IMG/VR virus record: IMGVR_UViG_3300019763_000006
Coordinates: 24,326 to 88,325 of that record
Strand: one strand, 5' to 3'
Length of the DNA stretch: 64,000 nt
Source: a virus
Part shown: positions 1 through 64,000 of the stretch, one piece after another
How the letters are laid out: the number at the start of each line of letters is the position of its first letter
Position numbering within the stretch: the first letter of the stretch is position 1
Notes under the pieces: model-generated
Told to the model about the DNA's origin: nothing
Seen by the model: the letters and a program-made list of their open reading frames with translations, nothing else
The model's database searches: none
Position numbers and translations under genes: made by a program

Positions 1-1272
1 AGTAAGTATGATGTAGTGCAGATGAAAGATTCATCAAGAGGTGGAAGAAGATTTGGTGGTGGAATTGAAGAAATTGCAGATAAAAAATTTGATGGAGATA
101 TATTAAATTCAGTTGTTATTCCTTTGATGGCTGGTAATAGATTATCTACTAAAAATGGTAAAATAGACCCAAATGAAATTCATAAGAGAGAAATATATAT
201 AACAACAGCTGGAACAAAACAACAGTTTGCATATGAAAAATGTTCAGAAATTATGACAGATATGCTTAATAGAAAATCTAGCTTCTGTATAGGTAATTCA
301 TATGAACTTCCTGTGATGTTTGATAGGCTAGATGAAGACTTTATTGAAGAGAAAAGAGAATCTCCAACTTATAGTATCTTAGATTTTATGAGGGAATACG
401 AAAGTATATATACGGGTTCTAATTCAGATAGTTTAGTATCAGATGAGAAGTTAAGAAAGTCAAGAGTAGTAAAATATGCAGAATGGGAACATTGTGGAGA
501 TAAAGATGTAGACTATGTTTTAGCTTATGATGTATCAAGAAACCAAGGAGATGAAAATGCATTATGTGCTCTTGTGGTTATAAAAATAACAAGAGATGGA
601 AATAAATATATTAAAGAAGTTGTGAATATTTTTTCATTAGAAGGTCAACATGATACTTGGCAAGCTAAATTTTTAAAAGATAAAGTAAGAGAATTTCAAT
701 CTAAAATTTTAGTAATAGATGCAAACGGATTAGGTTCTGGGGTGGTAGACCAATTGGTATTAGATTTAGATGATGGTAATCCTCCATATAAAGTAGTAAA
801 TGATAAAAAATTACAATGGAGAAAATATGAGTTGCCAGAAGGAATACCAATGGTATTCGCTTTAAAATCATCTAATGTAGACACTAAAAATAGTGATATG
901 ATTAATCATTTTATGAAATTATTTAATAAATTAGACGTAGGATTATTAGTTTCTCCATATGAAGGATTAAAATATCTAGAAAAAAAAAGAAAAAGAAAAT
1001 TTTCAAAAGATGATAGTGAAGAACAAGTAATTGCGGAAATACCATATGTGAATACTAATAATTTAGTTGACGAAATAATGAATTTAAGATACAAAGCTAA
1101 GGGTAACAATACAGAAGTTGAAAGAATATCTAGAAGTATACAGAAGGATAAATATTCTGCTTTATTGTATGGATTGTATTGGATATTTTTAGAAGAGCAA
1201 AAATTAAGAATTAGAAAATCAGCAGTTGATATATCTAAGTTTAAATCATGTGCCACTGCGGTTTCTTTTTAA
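1..1272 (+). CDS. terL: Terminase large subunit, C-terminal part (5' end outside window)
   Basis: ATPase-nuclease motor that packages DNA into proheads. The frame is open back to base 1, so the apparent GTG at 16 is not a real start and the N-terminal ATPase part is missing. The visible part carries a nuclease-like region: a first acidic strand with YDVSR (codons near 525-540), a second acidic segment LVIDANGLGSG (near 712-740), and a C-terminal VDEIMNLRYK helix, as in the RNase H-like nuclease of large terminases. It lies 26 bp upstream of the portal gene, the usual phage order. The family is fairly secure; the exact subfamily cannot be told. Confidence 0.85.
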   Translation, partial: SKYDVVQMKDSSRGGRRFGGGIEEIADKKFDGDILNSVVIPLMAGNRLSTKNGKIDPNEIHKREIYITTAGTKQQFAYEKCSEIMTDMLNRKSSFCIGNSYELPVMFDRLDEDFIEEKRESPTYSILDFMREYESIYTGSNSDSLVSDEKLRKSRVVKYAEWEHCGDKDVDYVLAYDVSRNQGDENALCALVVIKITRDGNKYIKEVVNIFSLEGQHDTWQAKFLKDKVREFQSKILVIDANGLGSGVVDQLVLDLDDGNPPYKVVNDKKLQWRKYELPEGIPMVFALKSSNVDTKNSDMINHFMKLFNKLDVGLLVSPYEGLKYLEKKRKRKFSKDDSEEQVIAEIPYVNTNNLVDEIMNLRYKAKGNNTEVERISRSIQKDKYSALLYGLYWIFLEEQKLRIRKSAVDISKFKSCATAVSF

Positions 1273-1298
1273 AAATATAAAAACGGGAGGAGAGAAAA

Positions 1299-2957
1299 AT
1301 GTCTGATAAAAAGAAAACAATTATAAATGAAAAGGAAGATTTTATTGTAGAAATAGTTGAAGATGTTAAAGATGAAGAGTCTATTTTAATAACCAGTTCG
1401 CAAGAAATGACAAATAGTTTATTAAAAAATGCTATTTCTAGCTATGCGGGCAATCAAAGAACATATTCTAAAAATATAGATGAATATTCTTTAATGCGTA
1501 CAACTTTAACAGAATCTAAACTTGAAAGTTTGGCATTTTTACCTCAAGATAATTTATATAAAGTTCAAGAAATTAATAGTTATGTTGATTTATATTTAAA
1601 TAAAGATGATATTATTGGAAGAACCTATGAAATAATTGAAGCGAATACAAATGCAGACTATCAATTAAAATACCCAGAAGTTAAGAATAAAACCATCTTA
1701 AAAAAAGTACAGAATATAATTGATAATTTTAATAAACAAATAGAATTAGAAAAATTAATTATAGAAACAATCCCATATGCGTACGCTAATGGCAATAGAA
1801 TATTATATCTTAGAAAAACAAAATATGGAAAATATCAAGTAGAAAGATATCCTTTAGGTATGGTTCAAATTAGTTCGTATAAGATTAATAATGAGCCAAT
1901 AGTATTATTTAATTTAACAAATTTATTACAAAGAATTACTGGAAGTGATTTAACGTTTTCACCATTGAATGGTACTAGCTTAGATAATTATGATTTACAA
2001 ATGTTTCCAAATATAGAAGATGAAATTAAAGAAAATTTTCCAAAAGAAGTATATAATGAATTTTTAAATAAAAATTTAACGGTAGCTAAGCTAAATACAG
2101 ATTTAACAGCGGTTATTAGAGTAAATAATAGAGGTAAAAAATATGGGGTGTCTCCAATTTTTAAAGCTCTTAATCCTGCTTTAAAATTAGAAGTGCAAGA
2201 AAAAAGTGATACTTCAAATTCTAAAGCAAGAGGTAAAAAGATTATTTTTCAAAAAATATCTGATAAATTATTAGGAGAGGATGGAAGTATAACCGATATT
2301 GCTCCTTCCGCATATTCACATAATGAGTTGATAAAGGCATGGGGAAATGAAGTTGTAGTTTATACTGGAGCTCCTTGGGTGGAATCTATTAGTTATGTTG
2401 AACCTAAAACAGATTTAGAACATTCTAATACATTAAATTATTATAAAACTAAAGTTTTATCTGCATTAGGAATATCTTTTTTAAGTGGGGATTCAAAGTC
2501 TGGAATGGTAGTTTCGGAATTAAATTTTCAAGAATTACTAAGAATTATAGATAAGATTGGAAAACAATTATCTGATAATATTGTAAAATGGTATAAATAT
2601 ATATTAAATGAAGCAGGGTTACCAGTAGAATATGCTCCTAATATAGAAGTATTAAATTCTGAATTATTAGAAATGAATCTAAGAATGCAATTAGCAGATA
2701 ATTTATTTAATAAGTATGGCATGAGTTTTGAGTCAACATATCAGATGCTAGGAAAAGATTTTGAGTCAGAAAAGGAAAAAAGAATAAAAGAAAATGACGA
2801 AAAATTAGATAGTGATATTTTTTATGCTAGGCAAACCGCATTTACATTTAGTGCAAAGGGTGATGAAGATTATAATAATTCACCTACAGATAATATAGAT
2901 AATAAAGATAAACAAAACCAAACAATTAAAGATGAAGTTAATAAAGATAAAAAATAA
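1299..2957 (+). CDS. Portal protein
   Basis: 552 residues, the usual size for the dodecameric ring through which DNA enters the capsid and to which the tail connects. It starts at ATG after GGGAGGAG, directly after terminase and before the protease/scaffold gene. The mid region includes a tail-like segment around RVNNRGKKYGVSPIFKALNP, a 'GxSP' pattern often seen in portals before the long helices, then LNYYKTKVLSALGISFLSG. The last 40 residues are acidic, Asn-rich and probably disordered. Assignment rests on position, size and this pattern. Confidence 0.8.
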   Translation: MSDKKKTIINEKEDFIVEIVEDVKDEESILITSSQEMTNSLLKNAISSYAGNQRTYSKNIDEYSLMRTTLTESKLESLAFLPQDNLYKVQEINSYVDLYLNKDDIIGRTYEIIEANTNADYQLKYPEVKNKTILKKVQNIIDNFNKQIELEKLIIETIPYAYANGNRILYLRKTKYGKYQVERYPLGMVQISSYKINNEPIVLFNLTNLLQRITGSDLTFSPLNGTSLDNYDLQMFPNIEDEIKENFPKEVYNEFLNKNLTVAKLNTDLTAVIRVNNRGKKYGVSPIFKALNPALKLEVQEKSDTSNSKARGKKIIFQKISDKLLGEDGSITDIAPSAYSHNELIKAWGNEVVVYTGAPWVESISYVEPKTDLEHSNTLNYYKTKVLSALGISFLSGDSKSGMVVSELNFQELLRIIDKIGKQLSDNIVKWYKYILNEAGLPVEYAPNIEVLNSELLEMNLRMQLADNLFNKYGMSFESTYQMLGKDFESEKEKRIKENDEKLDSDIFYARQTAFTFSAKGDEDYNNSPTDNIDNKDKQNQTIKDEVNKDKK

Positions 2958-2973
2958 TTATAGGAGGTATAAA

Positions 2974-3156
2974 ATGGATTATAAGATTTTATCATCAAAT
3001 GATAATTCTTTTTCTTATTTGGCTACTATAAGTAAAACTCCATATATTATTAAAATTTCTACAAATGGAGAATTAATAGATATTAAGCCTTATCAAGATA
3101 ATAAATGTAAAACAACAATAACTTCTAATAAAAATAGAAGTATTGAGTTAGGCTAG
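2974..3156 (+). CDS. Small protein of unknown function in head operon
   Basis: 60 residues starting at ATG 2974, chosen because TAGGAGG lies at the right distance; a longer frame from 2932 would start inside the portal gene without a ribosome binding site. The sequence (MDYKILSSNDNSFSYLATIS...) predicts a small mostly beta protein with no membrane segment or Cys. It sits 16 bp after portal and 11 bp before the protease/scaffold gene, so it is co-translated with head genes. Function not recognised. Confidence 0.6.
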   Translation: MDYKILSSNDNSFSYLATISKTPYIIKISTNGELIDIKPYQDNKCKTTITSNKNRSIELG

Positions 3157-3167
3157 GAGGTGAAATA

Positions 3168-4433
3168 TTGGATAATAAGAAAGAATTAAGTTCAAGTAGA
3201 ATAATACAGCTATCAGAAACTAATGATGGATTATACCTAGAATTAACAGGACAATTGTGTTATTTAGAAGATTATAATTTAAATGGATTAAGACTTTTAA
3301 AAGGTGAGAATTTTGAAGAAAATTTAAAATCTTTAATTGACACTCCAGTTGTAGCAAAATATGTATGGAATGAAGATAATGGTTCTGATTTTTCTGGACA
3401 CGAAGCTTATAGAGATTGGTATACTGGAAATATTATGTTTGACACAGATGCTATAGGTGTACATCAAGATGTCTGGGTTGAAAACAAAGCTGTAAAACCA
3501 GTTTTTTCAGAAGAAGAAAAAGAATTACCTGTTATTATGTATAAAGCTAGAATATGGGCAGAAAGATTTCCAAATTTTGCAAAAGTAATTAAAAAATTAT
3601 ATAGTGAAAATAATTTAGGTACTTCTTGGGAATTAATTCCAAATAAAATAACTGAAGAAACAAGTAATATTATAGGTATTACTAATCCTAGAAGTTCTGA
3701 TGATTATGAATTTGTAGGGAATTGTTTATTAGGTTCTGATGTGATAGGTGCATACGAAGGGACGTCTAAAGTAACTAATGTTGCGTCTGCAAATTTAGCA
3801 CAGAAACAATTATCAGAAGCTTTAAATAAAGATTTGAAAAATAATTCAAAGAAAGAAAAAGAAATATCTCAAATTAAAGAAGGGAGCAAGGATATGGATA
3901 AAAAAATACAAGAATTAGAATCTAAACTTGCAGAAGCGGTTGCTAAACTACAGGAATATGAAGAAGCAGGTAAGGATAAACAAATTTCAGAATTGGAAAC
4001 TAAAGTTAAAGCTTTAGAAATTGAAAAATCTGAAACCGAAGAAAAATTTGTAAAAGCAACAGAAAATTTAGAAACAGTTACTGCTGAACTAGAAGAATTA
4101 AAACCTTATAAAGCTCAAGTCGAGGCTATTAATTTAGAAAAAGCAGAGCATGAAAAGAAAGAAAAAATAATTGAATTAACAGAGATGGTTAAAAAGGGTG
4201 GGTATATCACAGATAAAGATATTGAAACATCTGAAGAAATCAAAAAATTAATTCAAGATTGTAATGAAGATGCATTAAAAGTTCTTAGAGCAGAAAAAAT
4301 TATTGAAAAGCATGAATCAGAGCAATCACAACACGAAACAGAAACTTCAGAAGCAAAAACTAAATTACCAAAACAAGATTTTGCAGAGGAAACAAAAGTA
4401 TCAAAAAATGCAATGGACACATTTTTAGTTTAA
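3168..4433 (+). CDS. Prohead protease fused to coiled-coil scaffold (putative)
   Basis: 421 residues from TTG 3168 after AGGAGGTGAAATA. Residues 1-170 look like a capsid maturation protease: a His in SGHEAYRDWYTGN (H78) and a Ser in GTSWELIP (S153) are candidate catalytic residues. Residues about 210-400 are a long charged heptad-rich coiled coil typical of scaffolds. It lies between portal and capsid genes, where such fusions occur. An in-frame ATG at 3894 preceded by GGGAG could make scaffold alone. The protease assignment is inference from position and the His/Ser pattern; the coiled coil is plain. Confidence 0.65.
   Translation: MDNKKELSSSRIIQLSETNDGLYLELTGQLCYLEDYNLNGLRLLKGENFEENLKSLIDTPVVAKYVWNEDNGSDFSGHEAYRDWYTGNIMFDTDAIGVHQDVWVENKAVKPVFSEEEKELPVIMYKARIWAERFPNFAKVIKKLYSENNLGTSWELIPNKITEETSNIIGITNPRSSDDYEFVGNCLLGSDVIGAYEGTSKVTNVASANLAQKQLSEALNKDLKNNSKKEKEISQIKEGSKDMDKKIQELESKLAEAVAKLQEYEEAGKDKQISELETKVKALEIEKSETEEKFVKATENLETVTAELEELKPYKAQVEAINLEKAEHEKKEKIIELTEMVKKGGYITDKDIETSEEIKKLIQDCNEDALKVLRAEKIIEKHESEQSQHETETSEAKTKLPKQDFAEETKVSKNAMDTFLV
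3894..4433 (+). CDS. Possible internally initiated scaffold protein
   Basis: Nested in-frame start at codon 243 of the protease/scaffold gene. ATG 3894 is preceded at normal spacing by AGGGAGC, and the product (MDKKIQELESKLAEAV..., 179 residues) consists of the coiled-coil scaffold alone. The arrangement resembles the lambda C/Nu3 pair, where the scaffold is made in excess from an internal start. Evidence is only the position and the ribosome binding site. Confidence 0.4.
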   Translation: MDKKIQELESKLAEAVAKLQEYEEAGKDKQISELETKVKALEIEKSETEEKFVKATENLETVTAELEELKPYKAQVEAINLEKAEHEKKEKIIELTEMVKKGGYITDKDIETSEEIKKLIQDCNEDALKVLRAEKIIEKHESEQSQHETETSEAKTKLPKQDFAEETKVSKNAMDTFLV

Positions 4434-4450
4434 TAAGGAGGACTTAAGTT

Positions 4451-4915
4451 ATGTATAGACGATTAAAAGTAAATTCAGGAAAAAACAAAGATGCAACTTT
4501 TACAGCAGGTGAAGTTATGAAGAAAGGTATGTTTGTAGTTAAAGATTATGCAAATGGTGAAGTTAATCTTCCAGCAACTGCTACAGGTACAAATGTATTT
4601 ATTGTAGATTTTGACCCAGATTATGTTGATTTTTTATCAGTTAGAACAAATGTTTCTGATTATGAAGATGTAATGAATGATATTGCAGACGGAGCAAAAG
4701 TAAGCTTGGAATTATTAGAAGTAGGAGAAGAATATGCAACAGACCAATTCGTGGCAACAGATATAGTAGTTGGTTCTGCTTTATCAGTAAATGATGCAGG
4801 TAAATTGGTTAAAAAAGCAACAGGTACATCTCCATTAGTAGCTACAGATATTGCTTATAACGATGCAGGACATACTCTATTAGCATTTACTGTTACAGAG
4901 AATCCATTCGCATAA
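4451..4915 (+). CDS. Probable head decoration / capsid-stabilising protein
   Basis: 154 residues, ATG after AAGGAGG. Predicted all-beta, Gly/Ala/Thr/Val rich, with no Cys and no membrane segment; begins MYRRLKVNSGKNKDATFTAG. Such small beta proteins directly upstream of the major capsid gene usually cement the shell (lambda gpD/SHP-like role). It sits 17 bp after the scaffold and 27 bp before the major capsid gene. Assignment rests on position and composition. Confidence 0.55.
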   Translation: MYRRLKVNSGKNKDATFTAGEVMKKGMFVVKDYANGEVNLPATATGTNVFIVDFDPDYVDFLSVRTNVSDYEDVMNDIADGAKVSLELLEVGEEYATDQFVATDIVVGSALSVNDAGKLVKKATGTSPLVATDIAYNDAGHTLLAFTVTENPFA

Positions 4916-4942
4916 TAAATAGAATAATAGGAGGAATAATAT

Positions 4943-5941
4943 ATGTTGGAATTAGCAGAAGTAATGGAAAAAGAAGGAAGAATGATTGCATGGGCTCAAG
5001 CAGTCGAAAGACAAAGAAAAAATCCAGTATTGCAATTATCAGAAGAGGATAAACTTATTAGTGCAGAAATAGATAAATGGGCAAAAGAAATTGCAGATGG
5101 TAAAAGGTCAACTCGTGAATTATCGGCTTATTTTGTTAAAGTTATTCAACCTGAAGTTTATAATACACCAATGGATATTTTAAATCGTGTATTAGAAGAA
5201 CAACCATCAATTGGTGAGTTTGATGATTGGGAAATTGATAAAGCTCCAAAAAATACATTAAAAGCATATGAAGCTGCTAAAAATGGTAATGTTCAAAAAT
5301 CTTATATTGATTTTGAGAAAATTACACCTGTAAATACTCATTTGCAAATTGAAACTGAAATCAAAATGGTAGATTTAAGAAAAAATGGATTTAAAACAAT
5401 TGCAAGAATGACACAATATGCTATAGATGCACTAAGAAATAAGATGTTCTTTTCTATTTTTAATACTATAGATGCATCAATTACAGCAGGAGACCAAACA
5501 GCAACTGCAACTACAAATCCAGACAAGACAACTATGGATAAATTGGCAAAATATGTAAGAGGTCATTTAGTATCAGGTACTCCAATTACATTATCTAACT
5601 CTGATAGAGCTTATGAAATCTCAGAAGTTCCAGGAGCAACTTTATTATCAGATACTATGAGAGACCAAATGAATAATAATGGTGTTTTAGCAACTTTCAG
5701 ACAATTACAAATTCTTGAAATTGCAGCATCTAGAGAAACTGGAAATGGAGAAAAATTAATTAACCCTAATAGAGTTTACGGATTAGCTGGAGCAATTGGC
5801 GAAAGAGCAATGAAGGGCGAGTTAAGAGTTTTATCTCAAGAAGATATTAATAATGAAGTAATCTCATTAAAATTCACTGGTTTTGAGTTTACTTATGCTA
5901 TTACTTATCCAGATAGAATTTTTAAATTAACAATTAATTAG
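4943..5941 (+). CDS. Major capsid protein
   Basis: 332 residues, HK97-fold size. It has a helix-rich N-terminus (MLELAEVMEKEGRMIAWAQAVE) and a C-terminal beta portion ending with an ITYPDRIFKLTIN strand, a common capsid P-domain ending. It follows the protease/scaffold and decoration genes and is closed by a strong hairpin terminator (5955-5996), as expected for the most abundant virion protein. No direct motif proves the fold; order and size support it. Confidence 0.8.
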   Translation: MLELAEVMEKEGRMIAWAQAVERQRKNPVLQLSEEDKLISAEIDKWAKEIADGKRSTRELSAYFVKVIQPEVYNTPMDILNRVLEEQPSIGEFDDWEIDKAPKNTLKAYEAAKNGNVQKSYIDFEKITPVNTHLQIETEIKMVDLRKNGFKTIARMTQYAIDALRNKMFFSIFNTIDASITAGDQTATATTNPDKTTMDKLAKYVRGHLVSGTPITLSNSDRAYEISEVPGATLLSDTMRDQMNNNGVLATFRQLQILEIAASRETGNGEKLINPNRVYGLAGAIGERAMKGELRVLSQEDINNEVISLKFTGFEFTYAITYPDRIFKLTIN

Positions 5942-5954
5942 AAATAAACTTTTT

Positions 5955-5996
5955 ATTGTGTTGGTTATTTATTTGAGTAGCCAACACAATTTTTAT
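5955..5996 (+). terminator. Intrinsic terminator after major capsid gene
   Basis: Near-perfect 13-bp inverted repeat ATTGTGTTGGTTA / TAGCCAACACAAT (one G-T pair) with a 10-base loop, followed by TTTTTAT. It probably limits transcription into the connector genes. Confidence 0.85.
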
Positions 5997-6037
5997 ATTT
6001 AAAAATAAAAAGAAAATATATAATAAGGAGAGATATT

Positions 6038-6739
6038 ATGAATAAAAAATATAATGTTAATAATTACCATAATTTTATTAGTTTACCTACAGAGGATGAT
6101 AAAAGACCTTTAAGTTTAGAAGAAGGGAATTTAAACGAATTAAAGCCATTTTCAAAAATGTTAACTCTTGAACAGATTGAATATATTTCTAAAATGACAG
6201 ATTTATTTTCAACTGGTAGAGTTGAATTTGATAAAGACGACGAAGATGAATTATTTCAATATTTAGGGATAGATAATGTTAGTGAATGTTTTAGAGCTAG
6301 AGATATTATAGATATAATTAAAAACCCAACAAAAGAAAAATTGGAAAGAATAATATCAATTAATAACTTAAATACAATTGATTTATTTAGAGGTATTGTA
6401 GTTTCATTTAGAAACTTAAATTCTGAAGATGTTTCTAATAGGGTTATGACTATAATTAATAAAAGAAGAGATGAAATTTATAAAAGTCCATCTACTGAAA
6501 GTACAATAGTTGTAAAGAAAACAAATACTGAAATTGAGTCAGAGAAGAGAGCAAATGAAAACGCAAAAATCATGGAAGAAATTAAGATTAAAGAAAATGA
6601 TTTTAAAATTAAAGAAGAAAATTATAAAAATGAATTAAAAGAAATGAAAGAAAAGATTAAAAAAATGGAAGATGAATTAAAAAAGTCTAAAAAAGATTCT
6701 ACAAAGAAAAAAGAATCTAGTAAAAAAGAAAATAAATAG
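6038..6739 (+). CDS. Unknown head/tail-region protein with Lys-rich coiled-coil tail
   Basis: 233 residues from ATG after AAGGAGAG. The N-terminal 150 residues are mixed helix; from about residue 155 on it is a continuous Lys/Glu coiled coil ending in a poly-Lys/Ser tail. It occupies the position after the major capsid gene where head-completion genes or small accessory structural genes lie. No family recognised. Confidence 0.6.
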   Translation: MNKKYNVNNYHNFISLPTEDDKRPLSLEEGNLNELKPFSKMLTLEQIEYISKMTDLFSTGRVEFDKDDEDELFQYLGIDNVSECFRARDIIDIIKNPTKEKLERIISINNLNTIDLFRGIVVSFRNLNSEDVSNRVMTIINKRRDEIYKSPSTESTIVVKKTNTEIESEKRANENAKIMEEIKIKENDFKIKEENYKNELKEMKEKIKKMEDELKKSKKDSTKKKESSKKENK

Positions 6740-6756
6740 TTTGGAGGAGTATAATC

Positions 6757-7233
6757 ATGGCAACTTTATTTTCAACAATTAATGACTTATTTTATAAAAG
6801 AGTATTGAAAGACCCTGATTTTTTCAAATACACAAATGTTTCAGAATCTGAAGTTTTAGAATTGATGGAAACAAGTGCATATGATTATATGATAGAATCT
6901 ATTTCAACAATAAAATTATATTCAGAACCAAGTGTAGATTTTGATGATTATGATGATGTGCAATTTAATTTTGACATGACTAAAACAGAATTACAAATTA
7001 TAGTAAATCTAATGTTTGAAAAATTTTTATCTAGAGATAGAGCAAAATTAAAAATTTATAATAAATATTTTACTACTCAAGAAGTGAATTTATTTTCTCC
7101 AGCTGCTGAAAGAGATAGTTTTATAAAAATGCTTAATAATTTTGAAGAAAAAAATAAAGCAGAAATAAAATCTTATAATTCAAGAGATAGATTGACTGGT
7201 AGTATAAAATCCTATAATGGGGCAGTGATATAA
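6757..7233 (+). CDS. Putative head-tail connector protein
   Basis: 158 residues, ATG after TTGGAGGAG. Helical protein (TINDLFYKRVLKDPDFFKY...) with an acidic middle (DFDDYDDVQ). Gene order capsid, connector, head closure, tail completion, tail tube suggests an adaptor ring on the portal (gp6/gp15-like). It is 2 bp from the next gene, suggesting coupled translation. Assigned by order only. Confidence 0.5.
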   Translation: MATLFSTINDLFYKRVLKDPDFFKYTNVSESEVLELMETSAYDYMIESISTIKLYSEPSVDFDDYDDVQFNFDMTKTELQIIVNLMFEKFLSRDRAKLKIYNKYFTTQEVNLFSPAAERDSFIKMLNNFEEKNKAEIKSYNSRDRLTGSIKSYNGAVI

Positions 7234-7234
7234 T

Positions 7235-8530
7235 ATGATAGATTTAGATAAATATCGGAAATTAGCTGGAACATATCAAGTTAATAGCTCTCAAGATAAT
7301 GCAATAAATAATTTTGTATATCAATCTAATAAAATATGGGATAATACATTAAGTACCTATGACTTACTAGCTCCCTCAAAACGTGGAGATGATATTAAGC
7401 TTACTAATAGTGATGGCATTTTATTAGATAGCAGAGGAGTTTTTAATTATAACAAGAGATTTACAAAAACAAAAATGGCTGAAGGACAAGAACGATGTTT
7501 TTTACAAAAAGACTCTGCAAACATTGGAGATTATGTAGAAAAAATCAGAACAAATGAGATTTATTTAATAGAATATATAAATAGAGATAAATTTAATTTT
7601 ATAGATTCTTTTGTTAGAAAAATAAATGCATATATTAATTATATAGATACAAATGGGATAATTCAATCAATTCCTTGTATTTATAGGGTTTCATCAAAAC
7701 TTTCTACCAATACAGAGGAAAATAAACATATAGAAATATTAGATGGTGATGCTAGTGTAAGATTACAATCTAATACACATACTAGAGAGATTAAAATTGG
7801 AGATAAGTTTATATTTTCAAAAACAGAATCTTATTCTGTTAAGAATATTTATACTGAATTAGAAGAAGGTATAATTACTTTAAAAATGAAACAATATGAA
7901 ATTAATAAAGATTTAGATAAAGAAATTGATTATCAAGGTAAAAAAATATGGATTGCAAATTATGTAAACAGACCTAAATTTACAATTAATTTTAATATTC
8001 AAGATAGTGAATTTCAGATTGGTGAAGATATTACATTAGATTATACATTATTGGATAATGAAGGTAATATTTCTGATAAACCTGTGATTTTTAGTAGTAG
8101 TGATGATAATATAGTTTCTATTACAAATAATATTGCAACTGCTATTAGCCTAGGTTCTGTTATTATTAAAGTAGAAATGGAAAATAATAGGGATGTATTT
8201 GACGAGATTACATTAGAAGTTGTAAATATTCCAATTGAAAATATTTCATATGAACTTAATCCAGATATTTCTGTTTTATTAAGACAACAATCACAAAACT
8301 TTGATATTGTAAAGAAAAATAATGGAGTGGTTGAAAGTGAAACATTTACCATATCTGTAGATTCAAGTAGTACAGTAATAGAAGATTATGACTTTAATGT
8401 GATTAATAGTAATTCATTTAATATTGTAAATAACGGTGTTAGTGGAAATTTAGTAATAAAAATTATACCAGATTCAAAACCAAGTGATATATTTACTAAA
8501 AGTTTTGAATTAAAAAATAGCTTTTGGTAG
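7235..8530 (+). CDS. Neck/head-closure candidate with C-terminal Ig-like domain
   Basis: 431 residues. The N-terminal 240 residues resemble a structural protein of the connector region (RGVFNYNKRFTKTKMAEGQERCFLQ, then an 'IGDYVEKIRTNEIYLIEYI' segment). From about residue 248 there is a beta sandwich resembling a bacterial Ig-like (Big_2) domain: FQIGEDITLDYTLLDNEG, PVIFSSSDDNIVSI, NNIATAISLGSVIIKVEM. A second similar domain follows to the end. Ig-like domains on phage virions often give weak binding to cell-surface sugars. Coupled to the upstream gene (2 bp gap). The exact structural role is uncertain. Confidence 0.55.
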   Translation: MIDLDKYRKLAGTYQVNSSQDNAINNFVYQSNKIWDNTLSTYDLLAPSKRGDDIKLTNSDGILLDSRGVFNYNKRFTKTKMAEGQERCFLQKDSANIGDYVEKIRTNEIYLIEYINRDKFNFIDSFVRKINAYINYIDTNGIIQSIPCIYRVSSKLSTNTEENKHIEILDGDASVRLQSNTHTREIKIGDKFIFSKTESYSVKNIYTELEEGIITLKMKQYEINKDLDKEIDYQGKKIWIANYVNRPKFTINFNIQDSEFQIGEDITLDYTLLDNEGNISDKPVIFSSSDDNIVSITNNIATAISLGSVIIKVEMENNRDVFDEITLEVVNIPIENISYELNPDISVLLRQQSQNFDIVKKNNGVVESETFTISVDSSSTVIEDYDFNVINSNSFNIVNNGVSGNLVIKIIPDSKPSDIFTKSFELKNSFW

Positions 8531-8540
8531 GAGGGATTAA

Positions 8541-9038
8541 ATGGCTGTTTATAAAAAGGTAAATGAAAATATTAGAAGTATTATTGATTTTATTAGTAAA
8601 AATTCAGATTTAAAAAAATTGATAGCCTATGATAATGGGAATCCTCTTGCTGAAAGTGAGCCTTTTATTCACAATTTAATTAATGATAGAGTGTATCTTA
8701 GTATGAAGATTGTGACACCAGATACAAATGCTAAAAGCTATATTAGTATTTATAAAAATTATAGTAATATTGGCAGGAAAAATGATATATATAATAGAAA
8801 TGTTTTTATTAATATTGATGTTGTATGTCATGAAACATTATGGCTTTTAGATAGTGGAGATATTAGACCGTTATTAATATTGGATGAAATAGATAGTAAA
8901 TTGACTGATATTTCAATAGATAGTATAAGAGGCAATTTAGTTTTTAAAGATTGCAAACATTTAATAATAAATGATAAGTTTTCAGGATATAGGTTTATTT
9001 ATGAATTGACTAATTTTTCAAAAGATTGTGATAGTTAA
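8541..9038 (+). CDS. Putative tail terminator/completion protein
   Basis: 165 residues, ATG after AGGAGG. Alpha/beta protein with a central strand pattern (NRVFINIDVVCH-like 'NRNVFINIDVVCHETLW') that resembles gpU/gp17-like tail terminators, which cap the tail tube. It sits two genes upstream of the tail tube gene. Based on size and order. Confidence 0.45.
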   Translation: MAVYKKVNENIRSIIDFISKNSDLKKLIAYDNGNPLAESEPFIHNLINDRVYLSMKIVTPDTNAKSYISIYKNYSNIGRKNDIYNRNVFINIDVVCHETLWLLDSGDIRPLLILDEIDSKLTDISIDSIRGNLVFKDCKHLIINDKFSGYRFIYELTNFSKDCDS

Positions 9039-9049
9039 GAGGTATTAAT

Positions 9050-9769
9050 ATGAGAAAAGAAAATATTTTAAGAGGAGATTCATTAATTTTTACAAATGGT
9101 TTTGAAATAAGACAACCAACTGTAAGTGATATTATGGATTTAGGATTTGAAGAATATAGTTGGTTTAAAAACTGTATATGTAGTAATATCTCTGATATGA
9201 TAGTACCTTTATGGGGTATGGGATATGATTTTGAAAAAATAGAAGAAAAAGATTTATTAAAAATATTAGTAGGTCAAAATAAAGCTATATTTTGTGAAAT
9301 TTTTAAATATTTTACTAATGCAGAAAAAATAGATTTTATTATAGATAATAATAAAGAAAAGTTAGTAGGTCAAATTAATAACAAACATTTTCATATAGAT
9401 GAAAAAATATTATTCTTAATTAAAGATTTTTTTTGTAAAATAAATAAAATAAAACATAGTAGAATGAGAAAATTTATCGGTGAAAAAACTAAAAAAAGTA
9501 TTTTAGATGAAGATTATGAAGAATATTTGTTTGAATTAAAAGAAAATAAAGAAAAGAATGAAGATTATTTCGGTAATTTATTATCAGATTTAGTGATTAT
9601 AAATAAAAGAGATTGGAATTTTGTTTATAGTCTTTATTTATCTCAATTATATGAGGAGATTTATAAAACAAGTAAAAAATCTAAAATAGATTTAACACTA
9701 CAAGGAATCTATTGTGGTAATATAGATGGAGGTAAAATTCCAAGCAGTAGCTTAGACCTGAATAATTGA
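9050..9769 (+). CDS. Unknown tail-region protein
   Basis: 239 residues, ATG after AGAGGT. Begins with a short beta segment then FEIRQPTVSDIMDLGFEEYSWF, a pattern I associate with unnamed proteins in Clostridium-type siphophage tail operons. The remainder is helical and Lys/Glu rich. The stop is TGA followed at once by TAA. It lies immediately upstream of the tail tube gene. No function assigned. Confidence 0.6.
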   Translation: MRKENILRGDSLIFTNGFEIRQPTVSDIMDLGFEEYSWFKNCICSNISDMIVPLWGMGYDFEKIEEKDLLKILVGQNKAIFCEIFKYFTNAEKIDFIIDNNKEKLVGQINNKHFHIDEKILFLIKDFFCKINKIKHSRMRKFIGEKTKKSILDEDYEEYLFELKENKEKNEDYFGNLLSDLVIINKRDWNFVYSLYLSQLYEEIYKTSKKSKIDLTLQGIYCGNIDGGKIPSSSLDLNN

Positions 9770-9791
9770 TAAATAATAGGAGGAATATATC

Positions 9792-10589
9792 ATGGCAGAA
9801 AGTTTTGATTTAAGTATTCAAAAAGTACCATATGTTATTGGAAGAGACAAAGTAACTAAAGAACCTAAAATTACGTTATCTAGACTAAAAGATTTAACAT
9901 TCACAAATGGTGCAGAAACAGTAGCTTTAACAGCTGGGGGTACACCTTTAGCACATTTTGGACACTCAAAAACATTTGGTATGAGTGGTACTAATGCAAC
10001 AATTAATGGAAGTTTAATGGCTTTACAATTAGGAACAAATGTTGTAGCAGTAGCATCAAGTACGGAAATAAGAATTAATGAAATTGTAACTGTGGATGTA
10101 GCAGATACTGCAACATTATCTTATGTACCAACTGGAACAGCTGGTGAAGAATTATTATGGGCAGAAATTATTGATTCTACTAATACTCCAACTGCTACAT
10201 TACAACAAGCAGCGGCAGTCGCAGCAGGTAAATTTACAGTTACAGCTAAAGCTTTAGCTTTTGAAACAGGAGAAGCTCCAGTAGGGACTAGAATCAGAGT
10301 GAGCTATTATCCAACAGCTTCAAATGTTAAGAAAATTAAAAATATGGCAACTGAATACAGCACGACATTAGATTGGGATGTTCATTGTAGATTTTTAAAT
10401 GTTTGTACTAAAGAAGAGGTAAAAGGTTATATGCATGTACCATCTGGATTTTTAGAAGGTAGTTTTGAATGGGCAACTGGAGAGACTTCTGACCCCGCAA
10501 TAGTTGCCTTTAGTTTAATGGCCGAACAGGGTTGCCTAGATTCAGAATTATACACATTACACATATATTCAGAAGATGATTTAGTATAA
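9792..10589 (+). CDS. Major tail (tube) protein
   Basis: 265 residues, ATG after AGGAGG. Gly/Thr/Ala-rich and low in Lys compared with its neighbours, as highly expressed virion proteins often are. Begins with a segment on ligand strands (ITLSRLKDLTFTNGAE), contains an Ala-rich stretch (LQQAAAVAAGKFTV), and ends with a beta-rich part containing EGSFEWATGETSDP. It should polymerise into the tube through which DNA passes. Position before the tape measure region and composition support the call. Confidence 0.7.
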   Translation: MAESFDLSIQKVPYVIGRDKVTKEPKITLSRLKDLTFTNGAETVALTAGGTPLAHFGHSKTFGMSGTNATINGSLMALQLGTNVVAVASSTEIRINEIVTVDVADTATLSYVPTGTAGEELLWAEIIDSTNTPTATLQQAAAVAAGKFTVTAKALAFETGEAPVGTRIRVSYYPTASNVKKIKNMATEYSTTLDWDVHCRFLNVCTKEEVKGYMHVPSGFLEGSFEWATGETSDPAIVAFSLMAEQGCLDSELYTLHIYSEDDLV

Positions 10590-10603
10590 GGATGTGAATA
10601 GTA

Positions 10604-10822
10604 ATGAAATATAAATTTCGTGGTCAATTGAATGATGGCACAATGGTAGATATTTTTGATTTTGAAAATGATTTTGCAAAATGCGACCATAAAAAAGGAA
10701 ATATTTATATTGATGAATTTAATTCGATTATTATTCCAAGAGATACTTTTAAAAAGGAATTTTTAAAAAAAGAGATTGAAGAAGTAAAATTTGAAAAGAT
10801 GGTATCTAAAAAGTCAAAATGA
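10604..10822 (+). CDS. Small unknown tail-operon protein
   Basis: 72 residues, ATG after AAGGATGTG, 14 bp behind the tail tube gene. Beta N-terminus (MKYKFRGQLNDGTMVDIFDF) and basic C-terminus (KKSK). It occupies the place of a tail chaperone but is much shorter than usual. Stop is TGA. Function not recognised. Confidence 0.55.
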   Translation: MKYKFRGQLNDGTMVDIFDFENDFAKCDHKKGNIYIDEFNSIIIPRDTFKKEFLKKEIEEVKFEKMVSKKSK

Positions 10823-11066
10823 TGTTAATGTGATTTGTAGTTAACATTTAAAGTGTTAAATTTAGAATAAATAATAAGGAGTCATAAGAGAAGTGTTTAG
10901 ACACAGATTTTGTGTCTCCTTATTTTTTTATTTTTAAAATATGTATTTTAATTATATTTTATTTAAAAATATTAATAAATAATACAAAATAATTAAGTAT
11001 ATAATATATTTATATAAATTTATTACTATAGAACAAAAAATAATAAAATTGGAAGGATGATTAAAA
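10823..11066 (+). terminator. Hairpins and intrinsic terminator closing tail tube unit
   Basis: Two structures: an ATGTTAA / TTAACAT hairpin just after the stop (about 10822-10851), then a nested hairpin at 10873-10930. The nested hairpin has outer arms AATAAGGA / TCCTTATT and inner stem AGACACA / TGTGTCT, followed by TTTTTTTATTTTT. Beyond it, 10931-11040 is extremely AT-rich with TATAAT at about 11000 but no convincing -35 box; a promoter for the next gene may lie here. Confidence 0.75.
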
Positions 11067-11360
11067 ATGGTAAAAAGACCTTATTTCAACACGATATCAA
11101 CTACAACAGCAGGTGGTTCAGTATCTCTACCATCAGGATTAAAAATCTTGTATATTACTAATGATGATGATACTAATTTTACAAAAATATCAATTAATGC
11201 AGCAATTGGTACTGCAAATAATGATGAAGCTACTATTTTAGCAACAAAATCATTAGATTTTACAAATTCATGTGAGCAAATCGGAGGAAATAATTTAACG
11301 CTTTACTTTAAAGCAGATACTGCGGCTGTAGCGGTAACTATTATTGGATATATTTCATAA
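11067..11360 (+). CDS. Small beta-rich protein, possible minor virion/decoration protein
   Basis: 97 residues, ATG after GGAAGGATG. Thr/Ala/Ile-rich, low charge, all-beta (SVSLPSGLKILYITNDDDTN ... AVAVTIIGYIS). It is flanked by strong terminators on both sides (10873-10930 and 11374-11413), so it may be a separately regulated single-gene transcript, as for an abundant small structural protein. No family recognised. Confidence 0.55.
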   Translation: MVKRPYFNTISTTTAGGSVSLPSGLKILYITNDDDTNFTKISINAAIGTANNDEATILATKSLDFTNSCEQIGGNNLTLYFKADTAAVAVTIIGYIS

Positions 11361-11373
11361 TAATTAGCATTAT

Positions 11374-11413
11374 GTATAGAGAGGAGTGTAAAACGCTTCT
11401 CTTTATACTTAAA
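11374..11413 (+). terminator. Intrinsic terminator
   Basis: 15-bp inverted repeat GTATAGAGAGGAGTG / CGCTTCTCTTTATAC with loop TAAAA; a few mismatched or G-T pairs. The U-tract is weak (TTAAATA), so termination may be partial. Confidence 0.75.
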
Positions 11414-11435
11414 TATATAAAAAGAAGGTGAAAAT

Positions 11436-11786
11436 ATGGGTTTAGGTGAATTAAGTGCAAGCGGAATAGTAACAAATTATCATTTGTCGATACCTAATAA
11501 TATATGGTACACAACCACAGAAGAAAATGAAGTTATTCCTTTAGTTGATGAAATGAATGGCTATTTAAGACTAATTAATGATATACAAATATTTGCAAAA
11601 GATACTAGTATTATTTATAGACTATGTAGAATAGATAATAAAGTAGATAAAAATATAGGATATTATACAGATGTTATATTCGTTGATAGTAATTCTATAG
11701 ATAGTACAGTTGGTGTTTCAATAAACGCAATACAGATATTAGGATTGGCTGGACAATCTTTTAGATTTAAAGGTAGTCTATATTAG
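11436..11786 (+). CDS. Unknown protein, probable virion component
   Basis: 116 residues, ATG after AGAAGGTG. Mixed alpha/beta; the segment TVGVSINAIQILGLAGQSFRFKGSLY is hydrophobic but not a clear membrane helix. It precedes the 426-residue protein by 11 bp and is probably co-translated with it. Function not recognised. Confidence 0.55.
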   Translation: MGLGELSASGIVTNYHLSIPNNIWYTTTEENEVIPLVDEMNGYLRLINDIQIFAKDTSIIYRLCRIDNKVDKNIGYYTDVIFVDSNSIDSTVGVSINAIQILGLAGQSFRFKGSLY

Positions 11787-11797
11787 GAGGTGAAAAA

Positions 11798-13078
11798 ATG
11801 TCAAATGATTATAAAAGAATTACATCTAACGCAGGCACAAATATAGATGGTGCAGGATTATCACAATCTAATACAGTATTTGGTGATGGAATTATTGGTA
11901 GCAGAGTACCTACAGGATTAGGACAATTCTTTTATGGAATAGATGATAGATTCGCAGATTCGACTATTACAAACGGTGGAAGTATAACAATTACTGGAGG
12001 CGTTGGATATGAAAATTTATTAACGGTTTCAACATCTACAACACCAAATTCAAGTGCTATTACTCAAAATACAGAATATTTAAGATATGTTCCAAGTTAT
12101 GAGTTTGGTATGTTTTTTACAATGTTAGCAAATAAGCCAAATGGGGATGGATATATTAAAGGTGGTTTATTTGATGGCGATAATGGGTTTTGGATAGGTT
12201 ATAAGGAAATAGATGGAATCCAAGAATTTGGAATATGTAGAGTAAAAGATGGATTAGAATATTTTATAAAACAAGAAGAATTTAATATAGATACTTTGGA
12301 TGGAAATGGTAGAAGTGGTATGGTATTAAATCCATCATTTGGTAATATTTATAGAATAAGAGGTGGATATTTAGGATTTGCAGAGATACTTTTTGAGATT
12401 ATATCTCCTAAAGGTGAAATAATATTGTTTCATAGAATAGAGTATCCAAATTCAAGTTTTGAAACTCATGTATCAAATACCAATCTTTTAGCAAGGATAG
12501 AAGTTTTTAATGGTACAACCGCAGAAGATGTAGTAGCTAAATTTGGCTCATATTGTACTTATGTAGTAGATGGAAATAGTGCAGATAAAAATAACAGAAA
12601 TTTTTCATTAGGTATTGCAAATTTAGAATTAAGCGCAGTTACTTCATACAATAGAGATACTATTATTTCATTCAGAAGTGCTAAAACATTTCAAGGGAAT
12701 TTAATGCCTACAGCCAAGCCGAATAAGATTTTTTCGTTACTTAATTTTTTCTCATTATCTTTAAATGGACAAAATAAAACAGGACTTATAGAATTAATAA
12801 AAATTAGTTCTGACAATAATCTAACTGGAACTTTTACATCAAAAGACTCTGGAAATTCTACAATCTCATATTCAACAAATGCTACTTATGATTTTGATGG
12901 TAGTGAAGAAGTTGTATTTTCAACATCCTTTAAAAGTACTGATGATATAATTAGTTTATTAGTTCAAGAATTAAATCTAATTTTAAAACCAGGAGAAGAT
13001 ATGGTTTTTGCAATTACAAGTTCTACAACTTTAGATATAGATAGTACATTTTCAATAGCTTGGAGTGAATTATTTTAA
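11798..13078 (+). CDS. Large beta-rich virion protein (fibre or head-appendage candidate)
   Basis: 426 residues, ATG after AGGAGGTG. Central 250 residues look like a jelly-roll/lectin-like fold: FFYGIDDRFADSTITNGGS, then GMFFTMLANKPNGDGY, LFDGDNGFWIGYK, FGICRVKDGLEYF. The C-terminal third (from about residue 310) is a second beta domain. Similar layouts occur in virion proteins mounted between head and tail genes. Start supported by the ribosome binding site. The exact location on the virion is unknown. Confidence 0.55.
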   Translation: MSNDYKRITSNAGTNIDGAGLSQSNTVFGDGIIGSRVPTGLGQFFYGIDDRFADSTITNGGSITITGGVGYENLLTVSTSTTPNSSAITQNTEYLRYVPSYEFGMFFTMLANKPNGDGYIKGGLFDGDNGFWIGYKEIDGIQEFGICRVKDGLEYFIKQEEFNIDTLDGNGRSGMVLNPSFGNIYRIRGGYLGFAEILFEIISPKGEIILFHRIEYPNSSFETHVSNTNLLARIEVFNGTTAEDVVAKFGSYCTYVVDGNSADKNNRNFSLGIANLELSAVTSYNRDTIISFRSAKTFQGNLMPTAKPNKIFSLLNFFSLSLNGQNKTGLIELIKISSDNNLTGTFTSKDSGNSTISYSTNATYDFDGSEEVVFSTSFKSTDDIISLLVQELNLILKPGEDMVFAITSSTTLDIDSTFSIAWSELF

Positions 13079-13087
13079 TGTAGATAA

Positions 13088-13114
13088 AATGGCGATTTTA
13101 AATAATCGTCATTT
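13088..13114 (+). terminator. Hairpin after 426-residue gene (weak terminator)
   Basis: Inverted repeat AAATGGCGATT / AATCGTCATTT with one G-T type mismatch and a short loop. The following bases (ACATAATAAAAATATTTTT) lack an immediate U-run, so this may be a stabilising 3' hairpin rather than a strong terminator. Confidence 0.5.
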
Positions 13115-13149
13115 ACATAATAAAAATATTTTTATAAGGAGAGATAAAA

Positions 13150-13539
13150 ATGAAAAGTAATATAATAGGCATAGTTATGGGAATTATATTAACAATAGGA
13201 GGGATTTTTGGATTTTACGTTATAGAAAAAGAAGTAGAATTATATAAACCACCAATTGAGGAATTGCAAGATAATTTAGATGCAATTCAAGGAGTAGGAG
13301 ATACCCTAAAAATTAGAATAGGCAACGGATTATATATATGGATTGATGAAATAAATGAAATAAATGAGGATAGATTAAATAAAATTGACAAATATAACAT
13401 GTTTATGTTAATATTTAGTATAATAGGATTACTATTTATTATTTTTAATTTATTAATGATATTAATAAGGACAAGTGAATTACATTTAATTAAAGAACAT
13501 AGAGCAACACAAGAAATCATTTTAACAGAAGAAAAGTAG
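13150..13539 (+). CDS. Two-TM membrane protein
   Basis: 129 residues, ATG after AAGGAGAG. Hydrophobic segments at about residues 4-24 (IIGIVMGIILTIGGIFGFYV) and 83-107 (MFMLIFSIIGLLFIIFNLLM) are separated by an extracytoplasmic loop of about 55 charged residues; the C-terminus is short and charged. No motif recognised. It is the first gene of the accessory island that breaks up the tail operon. Confidence 0.65.
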   Translation: MKSNIIGIVMGIILTIGGIFGFYVIEKEVELYKPPIEELQDNLDAIQGVGDTLKIRIGNGLYIWIDEINEINEDRLNKIDKYNMFMLIFSIIGLLFIIFNLLMILIRTSELHLIKEHRATQEIILTEEK

Positions 13540-13548
13540 GTGTTTTAT

Positions 13549-13944
13549 ATGAATAGTTTAAAGGAGAGTTTGAATGGTTTATATGAAATTAATAAAATCA
13601 ATAATAATAAAGATATAATTGAAAAAATAATAAAAAGGTTTATTCCTAAATTATATGAAAGACATGGCTATCATTATACGGTAAATTGTTATGGAGATGA
13701 GGATTTATATATAAATTATAATGGTAAAAATTTATTTTTTAAAGTAGATAAAAATGGTATTATTGTATTGTATGATTTGAATTGTTCTGTAAATTATAAA
13801 AGAAAGCATAAATACCATAAACAAAAAAGTTTTAGAAGCTGGATAAATGCAATAAGCTATTTGAAAACTTTGCATCTTCCTAAAAATATGAATAAAAAGA
13901 GAATGAAAAGTTCAATTGATAGAATGTTTGATAAAATTAAATAA
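13549..13944 (+). CDS. Unknown basic protein
   Basis: 131 residues from ATG 13549; a GTG at 13540 is in frame but overlaps the likely GTAGG ribosome binding site, so ATG is preferred. Very basic C-terminal half (KRKHKYHKQKSFRSW...MNKKRMKSS), which suggests nucleic-acid binding. Central strands DLYINYNGKNLFFKVD. It precedes the recombinase gene by 38 bp. Function not recognised. Confidence 0.6.
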   Translation: MNSLKESLNGLYEINKINNNKDIIEKIIKRFIPKLYERHGYHYTVNCYGDEDLYINYNGKNLFFKVDKNGIIVLYDLNCSVNYKRKHKYHKQKSFRSWINAISYLKTLHLPKNMNKKRMKSSIDRMFDKIK

Positions 13945-13982
13945 AGAAAGGAGGATTGAGAAGAAAGGAAAGGTGATATAAT

Positions 13983-14996
13983 ATGGCAAATAATAACGTA
14001 AAAATGAATACATTAAGGAATAGAGCTACTAAATCAGATGATATAACAGAAGAAATGTGGAATAAAGTAAATGAATCAAGTAGATATTTTTATGATGAAT
14101 ATTTTAAATTGAATTCTAATTTAAGCCCAGATACATTGATACAATATAAAAGTGCATTAAGAATATTCTTTTATTATATTTATGAAAATTGTAAAAATAA
14201 AAATATATGGAAGATAAAAAAGACAGATTTTATAAAATATGTTAATTTTTTAGAAAATAATGGGCTATCTTCAAGTGCGATTAAAGTTAAAAGATATGCT
14301 GTGAGTAGTTTTTGTAATACGATGGAAATTATATCAGAGGAAATAGAAGAAGACGATGATTATCCAGATATGTGTACTTTTAGACATTTTGCAAGAGTCA
14401 AAATTGAGGTTGCGAAAAATCAAACTTACGAAAAAATTCCAATCACAAGAGCAGAATATGAAAAGGTTATGGAAAAATTAAAAGAAGATAATGATATATT
14501 AGCAATTGCTTATTGGGGAATAGCTTTTAATATTGGAGCAAGAAGAAGTGAAATGTTACAATTAAAAAGTGATTTAAGTATTAGGGAGAAACAAGATGGT
14601 AAATCTTTTTATTTAAGTGATAATATAAGATTAAAAGGTAAAGGTAAAACGGGTAAGGTTGAAAAATATATGATAAATGATGAAGCCATGGAGTATATTA
14701 AATTTGCAGTTGATAATAAAGGATATGATAGTGAATACATTTTTCAAAATAAAAATGGCAAACCTTTAAGTAGAGCATGGGTGAATAAAATGTTTAAAGA
14801 TAAAATTTCACCGATATTAGGTAGAAGAAGTACTTCACATAATATGAAAAATAGTTGTGCTACTTATTTATTAGAAAACGGGTTCGATATCAAACTTGTA
14901 AGTAAATATGTTTGTCATCATGAGAGTGTAGATGTTACTATGAAGTTTTATGATTTAAGGAATAATGATGAAGAAATAAATGAAATGTTTAAATAA
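13983..14996 (+). CDS. Tyrosine recombinase (integrase/Xer-like) with substituted catalytic Arg
   Basis: 337 residues, ATG after AAAGGTGATATAAT. SAM-like N-terminal core-binding domain (residues 25-125; NLSPDTLIQYKSALRIFFYY). The catalytic domain has Arg I in NIGARRSEMLQLK, the beta-hairpin Lys in LKGKGKTGK, HNMKNSCATYLLENG where families normally have HxLR, then the histidine in KYVCHHES and the nucleophile Tyr in MKFYDLR. The second catalytic Arg is thus Lys, a change expected to weaken strand exchange. It sits within late structural genes, an odd place for an integrase, followed by promoters and noncoding DNA. It may integrate, resolve multimers or be decaying. Confidence 0.85.
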   Translation: MANNNVKMNTLRNRATKSDDITEEMWNKVNESSRYFYDEYFKLNSNLSPDTLIQYKSALRIFFYYIYENCKNKNIWKIKKTDFIKYVNFLENNGLSSSAIKVKRYAVSSFCNTMEIISEEIEEDDDYPDMCTFRHFARVKIEVAKNQTYEKIPITRAEYEKVMEKLKEDNDILAIAYWGIAFNIGARRSEMLQLKSDLSIREKQDGKSFYLSDNIRLKGKGKTGKVEKYMINDEAMEYIKFAVDNKGYDSEYIFQNKNGKPLSRAWVNKMFKDKISPILGRRSTSHNMKNSCATYLLENGFDIKLVSKYVCHHESVDVTMKFYDLRNNDEEINEMFK

Positions 14997-15307
14997 TTCA
15001 AGATATTCTATATTTGTGATAAGATTCAATGAAAATAATGATTAATTTAAAGATTTTAATTAAATAAAAAAAATTTTAATTAAAACTATTGACTTTGATA
15101 TTTAAAGTATGATATAGTGAAGTTAAGTTAAATAACTCTTTAATGGAGAAATTTATTTAACTCGACATCCTTTATCGACAAGAGTTTAGTCATTCTATAT
15201 AAAAATGGCTAATTAAAAAATAAAAAGTATTGACATCATTATATTGTATATGATAATATTAAATAGTATCAAGTAGCAAATATTAGATTATTAAAGGAGA
15301 TTGAATT
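14997..15307 (+). promoter_or_regulatory. Regulatory gap with two sigma70-type promoters and overlapping stem pairs
   Basis: Promoter 1: TTGACT at 15089-15094, 18 bp, TATAGT at 15113-15118. Promoter 2: TTGACA at 15230-15235, 16 bp, GATAAT at 15252-15257, upstream of the 72-residue gene. Between them lie alternative stems: GTTAAATAA / TTATTTAAC (about 15126-15161) and AACTCTT / AAGAGTT (about 15132-15187). They overlap and cannot both form, which would suit a transcribed leader that switches structure. The left part (14997-15085) is plain AT-rich DNA. Confidence 0.7.
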
Positions 15308-15526
15308 ATGGAAAAATATGAAGAGAGAGCGAGAGAACGTTTTGAAAAATTTAAAGAGGATTATAAATATGATAATCTTGATGAATTCAGATGGGAACAA
15401 AAATTTCTATTAGAAGAAGAATTTAAAACTATTCCAATTACAGAAACACGAAGGAGAAATGATGTATTAAAACTTATTAATGATATGACTGGTAGGATAA
15501 TACAAGATAGTTTTGTAAAAAGATAA
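15308..15526 (+). CDS. Small charged protein of unknown function
   Basis: 72 residues, ATG after AAAGGAGATTG. Almost entirely helical and strongly charged (MEKYEERARERFEKFKEDYK...), ending FVKR. It has its own consensus promoter (15230-15257), unlike the tail genes around it, so it may be made early or in a resident state. No family recognised. Confidence 0.6.
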   Translation: MEKYEERARERFEKFKEDYKYDNLDEFRWEQKFLLEEEFKTIPITETRRRNDVLKLINDMTGRIIQDSFVKR

Positions 15527-15984
15527 TAGCATGATAAATATATATTAATCAAGATTGTTATTTTATGACGAATTAATTTATGGGGTCAACTTATAATCGT
15601 CAGCGGTTATAGGTAAGAATTATAATATATGTCATATGGCATGGTTGCTATAAACATAAACAAATTATAGTACTTTAAAAAATAGGTGTTTGTAACTTCA
15701 AAACAAACAGGTGAGGCACTTCATCTAGATAGTGAGAAATCTCAAGTGCCAAAATACATATTAAAAATATTTTTAAAAAAGCATTGACAATAATATGTGA
15801 ATTATGACATACTTGAATAGAAAGTTATTTAAAATATTTTTTATAATTTTGTTTGATAATATAAACTTTGGATAGTCACTAATTATTAAACTAAAAAATA
15901 TTATAAAAGTATTGACAAAATTAATTTAATAATATATACTAAAATAGTAAAGATTAAAAATTAAATTTTAAAGGAGAGAGCAAA
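15527..15984 (+). ncRNA. Noncoding region with clustered inverted repeats, ending in a strong promoter
   Basis: No open frame of note. Complementary pairs, in order: GACGA/TCGTC (about 15567-15600), TTATAG/CTATAA (about 15606-15655) enclosing ATATGtCATAT, GTTTGT/ACAAAC (about 15688-15710), and GGCACTT/AAGTGCC (about 15715-15752) enclosing GAGAAATCTC. This density of stems suggests a folded RNA of roughly 200 nt. A TTGACA at about 15783 has no clear -10. At 15912-15940 TTGACA, 17 bp, TATACT is a near-consensus promoter for the next gene. No known RNA family recognised. Confidence 0.5.
15912..15940 (+). promoter_or_regulatory. Sigma70-type promoter for the 208-residue gene
   Basis: TTGACA (15912-15917), 17-bp spacer, TATACT (15935-15940), about 45 bp upstream of the ATG at 15985. 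Confidence 0.8.
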
Positions 15985-16611
15985 ATGGAAAAAATGACAT
16001 TACACAAAGCATTAGGAGAATTAAAAATATTAGATTCAAGGATTGAAAAATCAATTAATAATGGAGTATTTATCACATCAAATAAGAACTCTAATGAAAA
16101 AATTGATGGAATGAGCATTAAAGATTATGAAGATAAAATTATTAAATCTTCATATGATAAAGTAACTGATTTGATTAGTAGAAGAAGAAAAATCAAAGAT
16201 GCATTGACTCATAAAAATTCAGAAATTGAATTTGAAGTGAATAATGAAAAATTTACAATCGCAACTGCTATTGATAGAAAAAATAATCTAAATAAAGAGA
16301 AATTGTTTTTAAATCAATTAAAAAATCAATATTCAAATACGACAAGTATGGTTAATAGAGTTAATTTGCACTTAGAAGAAGAAGCTTTAAATGAAGCTCA
16401 ACGCTTTTTTGAAAACAAAGATAATGTAGATGTTAAAAAAGTAAAAGCTTTACAAGATGATTATATAGAAAATAGAAAAATGAATCTAATAGACCCATTA
16501 GGAATTAGAGAAAAAATTGAAGAATTAGAATTAAGTATCCAAGTTTTTGAAAGAGAAATTGATTATAAATTATCTGAATTAAATGCAATAAATTTTATTG
16601 AAATAGAATAA
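15985..16611 (+). CDS. Unknown helical protein (DIP1984/septicolysin-like layout)
   Basis: 208 residues, ATG after AAGGAGAGAG. The opening TLHKALGELKILDSRIEKSI and the later EFEVNNEKFTIATAIDRKNNL resemble a small family of helical proteins in Firmicutes and phages (septicolysin/DIP1984-like), recalled from memory and not verified. Coiled-coil segments at the N- and C-termini. Expressed from its own near-consensus promoter. It stands alone, followed by about 900 bp without protein genes. Biochemical role unknown. Confidence 0.6.
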   Translation: MEKMTLHKALGELKILDSRIEKSINNGVFITSNKNSNEKIDGMSIKDYEDKIIKSSYDKVTDLISRRRKIKDALTHKNSEIEFEVNNEKFTIATAIDRKNNLNKEKLFLNQLKNQYSNTTSMVNRVNLHLEEEALNEAQRFFENKDNVDVKKVKALQDDYIENRKMNLIDPLGIREKIEELELSIQVFEREIDYKLSELNAINFIEIE

Positions 16612-16984
16612 AACAATTAATAAGATTATATCCATCATTAAACGAAACCATAAACAATATACATTTAGATTGGTTTTATGCAATTACTAACTAAATTAAA
16701 AAATAAAAGAAATTGCATACTATGCTTATAGTAAACATTAATAAAAAACAAAAATATTTGGTATAATACCATTTGGTATAATACCATAAGTATAAAAGTT
16801 TAAAACTGTAAAAATAAAAGTTTAAAATTGTAAAAATAAAAGTTTAAATTGTGTAAAGATTAAATTGTAAAAATTAATGTTATAAAAATATATAAAATCT
16901 TACACCTACAGTTTGTAGTATGTATATTTTGACTCATGGGTTTCTGGTAAGCTGTTTAGTGGTGGATAATCTTTTAAGTAATAT
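16612..16984 (+). repeat. AT-rich noncoding region with tandem palindromes and 22-bp tandem repeats
   Basis: Two adjacent copies of the 15-mer TTTGGTATAATACCA (16757-16771 and 16772-16786); each contains the 13-bp palindrome TGGTATAATACCA. They are followed by three 22-bp direct repeats beginning ATAAAAGTTTAAA (16792-16813, 16814-16835, 16836-16857) and a partial fourth. Such iteron-like arrays next to AT-rich DNA occur at replication origins and multi-operator sites. The remaining bases up to the tRNA hold a small CTACA/TGTAG hairpin and a TTGACT without a good -10. Confidence 0.7.
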
Positions 16985-17060
16985 AAGGGTGTAGTTCAGA
17001 GAGTAGAACATCGGTCTCCAAAATCGAATGTCGTAGGTTAAAGTCCTACCACCCTTGCCA
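16985..17060 (+). tRNA. trnW: tRNA-Trp (anticodon CCA) with encoded CCA end
   Basis: Full cloverleaf. Acceptor AAGGGTG pairs perfectly with CACCCTT, then discriminator G and encoded CCA. D stem GTTC/GAAC; anticodon stem TCGGT/ATCGA with loop CTCCAAA (anticodon CCA, reads UGG); T stem GTAGG/CCTAC. Oddities: the T loop is TTAAAGT instead of TTC-type (A at position 56), and the D loop AGAGAGTA has A at the usual G18, so the normal D-T elbow pairs are weakened. Base 24 is A (U11-A24), the same base found in the classic E. coli tRNA-Trp UGA suppressor, although I believe some Firmicute tRNA-Trp genes also have it. Confidence 0.88.
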
Positions 17061-17510
17061 AAATTAAATTATGGCATTCTAAAAGATGTAAGTCCATTTA
17101 TAAAAATATATCACATGAATTACAACAAAGAACTTAGAACAAAAATGTTATGTTAGAATTGTCTACATTTCCTTGAGCAAGAAGTGTAGCGTACATAAAA
17201 GTTAAATTTTATTGATAAAATTAGATTTTTAGATGTTGAAATTTCAACGTTTATAAAAATGATAAAATTAAATATTTGGTTTGCAGACATATAAACACTA
17301 TGTTTATGCAAGGGCGGTGTAGATATGGGTTATGAAAGTATATTGTAAGATATAATGAGTAATAATGGCAATATTGAGGTAGGATTAATTTTAGATGTAG
17401 AGATAGGTTGAGAAGTCATGAGCTTAACTGACAAGGTGTCAACTTTCGAGGCATTTTCTCTATATTTATCTTGGTGAGAAGTAGATATACGGAAGGTATG
17501 TGATTTTATA
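17061..17510 (+). other. Leader of homing endonuclease gene with hairpins and interrupted reading frame
   Basis: Holds a CTACATTTC/GAAGTGTAG hairpin (about 17163-17190) and a palindromic GATGTTGAAATTTCAACGTT element (17232-17251). A stem with arms TTGC..ATAAACA / TGTTTAT..GCAA follows (about 17280-17311). From ATG 17325, preceded by GGGCGGTG, a frame runs in phase with the downstream gene but is broken by TAA (17346), TGA (17409) and TGA (17475). The translated segments look protein-like (SLTDKVSTFEAFSLYLSW), suggesting a decayed or recoded 5' extension. Confidence 0.5.
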
Positions 17511-19037
17511 GTGTGTGAAGACAAGAAAAAATTAATAAAATTTGAGGATATTAATAATATTGATTTAAGCAAATTTCCAAAATGGAATATACAACAAGTA
17601 GAAGAATTAAAAGATTTTATAATAAAAGATTCTGAACATATTGAAAAAGTTTGCGATATTATAAATAAAACACCAAGAGAAGTAGCATTTTTAATAAGTG
17701 ATTTAGTATTAAATTTAAAATCATCAAATTTTAGAGTTAGATTTAATTTAAAATGTGATATTTGTGGCAAGATAGTAAATCGAACTGTTTTTAGAGTAAA
17801 GAGGTCTAAAAATATATATTGTAGTAGTGAATGTTCAACTAAAAGTCATATGAATGGTCGATATGTAAAATGTATGAATTGCGGAAAAATGGTTTATAAA
17901 AATCCTACAAATCAAGCAAAATCTAAAAATTTATTTTGTAGCAAAAAATGTGCAGATATTTATAATTCAAAACAAAAAATAACTAGAGTTACCCTTATTT
18001 GTAAATTTTGTGGGAAAGAATATGAAGTTAGTAAATACAAAGAATTTACATCTAAATATTGTTCTAATGAATGTAGACATAAATATGAATCAAAATATAA
18101 TATTGGGATTAATAATAAAAGATTTAGTTCAGAAATGGTAAAATGTGACTATTGTGGAGAATATCATTTGAAATCTCAATGCCATTTAAAAGAAGGTAAA
18201 AAGAATTTTTGTAGTAATATATGTAGACAAAAATGGTTTAGTGAAGTATATTCGCAAAATGAAGATTATAAAGAATATAGACGTAAAAATGCAGTAAAAA
18301 TACTAGAAGATGGACTGATTCCACAAGTAAATACATCTATACAATTAAAAATAAATAAATTACTATCTGATTTAAATATAAACTATATTAATGAGAAAGG
18401 GTTTAAATATTATTCAATTGATAATTATTTATACGAGTATAACTTATGTATAGAGGTTATGGGAACATATTGGCATACTGACCATAGAAAATATAAAGAA
18501 ATTAATTATTCAAAACAAGTTGATAGAATAATTAAAGATAAGGCAAAACAATCTTATATAACAAACCATTATAATACTCATATTTTATATTTATGGGAAT
18601 ATGATATAGATAATTATTATAATGAATGCAAGAAATTAATTTTGGAATTTGTTAAAAATAAAGGTATTTTAAATAAATATCATAGCTTTAATTATACAAA
18701 TGATATAAACGGTGTAGCATATATGAATATGGAGATAAAAAGTGTTAATAAAATAGTCAATACTACTGTTAAAAAAGAGAGATGTAAAAAAGATGAATCA
18801 AAATGGATAAAATATAAATGTGATTATTGTGGTAAAGAATGTGAAGAATTAATATCACATTATAAAAAGAAAGATAATCATTGTTGTTCAAGAAATTGTG
18901 CATATAAACTTAAAACTTTTAATCATTCTATAAGAACTAAATGTTCAAAATGTGGTAGGACAATTTTTATTAAAGAAAAACAATATAAAACATACAAAAA
19001 ATATGTTTGTAAAGATAATATTTTTAATAAAAATTAA
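17511..19037 (+). CDS. Zinc-finger homing endonuclease, Vsr/EDxHD-like
   Basis: 508 residues. After about 80 residues come repeated Cys4 modules: CDICG..YCSSEC, CMNCG..FCSKKC, CKFCG..YCSNEC, CDYCG..FCSNIC. Then a nuclease-like core, LYEYNLCIEVMGTYWHTDH with later LYLWEYD, resembling Vsr/EDxHD free-standing homing endonucleases, and two more zinc modules at the C-terminus (CDYCG..CCSRNC; CSKCG). The fingers should bind DNA next to the cut site. Start uncertain: GTG 17511 has GGAAGG 14 bp upstream, rather far, and the frame extends upstream with in-frame TGA codons. It lies in an island between tail genes, as selfish endonuclease genes often do. Confidence 0.75.
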   Translation: MCEDKKKLIKFEDINNIDLSKFPKWNIQQVEELKDFIIKDSEHIEKVCDIINKTPREVAFLISDLVLNLKSSNFRVRFNLKCDICGKIVNRTVFRVKRSKNIYCSSECSTKSHMNGRYVKCMNCGKMVYKNPTNQAKSKNLFCSKKCADIYNSKQKITRVTLICKFCGKEYEVSKYKEFTSKYCSNECRHKYESKYNIGINNKRFSSEMVKCDYCGEYHLKSQCHLKEGKKNFCSNICRQKWFSEVYSQNEDYKEYRRKNAVKILEDGLIPQVNTSIQLKINKLLSDLNINYINEKGFKYYSIDNYLYEYNLCIEVMGTYWHTDHRKYKEINYSKQVDRIIKDKAKQSYITNHYNTHILYLWEYDIDNYYNECKKLILEFVKNKGILNKYHSFNYTNDINGVAYMNMEIKSVNKIVNTTVKKERCKKDESKWIKYKCDYCGKECEELISHYKKKDNHCCSRNCAYKLKTFNHSIRTKCSKCGRTIFIKEKQYKTYKKYVCKDNIFNKN

Positions 19038-19051
19038 AGGAGAGAATAATA

Positions 19052-19207
19052 ATGAAAAAAGGGAATAATAATATAATAGCAATAATATTAATAATACTAT
19101 CAACTGTACTTGCGGTAAAATATCCATTTATATTAGGGTTGTTAGTAGTTATAAGTGTTATAAAAATATTTGGAATGGTATTAAATAAAAATAAAAAGGA
19201 GAAATAA
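19052..19207 (+). CDS. Small hydrophobic membrane peptide
   Basis: 51 residues, ATG after AAAGGAGAG. Nearly the whole chain from residue 7 to 43 is hydrophobic (IIAIILIILSTVLAVKYPF then ILGLLVVISVIKIFGMVL), giving one or two membrane helices with a Lys-rich tail. It is squeezed between the endonuclease and the tail chaperone candidate, 3 bp before the latter's start. Function unknown. Confidence 0.6.
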   Translation: MKKGNNNIIAIILIILSTVLAVKYPFILGLLVVISVIKIFGMVLNKNKKEK

Positions 19208-19210
19208 TTT

Positions 19211-19690
19211 ATGAAAATATTAAAAAAAAATAAGTCAAAAGGTATTAAAGTAAATAAAAATATTAGCACTTCTAAGAAATATTGTTTTATTAATGATATG
19301 ATAGAATCAATGGATGGTAAATTTAATTCAGTAATGTTTAAAATACATTATGATATTAATTTATTATTATTTTATGCAAATATAGATATATATGAAGAAT
19401 TAAAAGAAGATGAATTATTATTAGATAAATATGAAGAATATTTAGACATTATTCAAAATATTAAGAAAAAGATAGATAAAAAAGATTTAATTTTATTAAA
19501 TGAATTATTAGAAAAACAAGTTGATTTTAATTTTAGTTATAAAAATTTAATTTCAAAAGTTTTAAAATTTACAGAAATAGGAAATGTAAAAGAGATTGTA
19601 AAAGATTTGAAAGATTTAGATTTTTCAAATATTGAGAAGGTAAATAAAATTAAGGAATTTGTTAATAAACCAACAAGTGTAAAAAAATAA
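19211..19690 (+). CDS. Putative tail assembly chaperone, upstream (G-like) part
   Basis: 159 residues, ATG after AAAGGAG. Helical, basic N-terminus then many Leu/Ile/Asp helices. The gene ends in GTAAAAAAATAATGG: an A7 run phased as A_AAA_AAA just before the TAA stop. A -1 shift there would read ATA-ATG and continue into the next gene, the arrangement used by G/GT tail chaperones directly upstream of tape measure genes. Family similarity itself not recognised. Confidence 0.55.
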   Translation: MKILKKNKSKGIKVNKNISTSKKYCFINDMIESMDGKFNSVMFKIHYDINLLLFYANIDIYEELKEDELLLDKYEEYLDIIQNIKKKIDKKDLILLNELLEKQVDFNFSYKNLISKVLKFTEIGNVKEIVKDLKDLDFSNIEKVNKIKEFVNKPTSVKK

Positions 19691-20151
19691 TGGCTACAGT
19701 TGAACAAGTAATGAAACAAAAAATCAGAATGTTGCAAAAGGATTTAGAAGATATTGCAAGACATGATATACCCAACTTAGTTGACAATGAGTTGAGAAAT
19801 GCTATAGATGATACAGTATATAGTGTTCCAGAGAGTGATTATTATGATAGAACTTATGGATTAAGAAATTCTGTAATAGCAAAAACGAATAAAATTAATA
19901 ACAGCTCTTATGAAATCACTGGGTTTGTAGATGCGAATCAGATGTCATATGAACCATATACAGAACATTCAAGTTGGGTTACTGGGTATGATATGAGGGA
20001 TTTAATAGATTATTGGATGAATTATGGGCATCATGGAATAGTGGATTATACCCCTGCATATTTCATTCAATTGGCTCAAAAAAATGTTGATATGAAAGTT
20101 AAGAAGTTAATAAATTTTAAAATGTCAAAGAAAGGCTATAATATAAAGTAG
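19690..20151 (+). CDS. Tail protein, HK97 gp10-like or frameshifted chaperone extension
   Basis: 153 residues from ATG 19690, overlapping the previous stop by one base (TAATG), with no Shine-Dalgarno sequence upstream. It must therefore be translated by termination-reinitiation or by a -1 shift on the A7 run. The sequence (QDLEDIARHDIPNLVDNELRN-type helix, then GLRNSVIAKTNKINNSSYEITGF) resembles HK97 gp10-like minor tail/neck proteins, which often have an 'N-terminal helix, LRNSI' pattern. It directly precedes the tape measure gene. Confidence 0.55.
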   Translation: MATVEQVMKQKIRMLQKDLEDIARHDIPNLVDNELRNAIDDTVYSVPESDYYDRTYGLRNSVIAKTNKINNSSYEITGFVDANQMSYEPYTEHSSWVTGYDMRDLIDYWMNYGHHGIVDYTPAYFIQLAQKNVDMKVKKLINFKMSKKGYNIK

Positions 20152-20166
20152 CCTTTCTTTTTATAT
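20127..20166 (+). terminator. Terminator/attenuator before tape measure gene
   Basis: Perfect 12-bp inverted repeat AAAGAAAGGCTA / TAGCCTTTCTTT, the 5' arm inside the last codons of the previous gene, followed by TTTTATATG. Its place inside the tail operon suggests partial termination that lowers tape measure expression. Confidence 0.85.
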
Positions 20167-20191
20167 GTAGAAAAAGGTAGGTGATTGTATT

Positions 20192-23100
20192 TTGGCTGAT
20201 GAAAAGATAGATGTTAAAGTCAAACTTGGACTTGATAGTACATCGGAACAACAGGTAAAAAAAGATGTTTCAAGAGTTACAAAAGAATTAGAAAATCAAG
20301 TTAATTATGAAAAACAAAGAAAACAAGTAATTAACAATATCGCAAAAGAATTGAACACTACATCTTCAATCATAGAAAAATCTTTAAAATTAACAGAAAG
20401 AGAAAGAAAAGAACACGAAAAGGTTTTACAATTATCAAAAAAAAATGAAATATCTGAAAAGAAGCAATTAGAAGATTTAGAGTTAAAAATAAGATTATTT
20501 AAAGAGTTACAAACTAGAAATATTACCTCTTTACAATCAGGTAATTTAAAAGGATTATATGATAAAAGTGCTTTAGATTCTTTTCAAAAATCTTTATCTG
20601 AATTAAGTATAAATACTCCAGATTTAGAAAAGAAAATGAAATTATTAGGTTCTGAATTTAAAAATATAAAAAATGGAGCTCAAAATAGTTCAAAAGCCAT
20701 ATCAGTTGCTAGTAAAGAAACTGCTTCGTTTGCAACTGGTATTAAAGATGCTGCAATTAAATTTGGATTATGGTCTGCGGTAACTGTTGCTTATTATGGA
20801 GCTATAAGAGCAATAGGCGAAGGTATAGATACTATTAGAGAATTAGATACCGCTCTGGTTGAATTAAAAAAAGTTACTGATGAGACAGATGTTACTTATC
20901 AAAAATTTACTGATACTGCATTTCAAATGGCAGAAGCGACAGGAAGTTCTGGTGTAGATGCTATTAAGGCAACAAGTGCATTTGCTAGAATGAATTTTAC
21001 ATTAGAAGAGTCTATTAAATTAGGCGAAAAGGCTTTAATTTTACAAAATATTGGTGATGGTATAAATACCATAGAAGAAGCAACGACAAGTTTGGTTGCA
21101 ATAATGAAAGGATTTGAGCTTCAAGCAAAAGATTCTGAACATGTTATAGATGGATTGAATGAAGTATCAAATAGATTTGCGGTAAATACAAGTCAATTAT
21201 CAAATGGTTTAATGAGAATATCTGCAACATCTAATCAATCTAATAATAGTTTAGATGAAACGATTGGTTTAATGACTGGTGCGGTTGAAATCTTACAAAA
21301 TTGGGAGAAGGCATCTTCTGGAATAAATGTTTTAACGCAAAGGATTAGAGGGGTAAGTGAAGAAGGAGAAAATCTACTCCCAACACTACAGAAAACATTT
21401 GATAGTTTGAAATTAATTAGTGGGGAAACAGTTAGAATACCTATAGAAGACGCTAATGGAGATTTAAGAAGTACTTATGAAATTTTGCAAGATTTAAGTA
21501 AAATATACCCAAATTTAGAATCTAAAACAAAACAATATGTAGGCTCTTTAGTTGCTGGAAAAAGACAAATTACAGTATTAGAAGCAATATTGCAAAATTT
21601 TGAGAATGTAGAAAAAGCGACCCAAGCAAGCATAGACTCAGCTGGAAGTGCTAGAGTAGAACAAGAGAAGTATTTAGATAGTATCGAAGGTAAAATGAAA
21701 ATTTTAGATAAAACAACACAAGAATTTTGGAGTCATTTTATTAGTTCTGATACTGTAAAAAGTACTATAGAAGCTTTTACTAAATTTATTGAAATATTTG
21801 ATAGATTAACACAATCAATTGGAGAAACAAATACGGTTTTATTGGCATTAACATTAGCAATATTAATTTTTAAAAAAGAAGCTTTGATAGGTGGTATAAA
21901 GGCTTTATATAATTTTTCTTTAAATTTATTAGGTATTGCAACAAGTGCAGAGATTGCGGCTGGGGCTGTAAATGGATTTAATTTATCTGCTAGTGGATTA
22001 ACATTTGGTTTAAGTTTATTAATACCAATGATATTACAAATAATAGATTCTAATAAAAAATTAGAAACAAGTTTGCAAGACACGAATACAGAAATTGAAA
22101 AACAAATAGATAATTTTGATAATTTAACAGAGAAAGAAAAAGAATTATTAGAATTAAGATTAAGAAATAAATTAATTGATGAGGGTTACAGTAATAAGTC
22201 AGATGTTGAAAAAAGAATTGATGATATCAACCAGGAGTTAATAAGATTTGAAAAAATATCACAAAAGTTTAGCAAGATTGGAGAAACAGGTAAAGAGTCA
22301 GAATATAATCGTAGGATTGAAAATAGACAAAAAGAGTTAGATAAACTCCATGAAATAATGAAAACTTTTGAATTATTAGAAAAAGTGGAGATGCATGAAT
22401 CTAATAAATTAACTAATGCTTACACTAATCAAAGAGATGCTTTAAATTCTTTAAAAGATAAAGTTAGTGATACATCAGATGAGATAGAAGAACTTACAGA
22501 CAAAGAAAAAGAACATCAAGAAATGATGCAATTCTCTATAGAACAATTAGATACTCTTGCTCAAAAATACCCTGAATATTCTGAAAAAGTTATAGAATAT
22601 CAAATTAAAGAAACTGAAGCTGTAATTATTGAAGCTCAAAAAAGATTAAGTGCAATGGAAATTGAGTCTTCTGCTATAGATAGAGTTATGCAAAAATACT
22701 ATGGCATGAAAGGTGTTGCGGACGATGCTACTCTTAATATGAGTAGGGCGATTTTGAATACAATAAATAGTGGTACATTTAAAGACGTTATTGATACTAG
22801 TGCATTAGATGGGGCAAAAAAAGATTTACAAGATTTACTAGACCTTCAAGAAAAATATTTTGGTAAAGACAAAAAATCATCATCTAAAACTAAAGAAGCA
22901 ACTGCATACTATAAAGAGCTTGCAAAAATTGCTGAAATAGAGAATAAAATTGCTATTTTAAAGACGAAGCAATCTTTGACTGATAATGAGCGTGAAAAGA
23001 TAAAATTAATCAGACAACAAGTTGAAGAAACTAAAAATCTACAAGAGGCACAACATGTGTTAAATGAAGCTAGAAGAAGAGATTTAGCTAATCTTAAAGT

Positions 23101-26100
23101 GGGTAGCGAGGAATATACTAAACTTGAAAAGTCTATAGAGTCTACTTCTGGTGCATGGTGGACAGCTCAAAAGGCTATTCAAGATTATAATAAAGAAATT
23201 GATAATTTAATTAAAGAAATTAGAGATGATATAAAAGAAACAGATAAAGAATTAGCAAAAATCATTGAAGAACGTAGAATTGAAAATTTTAATAATCAAA
23301 TCAAAATTACTGTTGAAAATATTAAAGATTTTGCGGATGAATTAAATAATGCTAGTAAATATGCTGATAATTTATTAAGTGTGGGAGATTTAGAAGGTGG
23401 TTTTGAGGCGTTAACAAAACAATTAAATTCTCAATTACAAGTCACAAACGAATTAAATAGAGAATACGCTACACTACAAACTTTAATACAACAAGCACAA
23501 TCTTCAGAAGAAAAATCAAAACTAGCAGATAATATGGAAAAAGTTAGTGATTCTATCACTACTGCACAATTAAATGCACAAAAATTAGTAACAGAAATTG
23601 GAAAATTAAAAATTGATGTTATTTCAAAACATTTTGGAGATATTACTTCTGAAATTGAAGAACAAATTAATTTATTAGATTCTCAATTAGTACCACTTAT
23701 GGAAGGGTTTTTAAGTGGATTAGATATTGATTTAGGTGAAAATTTTATTGGAAATCAATTAGATTTTGGTGGATTACAAGATGCATTTAAAAATATTTTT
23801 GACAATGAAAAAAATAGAATTGAAGAAATAAATAGTTTAAGAAGAGAAGCTAATAGTCAAGAAATTAGCGAAACTAAAGCTAGTTATAATAAAGAAATAC
23901 AAGATTTAATGAATCACAGGGCGGATTTAGAACGTAGATTAATGTTATCTTATGGAGCAGAAGAAAACTTAGCTACTCAACACTATCAAAAAATGTTGGA
24001 CTTTGTTGTACAATTCGCAAATGGTAGTGAAGAAGCTTTACAATCAATGTTGTCTGCGACTGGGAATTTAGGTGGTTCGGTATCTAGTGGTAATTATAGT
24101 TCTGCAAATCAAAATGTTTTAAATGATTATTACCAAAGATTCCCAAATAGTTTAATTCCTCCAGAAATTATTTTACAAGCAAATACTAATTCTATGCAAC
24201 CAAAAGGCATGCAATTAAATGTCCCATCTCAATTAAAAAGCACAAGTTCTGACATTAATGATTACATGGATGAAACTGGGGCAGTAATATTTGAAAAAAT
24301 AATGGAATTAGTTGAAAAACATGGTATAGACGATAAATTTTACGAAAAAATATTTGGATATTCTGGAACTGAAACTAATCCTTTTGTAGATTTTGATGAT
24401 GATGCTTTAGAAGGCGATTTTTATGCAATAGCTAAAAATATTCAATCTTATCTAGTTAATTCTACATCTAAAAATCTCGAAGAAACAATTAATAATTGGA
24501 TAGATAATATATTCAAAACAAATCTATTTACAGGTGTGAGTCATAATAGATTAGATAAAGATTATCTTGTAAAAAGGCTTTTTGGGGAAAGAGTGGATAA
24601 AGGGACTGGTGGAGAAGTATTAGAAAGTAAAGGCTTGTCTGCTGTTCAAGGTAAATTAGCAAGTGAATATGGTTTTAGTGTAGAATCTGCTAAAAATTTA
24701 TTGGGTACTGATTTTAGAGAAATTGAAGATGTTGGAGATTTATTAAGGAATTTTACTGCATGGACAAAATCAATACAAGACTTATCTATTGATGAGCGTG
24801 TGGCGGAATTAAATTTAGCAAAACAAACTACAGGTGAGATTGTAAACGAAATGCAACAACTACAGATGAATTTGCCTAAATTTGAATTTGATTTTGACAT
24901 GAAAGAATATCAATCCAATATTAAAGATATTCAAGATGGATTACAAAATACATTTGAAGAAATCAGAGTATCTGGAAAATCAGTCGAAGAACAATTATTA
25001 GCTATTAATGAAGTGAGTAAAAATGCAAGTATTAAAATATCTGAACAACAAATTGAACTAAATCAAGCATTAATAAATAGTCAAAATGAATATATTAAAG
25101 CTCTTGAAGAAGAATATTTAGCAAATGAAGATAATGCCGAATTACAGGCAATTATTCAATCTAAATTAAATGATGCTTATAATCAAAGATTATCTTATGA
25201 ACAACAATTAAGGAATTCAATTAAACAGAGATATGAAACTGAATTTAAGTTTATGGATAAAGAATTAAGTATGATAGAAAGTACAAATTCTTTAAGGGAA
25301 AAAGAATTAAAACTTGCAGAGTTACGAGGGGAAACAGCTGATTTAGATAGTAATACTTTAGCGAATGAAAAAGAAAAACAAAATCTTTTAAAAGAGAATG
25401 TTGAAACTTTAGAGAGCCAAATGGCACAATTAGAAGTAGGTTCTTTTGAGTGGAATTTATTAAATGAACAATTATTAAAATATAAAAATTCTTTATTGGA
25501 TTCAGAAATTGCTGTAGAAGAAATTAATAATAAATTAAAAGAACAAGAAATAGACAGAATTAATGATGAATTAGATGAAGAATTAAGAATATATAAAGAA
25601 CTAAAAAATGCTCAAATTAAAAGACTAGAAGCAATGAAAAAAGGTAATACTGAAGCTGATAAAGAAGCTGAATTTATTGAAAAAATAGCAGATGCGGAGC
25701 AAAAGGTTTTAAATATTCGTGAAAAATTAGCTAATTTAAGAAAAGAAAGAAATATTAAAGTATTTACAGGTAAAGGTTTTGAATTTCAAGCAAATCAAAA
25801 AGAAATTAAAAATACTACTCTTGAATTGCAAGAAGCAAATAAAGATTTGTCGGAAAGTAGAAAAGAATTTGACACGTATAAATTTAATAGAGATATTGAT
25901 TTAAGAATTCAAGCTATAGAAAAAGAAATTCAAAAAGAAGAGAATAATGTTCTAGCTCTTAAAAAACTAGCAGAAGTGGGAAAAATTACTAATGATATGT
26001 ATAAAGAAGGGGCGGAAATTATTACAGGAAATCTAGTGCCTGCTAATGAACTTTTGATTGATACATTAGAATTAACTGGACAAAAATTATTAGATAATAT

Positions 26101-26335
26101 TGAGAAATTTAAAGATATGGAGAATATCTTTGGTAGAATCGGTAATTTATCTGATATATCAATAAGCAATAGTCCAGCAGTAATACCAATTCCTAGTAGA
26201 ATTGGTGGAAGTGAAGGGATGTATAAAGGTGATAATATTGTTATTAAAAATATTGATGTTAAGCATCCTAATGCAGATTTTAATGATGTTATCAAAGAAG
26301 TTCATAATAAAGTAACAATTTATAAACATAAATAA
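20192..26335 (+). CDS. Tail tape measure protein
   Basis: 2047 residues from TTG 20192 (GGTAGGTGATTG upstream). Sets tail length and is ejected with DNA. N-terminal 180 residues coiled coil; residues about 200-400 match the tape measure core (ATGSSGVDAIKATSAFARMN ... FAVNTSQLSNGLMRISATSN). A hydrophobic segment lies near residues 545-620 (VLLALTLAILIFKKEALIGG and following), and very long coiled coils run to the end. It is the largest gene of the window. At about 1.5 angstrom per residue the tail would be near 300 nm (rule of thumb), clearly a siphovirus. It is followed directly by the distal tail gene. Confidence 0.95.
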   Translation: MADEKIDVKVKLGLDSTSEQQVKKDVSRVTKELENQVNYEKQRKQVINNIAKELNTTSSIIEKSLKLTERERKEHEKVLQLSKKNEISEKKQLEDLELKIRLFKELQTRNITSLQSGNLKGLYDKSALDSFQKSLSELSINTPDLEKKMKLLGSEFKNIKNGAQNSSKAISVASKETASFATGIKDAAIKFGLWSAVTVAYYGAIRAIGEGIDTIRELDTALVELKKVTDETDVTYQKFTDTAFQMAEATGSSGVDAIKATSAFARMNFTLEESIKLGEKALILQNIGDGINTIEEATTSLVAIMKGFELQAKDSEHVIDGLNEVSNRFAVNTSQLSNGLMRISATSNQSNNSLDETIGLMTGAVEILQNWEKASSGINVLTQRIRGVSEEGENLLPTLQKTFDSLKLISGETVRIPIEDANGDLRSTYEILQDLSKIYPNLESKTKQYVGSLVAGKRQITVLEAILQNFENVEKATQASIDSAGSARVEQEKYLDSIEGKMKILDKTTQEFWSHFISSDTVKSTIEAFTKFIEIFDRLTQSIGETNTVLLALTLAILIFKKEALIGGIKALYNFSLNLLGIATSAEIAAGAVNGFNLSASGLTFGLSLLIPMILQIIDSNKKLETSLQDTNTEIEKQIDNFDNLTEKEKELLELRLRNKLIDEGYSNKSDVEKRIDDINQELIRFEKISQKFSKIGETGKESEYNRRIENRQKELDKLHEIMKTFELLEKVEMHESNKLTNAYTNQRDALNSLKDKVSDTSDEIEELTDKEKEHQEMMQFSIEQLDTLAQKYPEYSEKVIEYQIKETEAVIIEAQKRLSAMEIESSAIDRVMQKYYGMKGVADDATLNMSRAILNTINSGTFKDVIDTSALDGAKKDLQDLLDLQEKYFGKDKKSSSKTKEATAYYKELAKIAEIENKIAILKTKQSLTDNEREKIKLIRQQVEETKNLQEAQHVLNEARRRDLANLKVGSEEYTKLEKSIESTSGAWWTAQKAIQDYNKEIDNLIKEIRDDIKETDKELAKIIEERRIENFNNQIKITVENIKDFADELNNASKYADNLLSVGDLEGGFEALTKQLNSQLQVTNELNREYATLQTLIQQAQSSEEKSKLADNMEKVSDSITTAQLNAQKLVTEIGKLKIDVISKHFGDITSEIEEQINLLDSQLVPLMEGFLSGLDIDLGENFIGNQLDFGGLQDAFKNIFDNEKNRIEEINSLRREANSQEISETKASYNKEIQDLMNHRADLERRLMLSYGAEENLATQHYQKMLDFVVQFANGSEEALQSMLSATGNLGGSVSSGNYSSANQNVLNDYYQRFPNSLIPPEIILQANTNSMQPKGMQLNVPSQLKSTSSDINDYMDETGAVIFEKIMELVEKHGIDDKFYEKIFGYSGTETNPFVDFDDDALEGDFYAIAKNIQSYLVNSTSKNLEETINNWIDNIFKTNLFTGVSHNRLDKDYLVKRLFGERVDKGTGGEVLESKGLSAVQGKLASEYGFSVESAKNLLGTDFREIEDVGDLLRNFTAWTKSIQDLSIDERVAELNLAKQTTGEIVNEMQQLQMNLPKFEFDFDMKEYQSNIKDIQDGLQNTFEEIRVSGKSVEEQLLAINEVSKNASIKISEQQIELNQALINSQNEYIKALEEEYLANEDNAELQAIIQSKLNDAYNQRLSYEQQLRNSIKQRYETEFKFMDKELSMIESTNSLREKELKLAELRGETADLDSNTLANEKEKQNLLKENVETLESQMAQLEVGSFEWNLLNEQLLKYKNSLLDSEIAVEEINNKLKEQEIDRINDELDEELRIYKELKNAQIKRLEAMKKGNTEADKEAEFIEKIADAEQKVLNIREKLANLRKERNIKVFTGKGFEFQANQKEIKNTTLELQEANKDLSESRKEFDTYKFNRDIDLRIQAIEKEIQKEENNVLALKKLAEVGKITNDMYKEGAEIITGNLVPANELLIDTLELTGQKLLDNIEKFKDMENIFGRIGNLSDISISNSPAVIPIPSRIGGSEGMYKGDNIVIKNIDVKHPNADFNDVIKEVHNKVTIYKHK

Positions 26336-26342
26336 TATAAGG

Positions 26343-26373
26343 GTTGTTGTTTGAATTTATTTTGAGCAACAAC
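26343..26373 (+). terminator. Hairpin between tape measure and distal tail genes
   Basis: GTTGTTG / CAACAAC 7-bp stem (17-base loop), followed by TCTATAAAAATAAA. No clear U-run, so perhaps an RNA-processing or weak termination site. Confidence 0.45.
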
Positions 26374-26401
26374 TCTATAAAAATAAAGGTGGTGAAATAT
26401 T

Positions 26402-28363
26402 TTGGCTACAATTTATGGAGCAAGAGATTTATCTCCTGAAGGGGTTTTAGATACAACACAAGACATAACATTAAAATGGGTTGCAAACGGAAGTCCACAG
26501 ACAGATTTCCAATTAATAATTAGAAGAGTTGATAATAATACAATTGTGTATGATAGCACAAAAATTACTTCGGCAGTTAGTCAACACATTGTAACTAGCG
26601 GAACTTTATCTACAAATATAGCTTTAAAATGGATGGTTACAACATGGAATGGTAGTGATAGTGCAGATAGTTCTTTTATATCTATTATATTAAATAATAA
26701 ACCTACAATTACATTATCTAATATTATAGAAGGACAAACTTTGACTACTCAAGATTATGAGTTCACTTCAACATATAGTCAACTCGAAGGTAGTACTATA
26801 AAATTTTTTGGATACAGGTTATTTGATAATAATGGTAATTTAATCGAAGATACTGGACAATTATTTCCATTTGATTATCCAAATTCTAAATATACTTTTA
26901 AAAATATGGTAAATGGAGAGAGTTTTAAAGTACAATCTTATGTAGCGGCGCAAAATAATTTAAGTAATGAGAGTGCCATTGTCGGATTTAATATATCTTA
27001 TACTAATCCAGATACAACAGCAGAAGTTATTGCAACAGCAAATAATAGTGAGGGAATAATTACGATAGATTATGCAGATATTAAACAAGTTTTAGGTACG
27101 GTAAGCGGTACTTTTAGTTACCAACCTGCAAAATTTAATAATGGGGTTGATTTAGATAGCGGAGCTTATTTAGAATATACTGAACCAATTAACCAAGATG
27201 ATTTTACATTAACATGGTATCAGAAAATATCTCATGATTACGATGGTAAAATACTTGAAATCCAAGATGATACAGGAACTATTGAATTTGGATATGGGAG
27301 AAATATTAATAACGAAGGAGTATTTTATTTTATAGATAGCGAAGGGAATAGACAAGAAACAAATTATGTAACACCATTTGAAACAAATGATTTTTTAAAT
27401 GACCCAATTGGAAATTTTTTAACTCAAACTATTTTTAATATGGATAGTAATAATATTGGAAATTTTATGTTTGTGCAACTAACTAAAGATAGAGCTTTTA
27501 TTCGCTTAGATAGTCCAACCGAAAGTATTGTGATTAATGAGGTTATTGATTTAAAACCTACAAGTGAGCATGATTCATTAAGATTGTATGGAGATAGTTT
27601 AGTAGACCATTTGCATGTTTATACAAAACAATTTACTGAAACAGAAATGTTGAATCAAGATGTGAATACAATTACAAATTGGGGTGTAAATACTGATTAT
27701 AGGGCTACTTTAGATAATACTTTAGGCGCAGGGAATGTAATTATAGGAATTCCAATTATTGGATGGAGGATTAGAAGAAGAGTAGTAGGTGAAACTACTG
27801 GTGTATTAATTGCTGACAATTTACCAAAAACACAGTTGCAATTTTTAGATACTATAGCTACTAATAATACAAGTTATATTTATACAGTTTCAGCTATAAC
27901 ATCAAGTGGAGAAGGATTAGGGGTAGATAGTAATAGTATTTCATTAGATTTTTGGGGTTGGATTTTAACAGATGGGATAGAAAGTTATCATTTTTTTGCT
28001 GATAATAGTACTTCTGAAATTTCAGTAAATAAAAAATCTTATATATACGAAACTTATACAGATTATCCAATCGTATCTCATTCAGTAGGTAAAGGGCAGA
28101 GAATGTCTATTACTACAAAACCATTTGAATGTGTTAATAATAATTTAGTCTTAGATTTAGCTAGATATAATAATATTAAAAATTTTATAAATAATAATAA
28201 ACCTAAAATATTAAAAGATTCTACAGGAGATATTATGATGGTAGAAACTTTAAATATAAATAAAAAATTTATGGACATTATAGGAGTACAACCTTATGAT
28301 ATTAGTTTTGATATTATACAGACAGGAGATGAGGGTGCATGGCTAACGCTACAAGCAACTTAG
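26402..28363 (+). CDS. Distal tail (Dit-like) protein with carbohydrate-type insert
   Basis: 653 residues from TTG 26402 after AAAGGTGGTG. N-terminal Fn3-like beta domains (LSPEGVLDTTQDITLKWVAN; IALKWMVTTWNGSDSADSSF). The middle (about 215-430) looks like a LamG/concanavalin-type domain (FNNGVDLDSGAYLEYTEPI, DFTLTWYQKISHD). The C-terminal part has another Fn3-like stretch and ends like phage tail proteins (VNKKSYIYETYTDYPIVSHS, then YNNIKNFINNNKPKILKDST). It should form the baseplate hub at the tail tip and bind host surface glycan. The last bases overlap the next gene by 25 bp. Confidence 0.65.
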   Translation: MATIYGARDLSPEGVLDTTQDITLKWVANGSPQTDFQLIIRRVDNNTIVYDSTKITSAVSQHIVTSGTLSTNIALKWMVTTWNGSDSADSSFISIILNNKPTITLSNIIEGQTLTTQDYEFTSTYSQLEGSTIKFFGYRLFDNNGNLIEDTGQLFPFDYPNSKYTFKNMVNGESFKVQSYVAAQNNLSNESAIVGFNISYTNPDTTAEVIATANNSEGIITIDYADIKQVLGTVSGTFSYQPAKFNNGVDLDSGAYLEYTEPINQDDFTLTWYQKISHDYDGKILEIQDDTGTIEFGYGRNINNEGVFYFIDSEGNRQETNYVTPFETNDFLNDPIGNFLTQTIFNMDSNNIGNFMFVQLTKDRAFIRLDSPTESIVINEVIDLKPTSEHDSLRLYGDSLVDHLHVYTKQFTETEMLNQDVNTITNWGVNTDYRATLDNTLGAGNVIIGIPIIGWRIRRRVVGETTGVLIADNLPKTQLQFLDTIATNNTSYIYTVSAITSSGEGLGVDSNSISLDFWGWILTDGIESYHFFADNSTSEISVNKKSYIYETYTDYPIVSHSVGKGQRMSITTKPFECVNNNLVLDLARYNNIKNFINNNKPKILKDSTGDIMMVETLNINKKFMDIIGVQPYDISFDIIQTGDEGAWLTLQAT

Positions 28364-29505
28364 TATTATATAGAAATGCATTAAAAGCAAAAAATAGATT
28401 TCCTATTGCTCAAATAGAATGGACAGATGAAAATTCTAATGTTATAAGACAAGTCATTGGAGATGTAATAAGTGGAAATATTTCAATGTCATATAAAAAT
28501 GGTATTAGAAGGACTATTAATCTAACTCTTCAAAATATTACAGGAGATTATATCCCAAAAGGAAGATATGGATTAATTTGGTATAATAATGGATTTAAAC
28601 TTAGAACAGGATTAAGAATTGACGGGACGGATTATTTTGTTAATCAAGGTGTTTACGTTTTAGGTAATCCAACATTAGAACATGATTTTGCAAATAATAC
28701 AATTTCTTTTACAGCCTATGATAAATTTGCTACACTAGACGGAACAACAAATGGTGCTTTAATAGATATTTACTCTTTTCCTGTAGGTTCAAATTTTTCA
28801 ACATTAATTAGACAAATATTTTTAGATGCTGGAATAACCACTCCTGTAAATATTAATCCTTATTTTGATAGCGTTACAACTCCTTACACTATTACTGTAG
28901 ATTGGAATAGCACATATGGTACAATGTTAGTAGATAAATTATGTACTCCATTTTCACAAATGGTTTATTTTGATAGAAATGGGATACCTACTTTGAATAA
29001 TCCAGTTTTACAAAATTCAGCTCCTGTGGTATGGGATTTTCGTGCAAATAAAAAAGATGAAACTTTATATATTAAAGGAAAAGTAACTTATGATTTTGCA
29101 GGCACTTATAATTATGTAAAAGTAATAGGAGATACTGAAAACGGAGATACTTTCATAGGAATAGCACAAGATGATGACCCACTATCAGATACTTATGTTA
29201 ATAATATTGGGTTAAAACCTATGCCAGTATTAAGAGATGAAAATATTTACAATAATAATTTAGCAAATTTAAGAGCTACACATGAATTAAATAAAGCTAA
29301 ACAAACATATAAAACTATTGTAATAGAATGTGTGCCAATTGATTTACTACAAGAAGGAGATATAATCACAGTTACAGATGAAAAATTAGATTTGGATAAT
29401 GAACGTTGTATTATAAATCAAATAGATTCTCCTTTAACACACGACGGAATTATGACAATCAATTGTACTGCTACTAGAAATAATGTAGATATAGTTTTAT
29501 TATAA
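28339..29505 (+). CDS. Tail hub / Tal-like (gp27-type) protein
   Basis: 388 residues, ATG inside the end of the previous gene with GGAGATGAGGG upstream. The pattern of beta-barrel strands followed by ITFTAYDKFATLDGT-like text (here TISFTAYDKFATLDG) and LIRQIFLDAGITTPVNI matches tail hub proteins that link the tube to the tip. The usual C-terminal peptidase domain is absent: the chain stops after the hub part. It lies between the Dit-like gene and baseplate genes. Confidence 0.7.
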   Translation: MANATSNLVLYRNALKAKNRFPIAQIEWTDENSNVIRQVIGDVISGNISMSYKNGIRRTINLTLQNITGDYIPKGRYGLIWYNNGFKLRTGLRIDGTDYFVNQGVYVLGNPTLEHDFANNTISFTAYDKFATLDGTTNGALIDIYSFPVGSNFSTLIRQIFLDAGITTPVNINPYFDSVTTPYTITVDWNSTYGTMLVDKLCTPFSQMVYFDRNGIPTLNNPVLQNSAPVVWDFRANKKDETLYIKGKVTYDFAGTYNYVKVIGDTENGDTFIGIAQDDDPLSDTYVNNIGLKPMPVLRDENIYNNNLANLRATHELNKAKQTYKTIVIECVPIDLLQEGDIITVTDEKLDLDNERCIINQIDSPLTHDGIMTINCTATRNNVDIVLL

Positions 29506-29521
29506 AATGAGGTGATGATAT

Positions 29522-29794
29522 ATGCCAAAATCAATCGCTACAGAGCTTGTGAATTCATTAGTCGAATCTATGAAAGAATCAACTAATAATGTAATTAGTA
29601 ATGCTATAAAAACAGAATATAGAAAAGCGGAAGTAACCGCTGTAAGTGGAAGTGTCGCAAGTATAAAATTCGATACAAATATTTTAACGAATGTAACTAT
29701 TTTACAAGGAGTATCAATAGTGGTAGGAGATAAAGTAAATGTTGTAATTACAAATGGTAATTTAGATAGATGTGAAATAAATAGAAAATTATAG
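29522..29794 (+). CDS. Small baseplate protein with OB-like fold (putative)
   Basis: 90 residues, ATG after ATGAGGTGATGATAT. Helical N-terminus (SIATELVNSLVESMKEST), then a small barrel-like segment (AVSGSVASIKFDTNILTNVT ... GDKVNVVITNGN). Such short OB-type proteins after the hub gene can form the tail tip or spike. Based on gene order. Confidence 0.5.
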   Translation: MPKSIATELVNSLVESMKESTNNVISNAIKTEYRKAEVTAVSGSVASIKFDTNILTNVTILQGVSIVVGDKVNVVITNGNLDRCEINRKL

Positions 29795-29816
29795 TTAATG
29801 AAAGGAGTGACATATA

Positions 29817-30482
29817 TTGGCAACAACAAATTATAATCTTGATAAATATAATGCAAGTGATGTTCATAGTTTGATTATCTCTAAACAGCAAGATAATATG
29901 GATAAAATAGATACTCAAATGAAGGTAAATGCAGATGCAGTTGTGACTGAAGCAAGTCTTAGACAAGATGGAGATAATACATTACAAAATGGATTAGATT
30001 CAACAAATGCAACAGTAGCAGCTTTATCTGGTTCAATAGTTGGGGGTACTACTGAAATTAGATATAATGTATTTACAATCGTACATGCGGATAATGGTGA
30101 TAATACTTTCACATATAAAGATACAAATGATGTAGAGTATACAAAACCATTATCAGTAGAAGGATACCAGAACTTTGATTTGATAGATGGTGTAGAATAT
30201 GAAGTTAATAATAATAGAATAGAAGCTATTATTAATGATACCTTAATTAGAAGCAAAGCTAGTGGTGGACTAGATGAGGTTTCTAGTACTCGTATTGCAT
30301 TAACAATTCCAGAAACAGATGGAACTGAAATAACTTTTAAAGTTTTTGTAAAATTAGGTTTGATTGGACAACATGGTATAACACATGAAGTAGATGGGGT
30401 AGATGAAGTTGAAGGTTTGGCTTATGTGAGCGAAACTCGTCCAGTTAATAATAAAGCTGTTTGGTTTAAAATTATACCTTAG
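29817..30482 (+). CDS. Baseplate/fibre-attachment protein (putative)
   Basis: 221 residues from TTG 29817 (AAAGGAGTGAC upstream). Begins with a helical N-terminus seen in tail-tip proteins (NYNLDKYNASDVHSLIISKQ), followed by a coiled-coil linker (ADAVVTEASLRQDGDNTLQN). The C-terminal half is a beta domain. It lies between the hub and fibre genes. No enzyme motif. Confidence 0.5.
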   Translation: MATTNYNLDKYNASDVHSLIISKQQDNMDKIDTQMKVNADAVVTEASLRQDGDNTLQNGLDSTNATVAALSGSIVGGTTEIRYNVFTIVHADNGDNTFTYKDTNDVEYTKPLSVEGYQNFDLIDGVEYEVNNNRIEAIINDTLIRSKASGGLDEVSSTRIALTIPETDGTEITFKVFVKLGLIGQHGITHEVDGVDEVEGLAYVSETRPVNNKAVWFKIIP

Positions 30483-30496
30483 GAGATGATTTTTAA

Positions 30497-32332
30497 ATGG
30501 CAGTTTGGGGAAATGAAATTATTAATGAAAAGAAAAAAGAAAAAAATAAATGTAAACATATTGATAAACATTTATTAGGTGATTCATTAAAAGAAGAAAT
30601 AGATAATAAAAGAAATAAAACAGATAAAATAGAATATAGTGATGTTGTAAATGTAAATATATCTTTAAGTGATTTAGGTGTAGATATTAATAATTTATTA
30701 CAGATTATGCAAAATAAAATTAATAGTAATTCTAAATTAAATTATAATAATATAACGAATAAAAATATTATTTATAATGATTTAGCTGAAACATTAAAAT
30801 CTTTAATAAATTCAAAATTAGACAGCGATTCACAGTTAAATTTTAATAATATTGTAGGAATAAATATTACAAAAGAAAAATTAAGTTTAAGTTTGCAAAA
30901 TGAATTGGATAACAAATTAGACGGTAATTCAACATTACCATATAGTCAAATTACAGATATTTCTATCACAAAAGATGATTTAAATAGTAGTTTAAAAAAT
31001 GAAATAGATAATAAATTAACAAATGAGTCAATTATTAGTTGGGAAAATATTTCTGGAAAACCTCAATTAGCTGATGGAAGTTGGAAACCTCCTGTAGAAA
31101 ATTTTTCTGATTTGCCTTTAAATAATAATCAAGATGGAGATTTAAGAATTGTTCTGTCTCAAAATATCGTTTATACATGGACAGATAAAGACACTGGAGT
31201 TTTTCATTGGGAAGAAATTGGTGCAAATGATACAAATGTTGAATGGACACATATTCAGAATAAACCTAGTACATTTACACCATCTAATCATAGCCATAAT
31301 GATTTATATTATACAGAAAGTGAAATACAATCATTATATTATAATAAAACCTATTTGAATGAATATTTACATCAGCATAGCAATAAAAATATTTTAGATA
31401 CTATTGATTCTTCTAAAATAAATAATTGGGATAAAGTAACTTTAAAAGCAAATGCTATAGATTTAGGGAATCATATAGGTAATGCAACTATGCATACTAC
31501 TTTTAGTGATAAAACAAAATGGAATCAGGTTGTAAATAAAGTTGATAAAATTAGCGGTAAAAGTTTATCAACGGAGGATTTTACTACTAATTTAAAAGAT
31601 AAATTAGAAGCATTATCAGAGTCAGCCAGTATTGATTATACAAATATGCATAATGATTTAGAAAGTCATATTACTAATAGTAGTGTGCATGTTACTAGTA
31701 TAGAAAAACAAAAATGGGATGATGTATTAAATAAAGTTAATCAAGAGGTGTTTGAAAACCATTCTAATAATTCTAATATCCATGTTACTAGTACAGAAAA
31801 GAATTTAATAAATCAGATAACTTCTAAAGCATCAAATGTGACATTAAATAATCATATTAATAATGAGGATGTCCACGTTACTAGTATAGAAAAAACAAAG
31901 TGGAATAATATGATTCCGTTAAGTGGTACAACAGAACTAGAAGGGGATATAATACCAAATAATGGTGGATGTAATTTAGGAAATGGTAGTAGAAGATTTT
32001 CACGTATTTATGGGAGTTTTGGATTTTTTTCATTTTTATATAATTTATCTTATTTTTATTGTTCTCCAACTTTCCCTGATAACTATTATTTAAGTTTTGG
32101 AAGTGGAAAAGATTTAAGATTCTATCACAAGTCATCAAATGACATATCATACATCTCTACCCAACAAAATCATGACACAATCTTTTCAGCAAATCCAACT
32201 GGTTCAGCTGAAATACCTATGTTGACGATGAAAAGTGATGGAAGTAAATTAGTAGCAGATGTTGAAATTGAGAATGTTGTGACGGTAGGAGCTAATCAAC
32301 CAAAATGTGGCTTATGGTTAAAAGTAGTATAG
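30497..32332 (+). CDS. Tail fibre protein with HVTS-KW repeats
   Basis: 611 residues, ATG after AGGAGATGA. Residues 20-190 contain repeated segments of the type LNYNNITNKNIIYNDLAETL; residues about 370-480 carry at least three copies of the fibre motif 'HVTS.EK..W' (VHVTSIEKQKWDDVLNK, IHVTSTEK, VHVTSIEKTKWNN) that builds trimeric shafts in Gram-positive phages. The C-terminal 120 residues are a beta domain (SFGFFSFLYNLSYFYCSPTF) likely at the fibre tip. Likely role: receptor contact. Confidence 0.8.
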   Translation: MAVWGNEIINEKKKEKNKCKHIDKHLLGDSLKEEIDNKRNKTDKIEYSDVVNVNISLSDLGVDINNLLQIMQNKINSNSKLNYNNITNKNIIYNDLAETLKSLINSKLDSDSQLNFNNIVGINITKEKLSLSLQNELDNKLDGNSTLPYSQITDISITKDDLNSSLKNEIDNKLTNESIISWENISGKPQLADGSWKPPVENFSDLPLNNNQDGDLRIVLSQNIVYTWTDKDTGVFHWEEIGANDTNVEWTHIQNKPSTFTPSNHSHNDLYYTESEIQSLYYNKTYLNEYLHQHSNKNILDTIDSSKINNWDKVTLKANAIDLGNHIGNATMHTTFSDKTKWNQVVNKVDKISGKSLSTEDFTTNLKDKLEALSESASIDYTNMHNDLESHITNSSVHVTSIEKQKWDDVLNKVNQEVFENHSNNSNIHVTSTEKNLINQITSKASNVTLNNHINNEDVHVTSIEKTKWNNMIPLSGTTELEGDIIPNNGGCNLGNGSRRFSRIYGSFGFFSFLYNLSYFYCSPTFPDNYYLSFGSGKDLRFYHKSSNDISYISTQQNHDTIFSANPTGSAEIPMLTMKSDGSKLVADVEIENVVTVGANQPKCGLWLKVV

Positions 32333-32350
32333 CAGTAAATAAAAGTAAGG

Positions 32351-32396
32351 TTTTAATGACTTTTTGAAAATTTAAAACGTTGAAATTTCAACGTTT
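32351..32396 (+). repeat. Copy of dispersed TTTTAATGAC/AAACGTTG element (perfect palindrome form)
   Basis: Box TTTTAATGAC (32351-32360), 14 bp, then a perfect 22-bp palindrome at 32375-32396 whose left half is AAACGTTGAAA. It sits in the 124-bp gap between two fibre genes. Box order and orientation are the same as in the - strand arm (48459, 51367, 56577, 57846). Confidence 0.75.
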
Positions 32397-32456
32397 GTAA
32401 GCATGGTAAAAATTGTAAAAAGTTAATTTTAATAATAGAAAGGTGTGATTTTTTAT

Positions 32457-33275
32457 ATGGCTATAAAAAATGTAGAAATCAGAGACCCAAACAGTAATTA
32501 TACTGATATTTTACACCCAATTACAGGTGCGGATGTAGTTTTAAGTACTGATGGGACAGAAGATAGTTTAGATACAGCTATTGGAGTAAGAAGTAATTTA
32601 AATACTACAGATAAAAGTAGTATAGTTAATGCAATAAATGAAGTAAACGACAATACGGGCTCACCTCTTACAACAAATGGTGATATACTTATTTATAATA
32701 ATGGAGATACAAGATTACCAAAAGGGACAGACGGACAAGTTTTAAAATTAGATAGCGGTTTACCTAGTTGGCAAGATGAACAAGGCGGAGCGTGGGAAAC
32801 GGTATCTAGTGTTGTTTTAGTAAGTAATACCTCACAGATAAATTTTGAAAACTTAAATTTATCTACTTATAAAATTTTAAAATTAATTATAAAAGCTAAA
32901 TCTAATGGACTCTATCAATTTAATGTAAGATTTAATAATTTAACTTCAAATTACAGGAGTTCATTAATTTATGGGGACGCACCTTCTACGCCTAGATATT
33001 CTGGAAGTACATCTAATGGAGGTTCGATAGATATACCTAGGGGAATATCATCATTATTTACAAGCGATGGGTTTACAGGAGTAGAAATTGATATACTTCC
33101 TTATGGAGAAATGCGAAATTTAGGATTAAATTATAAATGTTATAGTACGAGCGTATTTATAGGTCATGGATGTTTATTTGAACAATCAGTAACTTTGTCT
33201 AGTATTCAATTGTTTTTGCAAAGTCCTGGAGAATTTGCAACAGGTTCAGCATTTACATTATTGGGGGTGAAATAA
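32457..33275 (+). CDS. Second tail fibre / receptor-binding protein (putative)
   Basis: 272 residues from ATG 32457 (AAAGGTGTG upstream; a GTG at 32445 overlaps that site and is less likely). N-terminal anchor followed by LNTTDKSSIVNAINEVNDNT, a coiled-coil linker common before receptor-binding domains. The C-terminal domain from residue about 110 is all-beta (WETVSSVVLVSNTSQINFEN ... LFLQSPGEFATGSAFTLLGV). The stop overlaps the next ATG by one base. Confidence 0.65.
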   Translation: MAIKNVEIRDPNSNYTDILHPITGADVVLSTDGTEDSLDTAIGVRSNLNTTDKSSIVNAINEVNDNTGSPLTTNGDILIYNNGDTRLPKGTDGQVLKLDSGLPSWQDEQGGAWETVSSVVLVSNTSQINFENLNLSTYKILKLIIKAKSNGLYQFNVRFNNLTSNYRSSLIYGDAPSTPRYSGSTSNGGSIDIPRGISSLFTSDGFTGVEIDILPYGEMRNLGLNYKCYSTSVFIGHGCLFEQSVTLSSIQLFLQSPGEFATGSAFTLLGVK

Positions 33276-33793
33276 TGGCAGATAAATTAATAATCTCTAA
33301 TGATGGAGTGCAAGAAGTTGCATTTACACAAGAAGAAATAGCACAAAGACAATTAGAATTAGAACAAAAAAATCTACAAGATGCTCAAAATGAAACAATT
33401 ATTAAGCAACATTCTAATACGGTAGTAACAAATAATATTTCATCAATTATAGAGCCTACAAGAATGTCTATAACACAAATAGAGAGTTGTTGGTGTATTA
33501 CATTATGTAAAATAGAAAAAACAGAAATTATTCAAGTAAATGGAGTAGATACAACAAATTACGTTTATGATAAAATTGAAATTCAAAGAGTAGTTGAAGA
33601 TAGTCAAACATTACAAGAAATCACAGGATATTATGATGTATTATTTGATAAAATGTTTAAAGATAGTTTAAATCCAGAAATTGAAAAATTAGAAAAAATT
33701 ACAAGTGATATACAAATGACAACTGTGATTACAGACTTGATGAAAAAGAATGCAGAGTTAGAACAAAGAATAGCCGTATTGGAAGGAGTGTAG
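33275..33793 (+). CDS. Unknown tail-tip protein (XkdW-like place)
   Basis: 172 residues, ATG overlapping the previous stop (TAATG), with GGGGGTG upstream. Helical N-terminus with a Glu-rich coiled coil, middle beta part, and a C-terminal leucine-type coiled coil (KKNAELEQRIAVLEGV), typical of the small proteins between fibre and XkdX-like genes. Function not recognised. Confidence 0.5.
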   Translation: MADKLIISNDGVQEVAFTQEEIAQRQLELEQKNLQDAQNETIIKQHSNTVVTNNISSIIEPTRMSITQIESCWCITLCKIEKTEIIQVNGVDTTNYVYDKIEIQRVVEDSQTLQEITGYYDVLFDKMFKDSLNPEIEKLEKITSDIQMTTVITDLMKKNAELEQRIAVLEGV

Positions 33794-33796
33794 ACT

Positions 33797-33982
33797 ATGA
33801 AGATAAATGAATTCGGTTTAAATAGTTCATTATATAACACAATTTCTTATGATATTCAATTAAGTAGTAAAACAAAAACATATTATATAGATATGGTGAA
33901 CACATGGTTCGATGGGAATTATATAGATTTAGATGAAAAAAATAAATGTCTTGCTTTAATAAATGAAAAATTCCCAGATTAA
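33797..33982 (+). CDS. XkdX-like small protein
   Basis: 61 residues, ATG after GGAGTGTAGACT. Pattern 'MVNTWFDGNYIDLDEKNKCL' matches the short XkdX type proteins (helix, aromatic, then 'G.I....y..I') found after fibre genes in PBSX-like operons. Role in the tail is unknown. Confidence 0.55.
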   Translation: MKINEFGLNSSLYNTISYDIQLSSKTKTYYIDMVNTWFDGNYIDLDEKNKCLALINEKFPD

Positions 33983-33994
33983 GGAGTTGAAAGT

Positions 33995-34366
33995 ATGAAT
34001 TTGTTTACGATTAATAAACATAAACATCTTCATATGGTAGACAAATATAATTCTAAAGAATTGCTTGAAATAAGTTTGTATAATAGAGTGGGAATGTTCT
34101 TTCTCACTCTTATTTTAATACTTGTCTTTTGTATGTTTTTTAATTTATTTATACCTGAACAGAAAATAAATATCAATACTTGTAAAAAAGAAGTATTGAT
34201 GACAGAATTATATAGCACAGGTGAAGTAAAAGCAAATAGAATTATCGAAAATCGACCTTATGATAGTGTATATGATTTATTAGAAAATAAAATTATGACA
34301 GAGCAATGGTTACAGATGAATGTAGATAAAATAAAAGTTGGGAGTGAAGTAAATGACAAAAAATAA
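33995..34366 (+). CDS. Membrane-anchored helix-hairpin-helix (ComEA-like) protein
   Basis: 123 residues, ATG after AAGGAGTTG. One membrane segment at residues 34-52 (MFFLTLILILVFCMFFNLFI), then INININTCKKEVLMTEL-type text: KININTCKKEVLMTELYSTG and KANRIIENRPYDSVYDLL, closely following the ComEA signature 'iNiNtA....L..l.giG...A..Ii..R.F.sv.dL'. ComEA binds double-stranded DNA at the outer face of the membrane in competence. The lone HhH domain on a membrane anchor suggests DNA binding at the host envelope. It is the first gene of the surface module; a relative lies at 37656. Confidence 0.7.
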   Translation: MNLFTINKHKHLHMVDKYNSKELLEISLYNRVGMFFLTLILILVFCMFFNLFIPEQKININTCKKEVLMTELYSTGEVKANRIIENRPYDSVYDLLENKIMTEQWLQMNVDKIKVGSEVNDKK

Positions 34367-34382
34367 AGGAGATGGATAATAT

Positions 34383-35408
34383 ATGTATAGGAAAATATTT
34401 GTAAGTTTTTTATTAATAATATTTTTAGGATTTTCAATAACGTTTGCTAGTAATTCATTTTTATATATTGATAATATAAAGATTGATTTGAATTATGCTA
34501 TGAATTATCAACAAGATTTTAATGAATTGTTAGCAAATTTTATAAGAACAGATGGAGATTTAAGTAAGTTAGGATTTTATATTAATGGGGAACAAAAGGA
34601 TATTTATGGAAATCATGATTATAAAGATTTATTTTTAAATAATTATGAATCAAACAAAGATTATACTCAAATTAATTTTTTAAATCTTCAAAATGGTAAT
34701 TATATATATAAATATAATAAAGATTTATATTATCATAATAGTAATGATAATGGATATTTATATAAAAACGAAGAATTATTATATAATCATGAAGTATGGA
34801 ATTTATTTGTTTATAAAGATATTTTATATTTTAATGACTTAACAGATGAAAAATTAAGGAGTATAAATTTAAACACAAAAGAAATTGATATTATTTTTGA
34901 TGGTAATACAGATTTAATTTATGCTTATGATGACATACTTTATTTTAAAGATATTGATTTTGAAACATGGGAATATAAAATCAAAGAAGGAGTATTAAAA
35001 CATAAGATAGGTTCTGTAGACTATTATATGATTTATCAAGATGATTATGTTAATTTAAGTATTACTAACAAAAGTGTTTACTATATTAAGAATAGAAAGA
35101 TTTATGAGTATGAAAAGAATGTAGAAACTTGTAGTTATATCAATGATAAATTATATTTTATTATAGATAATTATTTGTATAAAGATAACGTTATATTCTT
35201 AGAAGATGTAATTAATTATGCGATTTGTGGCAATAAAATATATTATATAAATACAAACAACGAATTATTTTTATATGATAATTATTTAAAGGAAATTAAT
35301 ATTTTAAGCAATGAAGAATGTATACACTTAATTTTGTGTGGAAGTGAATTATATTACACTTATTTTGATGAAAATTATAAAATAAATATAGGGAGGATTG
35401 AATTATAA
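34383..35408 (+). CDS. Secreted beta-propeller (DUF5050-like) protein
   Basis: 341 residues, ATG after AAAGGAGATGG. N-terminal signal peptide (MYRKIFVSFLLIIFLGFSITFAS). From residue about 95 on, repeated short strands such as GNYIYKYNKDLYYHNSNDNG, FVYKDILYFNDLTDEK, ICGNKIYYINTNNELFLYDN, a pattern of the clostridial DUF5050 propeller. Likely exported to the cell surface, which is unusual for a phage late gene. The stop overlaps the next start region. Function unknown; contributes to the surface module. Confidence 0.65.
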   Translation: MYRKIFVSFLLIIFLGFSITFASNSFLYIDNIKIDLNYAMNYQQDFNELLANFIRTDGDLSKLGFYINGEQKDIYGNHDYKDLFLNNYESNKDYTQINFLNLQNGNYIYKYNKDLYYHNSNDNGYLYKNEELLYNHEVWNLFVYKDILYFNDLTDEKLRSINLNTKEIDIIFDGNTDLIYAYDDILYFKDIDFETWEYKIKEGVLKHKIGSVDYYMIYQDDYVNLSITNKSVYYIKNRKIYEYEKNVETCSYINDKLYFIIDNYLYKDNVIFLEDVINYAICGNKIYYINTNNELFLYDNYLKEINILSNEECIHLILCGSELYYTYFDENYKINIGRIEL

Positions 35409-36352
35409 TGATAGATAAGTTTAAACTTAATGGCTGTATAAAATCACCTTTTGATGCTAATGATTATATTTGTAAAGATATTATACCAAATAATTTAATT
35501 GTCCCTAAAAATTATAAGAGTGAATACAATAAAGTATTACACCAAGGACATGTAAATAGTTGCGTGGCTCATACTTGTGCAAATATCACACATATAACGA
35601 CTTATAAAGAAGAAAATATTTTTAAAGATTTTTCTGTCGGTTTTGTATATGGTAATAGAAAAAATGGATATTGGCAAGGCGAAGGTATGATACAAAGAGA
35701 AGCTATGAAAATATTAAAAAATAATGGCATTTGTGAAAAAGAGATGTTTGATTATAATATTGAAGTGCCTAGATTATATAAAATATTTAATGATAATATT
35801 AATAATAGTATTTTGTCAAATGCAAAAAATTATAGAATTACAAGTTATTATACTTTAAATAATGTAAATGATGTTAAAAAATCCTTATTTTTAAATGGAG
35901 CTTGTACTATTGGCGTAAAAATTAAAGGTGAGGAATTTTATCATTTAAATAAAGAAAATTATATTCTTCATGATAGTAAAAAAGGTGATAAAGTACATGG
36001 AGGTCATTGTATGACAGTTATTGGTTATACAGAGATAGATGGAAAAGTTTATTATATTGTTTTGAATTCTTGGGGTGAAAATTGGGGAAATAGTGGGGAG
36101 TTTTTAATTGCACATGATAATAATATGATATTTGAAATGTGGGGTATAACTGATAAATATTTACCTTCTAATAATGGTAAGTGGTATTTAGCATTAAACA
36201 AAAAACCTATCAGAAGTTTTAAACAAACTAATGGTAAATCTGTTAGAAAAATAAAACAATTTTATTATGTTGTTGAAGAATTCTTTACAGATAAAAATAA
36301 AGCAGAGCAATATTGTAAAGAAAATAATTGTAAAATTTATATAGATAGGTGA
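35408..36352 (+). CDS. Papain-like (C1A) cysteine peptidase
   Basis: 314 residues, ATG after GGAGGATTG. Catalytic triad visible: oxyanion Gln and Cys in LHQGHVNSCVAHTCAN (Cys about 54), His in VHGGHCMTVIGYTE, Asn in VLNSWGENWGNSGEF. Papain-family fold with about 250 core residues. The tail FYYVVEEFFTDKNKAEQYC resembles a SPOR-like wall-binding segment. No signal peptide. Neighbours are a secreted propeller and membrane proteins before lysis genes, so it may act on surface or tail proteins or help lysis. Stop TGA followed by TAA. Confidence 0.85.
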   Translation: MIDKFKLNGCIKSPFDANDYICKDIIPNNLIVPKNYKSEYNKVLHQGHVNSCVAHTCANITHITTYKEENIFKDFSVGFVYGNRKNGYWQGEGMIQREAMKILKNNGICEKEMFDYNIEVPRLYKIFNDNINNSILSNAKNYRITSYYTLNNVNDVKKSLFLNGACTIGVKIKGEEFYHLNKENYILHDSKKGDKVHGGHCMTVIGYTEIDGKVYYIVLNSWGENWGNSGEFLIAHDNNMIFEMWGITDKYLPSNNGKWYLALNKKPIRSFKQTNGKSVRKIKQFYYVVEEFFTDKNKAEQYCKENNCKIYIDR

Positions 36353-36356
36353 TAAA

Positions 36357-36746
36357 ATGGAAATTTTAATGAATAATATAGAAAAATTAACTCCATATGC
36401 AGTTGTAGTAATATTATTAATTTTAATTGTATCAAAATGGGGCGGTAAAATATTGGATAAGATACCTTCAGTAGATAATAAAAAAAAGAAAAAATCAGAT
36501 GGGGTATATATGGCTTTATCTAAAGCATTAGATGATTTAACGAAACAAACGTTACAATCTAATGAACAAATGAATAATTTAATTACTTTAGTAGTACAAA
36601 GTATAGAAAAAACCAACGAAGATAATGAGAAAATGAGAGAAGAAATCATGGCACTTTCAAAAGAAAATCGTGATAATATTGTACAACAAACCAATGTTTT
36701 AACTTCACTTTTACAAGCTTATTTAGGTGGTGGTAAACGTGATTAA
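36357..36746 (+). CDS. Membrane protein with coiled-coil cytoplasmic part (BhlA/holin-like candidate)
   Basis: 129 residues, ATG after GATAGGTGAT; a second ATG at 36369 is also possible. One membrane helix at about residues 14-27 (YAVVVILLILIV), then a Lys-rich turn and a coiled coil (QSNEQMNNLITLVVQSIEKT). Similar in layout to BhlA/UviB holin-like peptides but longer. It begins 4 bp after the peptidase stop. Confidence 0.5.
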   Translation: MEILMNNIEKLTPYAVVVILLILIVSKWGGKILDKIPSVDNKKKKKSDGVYMALSKALDDLTKQTLQSNEQMNNLITLVVQSIEKTNEDNEKMREEIMALSKENRDNIVQQTNVLTSLLQAYLGGGKRD

Positions 36747-37002
36747 TTTTATAGGATTATTAATATTAGTAATTTTAACAATTATTCTTATATATGTAAT
36801 TATTAAGACATTTGTTTGCCATTCAAAAAATAAAAAAATCAATGACAAGGTGCTATATCAATTTGCAAATTCGATACAAATTAATAGTGAAAAAATTAAA
36901 AAGAACAGAGAAAATTTTGAAGTTAAAAATAAAGATATCATAAAAAATATGACAATAATGTTGGGAGGAAAGACAGATGAATTTAATAGGCATAATCACT
37001 AG
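36739..37002 (+). CDS. Small single-TM protein
   Basis: 87 residues from GTG 36739, preceded by AGGTGGTGG, overlapping the previous gene by 8 bp. N-terminal membrane helix (FIGLLILVILTIILIYVIIK), then a charged helical tail. Resembles bitopic accessory lysis proteins in layout; no family assigned. Confidence 0.55.
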   Translation: MINFIGLLILVILTIILIYVIIKTFVCHSKNKKINDKVLYQFANSIQINSEKIKKNRENFEVKNKDIIKNMTIMLGGKTDEFNRHNH

Positions 37003-37654
37003 TTTGGTTTTTATTATATGCTGTGTATATATTGGTATTCCTTCTATACTGTCATGGAAGAAAGCAAAAGAGAATCATGAATTTATATTTAATTTTGGAG
37101 TTAGTTTTATTATTCTTGCATTTACATTTGTAATATATTTTACTAGTGAATTTACAGATATGAGTAGTTTTGTTTTAACAATTCATTTATTAGATACTTT
37201 TGTATTTTTTAAACAATTACAAGCAATAGAATATATAATGCGTAAGTGTGATATTGGTAAAAATAGTAAAAAATTAAGAATAGGTACAAATATGGTTACG
37301 TTTATTTTTATATTAATGTTTGGATGTAGCTTATATGGATATGGACTAGATGGTAGCCATATTGGTATGCAAGGATTACAAATAATTGGATATTTACCAT
37401 TAGATATTTTATTTGAAGTTTGTCATACATTAATTGCATTTTATATTTTTTATAGATTAACGAATTACAATGGATTTATATATCTAAAAATAGGTTTTTT
37501 ATTTGTTGCAATGAGTGAAATTTTTCAATTATTAAATATTATTATGTATAATTATAATATGGCATTACTTTATATTTTTGAATGGATATTAGCAAATGCA
37601 GGAATACTATTAATGTTTATTTCTACATTTTTGACTTTACGAAAGGAAGAATAA
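36977..37654 (+). CDS. Seven-TM membrane protein of unknown function
   Basis: 225 residues, ATG after GGAGGAAAGACAG, overlapping the previous gene by 26 bp. Seven hydrophobic segments, starting IIGITSLVFIICC-like (LIGIITSLVFIICCVYIGIP), FGVSFIILAFTFVIYF, then others, ending ILANAGILLMFISTFL. Layout resembles 7TM sensor-type membrane domains without any signalling domain. A 7TM protein in a phage late operon is unusual. Confidence 0.65.
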   Translation: MNLIGIITSLVFIICCVYIGIPSILSWKKAKENHEFIFNFGVSFIILAFTFVIYFTSEFTDMSSFVLTIHLLDTFVFFKQLQAIEYIMRKCDIGKNSKKLRIGTNMVTFIFILMFGCSLYGYGLDGSHIGMQGLQIIGYLPLDILFEVCHTLIAFYIFYRLTNYNGFIYLKIGFLFVAMSEIFQLLNIIMYNYNMALLYIFEWILANAGILLMFISTFLTLRKEE

Positions 37655-37655
37655 T

Positions 37656-37976
37656 ATGAAACCAAAATCTAATAAATGTGCAATAACTTTATTAATTGTA
37701 TTAATAATAGTAATATCTTTTACATTTTTGTTTTTTGGATTGCATTTAAATAAAAAAAATATTCATAATGCTACAAGAGAAGAAATAAGAGCTGCTCTAT
37801 ATAGTGAAAATTATGATGGATTAGTAGATGAAATAGTTATATATTTATCTAATAATAAAAATTGTAATATAGATAATTTAAAAGTAATCAATGGAATTGG
37901 AGATGAAAAAGTTAAAGAATTAAAATTAGTTTTTAGAGATAATATTAGTTTTAAACATTTTTATGAATATGAGTAA
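37656..37976 (+). CDS. Second membrane-anchored helix-hairpin-helix protein
   Basis: 106 residues, ATG after CGAAAGGAAG, 1 bp behind the 7TM gene. Membrane helix at residues 9-28 (ITLLIVLIIVISFTFLFFG); the rest contains NATREEIRAALYSENYDGL and NLKVINGIGDEKVKELKLVF, where 'GIGDEKV' is the hairpin of a HhH DNA-binding motif. It mirrors the ComEA-like protein at 33995 and closes the module. Confidence 0.6.
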   Translation: MKPKSNKCAITLLIVLIIVISFTFLFFGLHLNKKNIHNATREEIRAALYSENYDGLVDEIVIYLSNNKNCNIDNLKVINGIGDEKVKELKLVFRDNISFKHFYEYE

Positions 37977-37993
37977 AAAGGGGAGAAATACTG

Positions 37994-38953
37994 ATGAATT
38001 TACAACAAATAGGAATGTCTATATTAAAAAAATGGTATCATAAAAATAATTTAGTAATGGATTCAATAAATGGTGAAAAAAATGTGGCGCTATTTGTTGA
38101 AGGATTAGGAAGTTATAAAGGTACTAAGAATAAATATCATCCAAATGGAAGATTAGGTGCTTGTGTATTCGTGTTTCATGGGAACGAATTAGTTTATTAT
38201 TCACAAAATGCTAGTACATTACCTGATAAACCACAAGATTTAGATAATAAATTAAAAAAATACAATGGTGGCACTCCAATACCTACTACTATGATTGGTT
38301 CAAATAAACTATATACTAAATATCATGGTAAAAGTAAACCTGAAACTGCTTGTGAGTTAGAATATAGAAATGGTAGAGTTAATGTGATTAGAAATAGTGG
38401 TATAAGCTATTCAACAGGAATAAATATACATCATAGAACTTCAGCATATGATAATTCAAGATATTCATGGTCTACTGGATGTTTAACTATATTACATGAT
38501 AAAAAGCAAAATATGAGTGATTATAGTAAGTTTAGAGAAGGTATTGGTATTACTAAAAACGGTAAATATATAGGAAATGAAAAAAATATAGGCATTTCTA
38601 TTATTGATAGAAGTATGATAAGTGAAGATTTAATTAGTCTTTATATGGATATTTATGGCGAATATTTTGATAAAGCATTTAATATTCAAGATAAAATAAA
38701 TACAAATACTACTATTCCAATTAATAAATCTAAAGACAAATTAAATTTAATTATTAACGATAATTTTGAACAATTAGATGGATTTATCAAGGATGGAAAA
38801 TCTTATATTGAATTTACAGATTTTCTAAAATCTATTAATTTAGATTATTTAGTTAAAAATGGGAAACATTTTGTTGAATTAAGAAATTCTTATGAAACTA
38901 TGGGTAAAAAAGTTTCATGGGATAATAAAAATAAAATAATTAAAATAGATTAA
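37994..38953 (+). CDS. Endolysin candidate: YkuD-like Cys domain plus stalk domain
   Basis: 319 residues, ATG after GGGGAGAAATACTG. The middle has TGINIHHRTSAYDN then SWSTGCLTILHDKK: the HxH...SxGC layout of L,D-transpeptidase-type (YkuD) cysteine domains, with catalytic Cys about residue 160. The C-terminus (about 255-319; FIKDGKSYIEFTDFLKSIN, KKVSWDNKNKIIKI) matches the copper-amine-oxidase-N-like stalk domain of clostridial wall proteins. It lies before holin genes, so it most likely cuts or remodels peptidoglycan. No signal peptide: it would need a holin. Confidence 0.65.
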   Translation: MNLQQIGMSILKKWYHKNNLVMDSINGEKNVALFVEGLGSYKGTKNKYHPNGRLGACVFVFHGNELVYYSQNASTLPDKPQDLDNKLKKYNGGTPIPTTMIGSNKLYTKYHGKSKPETACELEYRNGRVNVIRNSGISYSTGINIHHRTSAYDNSRYSWSTGCLTILHDKKQNMSDYSKFREGIGITKNGKYIGNEKNIGISIIDRSMISEDLISLYMDIYGEYFDKAFNIQDKINTNTTIPINKSKDKLNLIINDNFEQLDGFIKDGKSYIEFTDFLKSINLDYLVKNGKHFVELRNSYETMGKKVSWDNKNKIIKID

Positions 38954-38966
38954 AGGAGAGAAATCT

Positions 38967-39293
38967 ATGGATAAAAAAGTAAATATAGATAAAAATAATC
39001 AAATTAAATTTCAGAATACAATGACCAGGAAAAAATATGAATTTTCAAAAATATTTACAATTATAACTTTTATTACTATGGTAGTTCATTTAATTTGTAC
39101 TATAGCTTTTAAAATTAAAGATGTAGATATATTACCTATTTTTACAACTATGATACCAATTTATTTAACTATATTTGGTGGATATTTTGGTAAAAGTGGT
39201 TTTGAAAATCATGCAAAAATCAAAATGAATACTTATGATAGTTATAGCGATAACGATGGTTTTGAAATAAATGATGATGGAGAAATACAATGA
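38967..39293 (+). CDS. Two-TM membrane protein in lysis cassette
   Basis: 108 residues, ATG after AAAGGAGAG. Helices at about 26-45 (FSKIFTIITFITMVVHLICT) and 52-72 (VDILPIFTTMIPIYLTIFGG), acidic C-terminus. Layout of a small holin/antiholin; the stop overlaps the next start as ATGA. Confidence 0.55.
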   Translation: MDKKVNIDKNNQIKFQNTMTRKKYEFSKIFTIITFITMVVHLICTIAFKIKDVDILPIFTTMIPIYLTIFGGYFGKSGFENHAKIKMNTYDSYSDNDGFEINDDGEIQ

Positions 39294-39427
39294 ATCAAGA
39301 AGAATTAAAATTAATTGGAGAACTAGATAATATACTTTCTATAATGAAATGTAAAGCAACTACTCCAGTTTTTAAAAATTTAATTAAATTATTTCAAAGA
39401 GAACTTGCGAAACATCTAATACAATAA
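39290..39427 (+). CDS. Short protein coupled to lysis genes
   Basis: 45 residues in the ATGA overlap with the previous gene (ATG 39290). Helical (MNQEELKLIGELDNILSIMK...). Followed by the holin gene after 18 bp. Translationally coupled; function unknown. Confidence 0.55.
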   Translation: MNQEELKLIGELDNILSIMKCKATTPVFKNLIKLFQRELAKHLIQ

Positions 39428-39445
39428 TAGAGAAGGAGAGATATT

Positions 39446-39868
39446 ATGGATATAAGTATGGTTTATGTATTGATTATTATGGTAATTACAATTTTATTAT
39501 CAATAGGTGTAAATTGGTTAGTTAAGAAAAAATATATTGATGAAAGTAGTATCGTACTAGTTGCACAAATTCTTGGAGTTGCAAGTGGTATAGTTTCAGA
39601 AATGGGATTTAAAGACCCTAAAATAGTTAAAATTTCTGAAATAGTTAAAACTGCAATAGATGGAATTTTACAAGAAACTAAAGATTACAAAGATATTAAT
39701 AAATTAAAAGAAGATGTATATAATATAACAATTAATTTATGTATTTCACAAAATATTAAATTAAATAGTAATAGAGAAGCTTTAATTAAGCAGATTATTG
39801 ATTTGATTCTACCGTTAGCTATTAAGGCAATAGTAGAACAAGAAGATAAAATAAAAGCGATAAAATAA
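39446..39868 (+). CDS. Phage holin, LLH family-like
   Basis: 140 residues, ATG after GAAGGAGAG. One N-terminal membrane helix (MVYVLIIMVITILLSIGVNW) and a long amphipathic/hydrophobic helical tail containing VAQILGVASGIVSEMGF and QIIDLILPLAIKAIVEQ, matching the LLH holin pattern of Clostridia/Lactobacillus phages. Would permeabilise the membrane to release the endolysin. It is the last gene before the convergent terminator. Confidence 0.7.
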   Translation: MDISMVYVLIIMVITILLSIGVNWLVKKKYIDESSIVLVAQILGVASGIVSEMGFKDPKIVKISEIVKTAIDGILQETKDYKDINKLKEDVYNITINLCISQNIKLNSNREALIKQIIDLILPLAIKAIVEQEDKIKAIK

Positions 39869-39877
39869 GTATTATTA

Positions 39878-39912
39878 AAGGCTAGGGATAAATTCCTTAG
39901 CCTTATTTTTTT
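39878..39912. terminator. Terminator between convergent arms
   Basis: Near-perfect stem AAGGCTAGGGA / TTCCTTAGCCTT with a short loop (TAAA), followed by TTTTTTTT on the + strand. On the - strand the mirrored stem is followed by TTTAATAATAC, so it may work in both directions. It separates the + and - operons. Confidence 0.9.
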
Positions 39913-39954
39913 TACTTATATACTTATATTGCATGTTATTTAAGTATAATAGTA

Positions 39955-40584
39955 TTATTCTATATTCATCAGAGTTTGTACCACTTCGCTCCAATCATGA
40001 AGTCTTCCATCTTGTTTGCTATGAATATCTTCTGTCCAAGCTCTGTTCCAGTCATACAATTCGCCGAATATGAACTTATATTTTGCATTACTTGTTTCTA
40101 AATTTCTCATATTATCATCTATAAAAATAGAGTTTTCCATGTTTACACATGATTTATCCATTGTACAATTATTATTTTTAATTAAAATTTGGTTGTAATC
40201 TGGAAAAAATTTATTTAACCATAAAGCTTTATATGAAATATTTTTAGATGACCCAATGCTACAAAAAGTAATATTATATTTACTTGATAAAATTTTTAAA
40301 GCGTTAATACTATCTTTAGTTGGTTTAATATCATTTGCTATATCCCAAAATTCTTCACTCCCAAACCACTCTTCAATAAGCTTAGAATTTCCACTATCTT
40401 CATTTTTGCAAAGTGGACATTGATTACTGAAATCCCAACATGAAACTTTTGACGGAATTGCTGTAATAAAATCTTTATGGTTACAGAAGTTTTTATTATA
40501 TAATTTACATATTACTGTAATACAATCTAACACTACTCCGTCCACATCTACAAATAAATTCATTTTAGGTTTATTCTTTATCAT
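39955..40584 (-). CDS. 5'(3')-deoxyribonucleotidase, HAD superfamily (NT5C-like)
   Basis: 209 residues from ATG 40584 with GAGGTGAC upstream. HAD motif I MNLFVDVDGVVLDC, later SIGSSKN (motif II-like Ser/Thr), and IFIDDNMRNLE (motif IV). A CPLCKNED segment suggests a small zinc site inside the cap. Dephosphorylates nucleoside monophosphates, fitting the nucleotide-metabolism operon. Last gene of the - operon. Confidence 0.7.
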   Translation of the reverse strand: MIKNKPKMNLFVDVDGVVLDCITVICKLYNKNFCNHKDFITAIPSKVSCWDFSNQCPLCKNEDSGNSKLIEEWFGSEEFWDIANDIKPTKDSINALKILSSKYNITFCSIGSSKNISYKALWLNKFFPDYNQILIKNNNCTMDKSCVNMENSIFIDDNMRNLETSNAKYKFIFGELYDWNRAWTEDIHSKQDGRLHDWSEVVQTLMNIE

Positions 40585-40972
40585 ATGTCACCTCTTCTGT
40601 ATTTTTATTTTTAATTTTGCTTAAAGCACATTTTAATAATGATTCTGTACTATATCTATCTAATCCACAATTCCCATTTGTGAATATAAGATATTTATTT
40701 AGAAAATCGCAAATCTGTTTTACATCTTCTAAATTATTGAAGATTATATCCCATTCTTTGCCATATTTTATAATTTCATAATTGTAATTAAATTGTTCGC
40801 ATAAATTAATTAAATTTCTTTTAGTGCAATTATACGATTGTAATAACATTGATGTGTAGCAAAAATCAATATTATTTATTGGATGTGCGTGGTTTACTAT
40901 GTGATAAAAAGGCTCAAATTTGCCTTGATTCATATTAATATAAATATAGTTTCTTTTTTCTAATTCTTTCAT
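40571..40972 (-). CDS. Unknown protein in nucleotide operon
   Basis: 133 residues, ATG after AGGAGG, overlapping the nucleotidase start by 14 bp. Mixed alpha/beta with several Cys/His (NHAHPINNIDFCYTS; GNCGLDRYSTESLLKCALSK). No family recognised. Confidence 0.55.
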   Translation of the reverse strand: MKELEKRNYIYINMNQGKFEPFYHIVNHAHPINNIDFCYTSMLLQSYNCTKRNLINLCEQFNYNYEIIKYGKEWDIIFNNLEDVKQICDFLNKYLIFTNGNCGLDRYSTESLLKCALSKIKNKNTEEVTYDKE

Positions 40973-40987
40973 ATTTTCCTCCTATTT

Positions 40988-41119
40988 TTATTCTACATTT
41001 CCACAATTAGGGCAAATATATTCTAGCACTTTAAATGATTGTCCATCAATTGTTGTTGTAGATTCTTTTATTTGCATTATTATTCCGCATTCGGAACATT
41101 TAATATATTCACCATCCAT
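40988..41119 (-). CDS. Small zinc-ribbon protein
   Basis: 43 residues, ATG 41119 after AAGGAGTG. Two CxxC pairs (IKCSECGII; YICPNCGNVE) form a zinc ribbon. It lies between the 133-residue and 85-residue genes with normal short gaps. Likely nucleic-acid or protein binding. Confidence 0.65.
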   Translation of the reverse strand: MDGEYIKCSECGIIMQIKESTTTIDGQSFKVLEYICPNCGNVE

Positions 41120-41150
41120 TAAAACACTCCTTTTATTAATTATTTTAGTC

Positions 41151-41408
41151 CTATAAATCGTAATAATCTATAATATTTTTAAAATTTCCATTCATTTCTT
41201 GTACTTTCATACATATAAAACTAAAATTTTTATCATTATTTTTTAATCCTAATAATTTAATAAGTTTATTGCAGACTAAATCTGTAATAACTCCATAAAC
41301 TTCTAATGTTTCATCATATGAAGCATATATTTTACTATTATTTAATGTTAATAGAGCATTATTATAGGTATCAAATAAATTTTTTGCAATTTTAATATTA
41401 TTCGACAT
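41151..41408 (-). CDS. Unknown 85-residue protein
   Basis: Start at ATG 41408 after AAGGAGG; a longer frame would overlap dUTPase without a ribosome binding site. Helical (MSNNIKIAKNLFDTYNNALL...). Between dUTPase and zinc-ribbon genes. Function not recognised. Confidence 0.55.
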   Translation of the reverse strand: MSNNIKIAKNLFDTYNNALLTLNNSKIYASYDETLEVYGVITDLVCNKLIKLLGLKNNDKNFSFICMKVQEMNGNFKNIIDYYDL

Positions 41409-41418
41409 ATTATCCTCC

Positions 41419-41916
41419 TTATTTTGTAGTAGAACCAAATCCACCATCTCTACTTTCTTCAGAAATATCATCGGCAGTTTTTAAATATTGTAAAAAGATT
41501 CCTTGACATAATCCATCCCCTTTATTTATTGTTAGAGATTTATTCCCTTCGTTTCTAATTTTTACAAATATATGCCCTTCATTTTTAGAATTAACATAAT
41601 CTGCATCAATTATTCCTACTGTATTTGCGAGTCTTAGATAGTATTTAAATCCATGCCCGCTGCGTGGGTAGATTGATAAAAAATTATCATCATTCATAAA
41701 TGCTCTAATTCCTGTTGGGATTTTGATTTCTTCATTTGGCTCTAGTGTAAAAGTATAAGGTGAATAAAAATCATATCCTGCTGAGAATTTTGTTGCTCTT
41801 TTTGGTAATTTTAATTCGTTTAATAAATCCATCCATTTTACTTTTTGAATATCTGTTGGTGTACAAGCAAGCCATTGTTGTTCTGAAACTTTTTTAAAAT
41901 ATCTTTTATTTTTCAT
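41419..41916 (-). CDS. dut: dUTPase (dUTP diphosphatase)
   Basis: 165 residues, ATG after AAAGGAG. All five motifs are visible: AGYDFYSP (1), PRSGHGF (2), NTVGIIDADY (3), KGDGLCQGIF (4) and RDGGFGSTT (5, folding over the active site). Trimeric enzyme that hydrolyses dUTP to dUMP and keeps uracil out of phage DNA, supplying dUMP to ThyX encoded upstream. Slightly longer than average because of an N-terminal extension. Confidence 0.92.
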   Translation of the reverse strand: MKNKRYFKKVSEQQWLACTPTDIQKVKWMDLLNELKLPKRATKFSAGYDFYSPYTFTLEPNEEIKIPTGIRAFMNDDNFLSIYPRSGHGFKYYLRLANTVGIIDADYVNSKNEGHIFVKIRNEGNKSLTINKGDGLCQGIFLQYLKTADDISEESRDGGFGSTTK

Positions 41917-42586
41917 AGTTATTTTCTCCTTTTGTTTTGTTATTTAATATACTATAATATTTTTCTATTTTATAATTTTGAACGAATCCAATATTTTTCA
42001 TAAACCATTCTATTTCTTTAATTCTCCCTAGATTTAAATCATAACTTTCTTTACATAAATATTCCCCATTTGAAAATTTTACTTTTTTTGGCTTGTTAGT
42101 TGTGTAGTAAGGATTTAAGCCTAATGTTTTTAATTCAACTTTTAGTTGTTCTATTAATTTCTTGCAAGTTCCTTTAAAAGATATTCGACATGATATTTTT
42201 ATATCTCCATTTTTTGTTTTATTTTTAACTCTTATTACAGAACCATTAGCAGACCATAATCCTCTTAAAAAAGAAAGTTTTTTATCATTATTCCATTGAT
42301 TATATGATGTTGGTAAAACTCTATTTGGCAACTTTTCTGAAGAGAATCCTAAATTTTTTAAATTTTGATTTTCTCCTGTATAATAAATTTTTCTATCAGC
42401 ATACTCTCTTGGATTTATACAAAATAATGGTAATATATCATAATCATTTTTGCCTATATTCACTTCAAGTCCAAGATGTTCTTTAGATTTTAATCTACCT
42501 AAACCACCATCTCCTTGAATAAAACCATATCTTATATACTGGTTGTTAAAAATATTATCACATCCTTTTAAATATAAGTGTATCAT
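41906..42586 (-). CDS. Free-standing LAGLIDADG homing endonuclease
   Basis: 226 residues. Two LAGLIDADG-type helices: YGFIQGDGGLG near the N-terminus and FLRGLWSANGSV near residue 100, so a single chain with two half-domains. No Shine-Dalgarno before ATG 42586; instead a 10-bp inverted repeat ATAAGTGTAT / ATACACTTAT encloses the start. It lies just downstream of the intein-containing nrdD, whose intein also has this motif type, so the two may be related or target the same locus. Confidence 0.75.
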   Translation of the reverse strand: MIHLYLKGCDNIFNNQYIRYGFIQGDGGLGRLKSKEHLGLEVNIGKNDYDILPLFCINPREYADRKIYYTGENQNLKNLGFSSEKLPNRVLPTSYNQWNNDKKLSFLRGLWSANGSVIRVKNKTKNGDIKISCRISFKGTCKKLIEQLKVELKTLGLNPYYTTNKPKKVKFSNGEYLCKESYDLNLGRIKEIEWFMKNIGFVQNYKIEKYYSILNNKTKGENNYEK

Positions 42587-42606
42587 TATAAAAACAATAC
42601 ACTTAT
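42574..42606 (-). promoter_or_regulatory. Hairpin over the start codon of the homing endonuclease
   Basis: Perfect 10-bp inverted repeat ATAAGTGTAT / ATACACTTAT with the ATG in the loop. It should block translation initiation and lower endonuclease expression, like hairpins before endonuclease genes in T4-type phages. Confidence 0.65.
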
Positions 42607-42615
42607 ATAATTTAT

Positions 42616-45615
42616 TTATTCCATACTGTTTTTATTATAAAATTGTCTTTGAGATAATTCTAATTTTCTTTCTTGCTTATAACTATCTTGTTTTACCATA
42701 TATCCTACAATTTTGATACCTTTTGTAACAGATTTTCCTCCACATATAGGACATACATCACCAAAAAAGCTGTGGTCTTTTTCACAAATGTCAATAAGGC
42801 TTACTTTACTATAATATTTTACACCTTTTCTTGCTAATTGTAATGCGAAATCCCATGCTTCTTCAAAAGTATCAAAATCTTCTCCCATTGAAACATGTAA
42901 AATCGAACCCCCATCACAATATTTATCTAATTTTGCACTTTCAATTCTATTGTAAAGAGAAGCATGTTCTTTTAGTGGAATCCATTGATTTCCATAAATA
43001 TTATAATCTTTACCTAATAATTGATTTACTTTTCTATTTCCTAAGACTAAACGGTCTTTTTTGTTTGATTTGATTGCCGAAGATTCACCTGGAATTATTT
43101 CTGAATTTGACAAAAATCCATATTCATTAATAGTATTTTCGTTCTCTTTAATTATGGTATCTAGTATATCTTTTGCTATTTTAAACCCTAAATCATTGTA
43201 ATAACATCCGCTACTATCGTAATTTAATCCATTAAATATTTTTATTGCTTCAAAAATTCCATTAATACCAACGGTTGCGAATTGGTCTTCTAGATTCATC
43301 ATATTGTGACTATATAATGGTAATAATCCATTATTTATTAATTCTTTTAAAATTTCTCGATGAGCATAATGATACTTATGAATTAATTTAACTTTATTCT
43401 TGATTACTTCAATAAAATTATCATAATTATCATAGTTTTCCATTGATAATCTTGATAAATTTAATGTTACAACTTTTGTAGAACCTACATTTAAATCAGA
43501 ACCACCAATGCTATTAAATATTTTTTTAGTATCTTGTATCTTTTTCTTATCTGAAACCAATCTGCAATTATGCGTTATTATACCATTTGGTAAAGTAAAA
43601 TATGGTTCTTCTTTATTGTCCATTGTAAAACAGTACACATCTTTGTTAGTATTCTCAATTTTTTCTATAGAGTTTATTTTAAAATAAATAGAGTTATTAA
43701 TAGTTTTAAAAATATTTTTCATATTTCTTTTATGTTTAGGGTTATACCATCTTATACAATATACTGGGTAATTTCTTTTATATTCTTCTCCTCTTATAAC
43801 TATTGGTTCATCAGTTCTATCAGAACAGTCTATAATTGAATGCATTCCTAAACTTGTGATTAGAGCTTCTAATTGTTCTGTCATTTTTTTAGAAGTAGTA
43901 TAAATCCTATTAGAATTTCCACCATCTGTGATATAGTATCCGTCTAAAATACCTTTTCTAAATTCTAAGGATTGTATTAAACAGTTTAAATTTAATTCTT
44001 TTTCTTGGGAATAGTTTCCAGATGTCCATGTTTTTATAAAGTCTTTTAACTCATACGAAGCAATAGCAACAGGATAAACATTATTATATTCTGCGTGAAG
44101 TTTTACTTCTGTATCTATATTTAATTGTTTTATTACTTTATTTAGGATAGGTAATAATTTAATATATTTCGTTTCATTTAAAGATAATTGAATTACAGGT
44201 TTATGATTTTCTTGTTTTTGCTCAATACTTCCATCCCCTAAATAAGAACCAATTAATACTCCTTGTTCATATGTTAACCCTAAATCTGCTTCTGGATAAG
44301 TGCCAAGTTCTTTTGTATTAAAAAGTAAATAATCATTAGTTGTTAATTTGTCGCTTCTAATATCTCCATTTATAGAAGGGTTTAAATGGTCTGGGGTTAC
44401 TAATATTTCTTTTTTATTTGAAGTAGAAATTTTATATAGAGTATTTGATTGAGTTTTAACTATTTGTCCTTTAGCCCAACTACCATTGTGAAAAATAGAA
44501 CCATTTTGTTTATATTTATATGATTTATTATAAAAAGATTCAAATGTTTCACATACTACTCCTCCTAATGGATTTTTTGTTATAATTTTTTGATTTTTAT
44601 CAAAACAACAGCTTGCTAAACTTGTTACTTCTTCAACGTTCATTATATTAACTTCATTAAATCCATGAGTGTAATTATGTTTAACTACCATCTTTGCAGT
44701 ATCTTCGTCTACATATTCTCCATCTCTAAAAACCAAAGAAGCTGATATTACAGGGAATGTATACCATTTCTTTTTTCTTAAATCAGTTGCATATTCTAAG
44801 AAACTGCTTTGAAATTCAAATAACTCTTCTAAATAGTCTGTAATCAATGTTCCATCAGGATATTTTTTATTCCCAAAAAATTTTAAGATATGGTCTATAT
44901 CTAAAATAGATATATTAGTATATGCTGATTGAACACCACTTTTCAAGTATGGTTGATTTAAATTAAAAATAAATTCTTGAAATTTTTGATTCCTATATTT
45001 TGTTTGTTTATCATGTGTCATATCAGCTGTATCTATTTTATAAAAGTAATATGCATATATCAAATAATCAGGAATTCCTACAGCTCCAGATTGCATATTT
45101 GTTGCATAAGATATAAATTCTAAAATATGATGATTAAAAGTATCCCAATGTTTTGGTCTTTCTGCTTTCATTTCTCCAATAAAAAACAATCCTTTTTCAA
45201 CAATTGGCTCAACCGAAAAAGCAAAGCAATAAGGCATATAAGATGAAGAATGAGAGTCGTGTTCATAAAGTTCTCCGTTTACAGCTGATTCTAAAAATTC
45301 ATCTGCCACCTCACTCCCAAATTCTTTTGACATCTGAGAATATATTTTGTTTCTTGATAATAATTTTGTAAATGGTTTTTGAGATTCATTTAACATTGTA
45401 CAAATATTTCTACCTGTTACATTTGCATTGTCATCTATTGTAGCATCTGCAACTGTCGAAGTGTTTAAAAATCCTTTAAAAAAATCGCATGTATCTAATT
45501 GAGAGGGGCTCATACCTTCAATTTTCATTAATTCATCCCCGTATTTATTATTCAATTCCTCTACTTTATTTTTAAATCTTGTATTTAATGTCATTGGAAA
45601 TTTATATTCTGCCAT
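42616..45615 (-). CDS. nrdD: Anaerobic ribonucleoside-triphosphate reductase (NrdD), intein-containing
   Basis: 999 residues including a 347-residue intein; mature enzyme about 652. ATG after AAAGGGG. Glycyl-radical enzyme reducing NTPs to dNTPs without oxygen: ASC|CRLVS is the conserved double-Cys region (interrupted by the intein), VSMGEDFDTFEEAWDFALQ is typical, and the C-terminus has the CPICGG zinc site and the radical loop KGIKIVGYMVK. The usual first CxxC of the zinc site is reduced to CEKDH. Works with NrdG encoded next. Supports an anaerobic host. Confidence 0.93.
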   Translation of the reverse strand: MAEYKFPMTLNTRFKNKVEELNNKYGDELMKIEGMSPSQLDTCDFFKGFLNTSTVADATIDDNANVTGRNICTMLNESQKPFTKLLSRNKIYSQMSKEFGSEVADEFLESAVNGELYEHDSHSSSYMPYCFAFSVEPIVEKGLFFIGEMKAERPKHWDTFNHHILEFISYATNMQSGAVGIPDYLIYAYYFYKIDTADMTHDKQTKYRNQKFQEFIFNLNQPYLKSGVQSAYTNISILDIDHILKFFGNKKYPDGTLITDYLEELFEFQSSFLEYATDLRKKKWYTFPVISASLVFRDGEYVDEDTAKMVVKHNYTHGFNEVNIMNVEEVTSLASCCFDKNQKIITKNPLGGVVCETFESFYNKSYKYKQNGSIFHNGSWAKGQIVKTQSNTLYKISTSNKKEILVTPDHLNPSINGDIRSDKLTTNDYLLFNTKELGTYPEADLGLTYEQGVLIGSYLGDGSIEQKQENHKPVIQLSLNETKYIKLLPILNKVIKQLNIDTEVKLHAEYNNVYPVAIASYELKDFIKTWTSGNYSQEKELNLNCLIQSLEFRKGILDGYYITDGGNSNRIYTTSKKMTEQLEALITSLGMHSIIDCSDRTDEPIVIRGEEYKRNYPVYCIRWYNPKHKRNMKNIFKTINNSIYFKINSIEKIENTNKDVYCFTMDNKEEPYFTLPNGIITHNCRLVSDKKKIQDTKKIFNSIGGSDLNVGSTKVVTLNLSRLSMENYDNYDNFIEVIKNKVKLIHKYHYAHREILKELINNGLLPLYSHNMMNLEDQFATVGINGIFEAIKIFNGLNYDSSGCYYNDLGFKIAKDILDTIIKENENTINEYGFLSNSEIIPGESSAIKSNKKDRLVLGNRKVNQLLGKDYNIYGNQWIPLKEHASLYNRIESAKLDKYCDGGSILHVSMGEDFDTFEEAWDFALQLARKGVKYYSKVSLIDICEKDHSFFGDVCPICGGKSVTKGIKIVGYMVKQDSYKQERKLELSQRQFYNKNSME
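43567..44607 (-). other. Intein with LAGLIDADG endonuclease inside nrdD
   Basis: Starts at Cys (CFDKNQKIITKN) and ends GIITHN before the extein Cys of CRLVS, the classic C1 ... HN|C boundary. Carries DOD-type motifs GSYLGDGSIE and LDGYYITDGG. It sits between the two cysteines of the conserved ASCC active-region sequence; splicing would rejoin a functional SCCRL. 347 residues, a full-size bifunctional intein. The reading frame is intact. Confidence 0.9.
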
Positions 45616-46153
45616 TTATATCCCCTTTCTGAAGTTTGTTCATTTTTTTATGTTCTTTGAAACTGTAAATATACTGATTTTTACTTGCTGGAATTGTGTC
45701 TTTTTCAAAACTATCTTGAATAAATTCGCCCAAAACTCCATAATCTATATATTTTAAAAATTCTTGTTTTTGTTCTTGAAAAATATCTTCAATCATTCTC
45801 CATGAATAAATAATAGTTATAGAATTTTTATAATTTTGTTTTATAAATTTAGATACTTCTAAAACTGCTTTGATATTATAATCTGATAAAGGTTCACCTC
45901 CAACAAAAGCAATCCTAAGTTGTTTATGGTATTGCATAAATAATATAATTTGTTGATTTAATTCATTTATTAAACCTTCTAAAGTATTTGAGTACCCAAC
46001 AAATGGTTTTTGCAATTCTGGATTTTGGCAATTTTTACACTTAACAGGCTTATCACATCCATTAAAATAGATTGATAAACAAGGTTTATATAGTCCATCA
46101 CTATTTATATTATCTACTATTGTAAAATAAAATCTATCTTGATTTTTGTACAA
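45602..46153 (-). CDS. nrdG: NrdG, radical-SAM activator of NrdD
   Basis: 183 residues from TTG 46153 (GGTGGTG upstream). Iron-sulfur cluster cysteines in FNGCDKPVKCKNCQNPEL (C-x5-C-x2-C) and the radical-SAM glycine-rich motif FVGGEPL. Generates the glycyl radical on NrdD. Stop overlaps the nrdD start. Confidence 0.9.
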   Translation of the reverse strand: MYKNQDRFYFTIVDNINSDGLYKPCLSIYFNGCDKPVKCKNCQNPELQKPFVGYSNTLEGLINELNQQIILFMQYHKQLRIAFVGGEPLSDYNIKAVLEVSKFIKQNYKNSITIIYSWRMIEDIFQEQKQEFLKYIDYGVLGEFIQDSFEKDTIPASKNQYIYSFKEHKKMNKLQKGDINGRI

Positions 46154-46164
46154 TTAATCACCAC

Positions 46165-46263
46165 CTATCTTTTTTTATGTTTAATCCAACTTTCTAACAA
46201 TGCGAATATTAAAACCACACCTCCTATTCCAATCGCTAAAATTATCATATCTATTAAAAACAT
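46165..46263 (-). CDS. Tiny membrane peptide
   Basis: 32 residues (or 27 from an internal ATG at 46248): one helix IILAIGIGGVVLIFALLE plus basic tail WIKHKKR. It directly follows the promoter at 46274-46302, so a start at 46263 would be nearly leaderless; no good ribosome binding site is seen. Precedes nrdG. Coding status uncertain. Confidence 0.4.
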   Translation of the reverse strand: MFLIDMIILAIGIGGVVLIFALLESWIKHKKR

Positions 46264-46273
46264 TACACTATTA

Positions 46274-46302
46274 AGTATATCACACCACATATTTAAAGTC
46301 AA
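46274..46302 (-). promoter_or_regulatory. Promoter for nrdG-nrdD operon
   Basis: - strand TTGACT (46302-46297), 17-bp spacer, TATACT (46279-46274). Positioned after the thyX stop and before nrdG; good sigma70-type match. Confidence 0.8.
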
Positions 46303-46321
46303 TACTTTTTCTAGAAATAAT

Positions 46322-47047
46322 TTAAACATTTTTAACTATTTTTATTTCAGATTTAGGAGGATATAATCCACACCCTTTATATTCAGGACAATATCCTAAT
46401 TCTTTTCCTTTACATCCAAAATTATTAAATCTCAATCTAATAAATTCATCGCTATTATCATTCTTATCTCTATTATCATAATGTTGTAGTAATTTAACCA
46501 TTTCTAAAGCAATATATCTAAATTCCTCTTCTGTTCTAATACAAACTCTAGTAGTTAACATATCTTCCATGGCTTGAATATTTCCACTAATAATTAAATC
46601 AGTTTGGCTACCTAATGGTAAAAACATTTTACTCACATCTTTTAGCCCTACTAATTCTTCATAATTGTGCCATTTCTTGTAAATATCCAACATAATTTTC
46701 ATATCTTCATTATATTCTTTAATAGCTTCTTTGTTGTTTTTAAAACTGTTTGGAATATAATAGTCTACATCTGACATATCACAATACCTACTAGATTTAA
46801 CAGTTAGATTAATATGTGGATGTCTGCTTATTTGTCTAAGACAAGATTGAGATACATTATCCACCCTAAAAGTTACAATACTATGTCTTGCGATACTCTT
46901 ATGTCCATATCCCATAACTCTATTTGCTAATTTTACAGAATTTTTACTTTTTGTCTGATAAGGCATTTCTGCCGAATCTAAAATCCCTTTTAAACCACCG
47001 ATTTCAATCAAACTCACAATTGGTTTATTTGATTTCTCTTTTCCCAT
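46322..47047 (-). CDS. thyX: ThyX, flavin-dependent thymidylate synthase
   Basis: 241 residues from ATG 47047 after AAAAGGAGAG (a longer frame lacks this site). The signature region reads LRQISRHPHINLTVKSSRYCD; the usual RHRxxSxNxxSxRY is altered at three places (R3 to P, S6 to N, N8 to T), while terminal SxRY is kept. Converts dUMP to dTMP with folate and FAD. A tail motif YCPEYKGCGLYPP may be a zinc/Cys site. Fits with dUTPase and NrdD. Confidence 0.85.
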   Translation of the reverse strand: MGKEKSNKPIVSLIEIGGLKGILDSAEMPYQTKSKNSVKLANRVMGYGHKSIARHSIVTFRVDNVSQSCLRQISRHPHINLTVKSSRYCDMSDVDYYIPNSFKNNKEAIKEYNEDMKIMLDIYKKWHNYEELVGLKDVSKMFLPLGSQTDLIISGNIQAMEDMLTTRVCIRTEEEFRYIALEMVKLLQHYDNRDKNDNSDEFIRLRFNNFGCKGKELGYCPEYKGCGLYPPKSEIKIVKNV

Positions 47048-47048
47048 A

Positions 47049-47675
47049 TTATCTCTCCTTTTCATTCCATAACTCTAAATGTTTATCAATTTTTGTATAG
47101 ACATCTTTTATGTTTTCTTCAAATGTAGTAATCCTAATTTCCATTCTAGGATTATTTTTATCATATTCAGTACTTACTATTAATGGGTTTATATGATTAT
47201 AATTATCATCAATAAACATATTTGATTTAGAATATAATCCATCAAACAATATTTTACTAGCTCCAATACTATTATCATTGTCGGAATTAGCTTTGGTTTC
47301 ATTAAAAAATTTTACTTCTATTAATGAATTTGTTAAATTTAAATCATTATAACCATATTTATCAGCTAGCCAAATTCCTAATTCTCCCCATTTTGTTTTT
47401 GTTGTTTTATAACTCATGCTATTTATAGGCAATAATTCATTTAATGAAATAACTTTATAAAATAAATGACTTTTTTTTATTTCATTAATTTTTCTTGATT
47501 TCTTTTTTGTTTTTTGTCTACCAGTTTTAGTTAATTGAGGTTTCCCGTTTTTAAAAAGTTTTACTATTTCTTTTGTAGCAAATGGAAATGTTCTAGCTTT
47601 AGGATATTTATTTTTATAAAAATTAAAATACTCATACATTATATCTCTATTCAATTCTATATATAATGTATTCAT
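47049..47675 (-). CDS. RusA-like Holliday junction resolvase (putative)
   Basis: 208 residues; ATG after CAGGAAG. C-terminal region NSDNDNSIGASKILFDGLYS, then MFIDDNYNHINPLIVS and NPRMEIRI, follows the RusA layout of acidic DxDN..K..D.L....DD...I....k...P..ei.i. N-terminal basic half (KPQLTKTGRQKTKKKSRK) would bind DNA. RusA dimers resolve recombination junctions before packaging. Longer than typical RusA (about 120). Confidence 0.6.
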   Translation of the reverse strand: MNTLYIELNRDIMYEYFNFYKNKYPKARTFPFATKEIVKLFKNGKPQLTKTGRQKTKKKSRKINEIKKSHLFYKVISLNELLPINSMSYKTTKTKWGELGIWLADKYGYNDLNLTNSLIEVKFFNETKANSDNDNSIGASKILFDGLYSKSNMFIDDNYNHINPLIVSTEYDKNNPRMEIRITTFEENIKDVYTKIDKHLELWNEKER

Positions 47676-48158
47676 TTAATCTTCCTGTAAGTAAAGTAAT
47701 TTTTTATAGCATATATTTTTTTGTATACACATATCATCAATATATAGCATTTTAAGAATAGATTCAAATTCACTATTATCTCTGCAAGCATTTAAAAATT
47801 CTCTTGAAAAATCTAATGCTTGTTCTTTTGTATAAATTGTATTTCCTAATTTAATTTTATGATTTAAATGTAATTTATCAAGTGCAGTTTTATAATTACA
47901 TTCAATCCAATTTTCATTTTTAATAATATTAAAAGTTAAACTAATTAAATCTTTTGTGGTAAAATTATCATTTATATATTCATCATTTTCTAAATTATAT
48001 AATTCTTCTGCATTTAAAGTATATCTTTTTTTATCCTTCAAACACAGAACTTCTGTTTCTTTTGGCATATTTTCTAACAATGTTATGGTTTCATAAATAT
48101 TATATGTTTTTTCATAATTTAACATACTTGTATTATTTGTGCTTAAGTTGCAGTTCAT
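47676..48158 (-). CDS. Unknown protein
   Basis: 160 residues, ATG after AGGAGG. Alpha/beta with the segment LCLKDKKRYTLNAEELYNL and EWIECNYKTALDKLHLNHKI; the latter resembles small regulatory domains in phage early operons, but no family is recognised. 12 bp from the 77-residue gene upstream. Confidence 0.55.
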   Translation of the reverse strand: MNCNLSTNNTSMLNYEKTYNIYETITLLENMPKETEVLCLKDKKRYTLNAEELYNLENDEYINDNFTTKDLISLTFNIIKNENWIECNYKTALDKLHLNHKIKLGNTIYTKEQALDFSREFLNACRDNSEFESILKMLYIDDMCIQKNICYKKLLYLQED

Positions 48159-48170
48159 TATTAATTCCTC

Positions 48171-48404
48171 CTAATATATTTTTTCGTTAATTTCTGTTGA
48201 TATCTCTAAATTAAATTTTTTGATTTCGTCTAATGAAATGGTTTCCATTGTGCAAGAGTTAGTAATAGGATTAAATTTATCAATCACTATTGTGTGATAA
48301 TCTGTTTTTTCTTTTACTAAATCATGTAATTTTTCTATAATTCCAACCATTTTATTAAAATCATCAATTGAAATTTCGCATTTTTGTTTATTATATTTTT
48401 CCAT
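48171..48404 (-). CDS. Unknown 77-residue protein
   Basis: ATG after AAGGAGATATAAG. Helical then beta (MEKYNKQKCEISIDDFNKMV...). First gene of its - strand group, behind the dispersed-element leader (48405-48623). Confidence 0.5.
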   Translation of the reverse strand: MEKYNKQKCEISIDDFNKMVGIIEKLHDLVKEKTDYHTIVIDKFNPITNSCTMETISLDEIKKFNLEISTEINEKIY

Positions 48405-48623
48405 CTTATATCTCCTTGTCTTTTTATGGTCTAGTTATTTGTGTAATTAAAATAATCCTTTTAATGACATTTCACCCCCTACAAACGTTGAAATCAAGCC
48501 ATTCTCATTTTCGCAAAAGTTTTGAGAATAGCAAAAAATATCCAATTATTGTAAAAAATGTAATATTTTAGGTATTATTCATATTATTCAACTCCTTCTA
48601 TATAATATTATCACATTTACTTA
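48405..48623 (-). promoter_or_regulatory. Leader with promoter, two mini-ORFs and a copy of the dispersed element
   Basis: - strand: TTGACA (48634-48629), 16 bp, GATAAT (48612-48607) forms a promoter overlapping the uvsE stop region. Then AAGGAG and a 4-codon ORF MNNT (48582-48568), hairpin GCTATTCTCA.../TGAGAATGGC (48532-48498), the ATTTCAACGTTT box (48494-48483), GTAGGGGGTGAA and a 7-codon ORF MSLKGLF. Box TTTTAATGAC lies at 48459-48468 on +. This may be an attenuator-type leader. Confidence 0.6.
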
Positions 48624-49511
48624 TTATTTGTCAATATAACTCATAAAATTCAACACAGATTGTTCTTTGTTTTTACATTCAAACATCATATCAAATTTAT
48701 TATTCATAATATTATAAAAATATACGAAATCTTTTTCGCAAATTAACTCTGCGTGCTTTCTATCTGTATCAGATTCTTTACCACTAGATAGATGGCATTT
48801 TGGAATCTTATCTTCCCATGTTTTAATAATTCTATCCAAATAATATTTAAAATTATTATTAGAAGGTAAACATCTATCATGATGTAAATCTATAATCATA
48901 GGGATATTTAATTGTTCACAAATTTCCAATGTATTTTTTACATTAAATGATTTATCATCATTTTCTAAACAAATAATATTTTGTAAGTGTTTTGGTAGCT
49001 TATAAAAATTATCAATAAATCTTTTTTGCCCTTCTTGAATTCCGTTAACTTTTCCACCCACATGTAAGCATAGTGTATCTATGTTTAATAATTGCATTAA
49101 TTCATAATGATATTGTAATTCCTTAATTGCATTTTTAAAAACTTCATCTTTTACACTATTCACCACTACATATTGGCTAGGGTGAATTGTTAATCTAATA
49201 TTATTTTCTAAAGCCAGACATTTTATTTTCTCGCATAAATTAATAATACAATTATCATTTAAGAAATTATATTTACATAGTTCATGAGTATATAAAGGAC
49301 ATAAATTTGATGAAACTCTATATAGTTTAATATTGTTTTTTACATTCCATTTAATAATTTTATATAAATTATTAAAATTTTGTCTAGTTTTTAATTGTAA
49401 AACTTCAAATTGTTGCTCGCTAGATAAAGTTTTATATTTTTTTAACGTGATAGTTTTAAATCCTTCTAATTCTGTATTTAAACATGCATATCCTAATCTT
49501 GTTGTATTCAT
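48624..49511 (-). CDS. uvsE: UV-damage endonuclease (UvsE/UVDE family)
   Basis: 295 residues, ATG after TTAGGAGGATTAG. Family opening MNTTRLGYACLNTELEGF; TIM-barrel metal-ligand segments RLTIHPSQYVVVNSVKDEV, LCLHVGGKVNG, NIICLENDDKSFNV, IDLHHDRC. Nicks 5' to UV photoproducts in phage DNA to start repair. Own promoter at 49548-49576. Confidence 0.9.
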   Translation of the reverse strand: MNTTRLGYACLNTELEGFKTITLKKYKTLSSEQQFEVLQLKTRQNFNNLYKIIKWNVKNNIKLYRVSSNLCPLYTHELCKYNFLNDNCIINLCEKIKCLALENNIRLTIHPSQYVVVNSVKDEVFKNAIKELQYHYELMQLLNIDTLCLHVGGKVNGIQEGQKRFIDNFYKLPKHLQNIICLENDDKSFNVKNTLEICEQLNIPMIIDLHHDRCLPSNNNFKYYLDRIIKTWEDKIPKCHLSSGKESDTDRKHAELICEKDFVYFYNIMNNKFDMMFECKNKEQSVLNFMSYIDK

Positions 49512-49547
49512 ATCTAATCCTCCTAATTTGTTGTTTCTTATGTATTA

Positions 49548-49576
49548 AGTATACTATATATTAAAAGAGATTGCAA
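49548..49576 (-). promoter_or_regulatory. Promoter for uvsE
   Basis: - strand TTGCAA (49576-49571), 17 bp, TATACT (49553-49548). The -35 box lies inside the terminator loop of the preceding gene, so terminator and promoter overlap. Confidence 0.7.
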
Positions 49577-49600
49577 GGTATTTCTCACAATCTCTTTTAA
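49561..49600 (-). terminator. Terminator of the rtcB unit
   Basis: Perfect 13-bp stem TTAAAAGAGATTG / CAATCTCTTTTAA with a 14-base loop, T-rich on the - strand side; ends the unit with the 71-residue gene. Confidence 0.85.
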
Positions 49601-49816
49601 TTATTTATTATTTTCATCTATTAAAAATTGCATAAAATGTTTTGCACTACAATATTTACAAGGGTCTATTTCATACTCAAATTCACCTTCACAACATCCA
49701 TCACAATCTATTTCATTACATTCCAGTTCAACAAATTCTGTTTTAAATTCTAATTCACCTTTAAATGGGCATTTGTACCTACAAAATTCTTTAAATTTAT
49801 CTTCTAAATTATTCAT
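49601..49816 (-). CDS. Cys-rich small protein
   Basis: 71 residues, ATG after AAGGAGATAG. Eight Cys, including CRYKCPF and NEIDCDGCCEGE, DPCKYCSAKHF: probable zinc binding. Strongly acidic. Follows rtcB by 1 bp; possibly a partner. Function unknown. Confidence 0.55.
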   Translation of the reverse strand: MNNLEDKFKEFCRYKCPFKGELEFKTEFVELECNEIDCDGCCEGEFEYEIDPCKYCSAKHFMQFLIDENNK

Positions 49817-49817
49817 A

Positions 49818-51023
49818 CTATCTCCTTATTTTAATATCTTTATTTTTAAAATTATATATAGGTTTGATATTTTCTAGAATTGTTACAGTTTCTTTAATAT
49901 TTTCAATAATTTCGTCCATGGGTTTATATGCCATTGGAGACTCGTCTATAGTAGAGCTAACTACAGAAGAAGAATATATATTTTGCATAGATTTTTCAAA
50001 ATTACTTAATGTAATATTTTCTTTTGCTTTTGTTCTACTCATTATTCTTCCTGCTCCATGAGGTGCTGAGCAATTCCAATCTTCGTTCCCTTTCCCTTTA
50101 CATAATAAACAACCATCTCTCATATTCATTGGAATAATGCAAATCTCATCTTTATTTGCAGAAATTGCCCCTTTCCTCAAAATCATATTTTCAATGTCAA
50201 TATAATTATGAATAGTTTCAAACGAACTTTCTGAATCTATTTTTAAATATTTTAAAATTTTATTTGCTATGGTTTTTCTATTTAGCGAAGCGTAATTTTG
50301 AACTATTTTCATATCATGCATATAATTATCAAAATCTTCATTTTCAAGATATGATAAATGTTTTGTAATTTTGCTAGATGATTTTTTTAATTCAATTAAA
50401 GTATCTTCAATTTCAGACTCTCTATGTTCATGTTTCAATTGTTTTATTGTTTCTAATATTTTTAAATCTTTATATATACATTTTTTATAAGCATTTTCTT
50501 GATAATATAAAGCCACCTGTTTGCCCAAATATCTGCTACCAGAATGTATTATTAATAAAACATTTCCATTTTTTGATTTATCAATTTCTATAAAATGATT
50601 ACCTCCTCCTAAAGTTCCTATGCTTTTTAAAGCTCTATCTTTATTAATTTTATTAATACATTTTAAATCATTAATTTTAGAGAAGGATACAATTTGTTTT
50701 GAATTAATATTTTGCCCACTTGGTATATGTTTATTAATATATTTATCTAATTTTTCTAAATTTATGTTTATTTTTCCCATATCAACCACGTACATTCCGC
50801 ACCCTATATCTACCCCTACTAAATTAGGTACGATTTTATCTTTGATTTGTATTGTTGTTCCTATTACACACCCAACTCCAGAATGAAAATCTGGCATAAT
50901 TCTAATTTTTATGTTTTCCATCCATTTTTGATTTAATAATTCTATAATTTGTAAATCAGATTTTTCGTCATGTTTATTTGAAAATATTTTTGCATTATTG
51001 TATAATCCATTTAATTCATACAT
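49818..51023 (-). CDS. rtcB: RtcB RNA ligase
   Basis: 401 residues, ATG after AGGAGATAG. Motifs: MPDFHSGVGCVIGTTIQI, VGVDIGCGMYVVDMG (metal site Cys/Asp), GTLGGGNHFIEID, IHSGSRYLGKQVA, and the guanylylated His in SAPHGAGRIMSRTKA. GTP- and Mn-dependent; seals 2',3'-cyclic or 3'-phosphate to 5'-OH RNA ends. In phages it can repair tRNAs cut by host nucleases or toxins. Complete length. Confidence 0.95.
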   Translation of the reverse strand: MYELNGLYNNAKIFSNKHDEKSDLQIIELLNQKWMENIKIRIMPDFHSGVGCVIGTTIQIKDKIVPNLVGVDIGCGMYVVDMGKININLEKLDKYINKHIPSGQNINSKQIVSFSKINDLKCINKINKDRALKSIGTLGGGNHFIEIDKSKNGNVLLIIHSGSRYLGKQVALYYQENAYKKCIYKDLKILETIKQLKHEHRESEIEDTLIELKKSSSKITKHLSYLENEDFDNYMHDMKIVQNYASLNRKTIANKILKYLKIDSESSFETIHNYIDIENMILRKGAISANKDEICIIPMNMRDGCLLCKGKGNEDWNCSAPHGAGRIMSRTKAKENITLSNFEKSMQNIYSSSVVSSTIDESPMAYKPMDEIIENIKETVTILENIKPIYNFKNKDIKIRR

Positions 51024-51259
51024 TTTTCTATCTCCTCTTCTATTTTATTTTCTTCTATCTTATTATCTAAAAATTCTTCAAAGATTTTATCTTCAAGGTA
51101 AAACATATCAAAACTTTCCCCATTTTCATCACTTACTATCCAATACCCTCCATTTTGTGACGAAAATTCACTTTGAAGGTTATAAATTAATTGCATAAAT
51201 CTCAATTCTGGATGTTTACTCCATAATAATTTTATTTTATCTAGGATTTTTGTATTCAT
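51011..51259 (-). CDS. Small protein of the LWSKHPELRF type
   Basis: 82 residues from ATG 51259 (AAGGAGAT upstream). KLLWSKHPELRFMQLIYNL is a recurring small-protein pattern in Firmicute phages, of unknown function. It overlaps rtcB by 13 bp and shares its promoter at 51288-51317. Confidence 0.55.
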   Translation of the reverse strand: MNTKILDKIKLLWSKHPELRFMQLIYNLQSEFSSQNGGYWIVSDENGESFDMFYLEDKIFEEFLDNKIEENKIEEEIEKCMN

Positions 51260-51287
51260 ATTTATATCTCCTTTCTTCCTTAAATAC

Positions 51288-51317
51288 ATCATATCATACA
51301 TTATTAATTAATGTCAA
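51288..51317 (-). promoter_or_regulatory. Promoter for the rtcB operon
   Basis: - strand TTGACA (51317-51312), 18 bp, TATGAT (51293-51288). Immediately follows the terminator at 51318-51353. Confidence 0.75.
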
Positions 51318-51353
51318 GAAAAAATCACTATAAGATTATAAATTATAGTGATT
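51318..51353 (-). terminator. Terminator before rtcB operon
   Basis: 11-bp stem AATCACTATAA / TTATAGTGATT, then TTTTTT on the - strand. It ends transcription from the ligase unit or from the small element at 51367-51441. Confidence 0.85.
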
Positions 51354-51366
51354 AATAAAATAGGCA

Positions 51367-51516
51367 TTTTAATGACAAAAGTACCCCTTACAAACGTTGA
51401 AAAATAGCCATTCTCATTTTTGCTAAAATTTTGATAATAGCAATATTATAACAATAAATTGTATAATTTATAAACAACCAAGTAGTTTTACCAATAATTG
51501 CCATAATTTTACTACT
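51367..51516 (-). repeat. Copy of dispersed element; possible small RNA unit
   Basis: Box TTTTAATGAC (51367-51376 on +), 15 bp, AAACGTTGAAAA (51392-51403), hairpin GCTATTATCA.../TGAGAATGGC (51441-51407). On the - strand a TATAAT-like hexamer lies just upstream of the hairpin, and the terminator at 51353 ends it, so a transcript of about 120 nt is possible. Another hairpin AGTAGT/ACTACT at 51481-51516 closes the ligase gene. Confidence 0.6.
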
Positions 51517-51555
51517 TTTCTTTAAAACTTATAAATATCTGCTATATTATATAAA

Positions 51556-52797
51556 TTATTTTATTATATCAATAAATTCTTGCTCACTAATCATTTCAAT
51601 GCCTAATTCTTTTGCTTTCTTATTTTTAGAACTATTACTCTCTTTGTCGTTATTTAGTAAATAATTAGTATTTCTACTAACACTCCCACTTACTTTGCCA
51701 CCCAATAATTCAATTTTCTCTTGAAGTTCTTTTCTATTTTTGAATTTTTCTACCTTACCTGTAATTACAAAATTTAATCCTTCTAATTTATTTGAAGTTT
51801 CTTCTTGTGGTTGAATCATTTTCAATCCATGTGATTTAAATAATGCAATTTCTTTTGTCTTAAAATTTTCATTTTGTAAATATTTATAAACTGAATTACC
51901 AACAGAATCACCTACTAAATTTGTTAAATCTAATAATTCTGCTTCTAATAAATTATCAATATTTTTATAATAACTAGCAATTTTTTTACTAGCTGTTTTC
52001 CCACATTGTGGAATTGACAACCCATAAATAAAATTATTTAAGTTTCTATTTTTGGATTCTTCAATTGCTTTACAAATATTATCTACTTTTTTCTTTCCAA
52101 ATCTATCTAATTCGTACAAAGTTTCTTTATTTTTAGGAATATTATAAATATCAGATGGAGTGTTTAAAACAGAGATTTTATCATTGAATTTAAGACTTAT
52201 AATTGCTTTTAATGTTTCTTCACTTAACCCACGAATATCCATAGCATTCCTACTACAAAAATGTACTAGTTTTCCTAACACTTGTCTGCTGCATTTAGAG
52301 TTTTTACAGAATTGATGTACTCCATCATGTACTAAATTAGAACCACATATAGGACATTTTAAAGCTTTAGAATAGGTATTACTTCTAGTTTCGTTTTCAA
52401 CAACAGCTGGAATAATTAAATTCGCTTTAATAACTCCAATTTTATCTCCAATCCCTAACTCCAGATTTTTAATATAATCATAATTATGGAGTGTTGCTCT
52501 TGAAACATCAGTACCATCTATTTCAACACTATCAAAAATTGCCGTATATGAAACTTGTCCTGATTTACCTATATCCACCTCTATATCCCTTAAAATTGTA
52601 TATTCAGGAATATCTTCAAACTTATACGCTAACCCTGAACGAAAATGGTGATTAGTATATCCTAATGAATCAGAATATTTTATATCATCATAAGTTATAA
52701 CCATTCCATCAATAGGAATATCTTTATTATTTTTTGCAAGTTTATTTATCAATTCTTGCAAATTATCTTCTTGTGATATACATTCATAGTCATACAC
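51556..52797 (-). CDS. ligA: NAD-dependent DNA ligase, C-terminal part (after in-frame TGA)
   Basis: 413 residues in the same frame as the upstream part. Holds the end of the adenylation domain (DGMVITYDDIKYSDSLGY), OB fold (SGQVSYTAIFDSVEIDGTD), zinc finger (CPICGSNLVHDGVHQFCKN), HhH repeats and a C-terminal BRCT domain (LEGLNFVITGKVEKFKNRK). The apparent GTG start at 52797 has no ribosome binding site; the piece is separated from the front part only by a TGA at 52806-52804. It seals nicks only if the TGA is read through or the two parts assemble. Confidence 0.85.
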   Translation of the reverse strand: MYDYECISQEDNLQELINKLAKNNKDIPIDGMVITYDDIKYSDSLGYTNHHFRSGLAYKFEDIPEYTILRDIEVDIGKSGQVSYTAIFDSVEIDGTDVSRATLHNYDYIKNLELGIGDKIGVIKANLIIPAVVENETRSNTYSKALKCPICGSNLVHDGVHQFCKNSKCSRQVLGKLVHFCSRNAMDIRGLSEETLKAIISLKFNDKISVLNTPSDIYNIPKNKETLYELDRFGKKKVDNICKAIEESKNRNLNNFIYGLSIPQCGKTASKKIASYYKNIDNLLEAELLDLTNLVGDSVGNSVYKYLQNENFKTKEIALFKSHGLKMIQPQEETSNKLEGLNFVITGKVEKFKNRKELQEKIELLGGKVSGSVSRNTNYLLNNDKESNSSKNKKAKELGIEMISEQEFIDIIK

Positions 52798-52803
52798 ATC
52801 GAA

Positions 52804-53484
52804 TCATAATTGTTTAATCATATTAAACTTTTTATCTTTAGAATTAATTTCTGAAAAACCTTCATTAACTCCAAATACATAAAATTCAACGTTTCTATTT
52901 TTGCAAACTTTACTATTTAGATGCCTTGCACTTCCACTAACTAAATTTCGTGGGTTTTTATATTTTTCTTCTAAATTTTCATTGATTTTATCAAAATTAC
53001 TATAACTAATAATAGATTCTCCTACTACATTTAACTTATTTTTGTATGGTATTGTAGTAGGTACATTTAAAAAGCTGGTAATATTATGTGTAATATCTTC
53101 CCCAATTTCTCCATTCCCTCTTGTAGTAGCTAATACCAATTTTCCATCTTCATAAAATAATGATGTAGTTAGCCCATCTAATTTCGAGCCTAGCAAACAT
53201 TTTTTATTATTCATAAATTTATACAAATCATTAATTTTCTTAGTTTTGTCAAGAGATAATAATTTGTATTTAAGCTTTACTTGTTTCAATTGTGATTTAA
53301 CCTTATATCCTACATTTTGTGTAGGAGAGTTACTTATAAATGTTTGAGTTTCTAATTCTAATTTTTGAAGTTCGTCATATAACTTATCATACTCATAATT
53401 TGGAATTATTTCATTATGATTATAATATGCATTTCTTGCATTATTTAAAATTAAAATTAATTCTTTTATTCTATTTATTTTCAT
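52804..53484 (-). CDS. ligA: NAD-dependent DNA ligase, N-terminal part (ends at in-frame TGA)
   Basis: 226 residues, ATG overlapping the previous gene. NAD-binding Ia-like start, then the adenylation domain with catalytic Lys in SKLDGLTTSLFYEDG and TTRGNGEIGEDIT (motif I and following). It ends FNMIKQL before TGA; the next codons read FDVYDYECIS, so the break falls between the start and end of one domain (normally ...KxxGFxV...). A single GGA to TGA change would explain it. Without readthrough neither part is a full enzyme. Confidence 0.85.
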   Translation of the reverse strand: MKINRIKELILILNNARNAYYNHNEIIPNYEYDKLYDELQKLELETQTFISNSPTQNVGYKVKSQLKQVKLKYKLLSLDKTKKINDLYKFMNNKKCLLGSKLDGLTTSLFYEDGKLVLATTRGNGEIGEDITHNITSFLNVPTTIPYKNKLNVVGESIISYSNFDKINENLEEKYKNPRNLVSGSARHLNSKVCKNRNVEFYVFGVNEGFSEINSKDKKFNMIKQL

Positions 53485-53734
53485 TTGTTATTACCATTAT
53501 CCCTTTCTTTTTATCTTTAAATTCAATATTATATAATGTATCGTTATCTGAAATAACTTCTGCATTAATTTTTAATTTTACATTTGGAAATAATACTTCT
53601 CCTTCAATTTTATTATTACCATCTATATTCTCATCAATAAAATCTGAAATACAAATTATCTCATGATTCCCATATTTATTTGGTTTTATTTTTATTTCTT
53701 TAGATTGATTAATAATATTTTCTAAGAATTTCAT
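53471..53734 (-). CDS. Unknown 87-residue protein
   Basis: ATG after AGGAGGAAATA. Beta-rich (EVLFPNVKLKINAEVISDND); overlaps the ligase start by 14 bp. Function not recognised. Confidence 0.5.
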   Translation of the reverse strand: MKFLENIINQSKEIKIKPNKYGNHEIICISDFIDENIDGNNKIEGEVLFPNVKLKINAEVISDNDTLYNIEFKDKKKGIMVITNENK

Positions 53735-53735
53735 T

Positions 53736-53969
53736 TTATTTCCTCCTATTTAAACAATTATCAGTTGTTTTGAATAAGCTATAACTTATAATTAATACAA
53801 TTATACTTATAAAAAATATTATTATAGCTCTAATAAATTCTGTATGTGTAATTACCATTAGAAAAGTAAATATTAGAAATCCTATACTTAATACAACAAA
53901 TGATATACTAATAATAAATAATGCATTTATTGAATATTCTTTTAAATATTTTATAAAATCTTTTTTCAT
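53736..53969 (-). CDS. Two-TM membrane protein
   Basis: 77 residues; helices INALFIISISFVVLSIGFLI and AIIIFFISIIVLIISYSLF separated by a short loop. Overlaps the upstream gene as ATGA. First of three small membrane proteins in a row. Confidence 0.55.
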   Translation of the reverse strand: MKKDFIKYLKEYSINALFIISISFVVLSIGFLIFTFLMVITHTEFIRAIIIFFISIIVLIISYSLFKTTDNCLNRRK

Positions 53970-54391
53970 TTTTTATACATCTCCTTATCTAATTGTGTTA
54001 TAATCTTCATATTTTCTTCTATTTGACATGTTAATTTATGATTATTTAATAATTTATTAGATTTTATCATATCATATAATTTATTATTATCCCATTTATC
54101 TAAAGTATATATTAAGTATTGTGATTTTTTATCATTAACCTTATACATTTCTTTTTCAGATATACACCAAATATAATTATTTTTATATATAAAGTCCATA
54201 TAATCATTCTCATCCATTTTATCTATATGTTCTATAGGTGAATTATCATTATAGTAACAATCAAATATTACATAACTTCCTAGGGACGGATGCCATCTAT
54301 CTTTAGACACTAATCTTTGTTTTATTACTTCACATTCTTTTGATATAATTTTTAAATCCTTTTTATTAATTTTATATTCATATATTTTCAT
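53966..54391 (-). CDS. Unknown protein
   Basis: 141 residues, ATG with GGTGAATGA upstream. Alpha/beta with RLVSKDRWHPSLGSYVIFDC; stop TGA in an ATGA overlap with the next gene. Function not recognised. Confidence 0.5.
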   Translation of the reverse strand: MKIYEYKINKKDLKIISKECEVIKQRLVSKDRWHPSLGSYVIFDCYYNDNSPIEHIDKMDENDYMDFIYKNNYIWCISEKEMYKVNDKKSQYLIYTLDKWDNNKLYDMIKSNKLLNNHKLTCQIEENMKIITQLDKEMYKK

Positions 54392-54395
54392 TTAT

Positions 54396-54629
54396 TCATT
54401 CACCATCTTCTTTTGAAAAATTTTTATCTAATACATGCCCTATTTCGTTACATTCAATAAGTATCATAATGTTTACTATAAGACTAATTAAATGTATTAA
54501 TACTTTTTCACCTGTTATTATAAAAGTAAAGTTAAAGATTATAAAAATAATATTAATACAATCCACCATAGATATAATACAAAGCATGGTATCCATTTTA
54601 AGAATTAAATATTCTTGTATTTTTTTCAT
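54396..54629 (-). CDS. Two-TM membrane protein
   Basis: 77 residues, hydrophobic segments MLCIISMVDCINIIFIIFNF and VLIHLISLIVNIMILIE. Stop TGA. Shares an overlapping boundary with the gene upstream (TAATG type). Confidence 0.5.
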   Translation of the reverse strand: MKKIQEYLILKMDTMLCIISMVDCINIIFIIFNFTFIITGEKVLIHLISLIVNIMILIECNEIGHVLDKNFSKEDGE

Positions 54630-54844
54630 TATTTTCTCCCTTTCTTTTTTATAAAATACATTATCATAAAATCTAATCCAATAATAAATACTATCAAATT
54701 AAATATTGGTATAATTGTTGCAACTATCATAAATATTTTATCATTTTTAGTTAGATATTTATTTTTAAAAATGTAATCCATTATATCAAAAATTAACATA
54801 CCTAAAAATCCAATAATATATGATATAATTAATATTTTTATCAT
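54629..54844 (-). CDS. Two-TM membrane protein
   Basis: 71 residues, ATG in an ATGA overlap. Helices at 3-23 (ILIISYIIGFLGMLIFDIMD) and 40-65 (IFMIVATIIPIFNLIVFIIG). Function unknown. Confidence 0.5.
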   Translation of the reverse strand: MIKILIISYIIGFLGMLIFDIMDYIFKNKYLTKNDKIFMIVATIIPIFNLIVFIIGLDFMIMYFIKKKGRK

Positions 54845-55662
54845 AATCTAATCTCCTTTCTTGAATCTTTCATTTTATATAATAATCTACTTAATTCTTG
54901 TTCTTTATCATAAGATGATTGTATATAGTTAGAAAATAATTGTGTATATCCATAAAAACCTAAATCATTTATAAGCTTATCTATATTAGGACATTCATCA
55001 TTTTTTACTTCTTTATAAACATTTTTTCTTACTGTATATAAGATATCTTTTCTATATATTTTATCTTTATGATTTTTCAATATAAAATATTCTTTATTAT
55101 ACTTGTTAAATATACTTTTTTTGACTTTTATGATAGAATCATATAAATATTCTTTTAAAAGTTCGTCATATCTTTTTATAATAGTATATTCATTTTGTGG
55201 TAATATGCCATAATTATATAAAATAGTATTTTCACTTGGATTGCATGAGGTATTAATTTGTTTTGAATTTTTTAATAATATAGAATATGAAAAATTTTCT
55301 ATCTTGTATAAACACTTTTTTACATCTATATTTTTGCTTTTTAACTTATTAAGAGCTAGTGCACATCCTATAATTTGGTATTTATCACCAAAAAAATCAT
55401 TTATTTTTATATAATCTACTTCTTGTAATTGGTAATCTATCAACATATTCATTATTTCATGATAATTTTTTGTTACACCTCTATATTCACATTTATATAA
55501 TAAACACACAATTGACTCTATTAATTTTTCACGATATTCATAAGAATATACTGGGTCTTTTATTTGAAATAAAACACCTTCTATGTCTTGTATTATTTCT
55601 TTTATATCCGAATTAGATTTTTTACAAATATCTTTTAATAATAATATATTATAACTATCCAC
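54841..55662 (-). CDS. Unknown 273-residue protein
   Basis: GTG start after AAAAGGAGG. All-helical, many Tyr/Lys/Ile; segments LKDICKKSNSDIKEIIQDIE and CALALNKLKSKNIDVKKCLY. No membrane segment. Upstream of the three membrane proteins, translationally coupled. Function not recognised. Confidence 0.55.
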   Translation of the reverse strand: MDSYNILLLKDICKKSNSDIKEIIQDIEGVLFQIKDPVYSYEYREKLIESIVCLLYKCEYRGVTKNYHEIMNMLIDYQLQEVDYIKINDFFGDKYQIIGCALALNKLKSKNIDVKKCLYKIENFSYSILLKNSKQINTSCNPSENTILYNYGILPQNEYTIIKRYDELLKEYLYDSIIKVKKSIFNKYNKEYFILKNHKDKIYRKDILYTVRKNVYKEVKNDECPNIDKLINDLGFYGYTQLFSNYIQSSYDKEQELSRLLYKMKDSRKEIRL

Positions 55663-55702
55663 TTTATTCCTCCTTTTATTAAAATCATAATTTTATGAAT
55701 GC

Positions 55703-56071
55703 CTAATCTTTAAAATAATCACACATGTCATTAACCTCTATTAATCTATTGAGCTCTTTTTGTAATTTTTCTATGCGGACTTTATTTGCTTCCTTCACAA
55801 TATCTAGCATTTTTTCTTTACTCATATACACTCCATTTTGATATGAATCTATTATGTTTACCTTATAGTCTATTTCATCCTCAGCTGTTTTTTCGTTTAC
55901 ATCATAGAATACTCCACACAAAGGATATCTACAATGGTCACAGAGTTTATTTCTAAATATAGACCCGTATCCTCCTCGGGTATTTGTAAATACAAATTCG
56001 CTAAGTTTATTTGAAGTATTTGAAACATTATCTATTTTCTTAGTTTTGCAGTTTGGACAATATTCTAACAT
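55703..56071 (-). CDS. Zinc-finger protein
   Basis: 122 residues from ATG 56071 (GAGGAATTAAA upstream; a longer frame lacks a site). MLEYCPNCKTKKID and NKLCDHCRYPLCG form a Cys4 site; a C-terminal coiled coil follows. Possible DNA/RNA-binding regulator. Partner unknown. Confidence 0.55.
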   Translation of the reverse strand: MLEYCPNCKTKKIDNVSNTSNKLSEFVFTNTRGGYGSIFRNKLCDHCRYPLCGVFYDVNEKTAEDEIDYKVNIIDSYQNGVYMSKEKMLDIVKEANKVRIEKLQKELNRLIEVNDMCDYFKD

Positions 56072-56084
56072 TTTAATTCCTCCT

Positions 56085-56543
56085 CTAAAATTGTATAAAA
56101 CAATAATCGCTATTCTTTTCTTCTGCTTTTTTATTAGATTGCAACACACCATCTCTAACTTTATCAAATGTTTCCCTAACTTTTTCAAATTCTGACTTGT
56201 AGTGTTTTTCATATTCTTCTTTATTTATTTGTTTTGGAATTTTATTTGGTTTAAAGTAATCACCAGATAGGGATAAGACACCTATACAATCAAGATTTAT
56301 TTTTAATTCATGACATGTCTTAGATACTATATGATTAAGTAAATTAATATCTTTTACAAACTTATCTCTTGAGATACGACCTCCAATAAACATACGTTCT
56401 GAAAATATAAACCAGTCTTTAAATACTATTAGCATTGCTATTTCAAAAGGCGTATTTGGAATGCCGACTGATGATTGTGTAAAAGAATTATAGTACTCTT
56501 TTTTAAAGTTTTCTACAGTGAAATTTTTTACTTTTGTTTTCAT
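56085..56543 (-). CDS. Unknown 152-residue protein
   Basis: ATG after AGGAGGTATAATAATTT. Alpha/beta with FEIAMLIVFKDWFIFSERMF; C-terminal Lys/Glu helix ending CFIQF. 13 bp upstream of the zinc-finger gene. Function not recognised. Confidence 0.5.
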   Translation of the reverse strand: MKTKVKNFTVENFKKEYYNSFTQSSVGIPNTPFEIAMLIVFKDWFIFSERMFIGGRISRDKFVKDINLLNHIVSKTCHELKINLDCIGVLSLSGDYFKPNKIPKQINKEEYEKHYKSEFEKVRETFDKVRDGVLQSNKKAEEKNSDYCFIQF

Positions 56544-56576
56544 AAATTATTATACCTCCTATAATTAAAATACCAA

Positions 56577-56622
56577 TTTTATTCACTTTTTTCGATTTTT
56601 AAACGTTGAAATTTCAACATTT
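56577..56622 (-). repeat. Copy of dispersed element (palindrome form)
   Basis: Box TTTTATTCAC (56577-56586), 14 bp, then the near-perfect 22-bp palindrome AAACGTTGAAATTTCAAC.. at 56601-56622. It lies in the 100-bp gap before the 152-residue gene. Confidence 0.7.
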
Positions 56623-56643
56623 GCTAAAAAATTAACAATATAT

Positions 56644-57171
56644 TTATTCTATTTTTTCTAATATTTTAAGTAATTTTTCTACTTTTGGACTTCTCCATGC
56701 TGTCATAGCATAAGTATGAGCCTTTTTCGTATAATGATAATTATTTAATCTAATATGCTCTTGGCAAGCTTTCTTTGTTAAGAACATTGTGTTAGCTTCA
56801 ACAATATGTTCTAATTGCTCGCTATAGAAAAATGCATCTTCGTATATATTATTTTTAATATAATCTTCAAAATTGTAATTTGAAATAATACCATTTTCAT
56901 ACTCATATATTACACTTAACAATTCATCGTCATCTTTAAAATCTTCTTTTAATATTTTTATAAAATGATTAATAGTAGAAGATTCACCGTGGTCTGGAAT
57001 AAAAACAGATTCTCTGTCACCTTCACCACGTTCACATTTAAAATATTTATAATCACCAACTACCCAAAATCTTGGACTAGCTTGAAAATCATTTTCCTGT
57101 TCTCTTAATTCTTTTCCTAATTCTTTTAAAAACTTAACTTCTTCTTGGTTTAAATTTAATTCTTTATTCAT
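56644..57171 (-). CDS. Unknown 175-residue protein
   Basis: Start at ATG 57171 (AAGGATGATAATA upstream), overlapping the next gene's stop by 8 bp. Alpha/beta; DFQASPRFWVVGDYKYFKCE and EHIRLNNYHYTKKAHTYAM, acidic region GEGDRESVFIPDHGESST. The start region (TTCATTATTATCATCCTTTC on +) is nearly the same as that of the gene upstream. Function not recognised. Confidence 0.55.
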   Translation of the reverse strand: MNKELNLNQEEVKFLKELGKELREQENDFQASPRFWVVGDYKYFKCERGEGDRESVFIPDHGESSTINHFIKILKEDFKDDDELLSVIYEYENGIISNYNFEDYIKNNIYEDAFFYSEQLEHIVEANTMFLTKKACQEHIRLNNYHYTKKAHTYAMTAWRSPKVEKLLKILEKIE

Positions 57172-57691
57172 TATTATCATCCTTTCCAAATTTATCAAAA
57201 TCATAAGCAAAGTAAATATTATCATTACAAGTAAAATATGAACATAATTCGTTACTTATAACATCTGTATATTTTTTATCAATATCTAATTCTATTTTAT
57301 TATGATAAATATGATAAAATCCTATATCTTTGCGATATTCATATCCAATTTTTAAATCATTTAAATTTTTAAACTTGTATTTTAATTTTTTTTTTAAGTT
57401 TATTATAAAATTTTCTATCTTATTATTGTTGCATTTATTATAATATAAAAATAATTTTTCAATCTCTTTGATAGTTTCATTTATATTTCCTTCACAATTC
57501 AGAATATGAGCGAAACCCTCGGTTATTAAATCATTTGGTATTCCATAATTCTTATTACCATAAAAATCGTCAATATCCATATTATATGCTTCAAATAAGC
57601 AAGTTAACTCATTTTGTAATTTAGCAGTTTTTAAACAAGATTTATTTAATTGTATAATTTTGTCTTTTATTTCTTTTGGTAATTTATTCAT
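57164..57691 (-). CDS. Unknown 175-residue protein
   Basis: Start ATG 57691 with the same AAGGATGATAATA site as the previous entry, suggesting duplication of the leader. Helical with FAHILNCEGNINETIKEIEK; a C-terminal part with YRKDIGFYHIYHNKIELDID. Downstream of the folded region at 57711-57820. Function not recognised. Confidence 0.5.
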   Translation of the reverse strand: MNKLPKEIKDKIIQLNKSCLKTAKLQNELTCLFEAYNMDIDDFYGNKNYGIPNDLITEGFAHILNCEGNINETIKEIEKLFLYYNKCNNNKIENFIINLKKKLKYKFKNLNDLKIGYEYRKDIGFYHIYHNKIELDIDKKYTDVISNELCSYFTCNDNIYFAYDFDKFGKDDNNE

Positions 57692-57931
57692 TATTATCAT
57701 CCTTTCTTACTTAACAATCTTCCCTAACAGCGTACAACTATTACTAGCTTGGGTGTTTCCTATTATATAATAGGAGCAGGGATACTGGTTTGGAAGATTT
57801 AATAGTCTACTATTATCCCTTTTTCGACTTTGCTTAAAAGAAACATTTTATTGATACTTTGATACCTACTAAACGTTGAAATAAAGCCATTCTTATTTTT
57901 TGAGAATTGACTGTTTTTGTGTTAAAATGTG
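57692..57931 (-). ncRNA. Folded noncoding region (possible pseudoknot) plus copy of dispersed element
   Basis: Pairings by coordinate: AATCTTCC (57716-57723) with GGAAGATT (57792-57799); GGGATA (57779-57784) with TATCCC (57814-57819); AATAGT/ACTATT (57801-57814); and a hairpin TCCTATTATATAATAGGA (57758-57775). The first two interleave, giving a pseudoknot-like pattern. The + strand continues TTTTT, so a + strand RNA is also possible. Further right (57846-57912) lies box TTTTATTGAT, 15 bp, AAACGTTGAAAT and a short hairpin. No known riboswitch recognised. Confidence 0.55.
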
Positions 57932-58285
57932 TTAAATTATGTTTAAGCTAATTTTTAGAGCTTTATTTATTGAAAATACATCTTTTCTATCAATTTTACC
58001 CACTTTTCTAATAATTTGTGATTTATCAATTGTTAGAATTTGCTCACATAATAAAGCTGAATCCACTTCTAAATTATTTATATTATTTTTTATGATTTCA
58101 ACATGTGTAGGTAATTTTGCTTTAGTTGTTTTACTTGTAAATGGTATTACGATAGTTGTTGGGCTAAATTTATTACCCATATCATTTTGAATTACTACAC
58201 AAACTCTAACACCTGTTTGCACACTCCCTTCTGCCTTACTTAATTTTACTAATACAATTTCATTTCTTTTAATATTAATTTTCAT
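57932..58285 (-). CDS. MazF/PemK-like endoribonuclease toxin, no antitoxin seen
   Basis: 117 residues, ATG after AAGGAGGC. Family layout: RNEIVLVKLSKAEGSVQTGV, RVCVVIQNDMGNKFSPTTIV, VIPFTSKTTKAKLPTHVEI, LLCEQILTIDKSQI. MazF enzymes cut mRNA or tRNA leaving a 2',3'-cyclic phosphate and 5'-OH. A conserved Arg lies in GVRVCVV and a Thr/Ser in PFTSK. No antitoxin gene is found beside it; upstream is the ERCC4 gene and downstream a folded noncoding region. It has its own promoter at 58346-58374. Confidence 0.85.
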   Translation of the reverse strand: MKINIKRNEIVLVKLSKAEGSVQTGVRVCVVIQNDMGNKFSPTTIVIPFTSKTTKAKLPTHVEIIKNNINNLEVDSALLCEQILTIDKSQIIRKVGKIDRKDVFSINKALKISLNII

Positions 58286-58315
58286 AATATGTAGCCTCCT
58301 TTTTATTAAAATAAA

Positions 58316-58348
58316 ACTATCTATAAAAGTCTTACCCTTATAGATAGT
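58316..58348 (-). terminator. Terminator after ERCC4 gene
   Basis: Perfect 11-bp stem ACTATCTATAA / TTATAGATAGT with 11-base loop, followed by TTTTATTTT on the - strand. Ends the dnaE unit. Confidence 0.85.
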
Positions 58349-58374
58349 CTATCAAAAATATTATTCCTTGTCAA
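58346..58374 (-). promoter_or_regulatory. Promoter for mazF-like gene
   Basis: - strand TTGACA (58374-58369), 17 bp, TAGACT (58351-58346). The -10 overlaps the terminator stem, the same layout as at uvsE. Confidence 0.75.
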
Positions 58375-58948
58375 TACTTTTTAAAAAATATTCATCAAAA
58401 TTATTCATTAATTTATGTTTCAGATAATATCTAAATTGAACGTAAACTTTAACTGGCATACTTTCTTTACTATAAAATTTAACTGGTATACCATATTTTA
58501 ATTCAATACCTTCTAGCTTACCTAATAAAGAACGTCTATTATATTTTGAACGATACCTTTGCAAACAAGCATTATCATATTTATCCTCAATATATAAATA
58601 CATTTTCCCTGGATAATTTGCAAATTCTTTATTAATTCTTTCGCCATTTTTATCACATAAATTTGATATTATTTCGTCTAATGAGTTTTTCCTTTCAATT
58701 GCAATGCGTTCATCAAATAAAACATCCTCCATAATTCCAAATTTTTCATTTTTAGGAATCATAAAACTATAATCTCCATAGTCAAGTTTTCTTCTAACTA
58801 CAGGATGTCCTTTTTTAATTAACCAATTTTCAATATATCTATCTTGTTCTCTTGTGTCTACAATTACAACCATTGAATCTAATATTTCATCTACTTCTTT
58901 TTTCTTGATAAAAATCACTCCTCTATGATATATGAATTTAAAATCCAT
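58361..58948 (-). CDS. ERCC4-type nuclease
   Basis: 195 residues. Active-site motifs VVIVDTREQDRYIENWLIK, RKLDYGDYSFMI, DERIAIERKNSLDEIIS: the D...ERK...D core of XPF/Mus81 nucleases. Cuts branched DNA, plausibly in phage recombination. Overlaps the polymerase gene by 34 bp. Start uncertain: ATG 58948 has a weak site; other in-frame codons near 58916-58920 sit close to GAGGAG. Confidence 0.85.
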   Translation of the reverse strand: MDFKFIYHRGVIFIKKKEVDEILDSMVVIVDTREQDRYIENWLIKKGHPVVRRKLDYGDYSFMIPKNEKFGIMEDVLFDERIAIERKNSLDEIISNLCDKNGERINKEFANYPGKMYLYIEDKYDNACLQRYRSKYNRRSLLGKLEGIELKYGIPVKFYSKESMPVKVYVQFRYYLKHKLMNNFDEYFLKSIDKE

Positions 58949-61900
58949 TCTTTTTCGTCTAATTCATCATAATATTTTGGCTTGCCATTTTTCTTTCTAA
59001 TTATTTCACCATCTTCTCCTCTCCTTGGAGATAGTTTAAATTTTCTTTCATATTTTTTGATTTTTAGAATATCTTTTACCTCTATTTCTTTATGATAATC
59101 TTGTTTTCTTATTTTGAAAGTTACAGTTTTCCCAGTTGCCAAACAATATAAATCTACAAAAATATTATATTGAGTTTCTTTTTTACCGACAACAGCAGTT
59201 CTATATTTATCACTACCATCTATAACTGTTATATATCCTAAAAAGTCAAATTCCCATTTTATTATATCACGCACAGAAGATTCATTATTAGGTATAGACT
59301 TTTCTACCTCTTTTATAACACCTATAAAATCAACACCACTATATTGCTTTTCTGTTTCTTTCTTAGAATATTTTTTTATTATACTTTCATCAAATAATAA
59401 ATTATCTTTTTTTGCGGTTTTTTTATCATATTGTTTATTGTTGTAAAATATCTTTGCTATTTTTAATAATTTATCTCTTTTATAAAATTCTTTGAAATAA
59501 TTTATTTTAATCAAAACATCAATTTTGGATTTATTTAAAGATGTTTTTTTTGTTATATCATAAAGAAGTTCTGTAAAACTATCGTATTTATTATTTCTTA
59601 AATTATAAAGTTCATCACCTGCATTTAATCCTAATCCTTTTATAGACTTTACACCTTTATATATTGTTTTAGTTTTTTTATTAAAATTATACTCTGATGT
59701 TGAATGTCTAAACAATATAGAATCTATAGTAAATCCATAATAGTTAGCAAGGTTTGTTCCATTTATCATATCTAAATTATTACTAGCCCTATTTAAATAT
59801 GCAGTTGTGAATTCCAATGGGTAATATGTTCTTAATCTCGTACATCTAAATCCATTTTGAGAATATCCAGTTGAATGATTAAATCCAAATTGATATTCAG
59901 AAGAATCTTCTATAATTTTTAAATATTCTTGACATTCTTTTTCAGCAATATTTCTTGGTTTATCTGACACCTTGCAATATCCATTTAGTATTTTTGGCAA
60001 ATATGACATTAATGTATCATGGTCTTTCTTCCCAATACATCTTCTAATAATATCTGCCGTTCCTCCATCAAAACCACATATATCTGTTAAAAATTTAATT
60101 GTATCTTCTTGAAAAATAAGGAAACCATTATTGTCTTTAAGCAATTCATCAATTTGTTTAGATGGGTTTTTATTAAATACACCACTTATTAATTTATCTC
60201 TATATGACTTTCCAGATGGTCTTAATGCTGCATTTATCATAGACATATGTGTAATAGTTTTTGGTTTAAATTTTTTCAATAAACTAAAAGCATAATCACC
60301 TTCAAATTGAAAAACACCAACCGGATTTTTTATCATATTATCCCAAACATTTTTATCATTCCAATCAATTTTATAAGCCTTCTCATGTTTAATATTTGCA
60401 TATTTTTCTGTATCTTTTATTATTCCTAATGTCTTTAACCCTAATATATCAAATTTTGTGTAGTTTAATGAATCTACAGCTTTCATAGAGCAAGAAGATA
60501 CTGGCATGCTTTTATCTCCATTTTTATAATGTAAGCATAAATTATCCTGTAGCGTAATTGGAGAACCAATTATACCTGCTGCATGTAAACCTTTAGACTC
60601 AATTGTACCTTTAATTCCATCAAAATAGTAAAACAAATCTTTGTTATCTAATCTTAATTTATCCCAATCATTTTTAATAATTTGTAATTGTTCGCTTGTT
60701 GTATTATTTTTGATTTTATCCATATATATATCATGGAATGAAAAATCTATATTTTTTGCGTCTATTTCATCTCCTTCTAATTCTTCTAAATTTATTTCTT
60801 GTTGTATTATTTTTTTATATTCTTTATGCAATTTTTCAAATTCATTTTTTATAATTTTCACTAAACTTAAATCATTATGTTCAGGGTCTAAACCTTTTGA
60901 TAATACATCAATTGTTTTTCTATCTTTCATAGTACCTATTGTTAAAATATATGAAGTTTTTTCAGGAGTAAATCTTTTAATAATATATTCATAAACCCTC
61001 TCTCTATCTTCTGGTGCAAAATCGACATCTATATCTCCTAAAGAAACTCTATGCACATTACAAAATCTTGAAAATACAGTTTTACAAATAATTGGGTCTA
61101 TATCAGTCATATCTAATATATATCCAACAGTAGAACCTGTAAACGAACCTCTATCCCCATGTGGTATACCTACAGACTCACACCATTGTAGGAGTTCAGC
61201 CATAAATAATATAAAACTATACATCTCTTGTACGCCATAAACATATAACTCTTCTTCTATTCTAGCACGGTATTCATCTAATTTGTCCATATTAATACTT
61301 TTGTTTTTTTGTTTTTCCAAAAATTTCTTTTCTGTCAAATCTCTTAAAAGTTTTTTTGCATCATCATATAGTTTTGGATATTTAAATTTATTATCAAGCT
61401 TATAATCTTCAAACATTTCTGAAAAAACAACTGTATTATGAATTGATTCATATATTTGTTCATCACTTAAACATTCCTGTTTTTTAAACATTTGAAATAA
61501 TTCATCATAATTTTTCCATGTTAAATCACAAGCATCTTCATCACCATAAAAACTATCTTTTGCCACTTGCACAATTTTTCTACATTCAGCCTTATAAGGA
61601 GTAGAAGAATGAGTATCAGTCCCTGCTATTAATCTAATATTGTACTCATTTGACCATTTAATTAGCAATTTATTAAAATCAATTTGGTCATCTAGCGTAT
61701 GTGCTTGTACTTCTAAAAAGCATCTATGACTGTTTTTAGATAACCATTCTAAAAATATATCTCGTTTTTCTATATAATATTTAGCAATCATTTTAAAATC
61801 TACTGTGTAATTTTGTAAATATTCATCTTGTTTCTTTTTAGTTTTTATTTTTTGAAACTTTGCTCTATCTTCATCACTCATCTCTTTTATTTTAAATTGA

Positions 61901-62439
61901 TTTACTTTATTTTTTTCAGTATTATCTAATTCATCTATAGATATAGCATTAAGTAATTTTCTATATCTTTTTTCTAAAACCCATAACATAGATTGCAAAC
62001 ATGCTGTAGTAACTACTATATTATCACTAGTATTCATTACTTCTTCCATTGACACTCTAGGGTTATAATACATATGTCTATCAGACTTATCTTCCTTTTC
62101 CCCTTTTAAAAAACTTTTTGATATTAACGTATTTAATTCCAATACACCATCCCAATTTTTTGCATATAATCCTAAATGCATCCCTCTATCATTGTCTTTG
62201 AGGTCTATGCACATATATGTTTCTATCCCATGTATATATTTAATACCTGCCTTATCACACTCTTGTTTCTTTTTTATCCAATCATAAATACCGCCATGAT
62301 TTGAAAACGCAATAGCTTTATCTCCATCTCTTTTTGCAAGTTCTATATAATCTTTAAAATTGGTGCATGAATCAAAGTAGCCATTAAGTGTACTTGTATC
62401 ATCATGTAAATGATATATAATTTTTTCTTTTTTATACAT
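58915..62439 (-). CDS. dnaE: DNA polymerase III alpha subunit, DnaE-type with PHP domain
   Basis: 1174 residues, ATG after AAGGAGGAATATTAC. N-terminal PHP domain (IIYHLHDDTSTLNGYFDS, AIAFSNHGGIYDW). Palm with catalytic aspartates LGDIDVDFAPEDRERVYEYI and the upstream GDRGSFTGSTVGYILDM; finger and HhH segments RRCIGKKDHDTLMSYLP and GFNHSTGYSQNGFRCT. Replicates phage DNA. A 3'-5' exonuclease domain is not visible, and no intein is seen. Stop TGA, then the ERCC4 gene. Confidence 0.95.
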   Translation of the reverse strand: MYKKEKIIYHLHDDTSTLNGYFDSCTNFKDYIELAKRDGDKAIAFSNHGGIYDWIKKKQECDKAGIKYIHGIETYMCIDLKDNDRGMHLGLYAKNWDGVLELNTLISKSFLKGEKEDKSDRHMYYNPRVSMEEVMNTSDNIVVTTACLQSMLWVLEKRYRKLLNAISIDELDNTEKNKVNQFKIKEMSDEDRAKFQKIKTKKKQDEYLQNYTVDFKMIAKYYIEKRDIFLEWLSKNSHRCFLEVQAHTLDDQIDFNKLLIKWSNEYNIRLIAGTDTHSSTPYKAECRKIVQVAKDSFYGDEDACDLTWKNYDELFQMFKKQECLSDEQIYESIHNTVVFSEMFEDYKLDNKFKYPKLYDDAKKLLRDLTEKKFLEKQKNKSINMDKLDEYRARIEEELYVYGVQEMYSFILFMAELLQWCESVGIPHGDRGSFTGSTVGYILDMTDIDPIICKTVFSRFCNVHRVSLGDIDVDFAPEDRERVYEYIIKRFTPEKTSYILTIGTMKDRKTIDVLSKGLDPEHNDLSLVKIIKNEFEKLHKEYKKIIQQEINLEELEGDEIDAKNIDFSFHDIYMDKIKNNTTSEQLQIIKNDWDKLRLDNKDLFYYFDGIKGTIESKGLHAAGIIGSPITLQDNLCLHYKNGDKSMPVSSCSMKAVDSLNYTKFDILGLKTLGIIKDTEKYANIKHEKAYKIDWNDKNVWDNMIKNPVGVFQFEGDYAFSLLKKFKPKTITHMSMINAALRPSGKSYRDKLISGVFNKNPSKQIDELLKDNNGFLIFQEDTIKFLTDICGFDGGTADIIRRCIGKKDHDTLMSYLPKILNGYCKVSDKPRNIAEKECQEYLKIIEDSSEYQFGFNHSTGYSQNGFRCTRLRTYYPLEFTTAYLNRASNNLDMINGTNLANYYGFTIDSILFRHSTSEYNFNKKTKTIYKGVKSIKGLGLNAGDELYNLRNNKYDSFTELLYDITKKTSLNKSKIDVLIKINYFKEFYKRDKLLKIAKIFYNNKQYDKKTAKKDNLLFDESIIKKYSKKETEKQYSGVDFIGVIKEVEKSIPNNESSVRDIIKWEFDFLGYITVIDGSDKYRTAVVGKKETQYNIFVDLYCLATGKTVTFKIRKQDYHKEIEVKDILKIKKYERKFKLSPRRGEDGEIIRKKNGKPKYYDELDEKEWILNSYIIEE

Positions 62440-62452
62440 GTAATATTCCTCC

Positions 62453-64000
62453 TTATAAATATATACATTCTATATAATCACTTAAAATCTGTTTTGTTGT
62501 TATCATTTCTTTTTTGCCAAAATGATAAAAATAATTCATACCAATAATACCAACAACATTTATATAATCAGAATAATCATACTCAAAAGTATTTTCATCT
62601 GTATTAAATTTCATTATATTTAAATCAATATCGTCTGAAATAGTAAGTTTTGTATGATTTTTTTCTTTACCTATTTTATCAGATTTATCTATTTCTAAAC
62701 CTTTAATTAAAAATCTAGGAGGTTCAAACCCTTCTCCACATATTTTACTCATTTTATCAATAAGGCTTAAGTTATATTCACTCAATTCATCATAAGATAA
62801 CTCTAAATCATAACTTATAACCACCTCGTTAAAATAATCTTTAAATTTATCATTAAAATAACTTTTAATCTTATCTATATTTTCATATTTAAAGCCAACT
62901 CCAAAACTAGACTCATGACCTTCGGCTAATGTAAATAATTTACTATTTCTTAATTCAGTTTTTAATTTAACTTCTTCTCCAAAACTTCTACCACTTCCTT
63001 TAAATTCACCATTTATGACTTTCCCAAAAAAGCAAGGTCTTTGATATTGTTGCCCTATTTTGTTCGCAATCAAACCAAACATTGCAGAATCATATTCAAA
63101 TTCTGTCCCGTCTATAATTATAATTTTATCATCATTTATTAAATTTTTATCTATAATATCTTTTGTAATTTCTGTAGTAAGTTTTTTTCTATCCTCATTT
63201 TTTTCTATTATCATCTTAACTAATTGGTTACATCTTTTAGTATTAGATGTTGTAAATAATTCTAATAAATCATAGATATCTCCTAATCTGACAATAGCGT
63301 TAATGCAAGGTGCTATATAAAAACTAATATCTTGGGTAGTAGGCATAAAGTCTTTTTTTAAGCCTTTAAACAATCTGGACAATCCAATATTTCCATCAAA
63401 AAATTCTCCTTGACACATATCATGTATATTTTTTAATCCATGAAAAGCTATTGCTCTGTTTTCTAAATTATCTAATTTCATCATATCACCAACCATACCA
63501 ACACAAGCTAAATCTAAAAAATTATCAGCGAATTCATATCCATTTATCATATCAAACGCTCTACATAATTGGTAACAAACTGTTGCTCCACTTAAAAATT
63601 TATTTTCATAATTACATACCTGTGGATTAACTATAGTTGCATATGGATTATCTACACTTTTATCATGATGGTCTAAAATTATTACATCACAAAATTGTGA
63701 AATCTCTTTACACTCATTAGATGAATTTGTACTACTATCCACAATTATTAATAAATCTGTATCTTTATCTACTTTATTTACGATTACTCCATGTCCTTCT
63801 TTTCTTTGATTTGATGCATAATAAATATTATTTGTATAAACACGAAAATAATTATATATAATCGCACATGATGTTACACCATCACAATCTGTATCGGCAT
63901 AAACTACAATTTTTTCATTATTTTGTAATGCTTTTAAAATTCTTTTAACTACAATATCCATATTTAATAATTCAAAAGGGTTTCTAATAAAATCTTTAGG
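62453..64000 (-). CDS. RecJ-like DHH single-strand exonuclease (5' end outside window)
   Basis: Frame open to base 64000; the extra codons read KDFIRNPFELLNMDIVVKRI, so the ATG at 63961 is internal. DHH motifs: VVYADTDCDGVTS, LLIIVDSSTN, VIILDHHDKSV; then a DHHA1-type segment (GSGRSFGEEV, AEGHESSFGVGF) with GGxxxAAG replaced by AEGHESSFG. Degrades 5' single strands in repair and recombination. First visible gene of the replication unit, 14 bp before dnaE. Confidence 0.85.
   Translation of the reverse strand, partial: PKDFIRNPFELLNMDIVVKRILKALQNNEKIVVYADTDCDGVTSCAIIYNYFRVYTNNIYYASNQRKEGHGVIVNKVDKDTDLLIIVDSSTNSSNECKEISQFCDVIILDHHDKSVDNPYATIVNPQVCNYENKFLSGATVCYQLCRAFDMINGYEFADNFLDLACVGMVGDMMKLDNLENRAIAFHGLKNIHDMCQGEFFDGNIGLSRLFKGLKKDFMPTTQDISFYIAPCINAIVRLGDIYDLLELFTTSNTKRCNQLVKMIIEKNEDRKKLTTEITKDIIDKNLINDDKIIIIDGTEFEYDSAMFGLIANKIGQQYQRPCFFGKVINGEFKGSGRSFGEEVKLKTELRNSKLFTLAEGHESSFGVGFKYENIDKIKSYFNDKFKDYFNEVVISYDLELSYDELSEYNLSLIDKMSKICGEGFEPPRFLIKGLEIDKSDKIGKEKNHTKLTISDDIDLNIMKFNTDENTFEYDYSDYINVVGIIGMNYFYHFGKKEMITTKQILSDYIECIYL

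Follow-up and report, generated by a model that had tools for sequence, protein, structure and literature searches.

A phage mazF gene of EndoA type without a recognisable antitoxin, and the scarcity of the EndoA motif UACAUA in the phage's coding sequences

MazF toxins are usually discussed as members of toxin-antitoxin pairs and as part of anti-phage defence. What use might a phage make of a mazF gene that stands without an antitoxin gene, and does the folded RNA region next to it take the antitoxin's place? Both questions are raised by a locus in a 64,000-nucleotide stretch of virus DNA (hereafter the window), which comprises bases 24326-88325 of IMG/VR record IMGVR_UViG_3300019763_000006; this record is 88,325 bases long and may be a fragment. 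A first-pass annotation of the locus offered two ideas, a novel RNA partner or a toxin used by the phage itself, and the second is the better of the two, with indirect support from our data. The features concerned are the following (window coordinates).

57164..57691, minus strand: next gene, encoding a 175-aa ORFan (no relative in the databases), which follows the folded region directly
57716..57820, minus strand: folded region with two interleaved stems and hairpins, likely the 5' leader of the next gene
57835..57881, minus strand: TTTCAACGTTT-N14/15-(G)TCATTAAAA-N4-TATTTTA, a promoter- or operator-like bipartite motif that recurs across the phage and here separates mazF from the folded region
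57932..58285, minus strand: mazF-like gene of EndoA type, 117 aa (profiles, alignment to solved chains)
58288..58293, minus strand: UACAUA, candidate self-cleavage site between the Shine-Dalgarno sequence and the start codon (58285)
58295..58300, minus strand: Shine-Dalgarno AGGAGG of mazF (from sequence)
58314..58350, minus strand: predicted terminator-like or operator-like hairpin before mazF
58346..58374, minus strand: weak sigma-70-like promoter candidate TTGACA-17-TAGACT (score 10/12)

The mazF open reading frame is complete. Its product matches Pfam family PF02452 (MazF/PemK; E=4.6e-28, 98 bits against a curated cut-off of 23.1), is assigned by profile match to phrog_1936, "MazF-like growth inhibitor" (E=5.7e-25), and aligns over its full length with solved EndoA/YdcE chains. 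In this alignment, Arg27 and Thr50 correspond to Arg25 and Thr48 of B. subtilis EndoA, whose catalytic roles have been described (PMC8634880). The phage enzyme thus appears catalytically intact as judged from its residues, and the annotation of a complete MazF-type gene is borne out. Membership in this family is ordinary: relatives of the phage MazF occur in 101 INPHARED phage records, and at least one MazF was found in 13 of 44 records linked by a related polymerase or MazF. The DNA polymerase III of the phage is nearest to that of Clostridioides phage LIBA6276 (51%), and viral contigs contained no close relatives of mazF, the ERCC4 nuclease, or the 175-aa ORFan. AlphaFold models built without an alignment were unusably poor (pLDDT 45 and 41). 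Elsewhere in the window, and judged from sequence only, a 999-aa anaerobic ribonucleotide reductase-like protein (42616-45615, minus strand) carries an apparent intein-like insertion, and an NAD-dependent DNA ligase-like protein is split over adjacent ORFs (51556-52797 and 52804-53484, minus strand). A very stable long intergenic hairpin lies outside the window, at 22620-22760 (plus strand) of record G000.

The 88,325-base record contains only one PemK gene, and a search across this possibly incomplete record gave zero matches to MazE (PF04014) or RHH (PF01402), so that no antitoxin of the kind expected for a type II MazEF system is encoded next to mazF or elsewhere in it. The earlier claim that mazF lacks an antitoxin gene therefore holds as far as MazE and RHH types in this record are concerned, and a distant antitoxin gene, sought in the same search, did not emerge. 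Inspection of neighbouring ORFs at 16 related MazF genes likewise showed no obvious adjacent antitoxin at any of them, and an orphan mazF is nothing unusual among phages. A type II pair might still hide behind an unrecognised antitoxin, which could be the 175-aa ORFan, a phage gene outside the recovered sequence, or a MazE supplied in trans by the host. The ORFan is indeed the next gene and runs in the same direction as mazF, and cross-neutralisation by non-cognate MazE has been reported (PMC10893535). Given the empty MazE and RHH searches and the lack of an obvious antitoxin next to the inspected MazF genes of the related phages, together with the ORFan's own leader, promoter-like motif and size (twice the usual one), we regard such a pair as improbable.

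The annotation had also given mazF its own promoter, and this is weakly supported. A 10/12 match (TTGACA-17-TAGACT) exists, but matches of this quality are barely more numerous than in shuffled sequence (29 versus 20, a slight excess), its -35 element falls within the preceding gene, and the terminator-like hairpin (58350-58314) comes after it.

With regard to the folded region, the interleaved stems described in the annotation are present, at 57716-57820. Stem 1 has seven pairs (AGGGAUA/UAUCCCU, 57820-57814 with 57784-57778), and stem 2, which is interleaved with it, has eight (AAUCUUCC/GGAAGAUU, 57799-57792 with 57723-57716). They are only marginally above chance, however: an equally good pseudoknot arose in 14 of 500 dinucleotide shuffles (a rank in the best 3%), and an equally low minimum free energy for the nested fold in 29 of 500 (a rank in the best 6%). 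Searches for relatives returned nothing, whether with the Rfam 15 covariance models, by blastn in phages, plasmids, and the 44 related records, or with two core DNA patterns in viral contigs; the gapped pattern gave 71 chance matches there, none with the structure. It is conceivable, though we lean somewhat against it, that the stems are chance complementary words within an ordinary leader, since the shuffle frequencies are merely 3-6% and no homologue was found for covariation. Against this reading, the GC content of the region (36%, compared with 22% in intergenic DNA) forms a bump comparable to that around the tRNA region.

Could the folded RNA be an antitoxin or another direct partner of MazF, as first proposed? 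It adjoins mazF and it folds. Nevertheless, the toxin belongs to PF02452, the wrong family for an RNA antitoxin; the RNA has no tandem repeats and lies downstream, on the wrong side of the toxin gene; a promoter-like motif intervenes; and no comparable RNA was found beside related MazF genes. We consider this proposal highly improbable.

The intervening motif recurs across the phage. More specifically, it was found in the window at 17231, 32375, 48483, 51392, 56601, and 57871 (all minus strand and all intergenic), with 13-17 of 17 positions of the second block matching at the six sites, a score reached at ~1% of random positions, and with near-fixed spacing. At some of these sites it is accompanied by a palindromic AAACGTTGAAATTTCAACGTTT. 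A pattern search for the repeated motif matched one contig, which is unrelated. Judged from the sequence pattern, these sites are candidate phage-specific promoters or operators; the operator reading is also possible because two of the six point away from annotated genes. Were the TATTTTA block a -10 element, the start of transcription would fall near 57828, with the folded RNA at the head of the next gene's message. Since the folded RNA lies behind a phage-wide promoter-like motif and directly before that gene, it is most likely the gene's leader, apart from toxin control.

An alternative places the function on the plus strand, as an antisense RNA of ~160 nt to the start of the next gene, beginning at a TTTAAA-17-TATAAT promoter (57630-57658) and ending at the 57778-57820 stem followed by TTTTT. 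The promoter matches at 10/12 positions, and the plus-strand stem is stable with a T-run after it; however, promoter-like sequences that score this well occur often in this DNA, and the minus-strand reading agrees better with the repeated bipartite motif. An antisense RNA is therefore unlikely.

A separate question concerns the target side: does the motif known to be cut by Gram-positive MazF occur in the phage messages? UACAUA is the in vivo cleavage motif of B. subtilis EndoA (PMC11780869) and is cut in vitro by Symbiobacterium MazF-sth (PMC10893535). Expected numbers for UACAUA were obtained from synonymous-codon shuffles in which every gene retains its protein sequence and its codon usage. 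UACAU is depleted in the phage coding sequences (89 observed, 119 expected), and this deficit is essentially that of UACAUA, of which the sense strand of 76 genes has one copy against 22-24 expected. The reverse complement is normal (47 observed, 44.8 expected), and UACAUA ranks first among 1686 hexamers for strand-specific depletion. Its single-base variants have ratios of 0.86-1.31, with the exception of TACGTA (0/5.7), and the deficit is seen in both gene clusters, in plus- and minus-strand genes alike, and in each of the three frames. The coding sequences are thus nearly purged of the published EndoA hexamer, and a copy of this hexamer stands just before the mazF start codon. We found no description of such a target-side pattern in the literature searched, which left most subscription journals outside. 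The strand-specific loss points to selection acting on RNA. Restriction was rejected as the cause, because restriction should remove a word from both strands, as seen here for GATC words, and the reverse complement of UACAUA is undepleted. As an observation on their own account, GATC words are near-absent from both strands of the window genes, and strong depletion also affects TCAGG and CAGTG; this suggests restriction pressure.

Phages with and without MazF were then compared. Among MazF-bearing phages, a sense-only purge was found in Lactobacillus phages ATCCB (1/15.9) and LpeD (2/28.2) and in CB457P1 (3/25.3), and in weaker form in Lactobacillus phage 3-521 (12/36.2); such a purge was also found in Maenad (1/7.0) and Bacchae (2/11.0). 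MazF-bearing but unpurged are, for example, Perkons, MT835478, MT835527, and the clostridial records G005, G007, G017, G031-G034, and G040, and many MazF-bearing relatives show ratios of 1.2-1.9. Sense-strand-only avoidance (ratios 0.08-0.28) was observed in four virulent phages of Lactobacillus, Staphylococcus, and Enterococcus in which no MazF was found (L317-L320), namely LP65 (1/12.4), LfeInf (1/9.6), Staphylococcus phage UHP46 (6/22.8), and Enterococcus phage EFDG1 (4/14.1), each sampled over 60 kb. A phage MazF is therefore not required for the purge, and the purge is no proof that the phage's own enzyme was the selector; our first idea, that the purge had to stem from this enzyme, is weakened accordingly. 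The MazF-less phages LIBA6276, pCD1602_4, G028, and G029 show no purge.

In the MazF-less controls, host MazF is a sufficient cause, and it may be the driver in this phage too. On this account, host MazF/EndoA active during infection drove the purge, the phage mazF was acquired separately (e.g., for use in superinfection or competition), and the site at its start is mainly a target of the host enzyme. Besides the purge in MazF-less phages, this account can draw on references in PMC12151602 and PMC8634880, which point to UACAU specificity of S. aureus and B. subtilis MazF, and on a precedent for a host-driven purge, the avoidance of ACA in RNA phages (PMC12151602). Two Clostridioides phages, both possibly temperate, show no avoidance (LIBA6276, 1.30; pCD1602_4, 1.43). 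This counts against a host-MazF driver because C. difficile MazF is reportedly UACAU-specific. In addition, UACAUA is found in the start regions of mazF genes more often than in those of other genes. We judge this account possible, though rather more likely wrong than right.

Two further patterns were seen in these records. Words containing UUAG are strongly depleted on the sense strand in MT835527 (L301-L303; e.g., ATTAGT, 0/13.1) and MT835478 (L263-L267), which a different RNA-cutting enzyme or a recoding of TAG might explain. In the related records L151, L152, L162, and L163, MazF domains are joined to an N-terminal helical domain and sit, as judged by eye, amid an agr-type quorum-sensing-like cassette with a short AgrD-like peptide and an AgrB-like protein.

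The site at 58293-58288, at the start of mazF, is one of the few sense-strand copies of UACAUA remaining in the phage. On its own this is weak evidence, because 5 of 91 genes of this phage have a copy in the start region (-40 to +6). The word also stands at the equivalent position in Thomasclavelia phage TR-TP1 and Lactobacillus phage 3-521, and immediately 5' of the mazF Shine-Dalgarno sequence in Enterocloster phage CB457P1. Overall, mazF start regions contain UACAUA in 7 of 21 MazF-bearing phages, compared with 1.1 expected from each phage's other genes (P=5e-5), the word having been fixed beforehand from the purge. Given that E. coli MazF cleaves its own transcript (PMC5888573), a self-limiting loop is plausible.

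Collectively, we postulate an EndoA-type MazF without an antitoxin that would probably cut RNA at UACAU(A) and would be directed at host messages during infection. With EndoA-like specificity, it would let the UACAUA-poor phage messages survive; these should resist the enzyme whoever drove the purge, and MazF could therefore be usable without an antitoxin. The UACAUA in the mazF leader may make the mazF transcript a substrate of its own product and so cap the level of the enzyme, which would make an antitoxin unnecessary for expression of mazF by the phage, and the folded RNA (57716-57820) would be the 5' leader of the next gene, made from a separate promoter-like motif outside toxin control. 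For this joint model, we see the chances as evenly balanced. Its most far-reaching version, an antitoxin-free mRNA interferase acting on host mRNAs, with the phage's own mRNAs shielded by the purge and self-limitation through UACAUA in the ribosome-binding region, we put forward tentatively, as falling somewhat short of even chances. That the phage uses the toxin itself accords with the strand-specific loss of UACAUA and with the site at the mazF start, but host MazF could explain the purge.

A lone phage nuclease together with a sense-only purge of a published motif permits a direct test of mRNA interferases as phage weapons. That virulent phages lacking MazF show the purge too suggests that, in nature, the transcriptomes of DNA phages are under selection from enzymes of the MazF type, and purges of this type offer a cheap genomic readout of the RNA motif that a phage has had to avoid.

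Among known systems, type III ToxIN likewise has a nuclease toxin near a structured RNA, but the two differ in toxin family, in where the RNA lies, in tandem repeats, and in how the operon is arranged: the profile search listed no ToxN-family match for the phage MazF, its best family being PF02452, and no tandem RNA repeats were found upstream of mazF. B. subtilis EndoA (NdoA, MazF-bs) and Symbiobacterium MazF-sth resemble the phage enzyme in belonging to PF02452 and in having the catalytic Arg and Thr, and their published motif is the very word purged in the phage, whose enzyme would presumably have a similar specificity; both have a cognate antitoxin, whereas none was found for the phage gene. 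Within phrog_1936, of which the phage gene is a member, the purge and the start-codon site are undescribed in the literature searched. E. coli mazF mRNA is self-cleaved at nine ACA sites scattered over its coding region with MazE present (PMC5888573), whereas the phage gene, with no antitoxin found, has one candidate site between the Shine-Dalgarno sequence and the AUG. Finally, RNA phages under E. coli MazF are likewise depleted of a MazF motif in their RNA (PMC12151602); there the motif is ACA, the mean ratio ~0.8, and the enzyme that of the host, whereas in the dsDNA phages analysed here the motif has six bases, the ratio falls to 0.04-0.3, and the depletion is confined to the sense strand.
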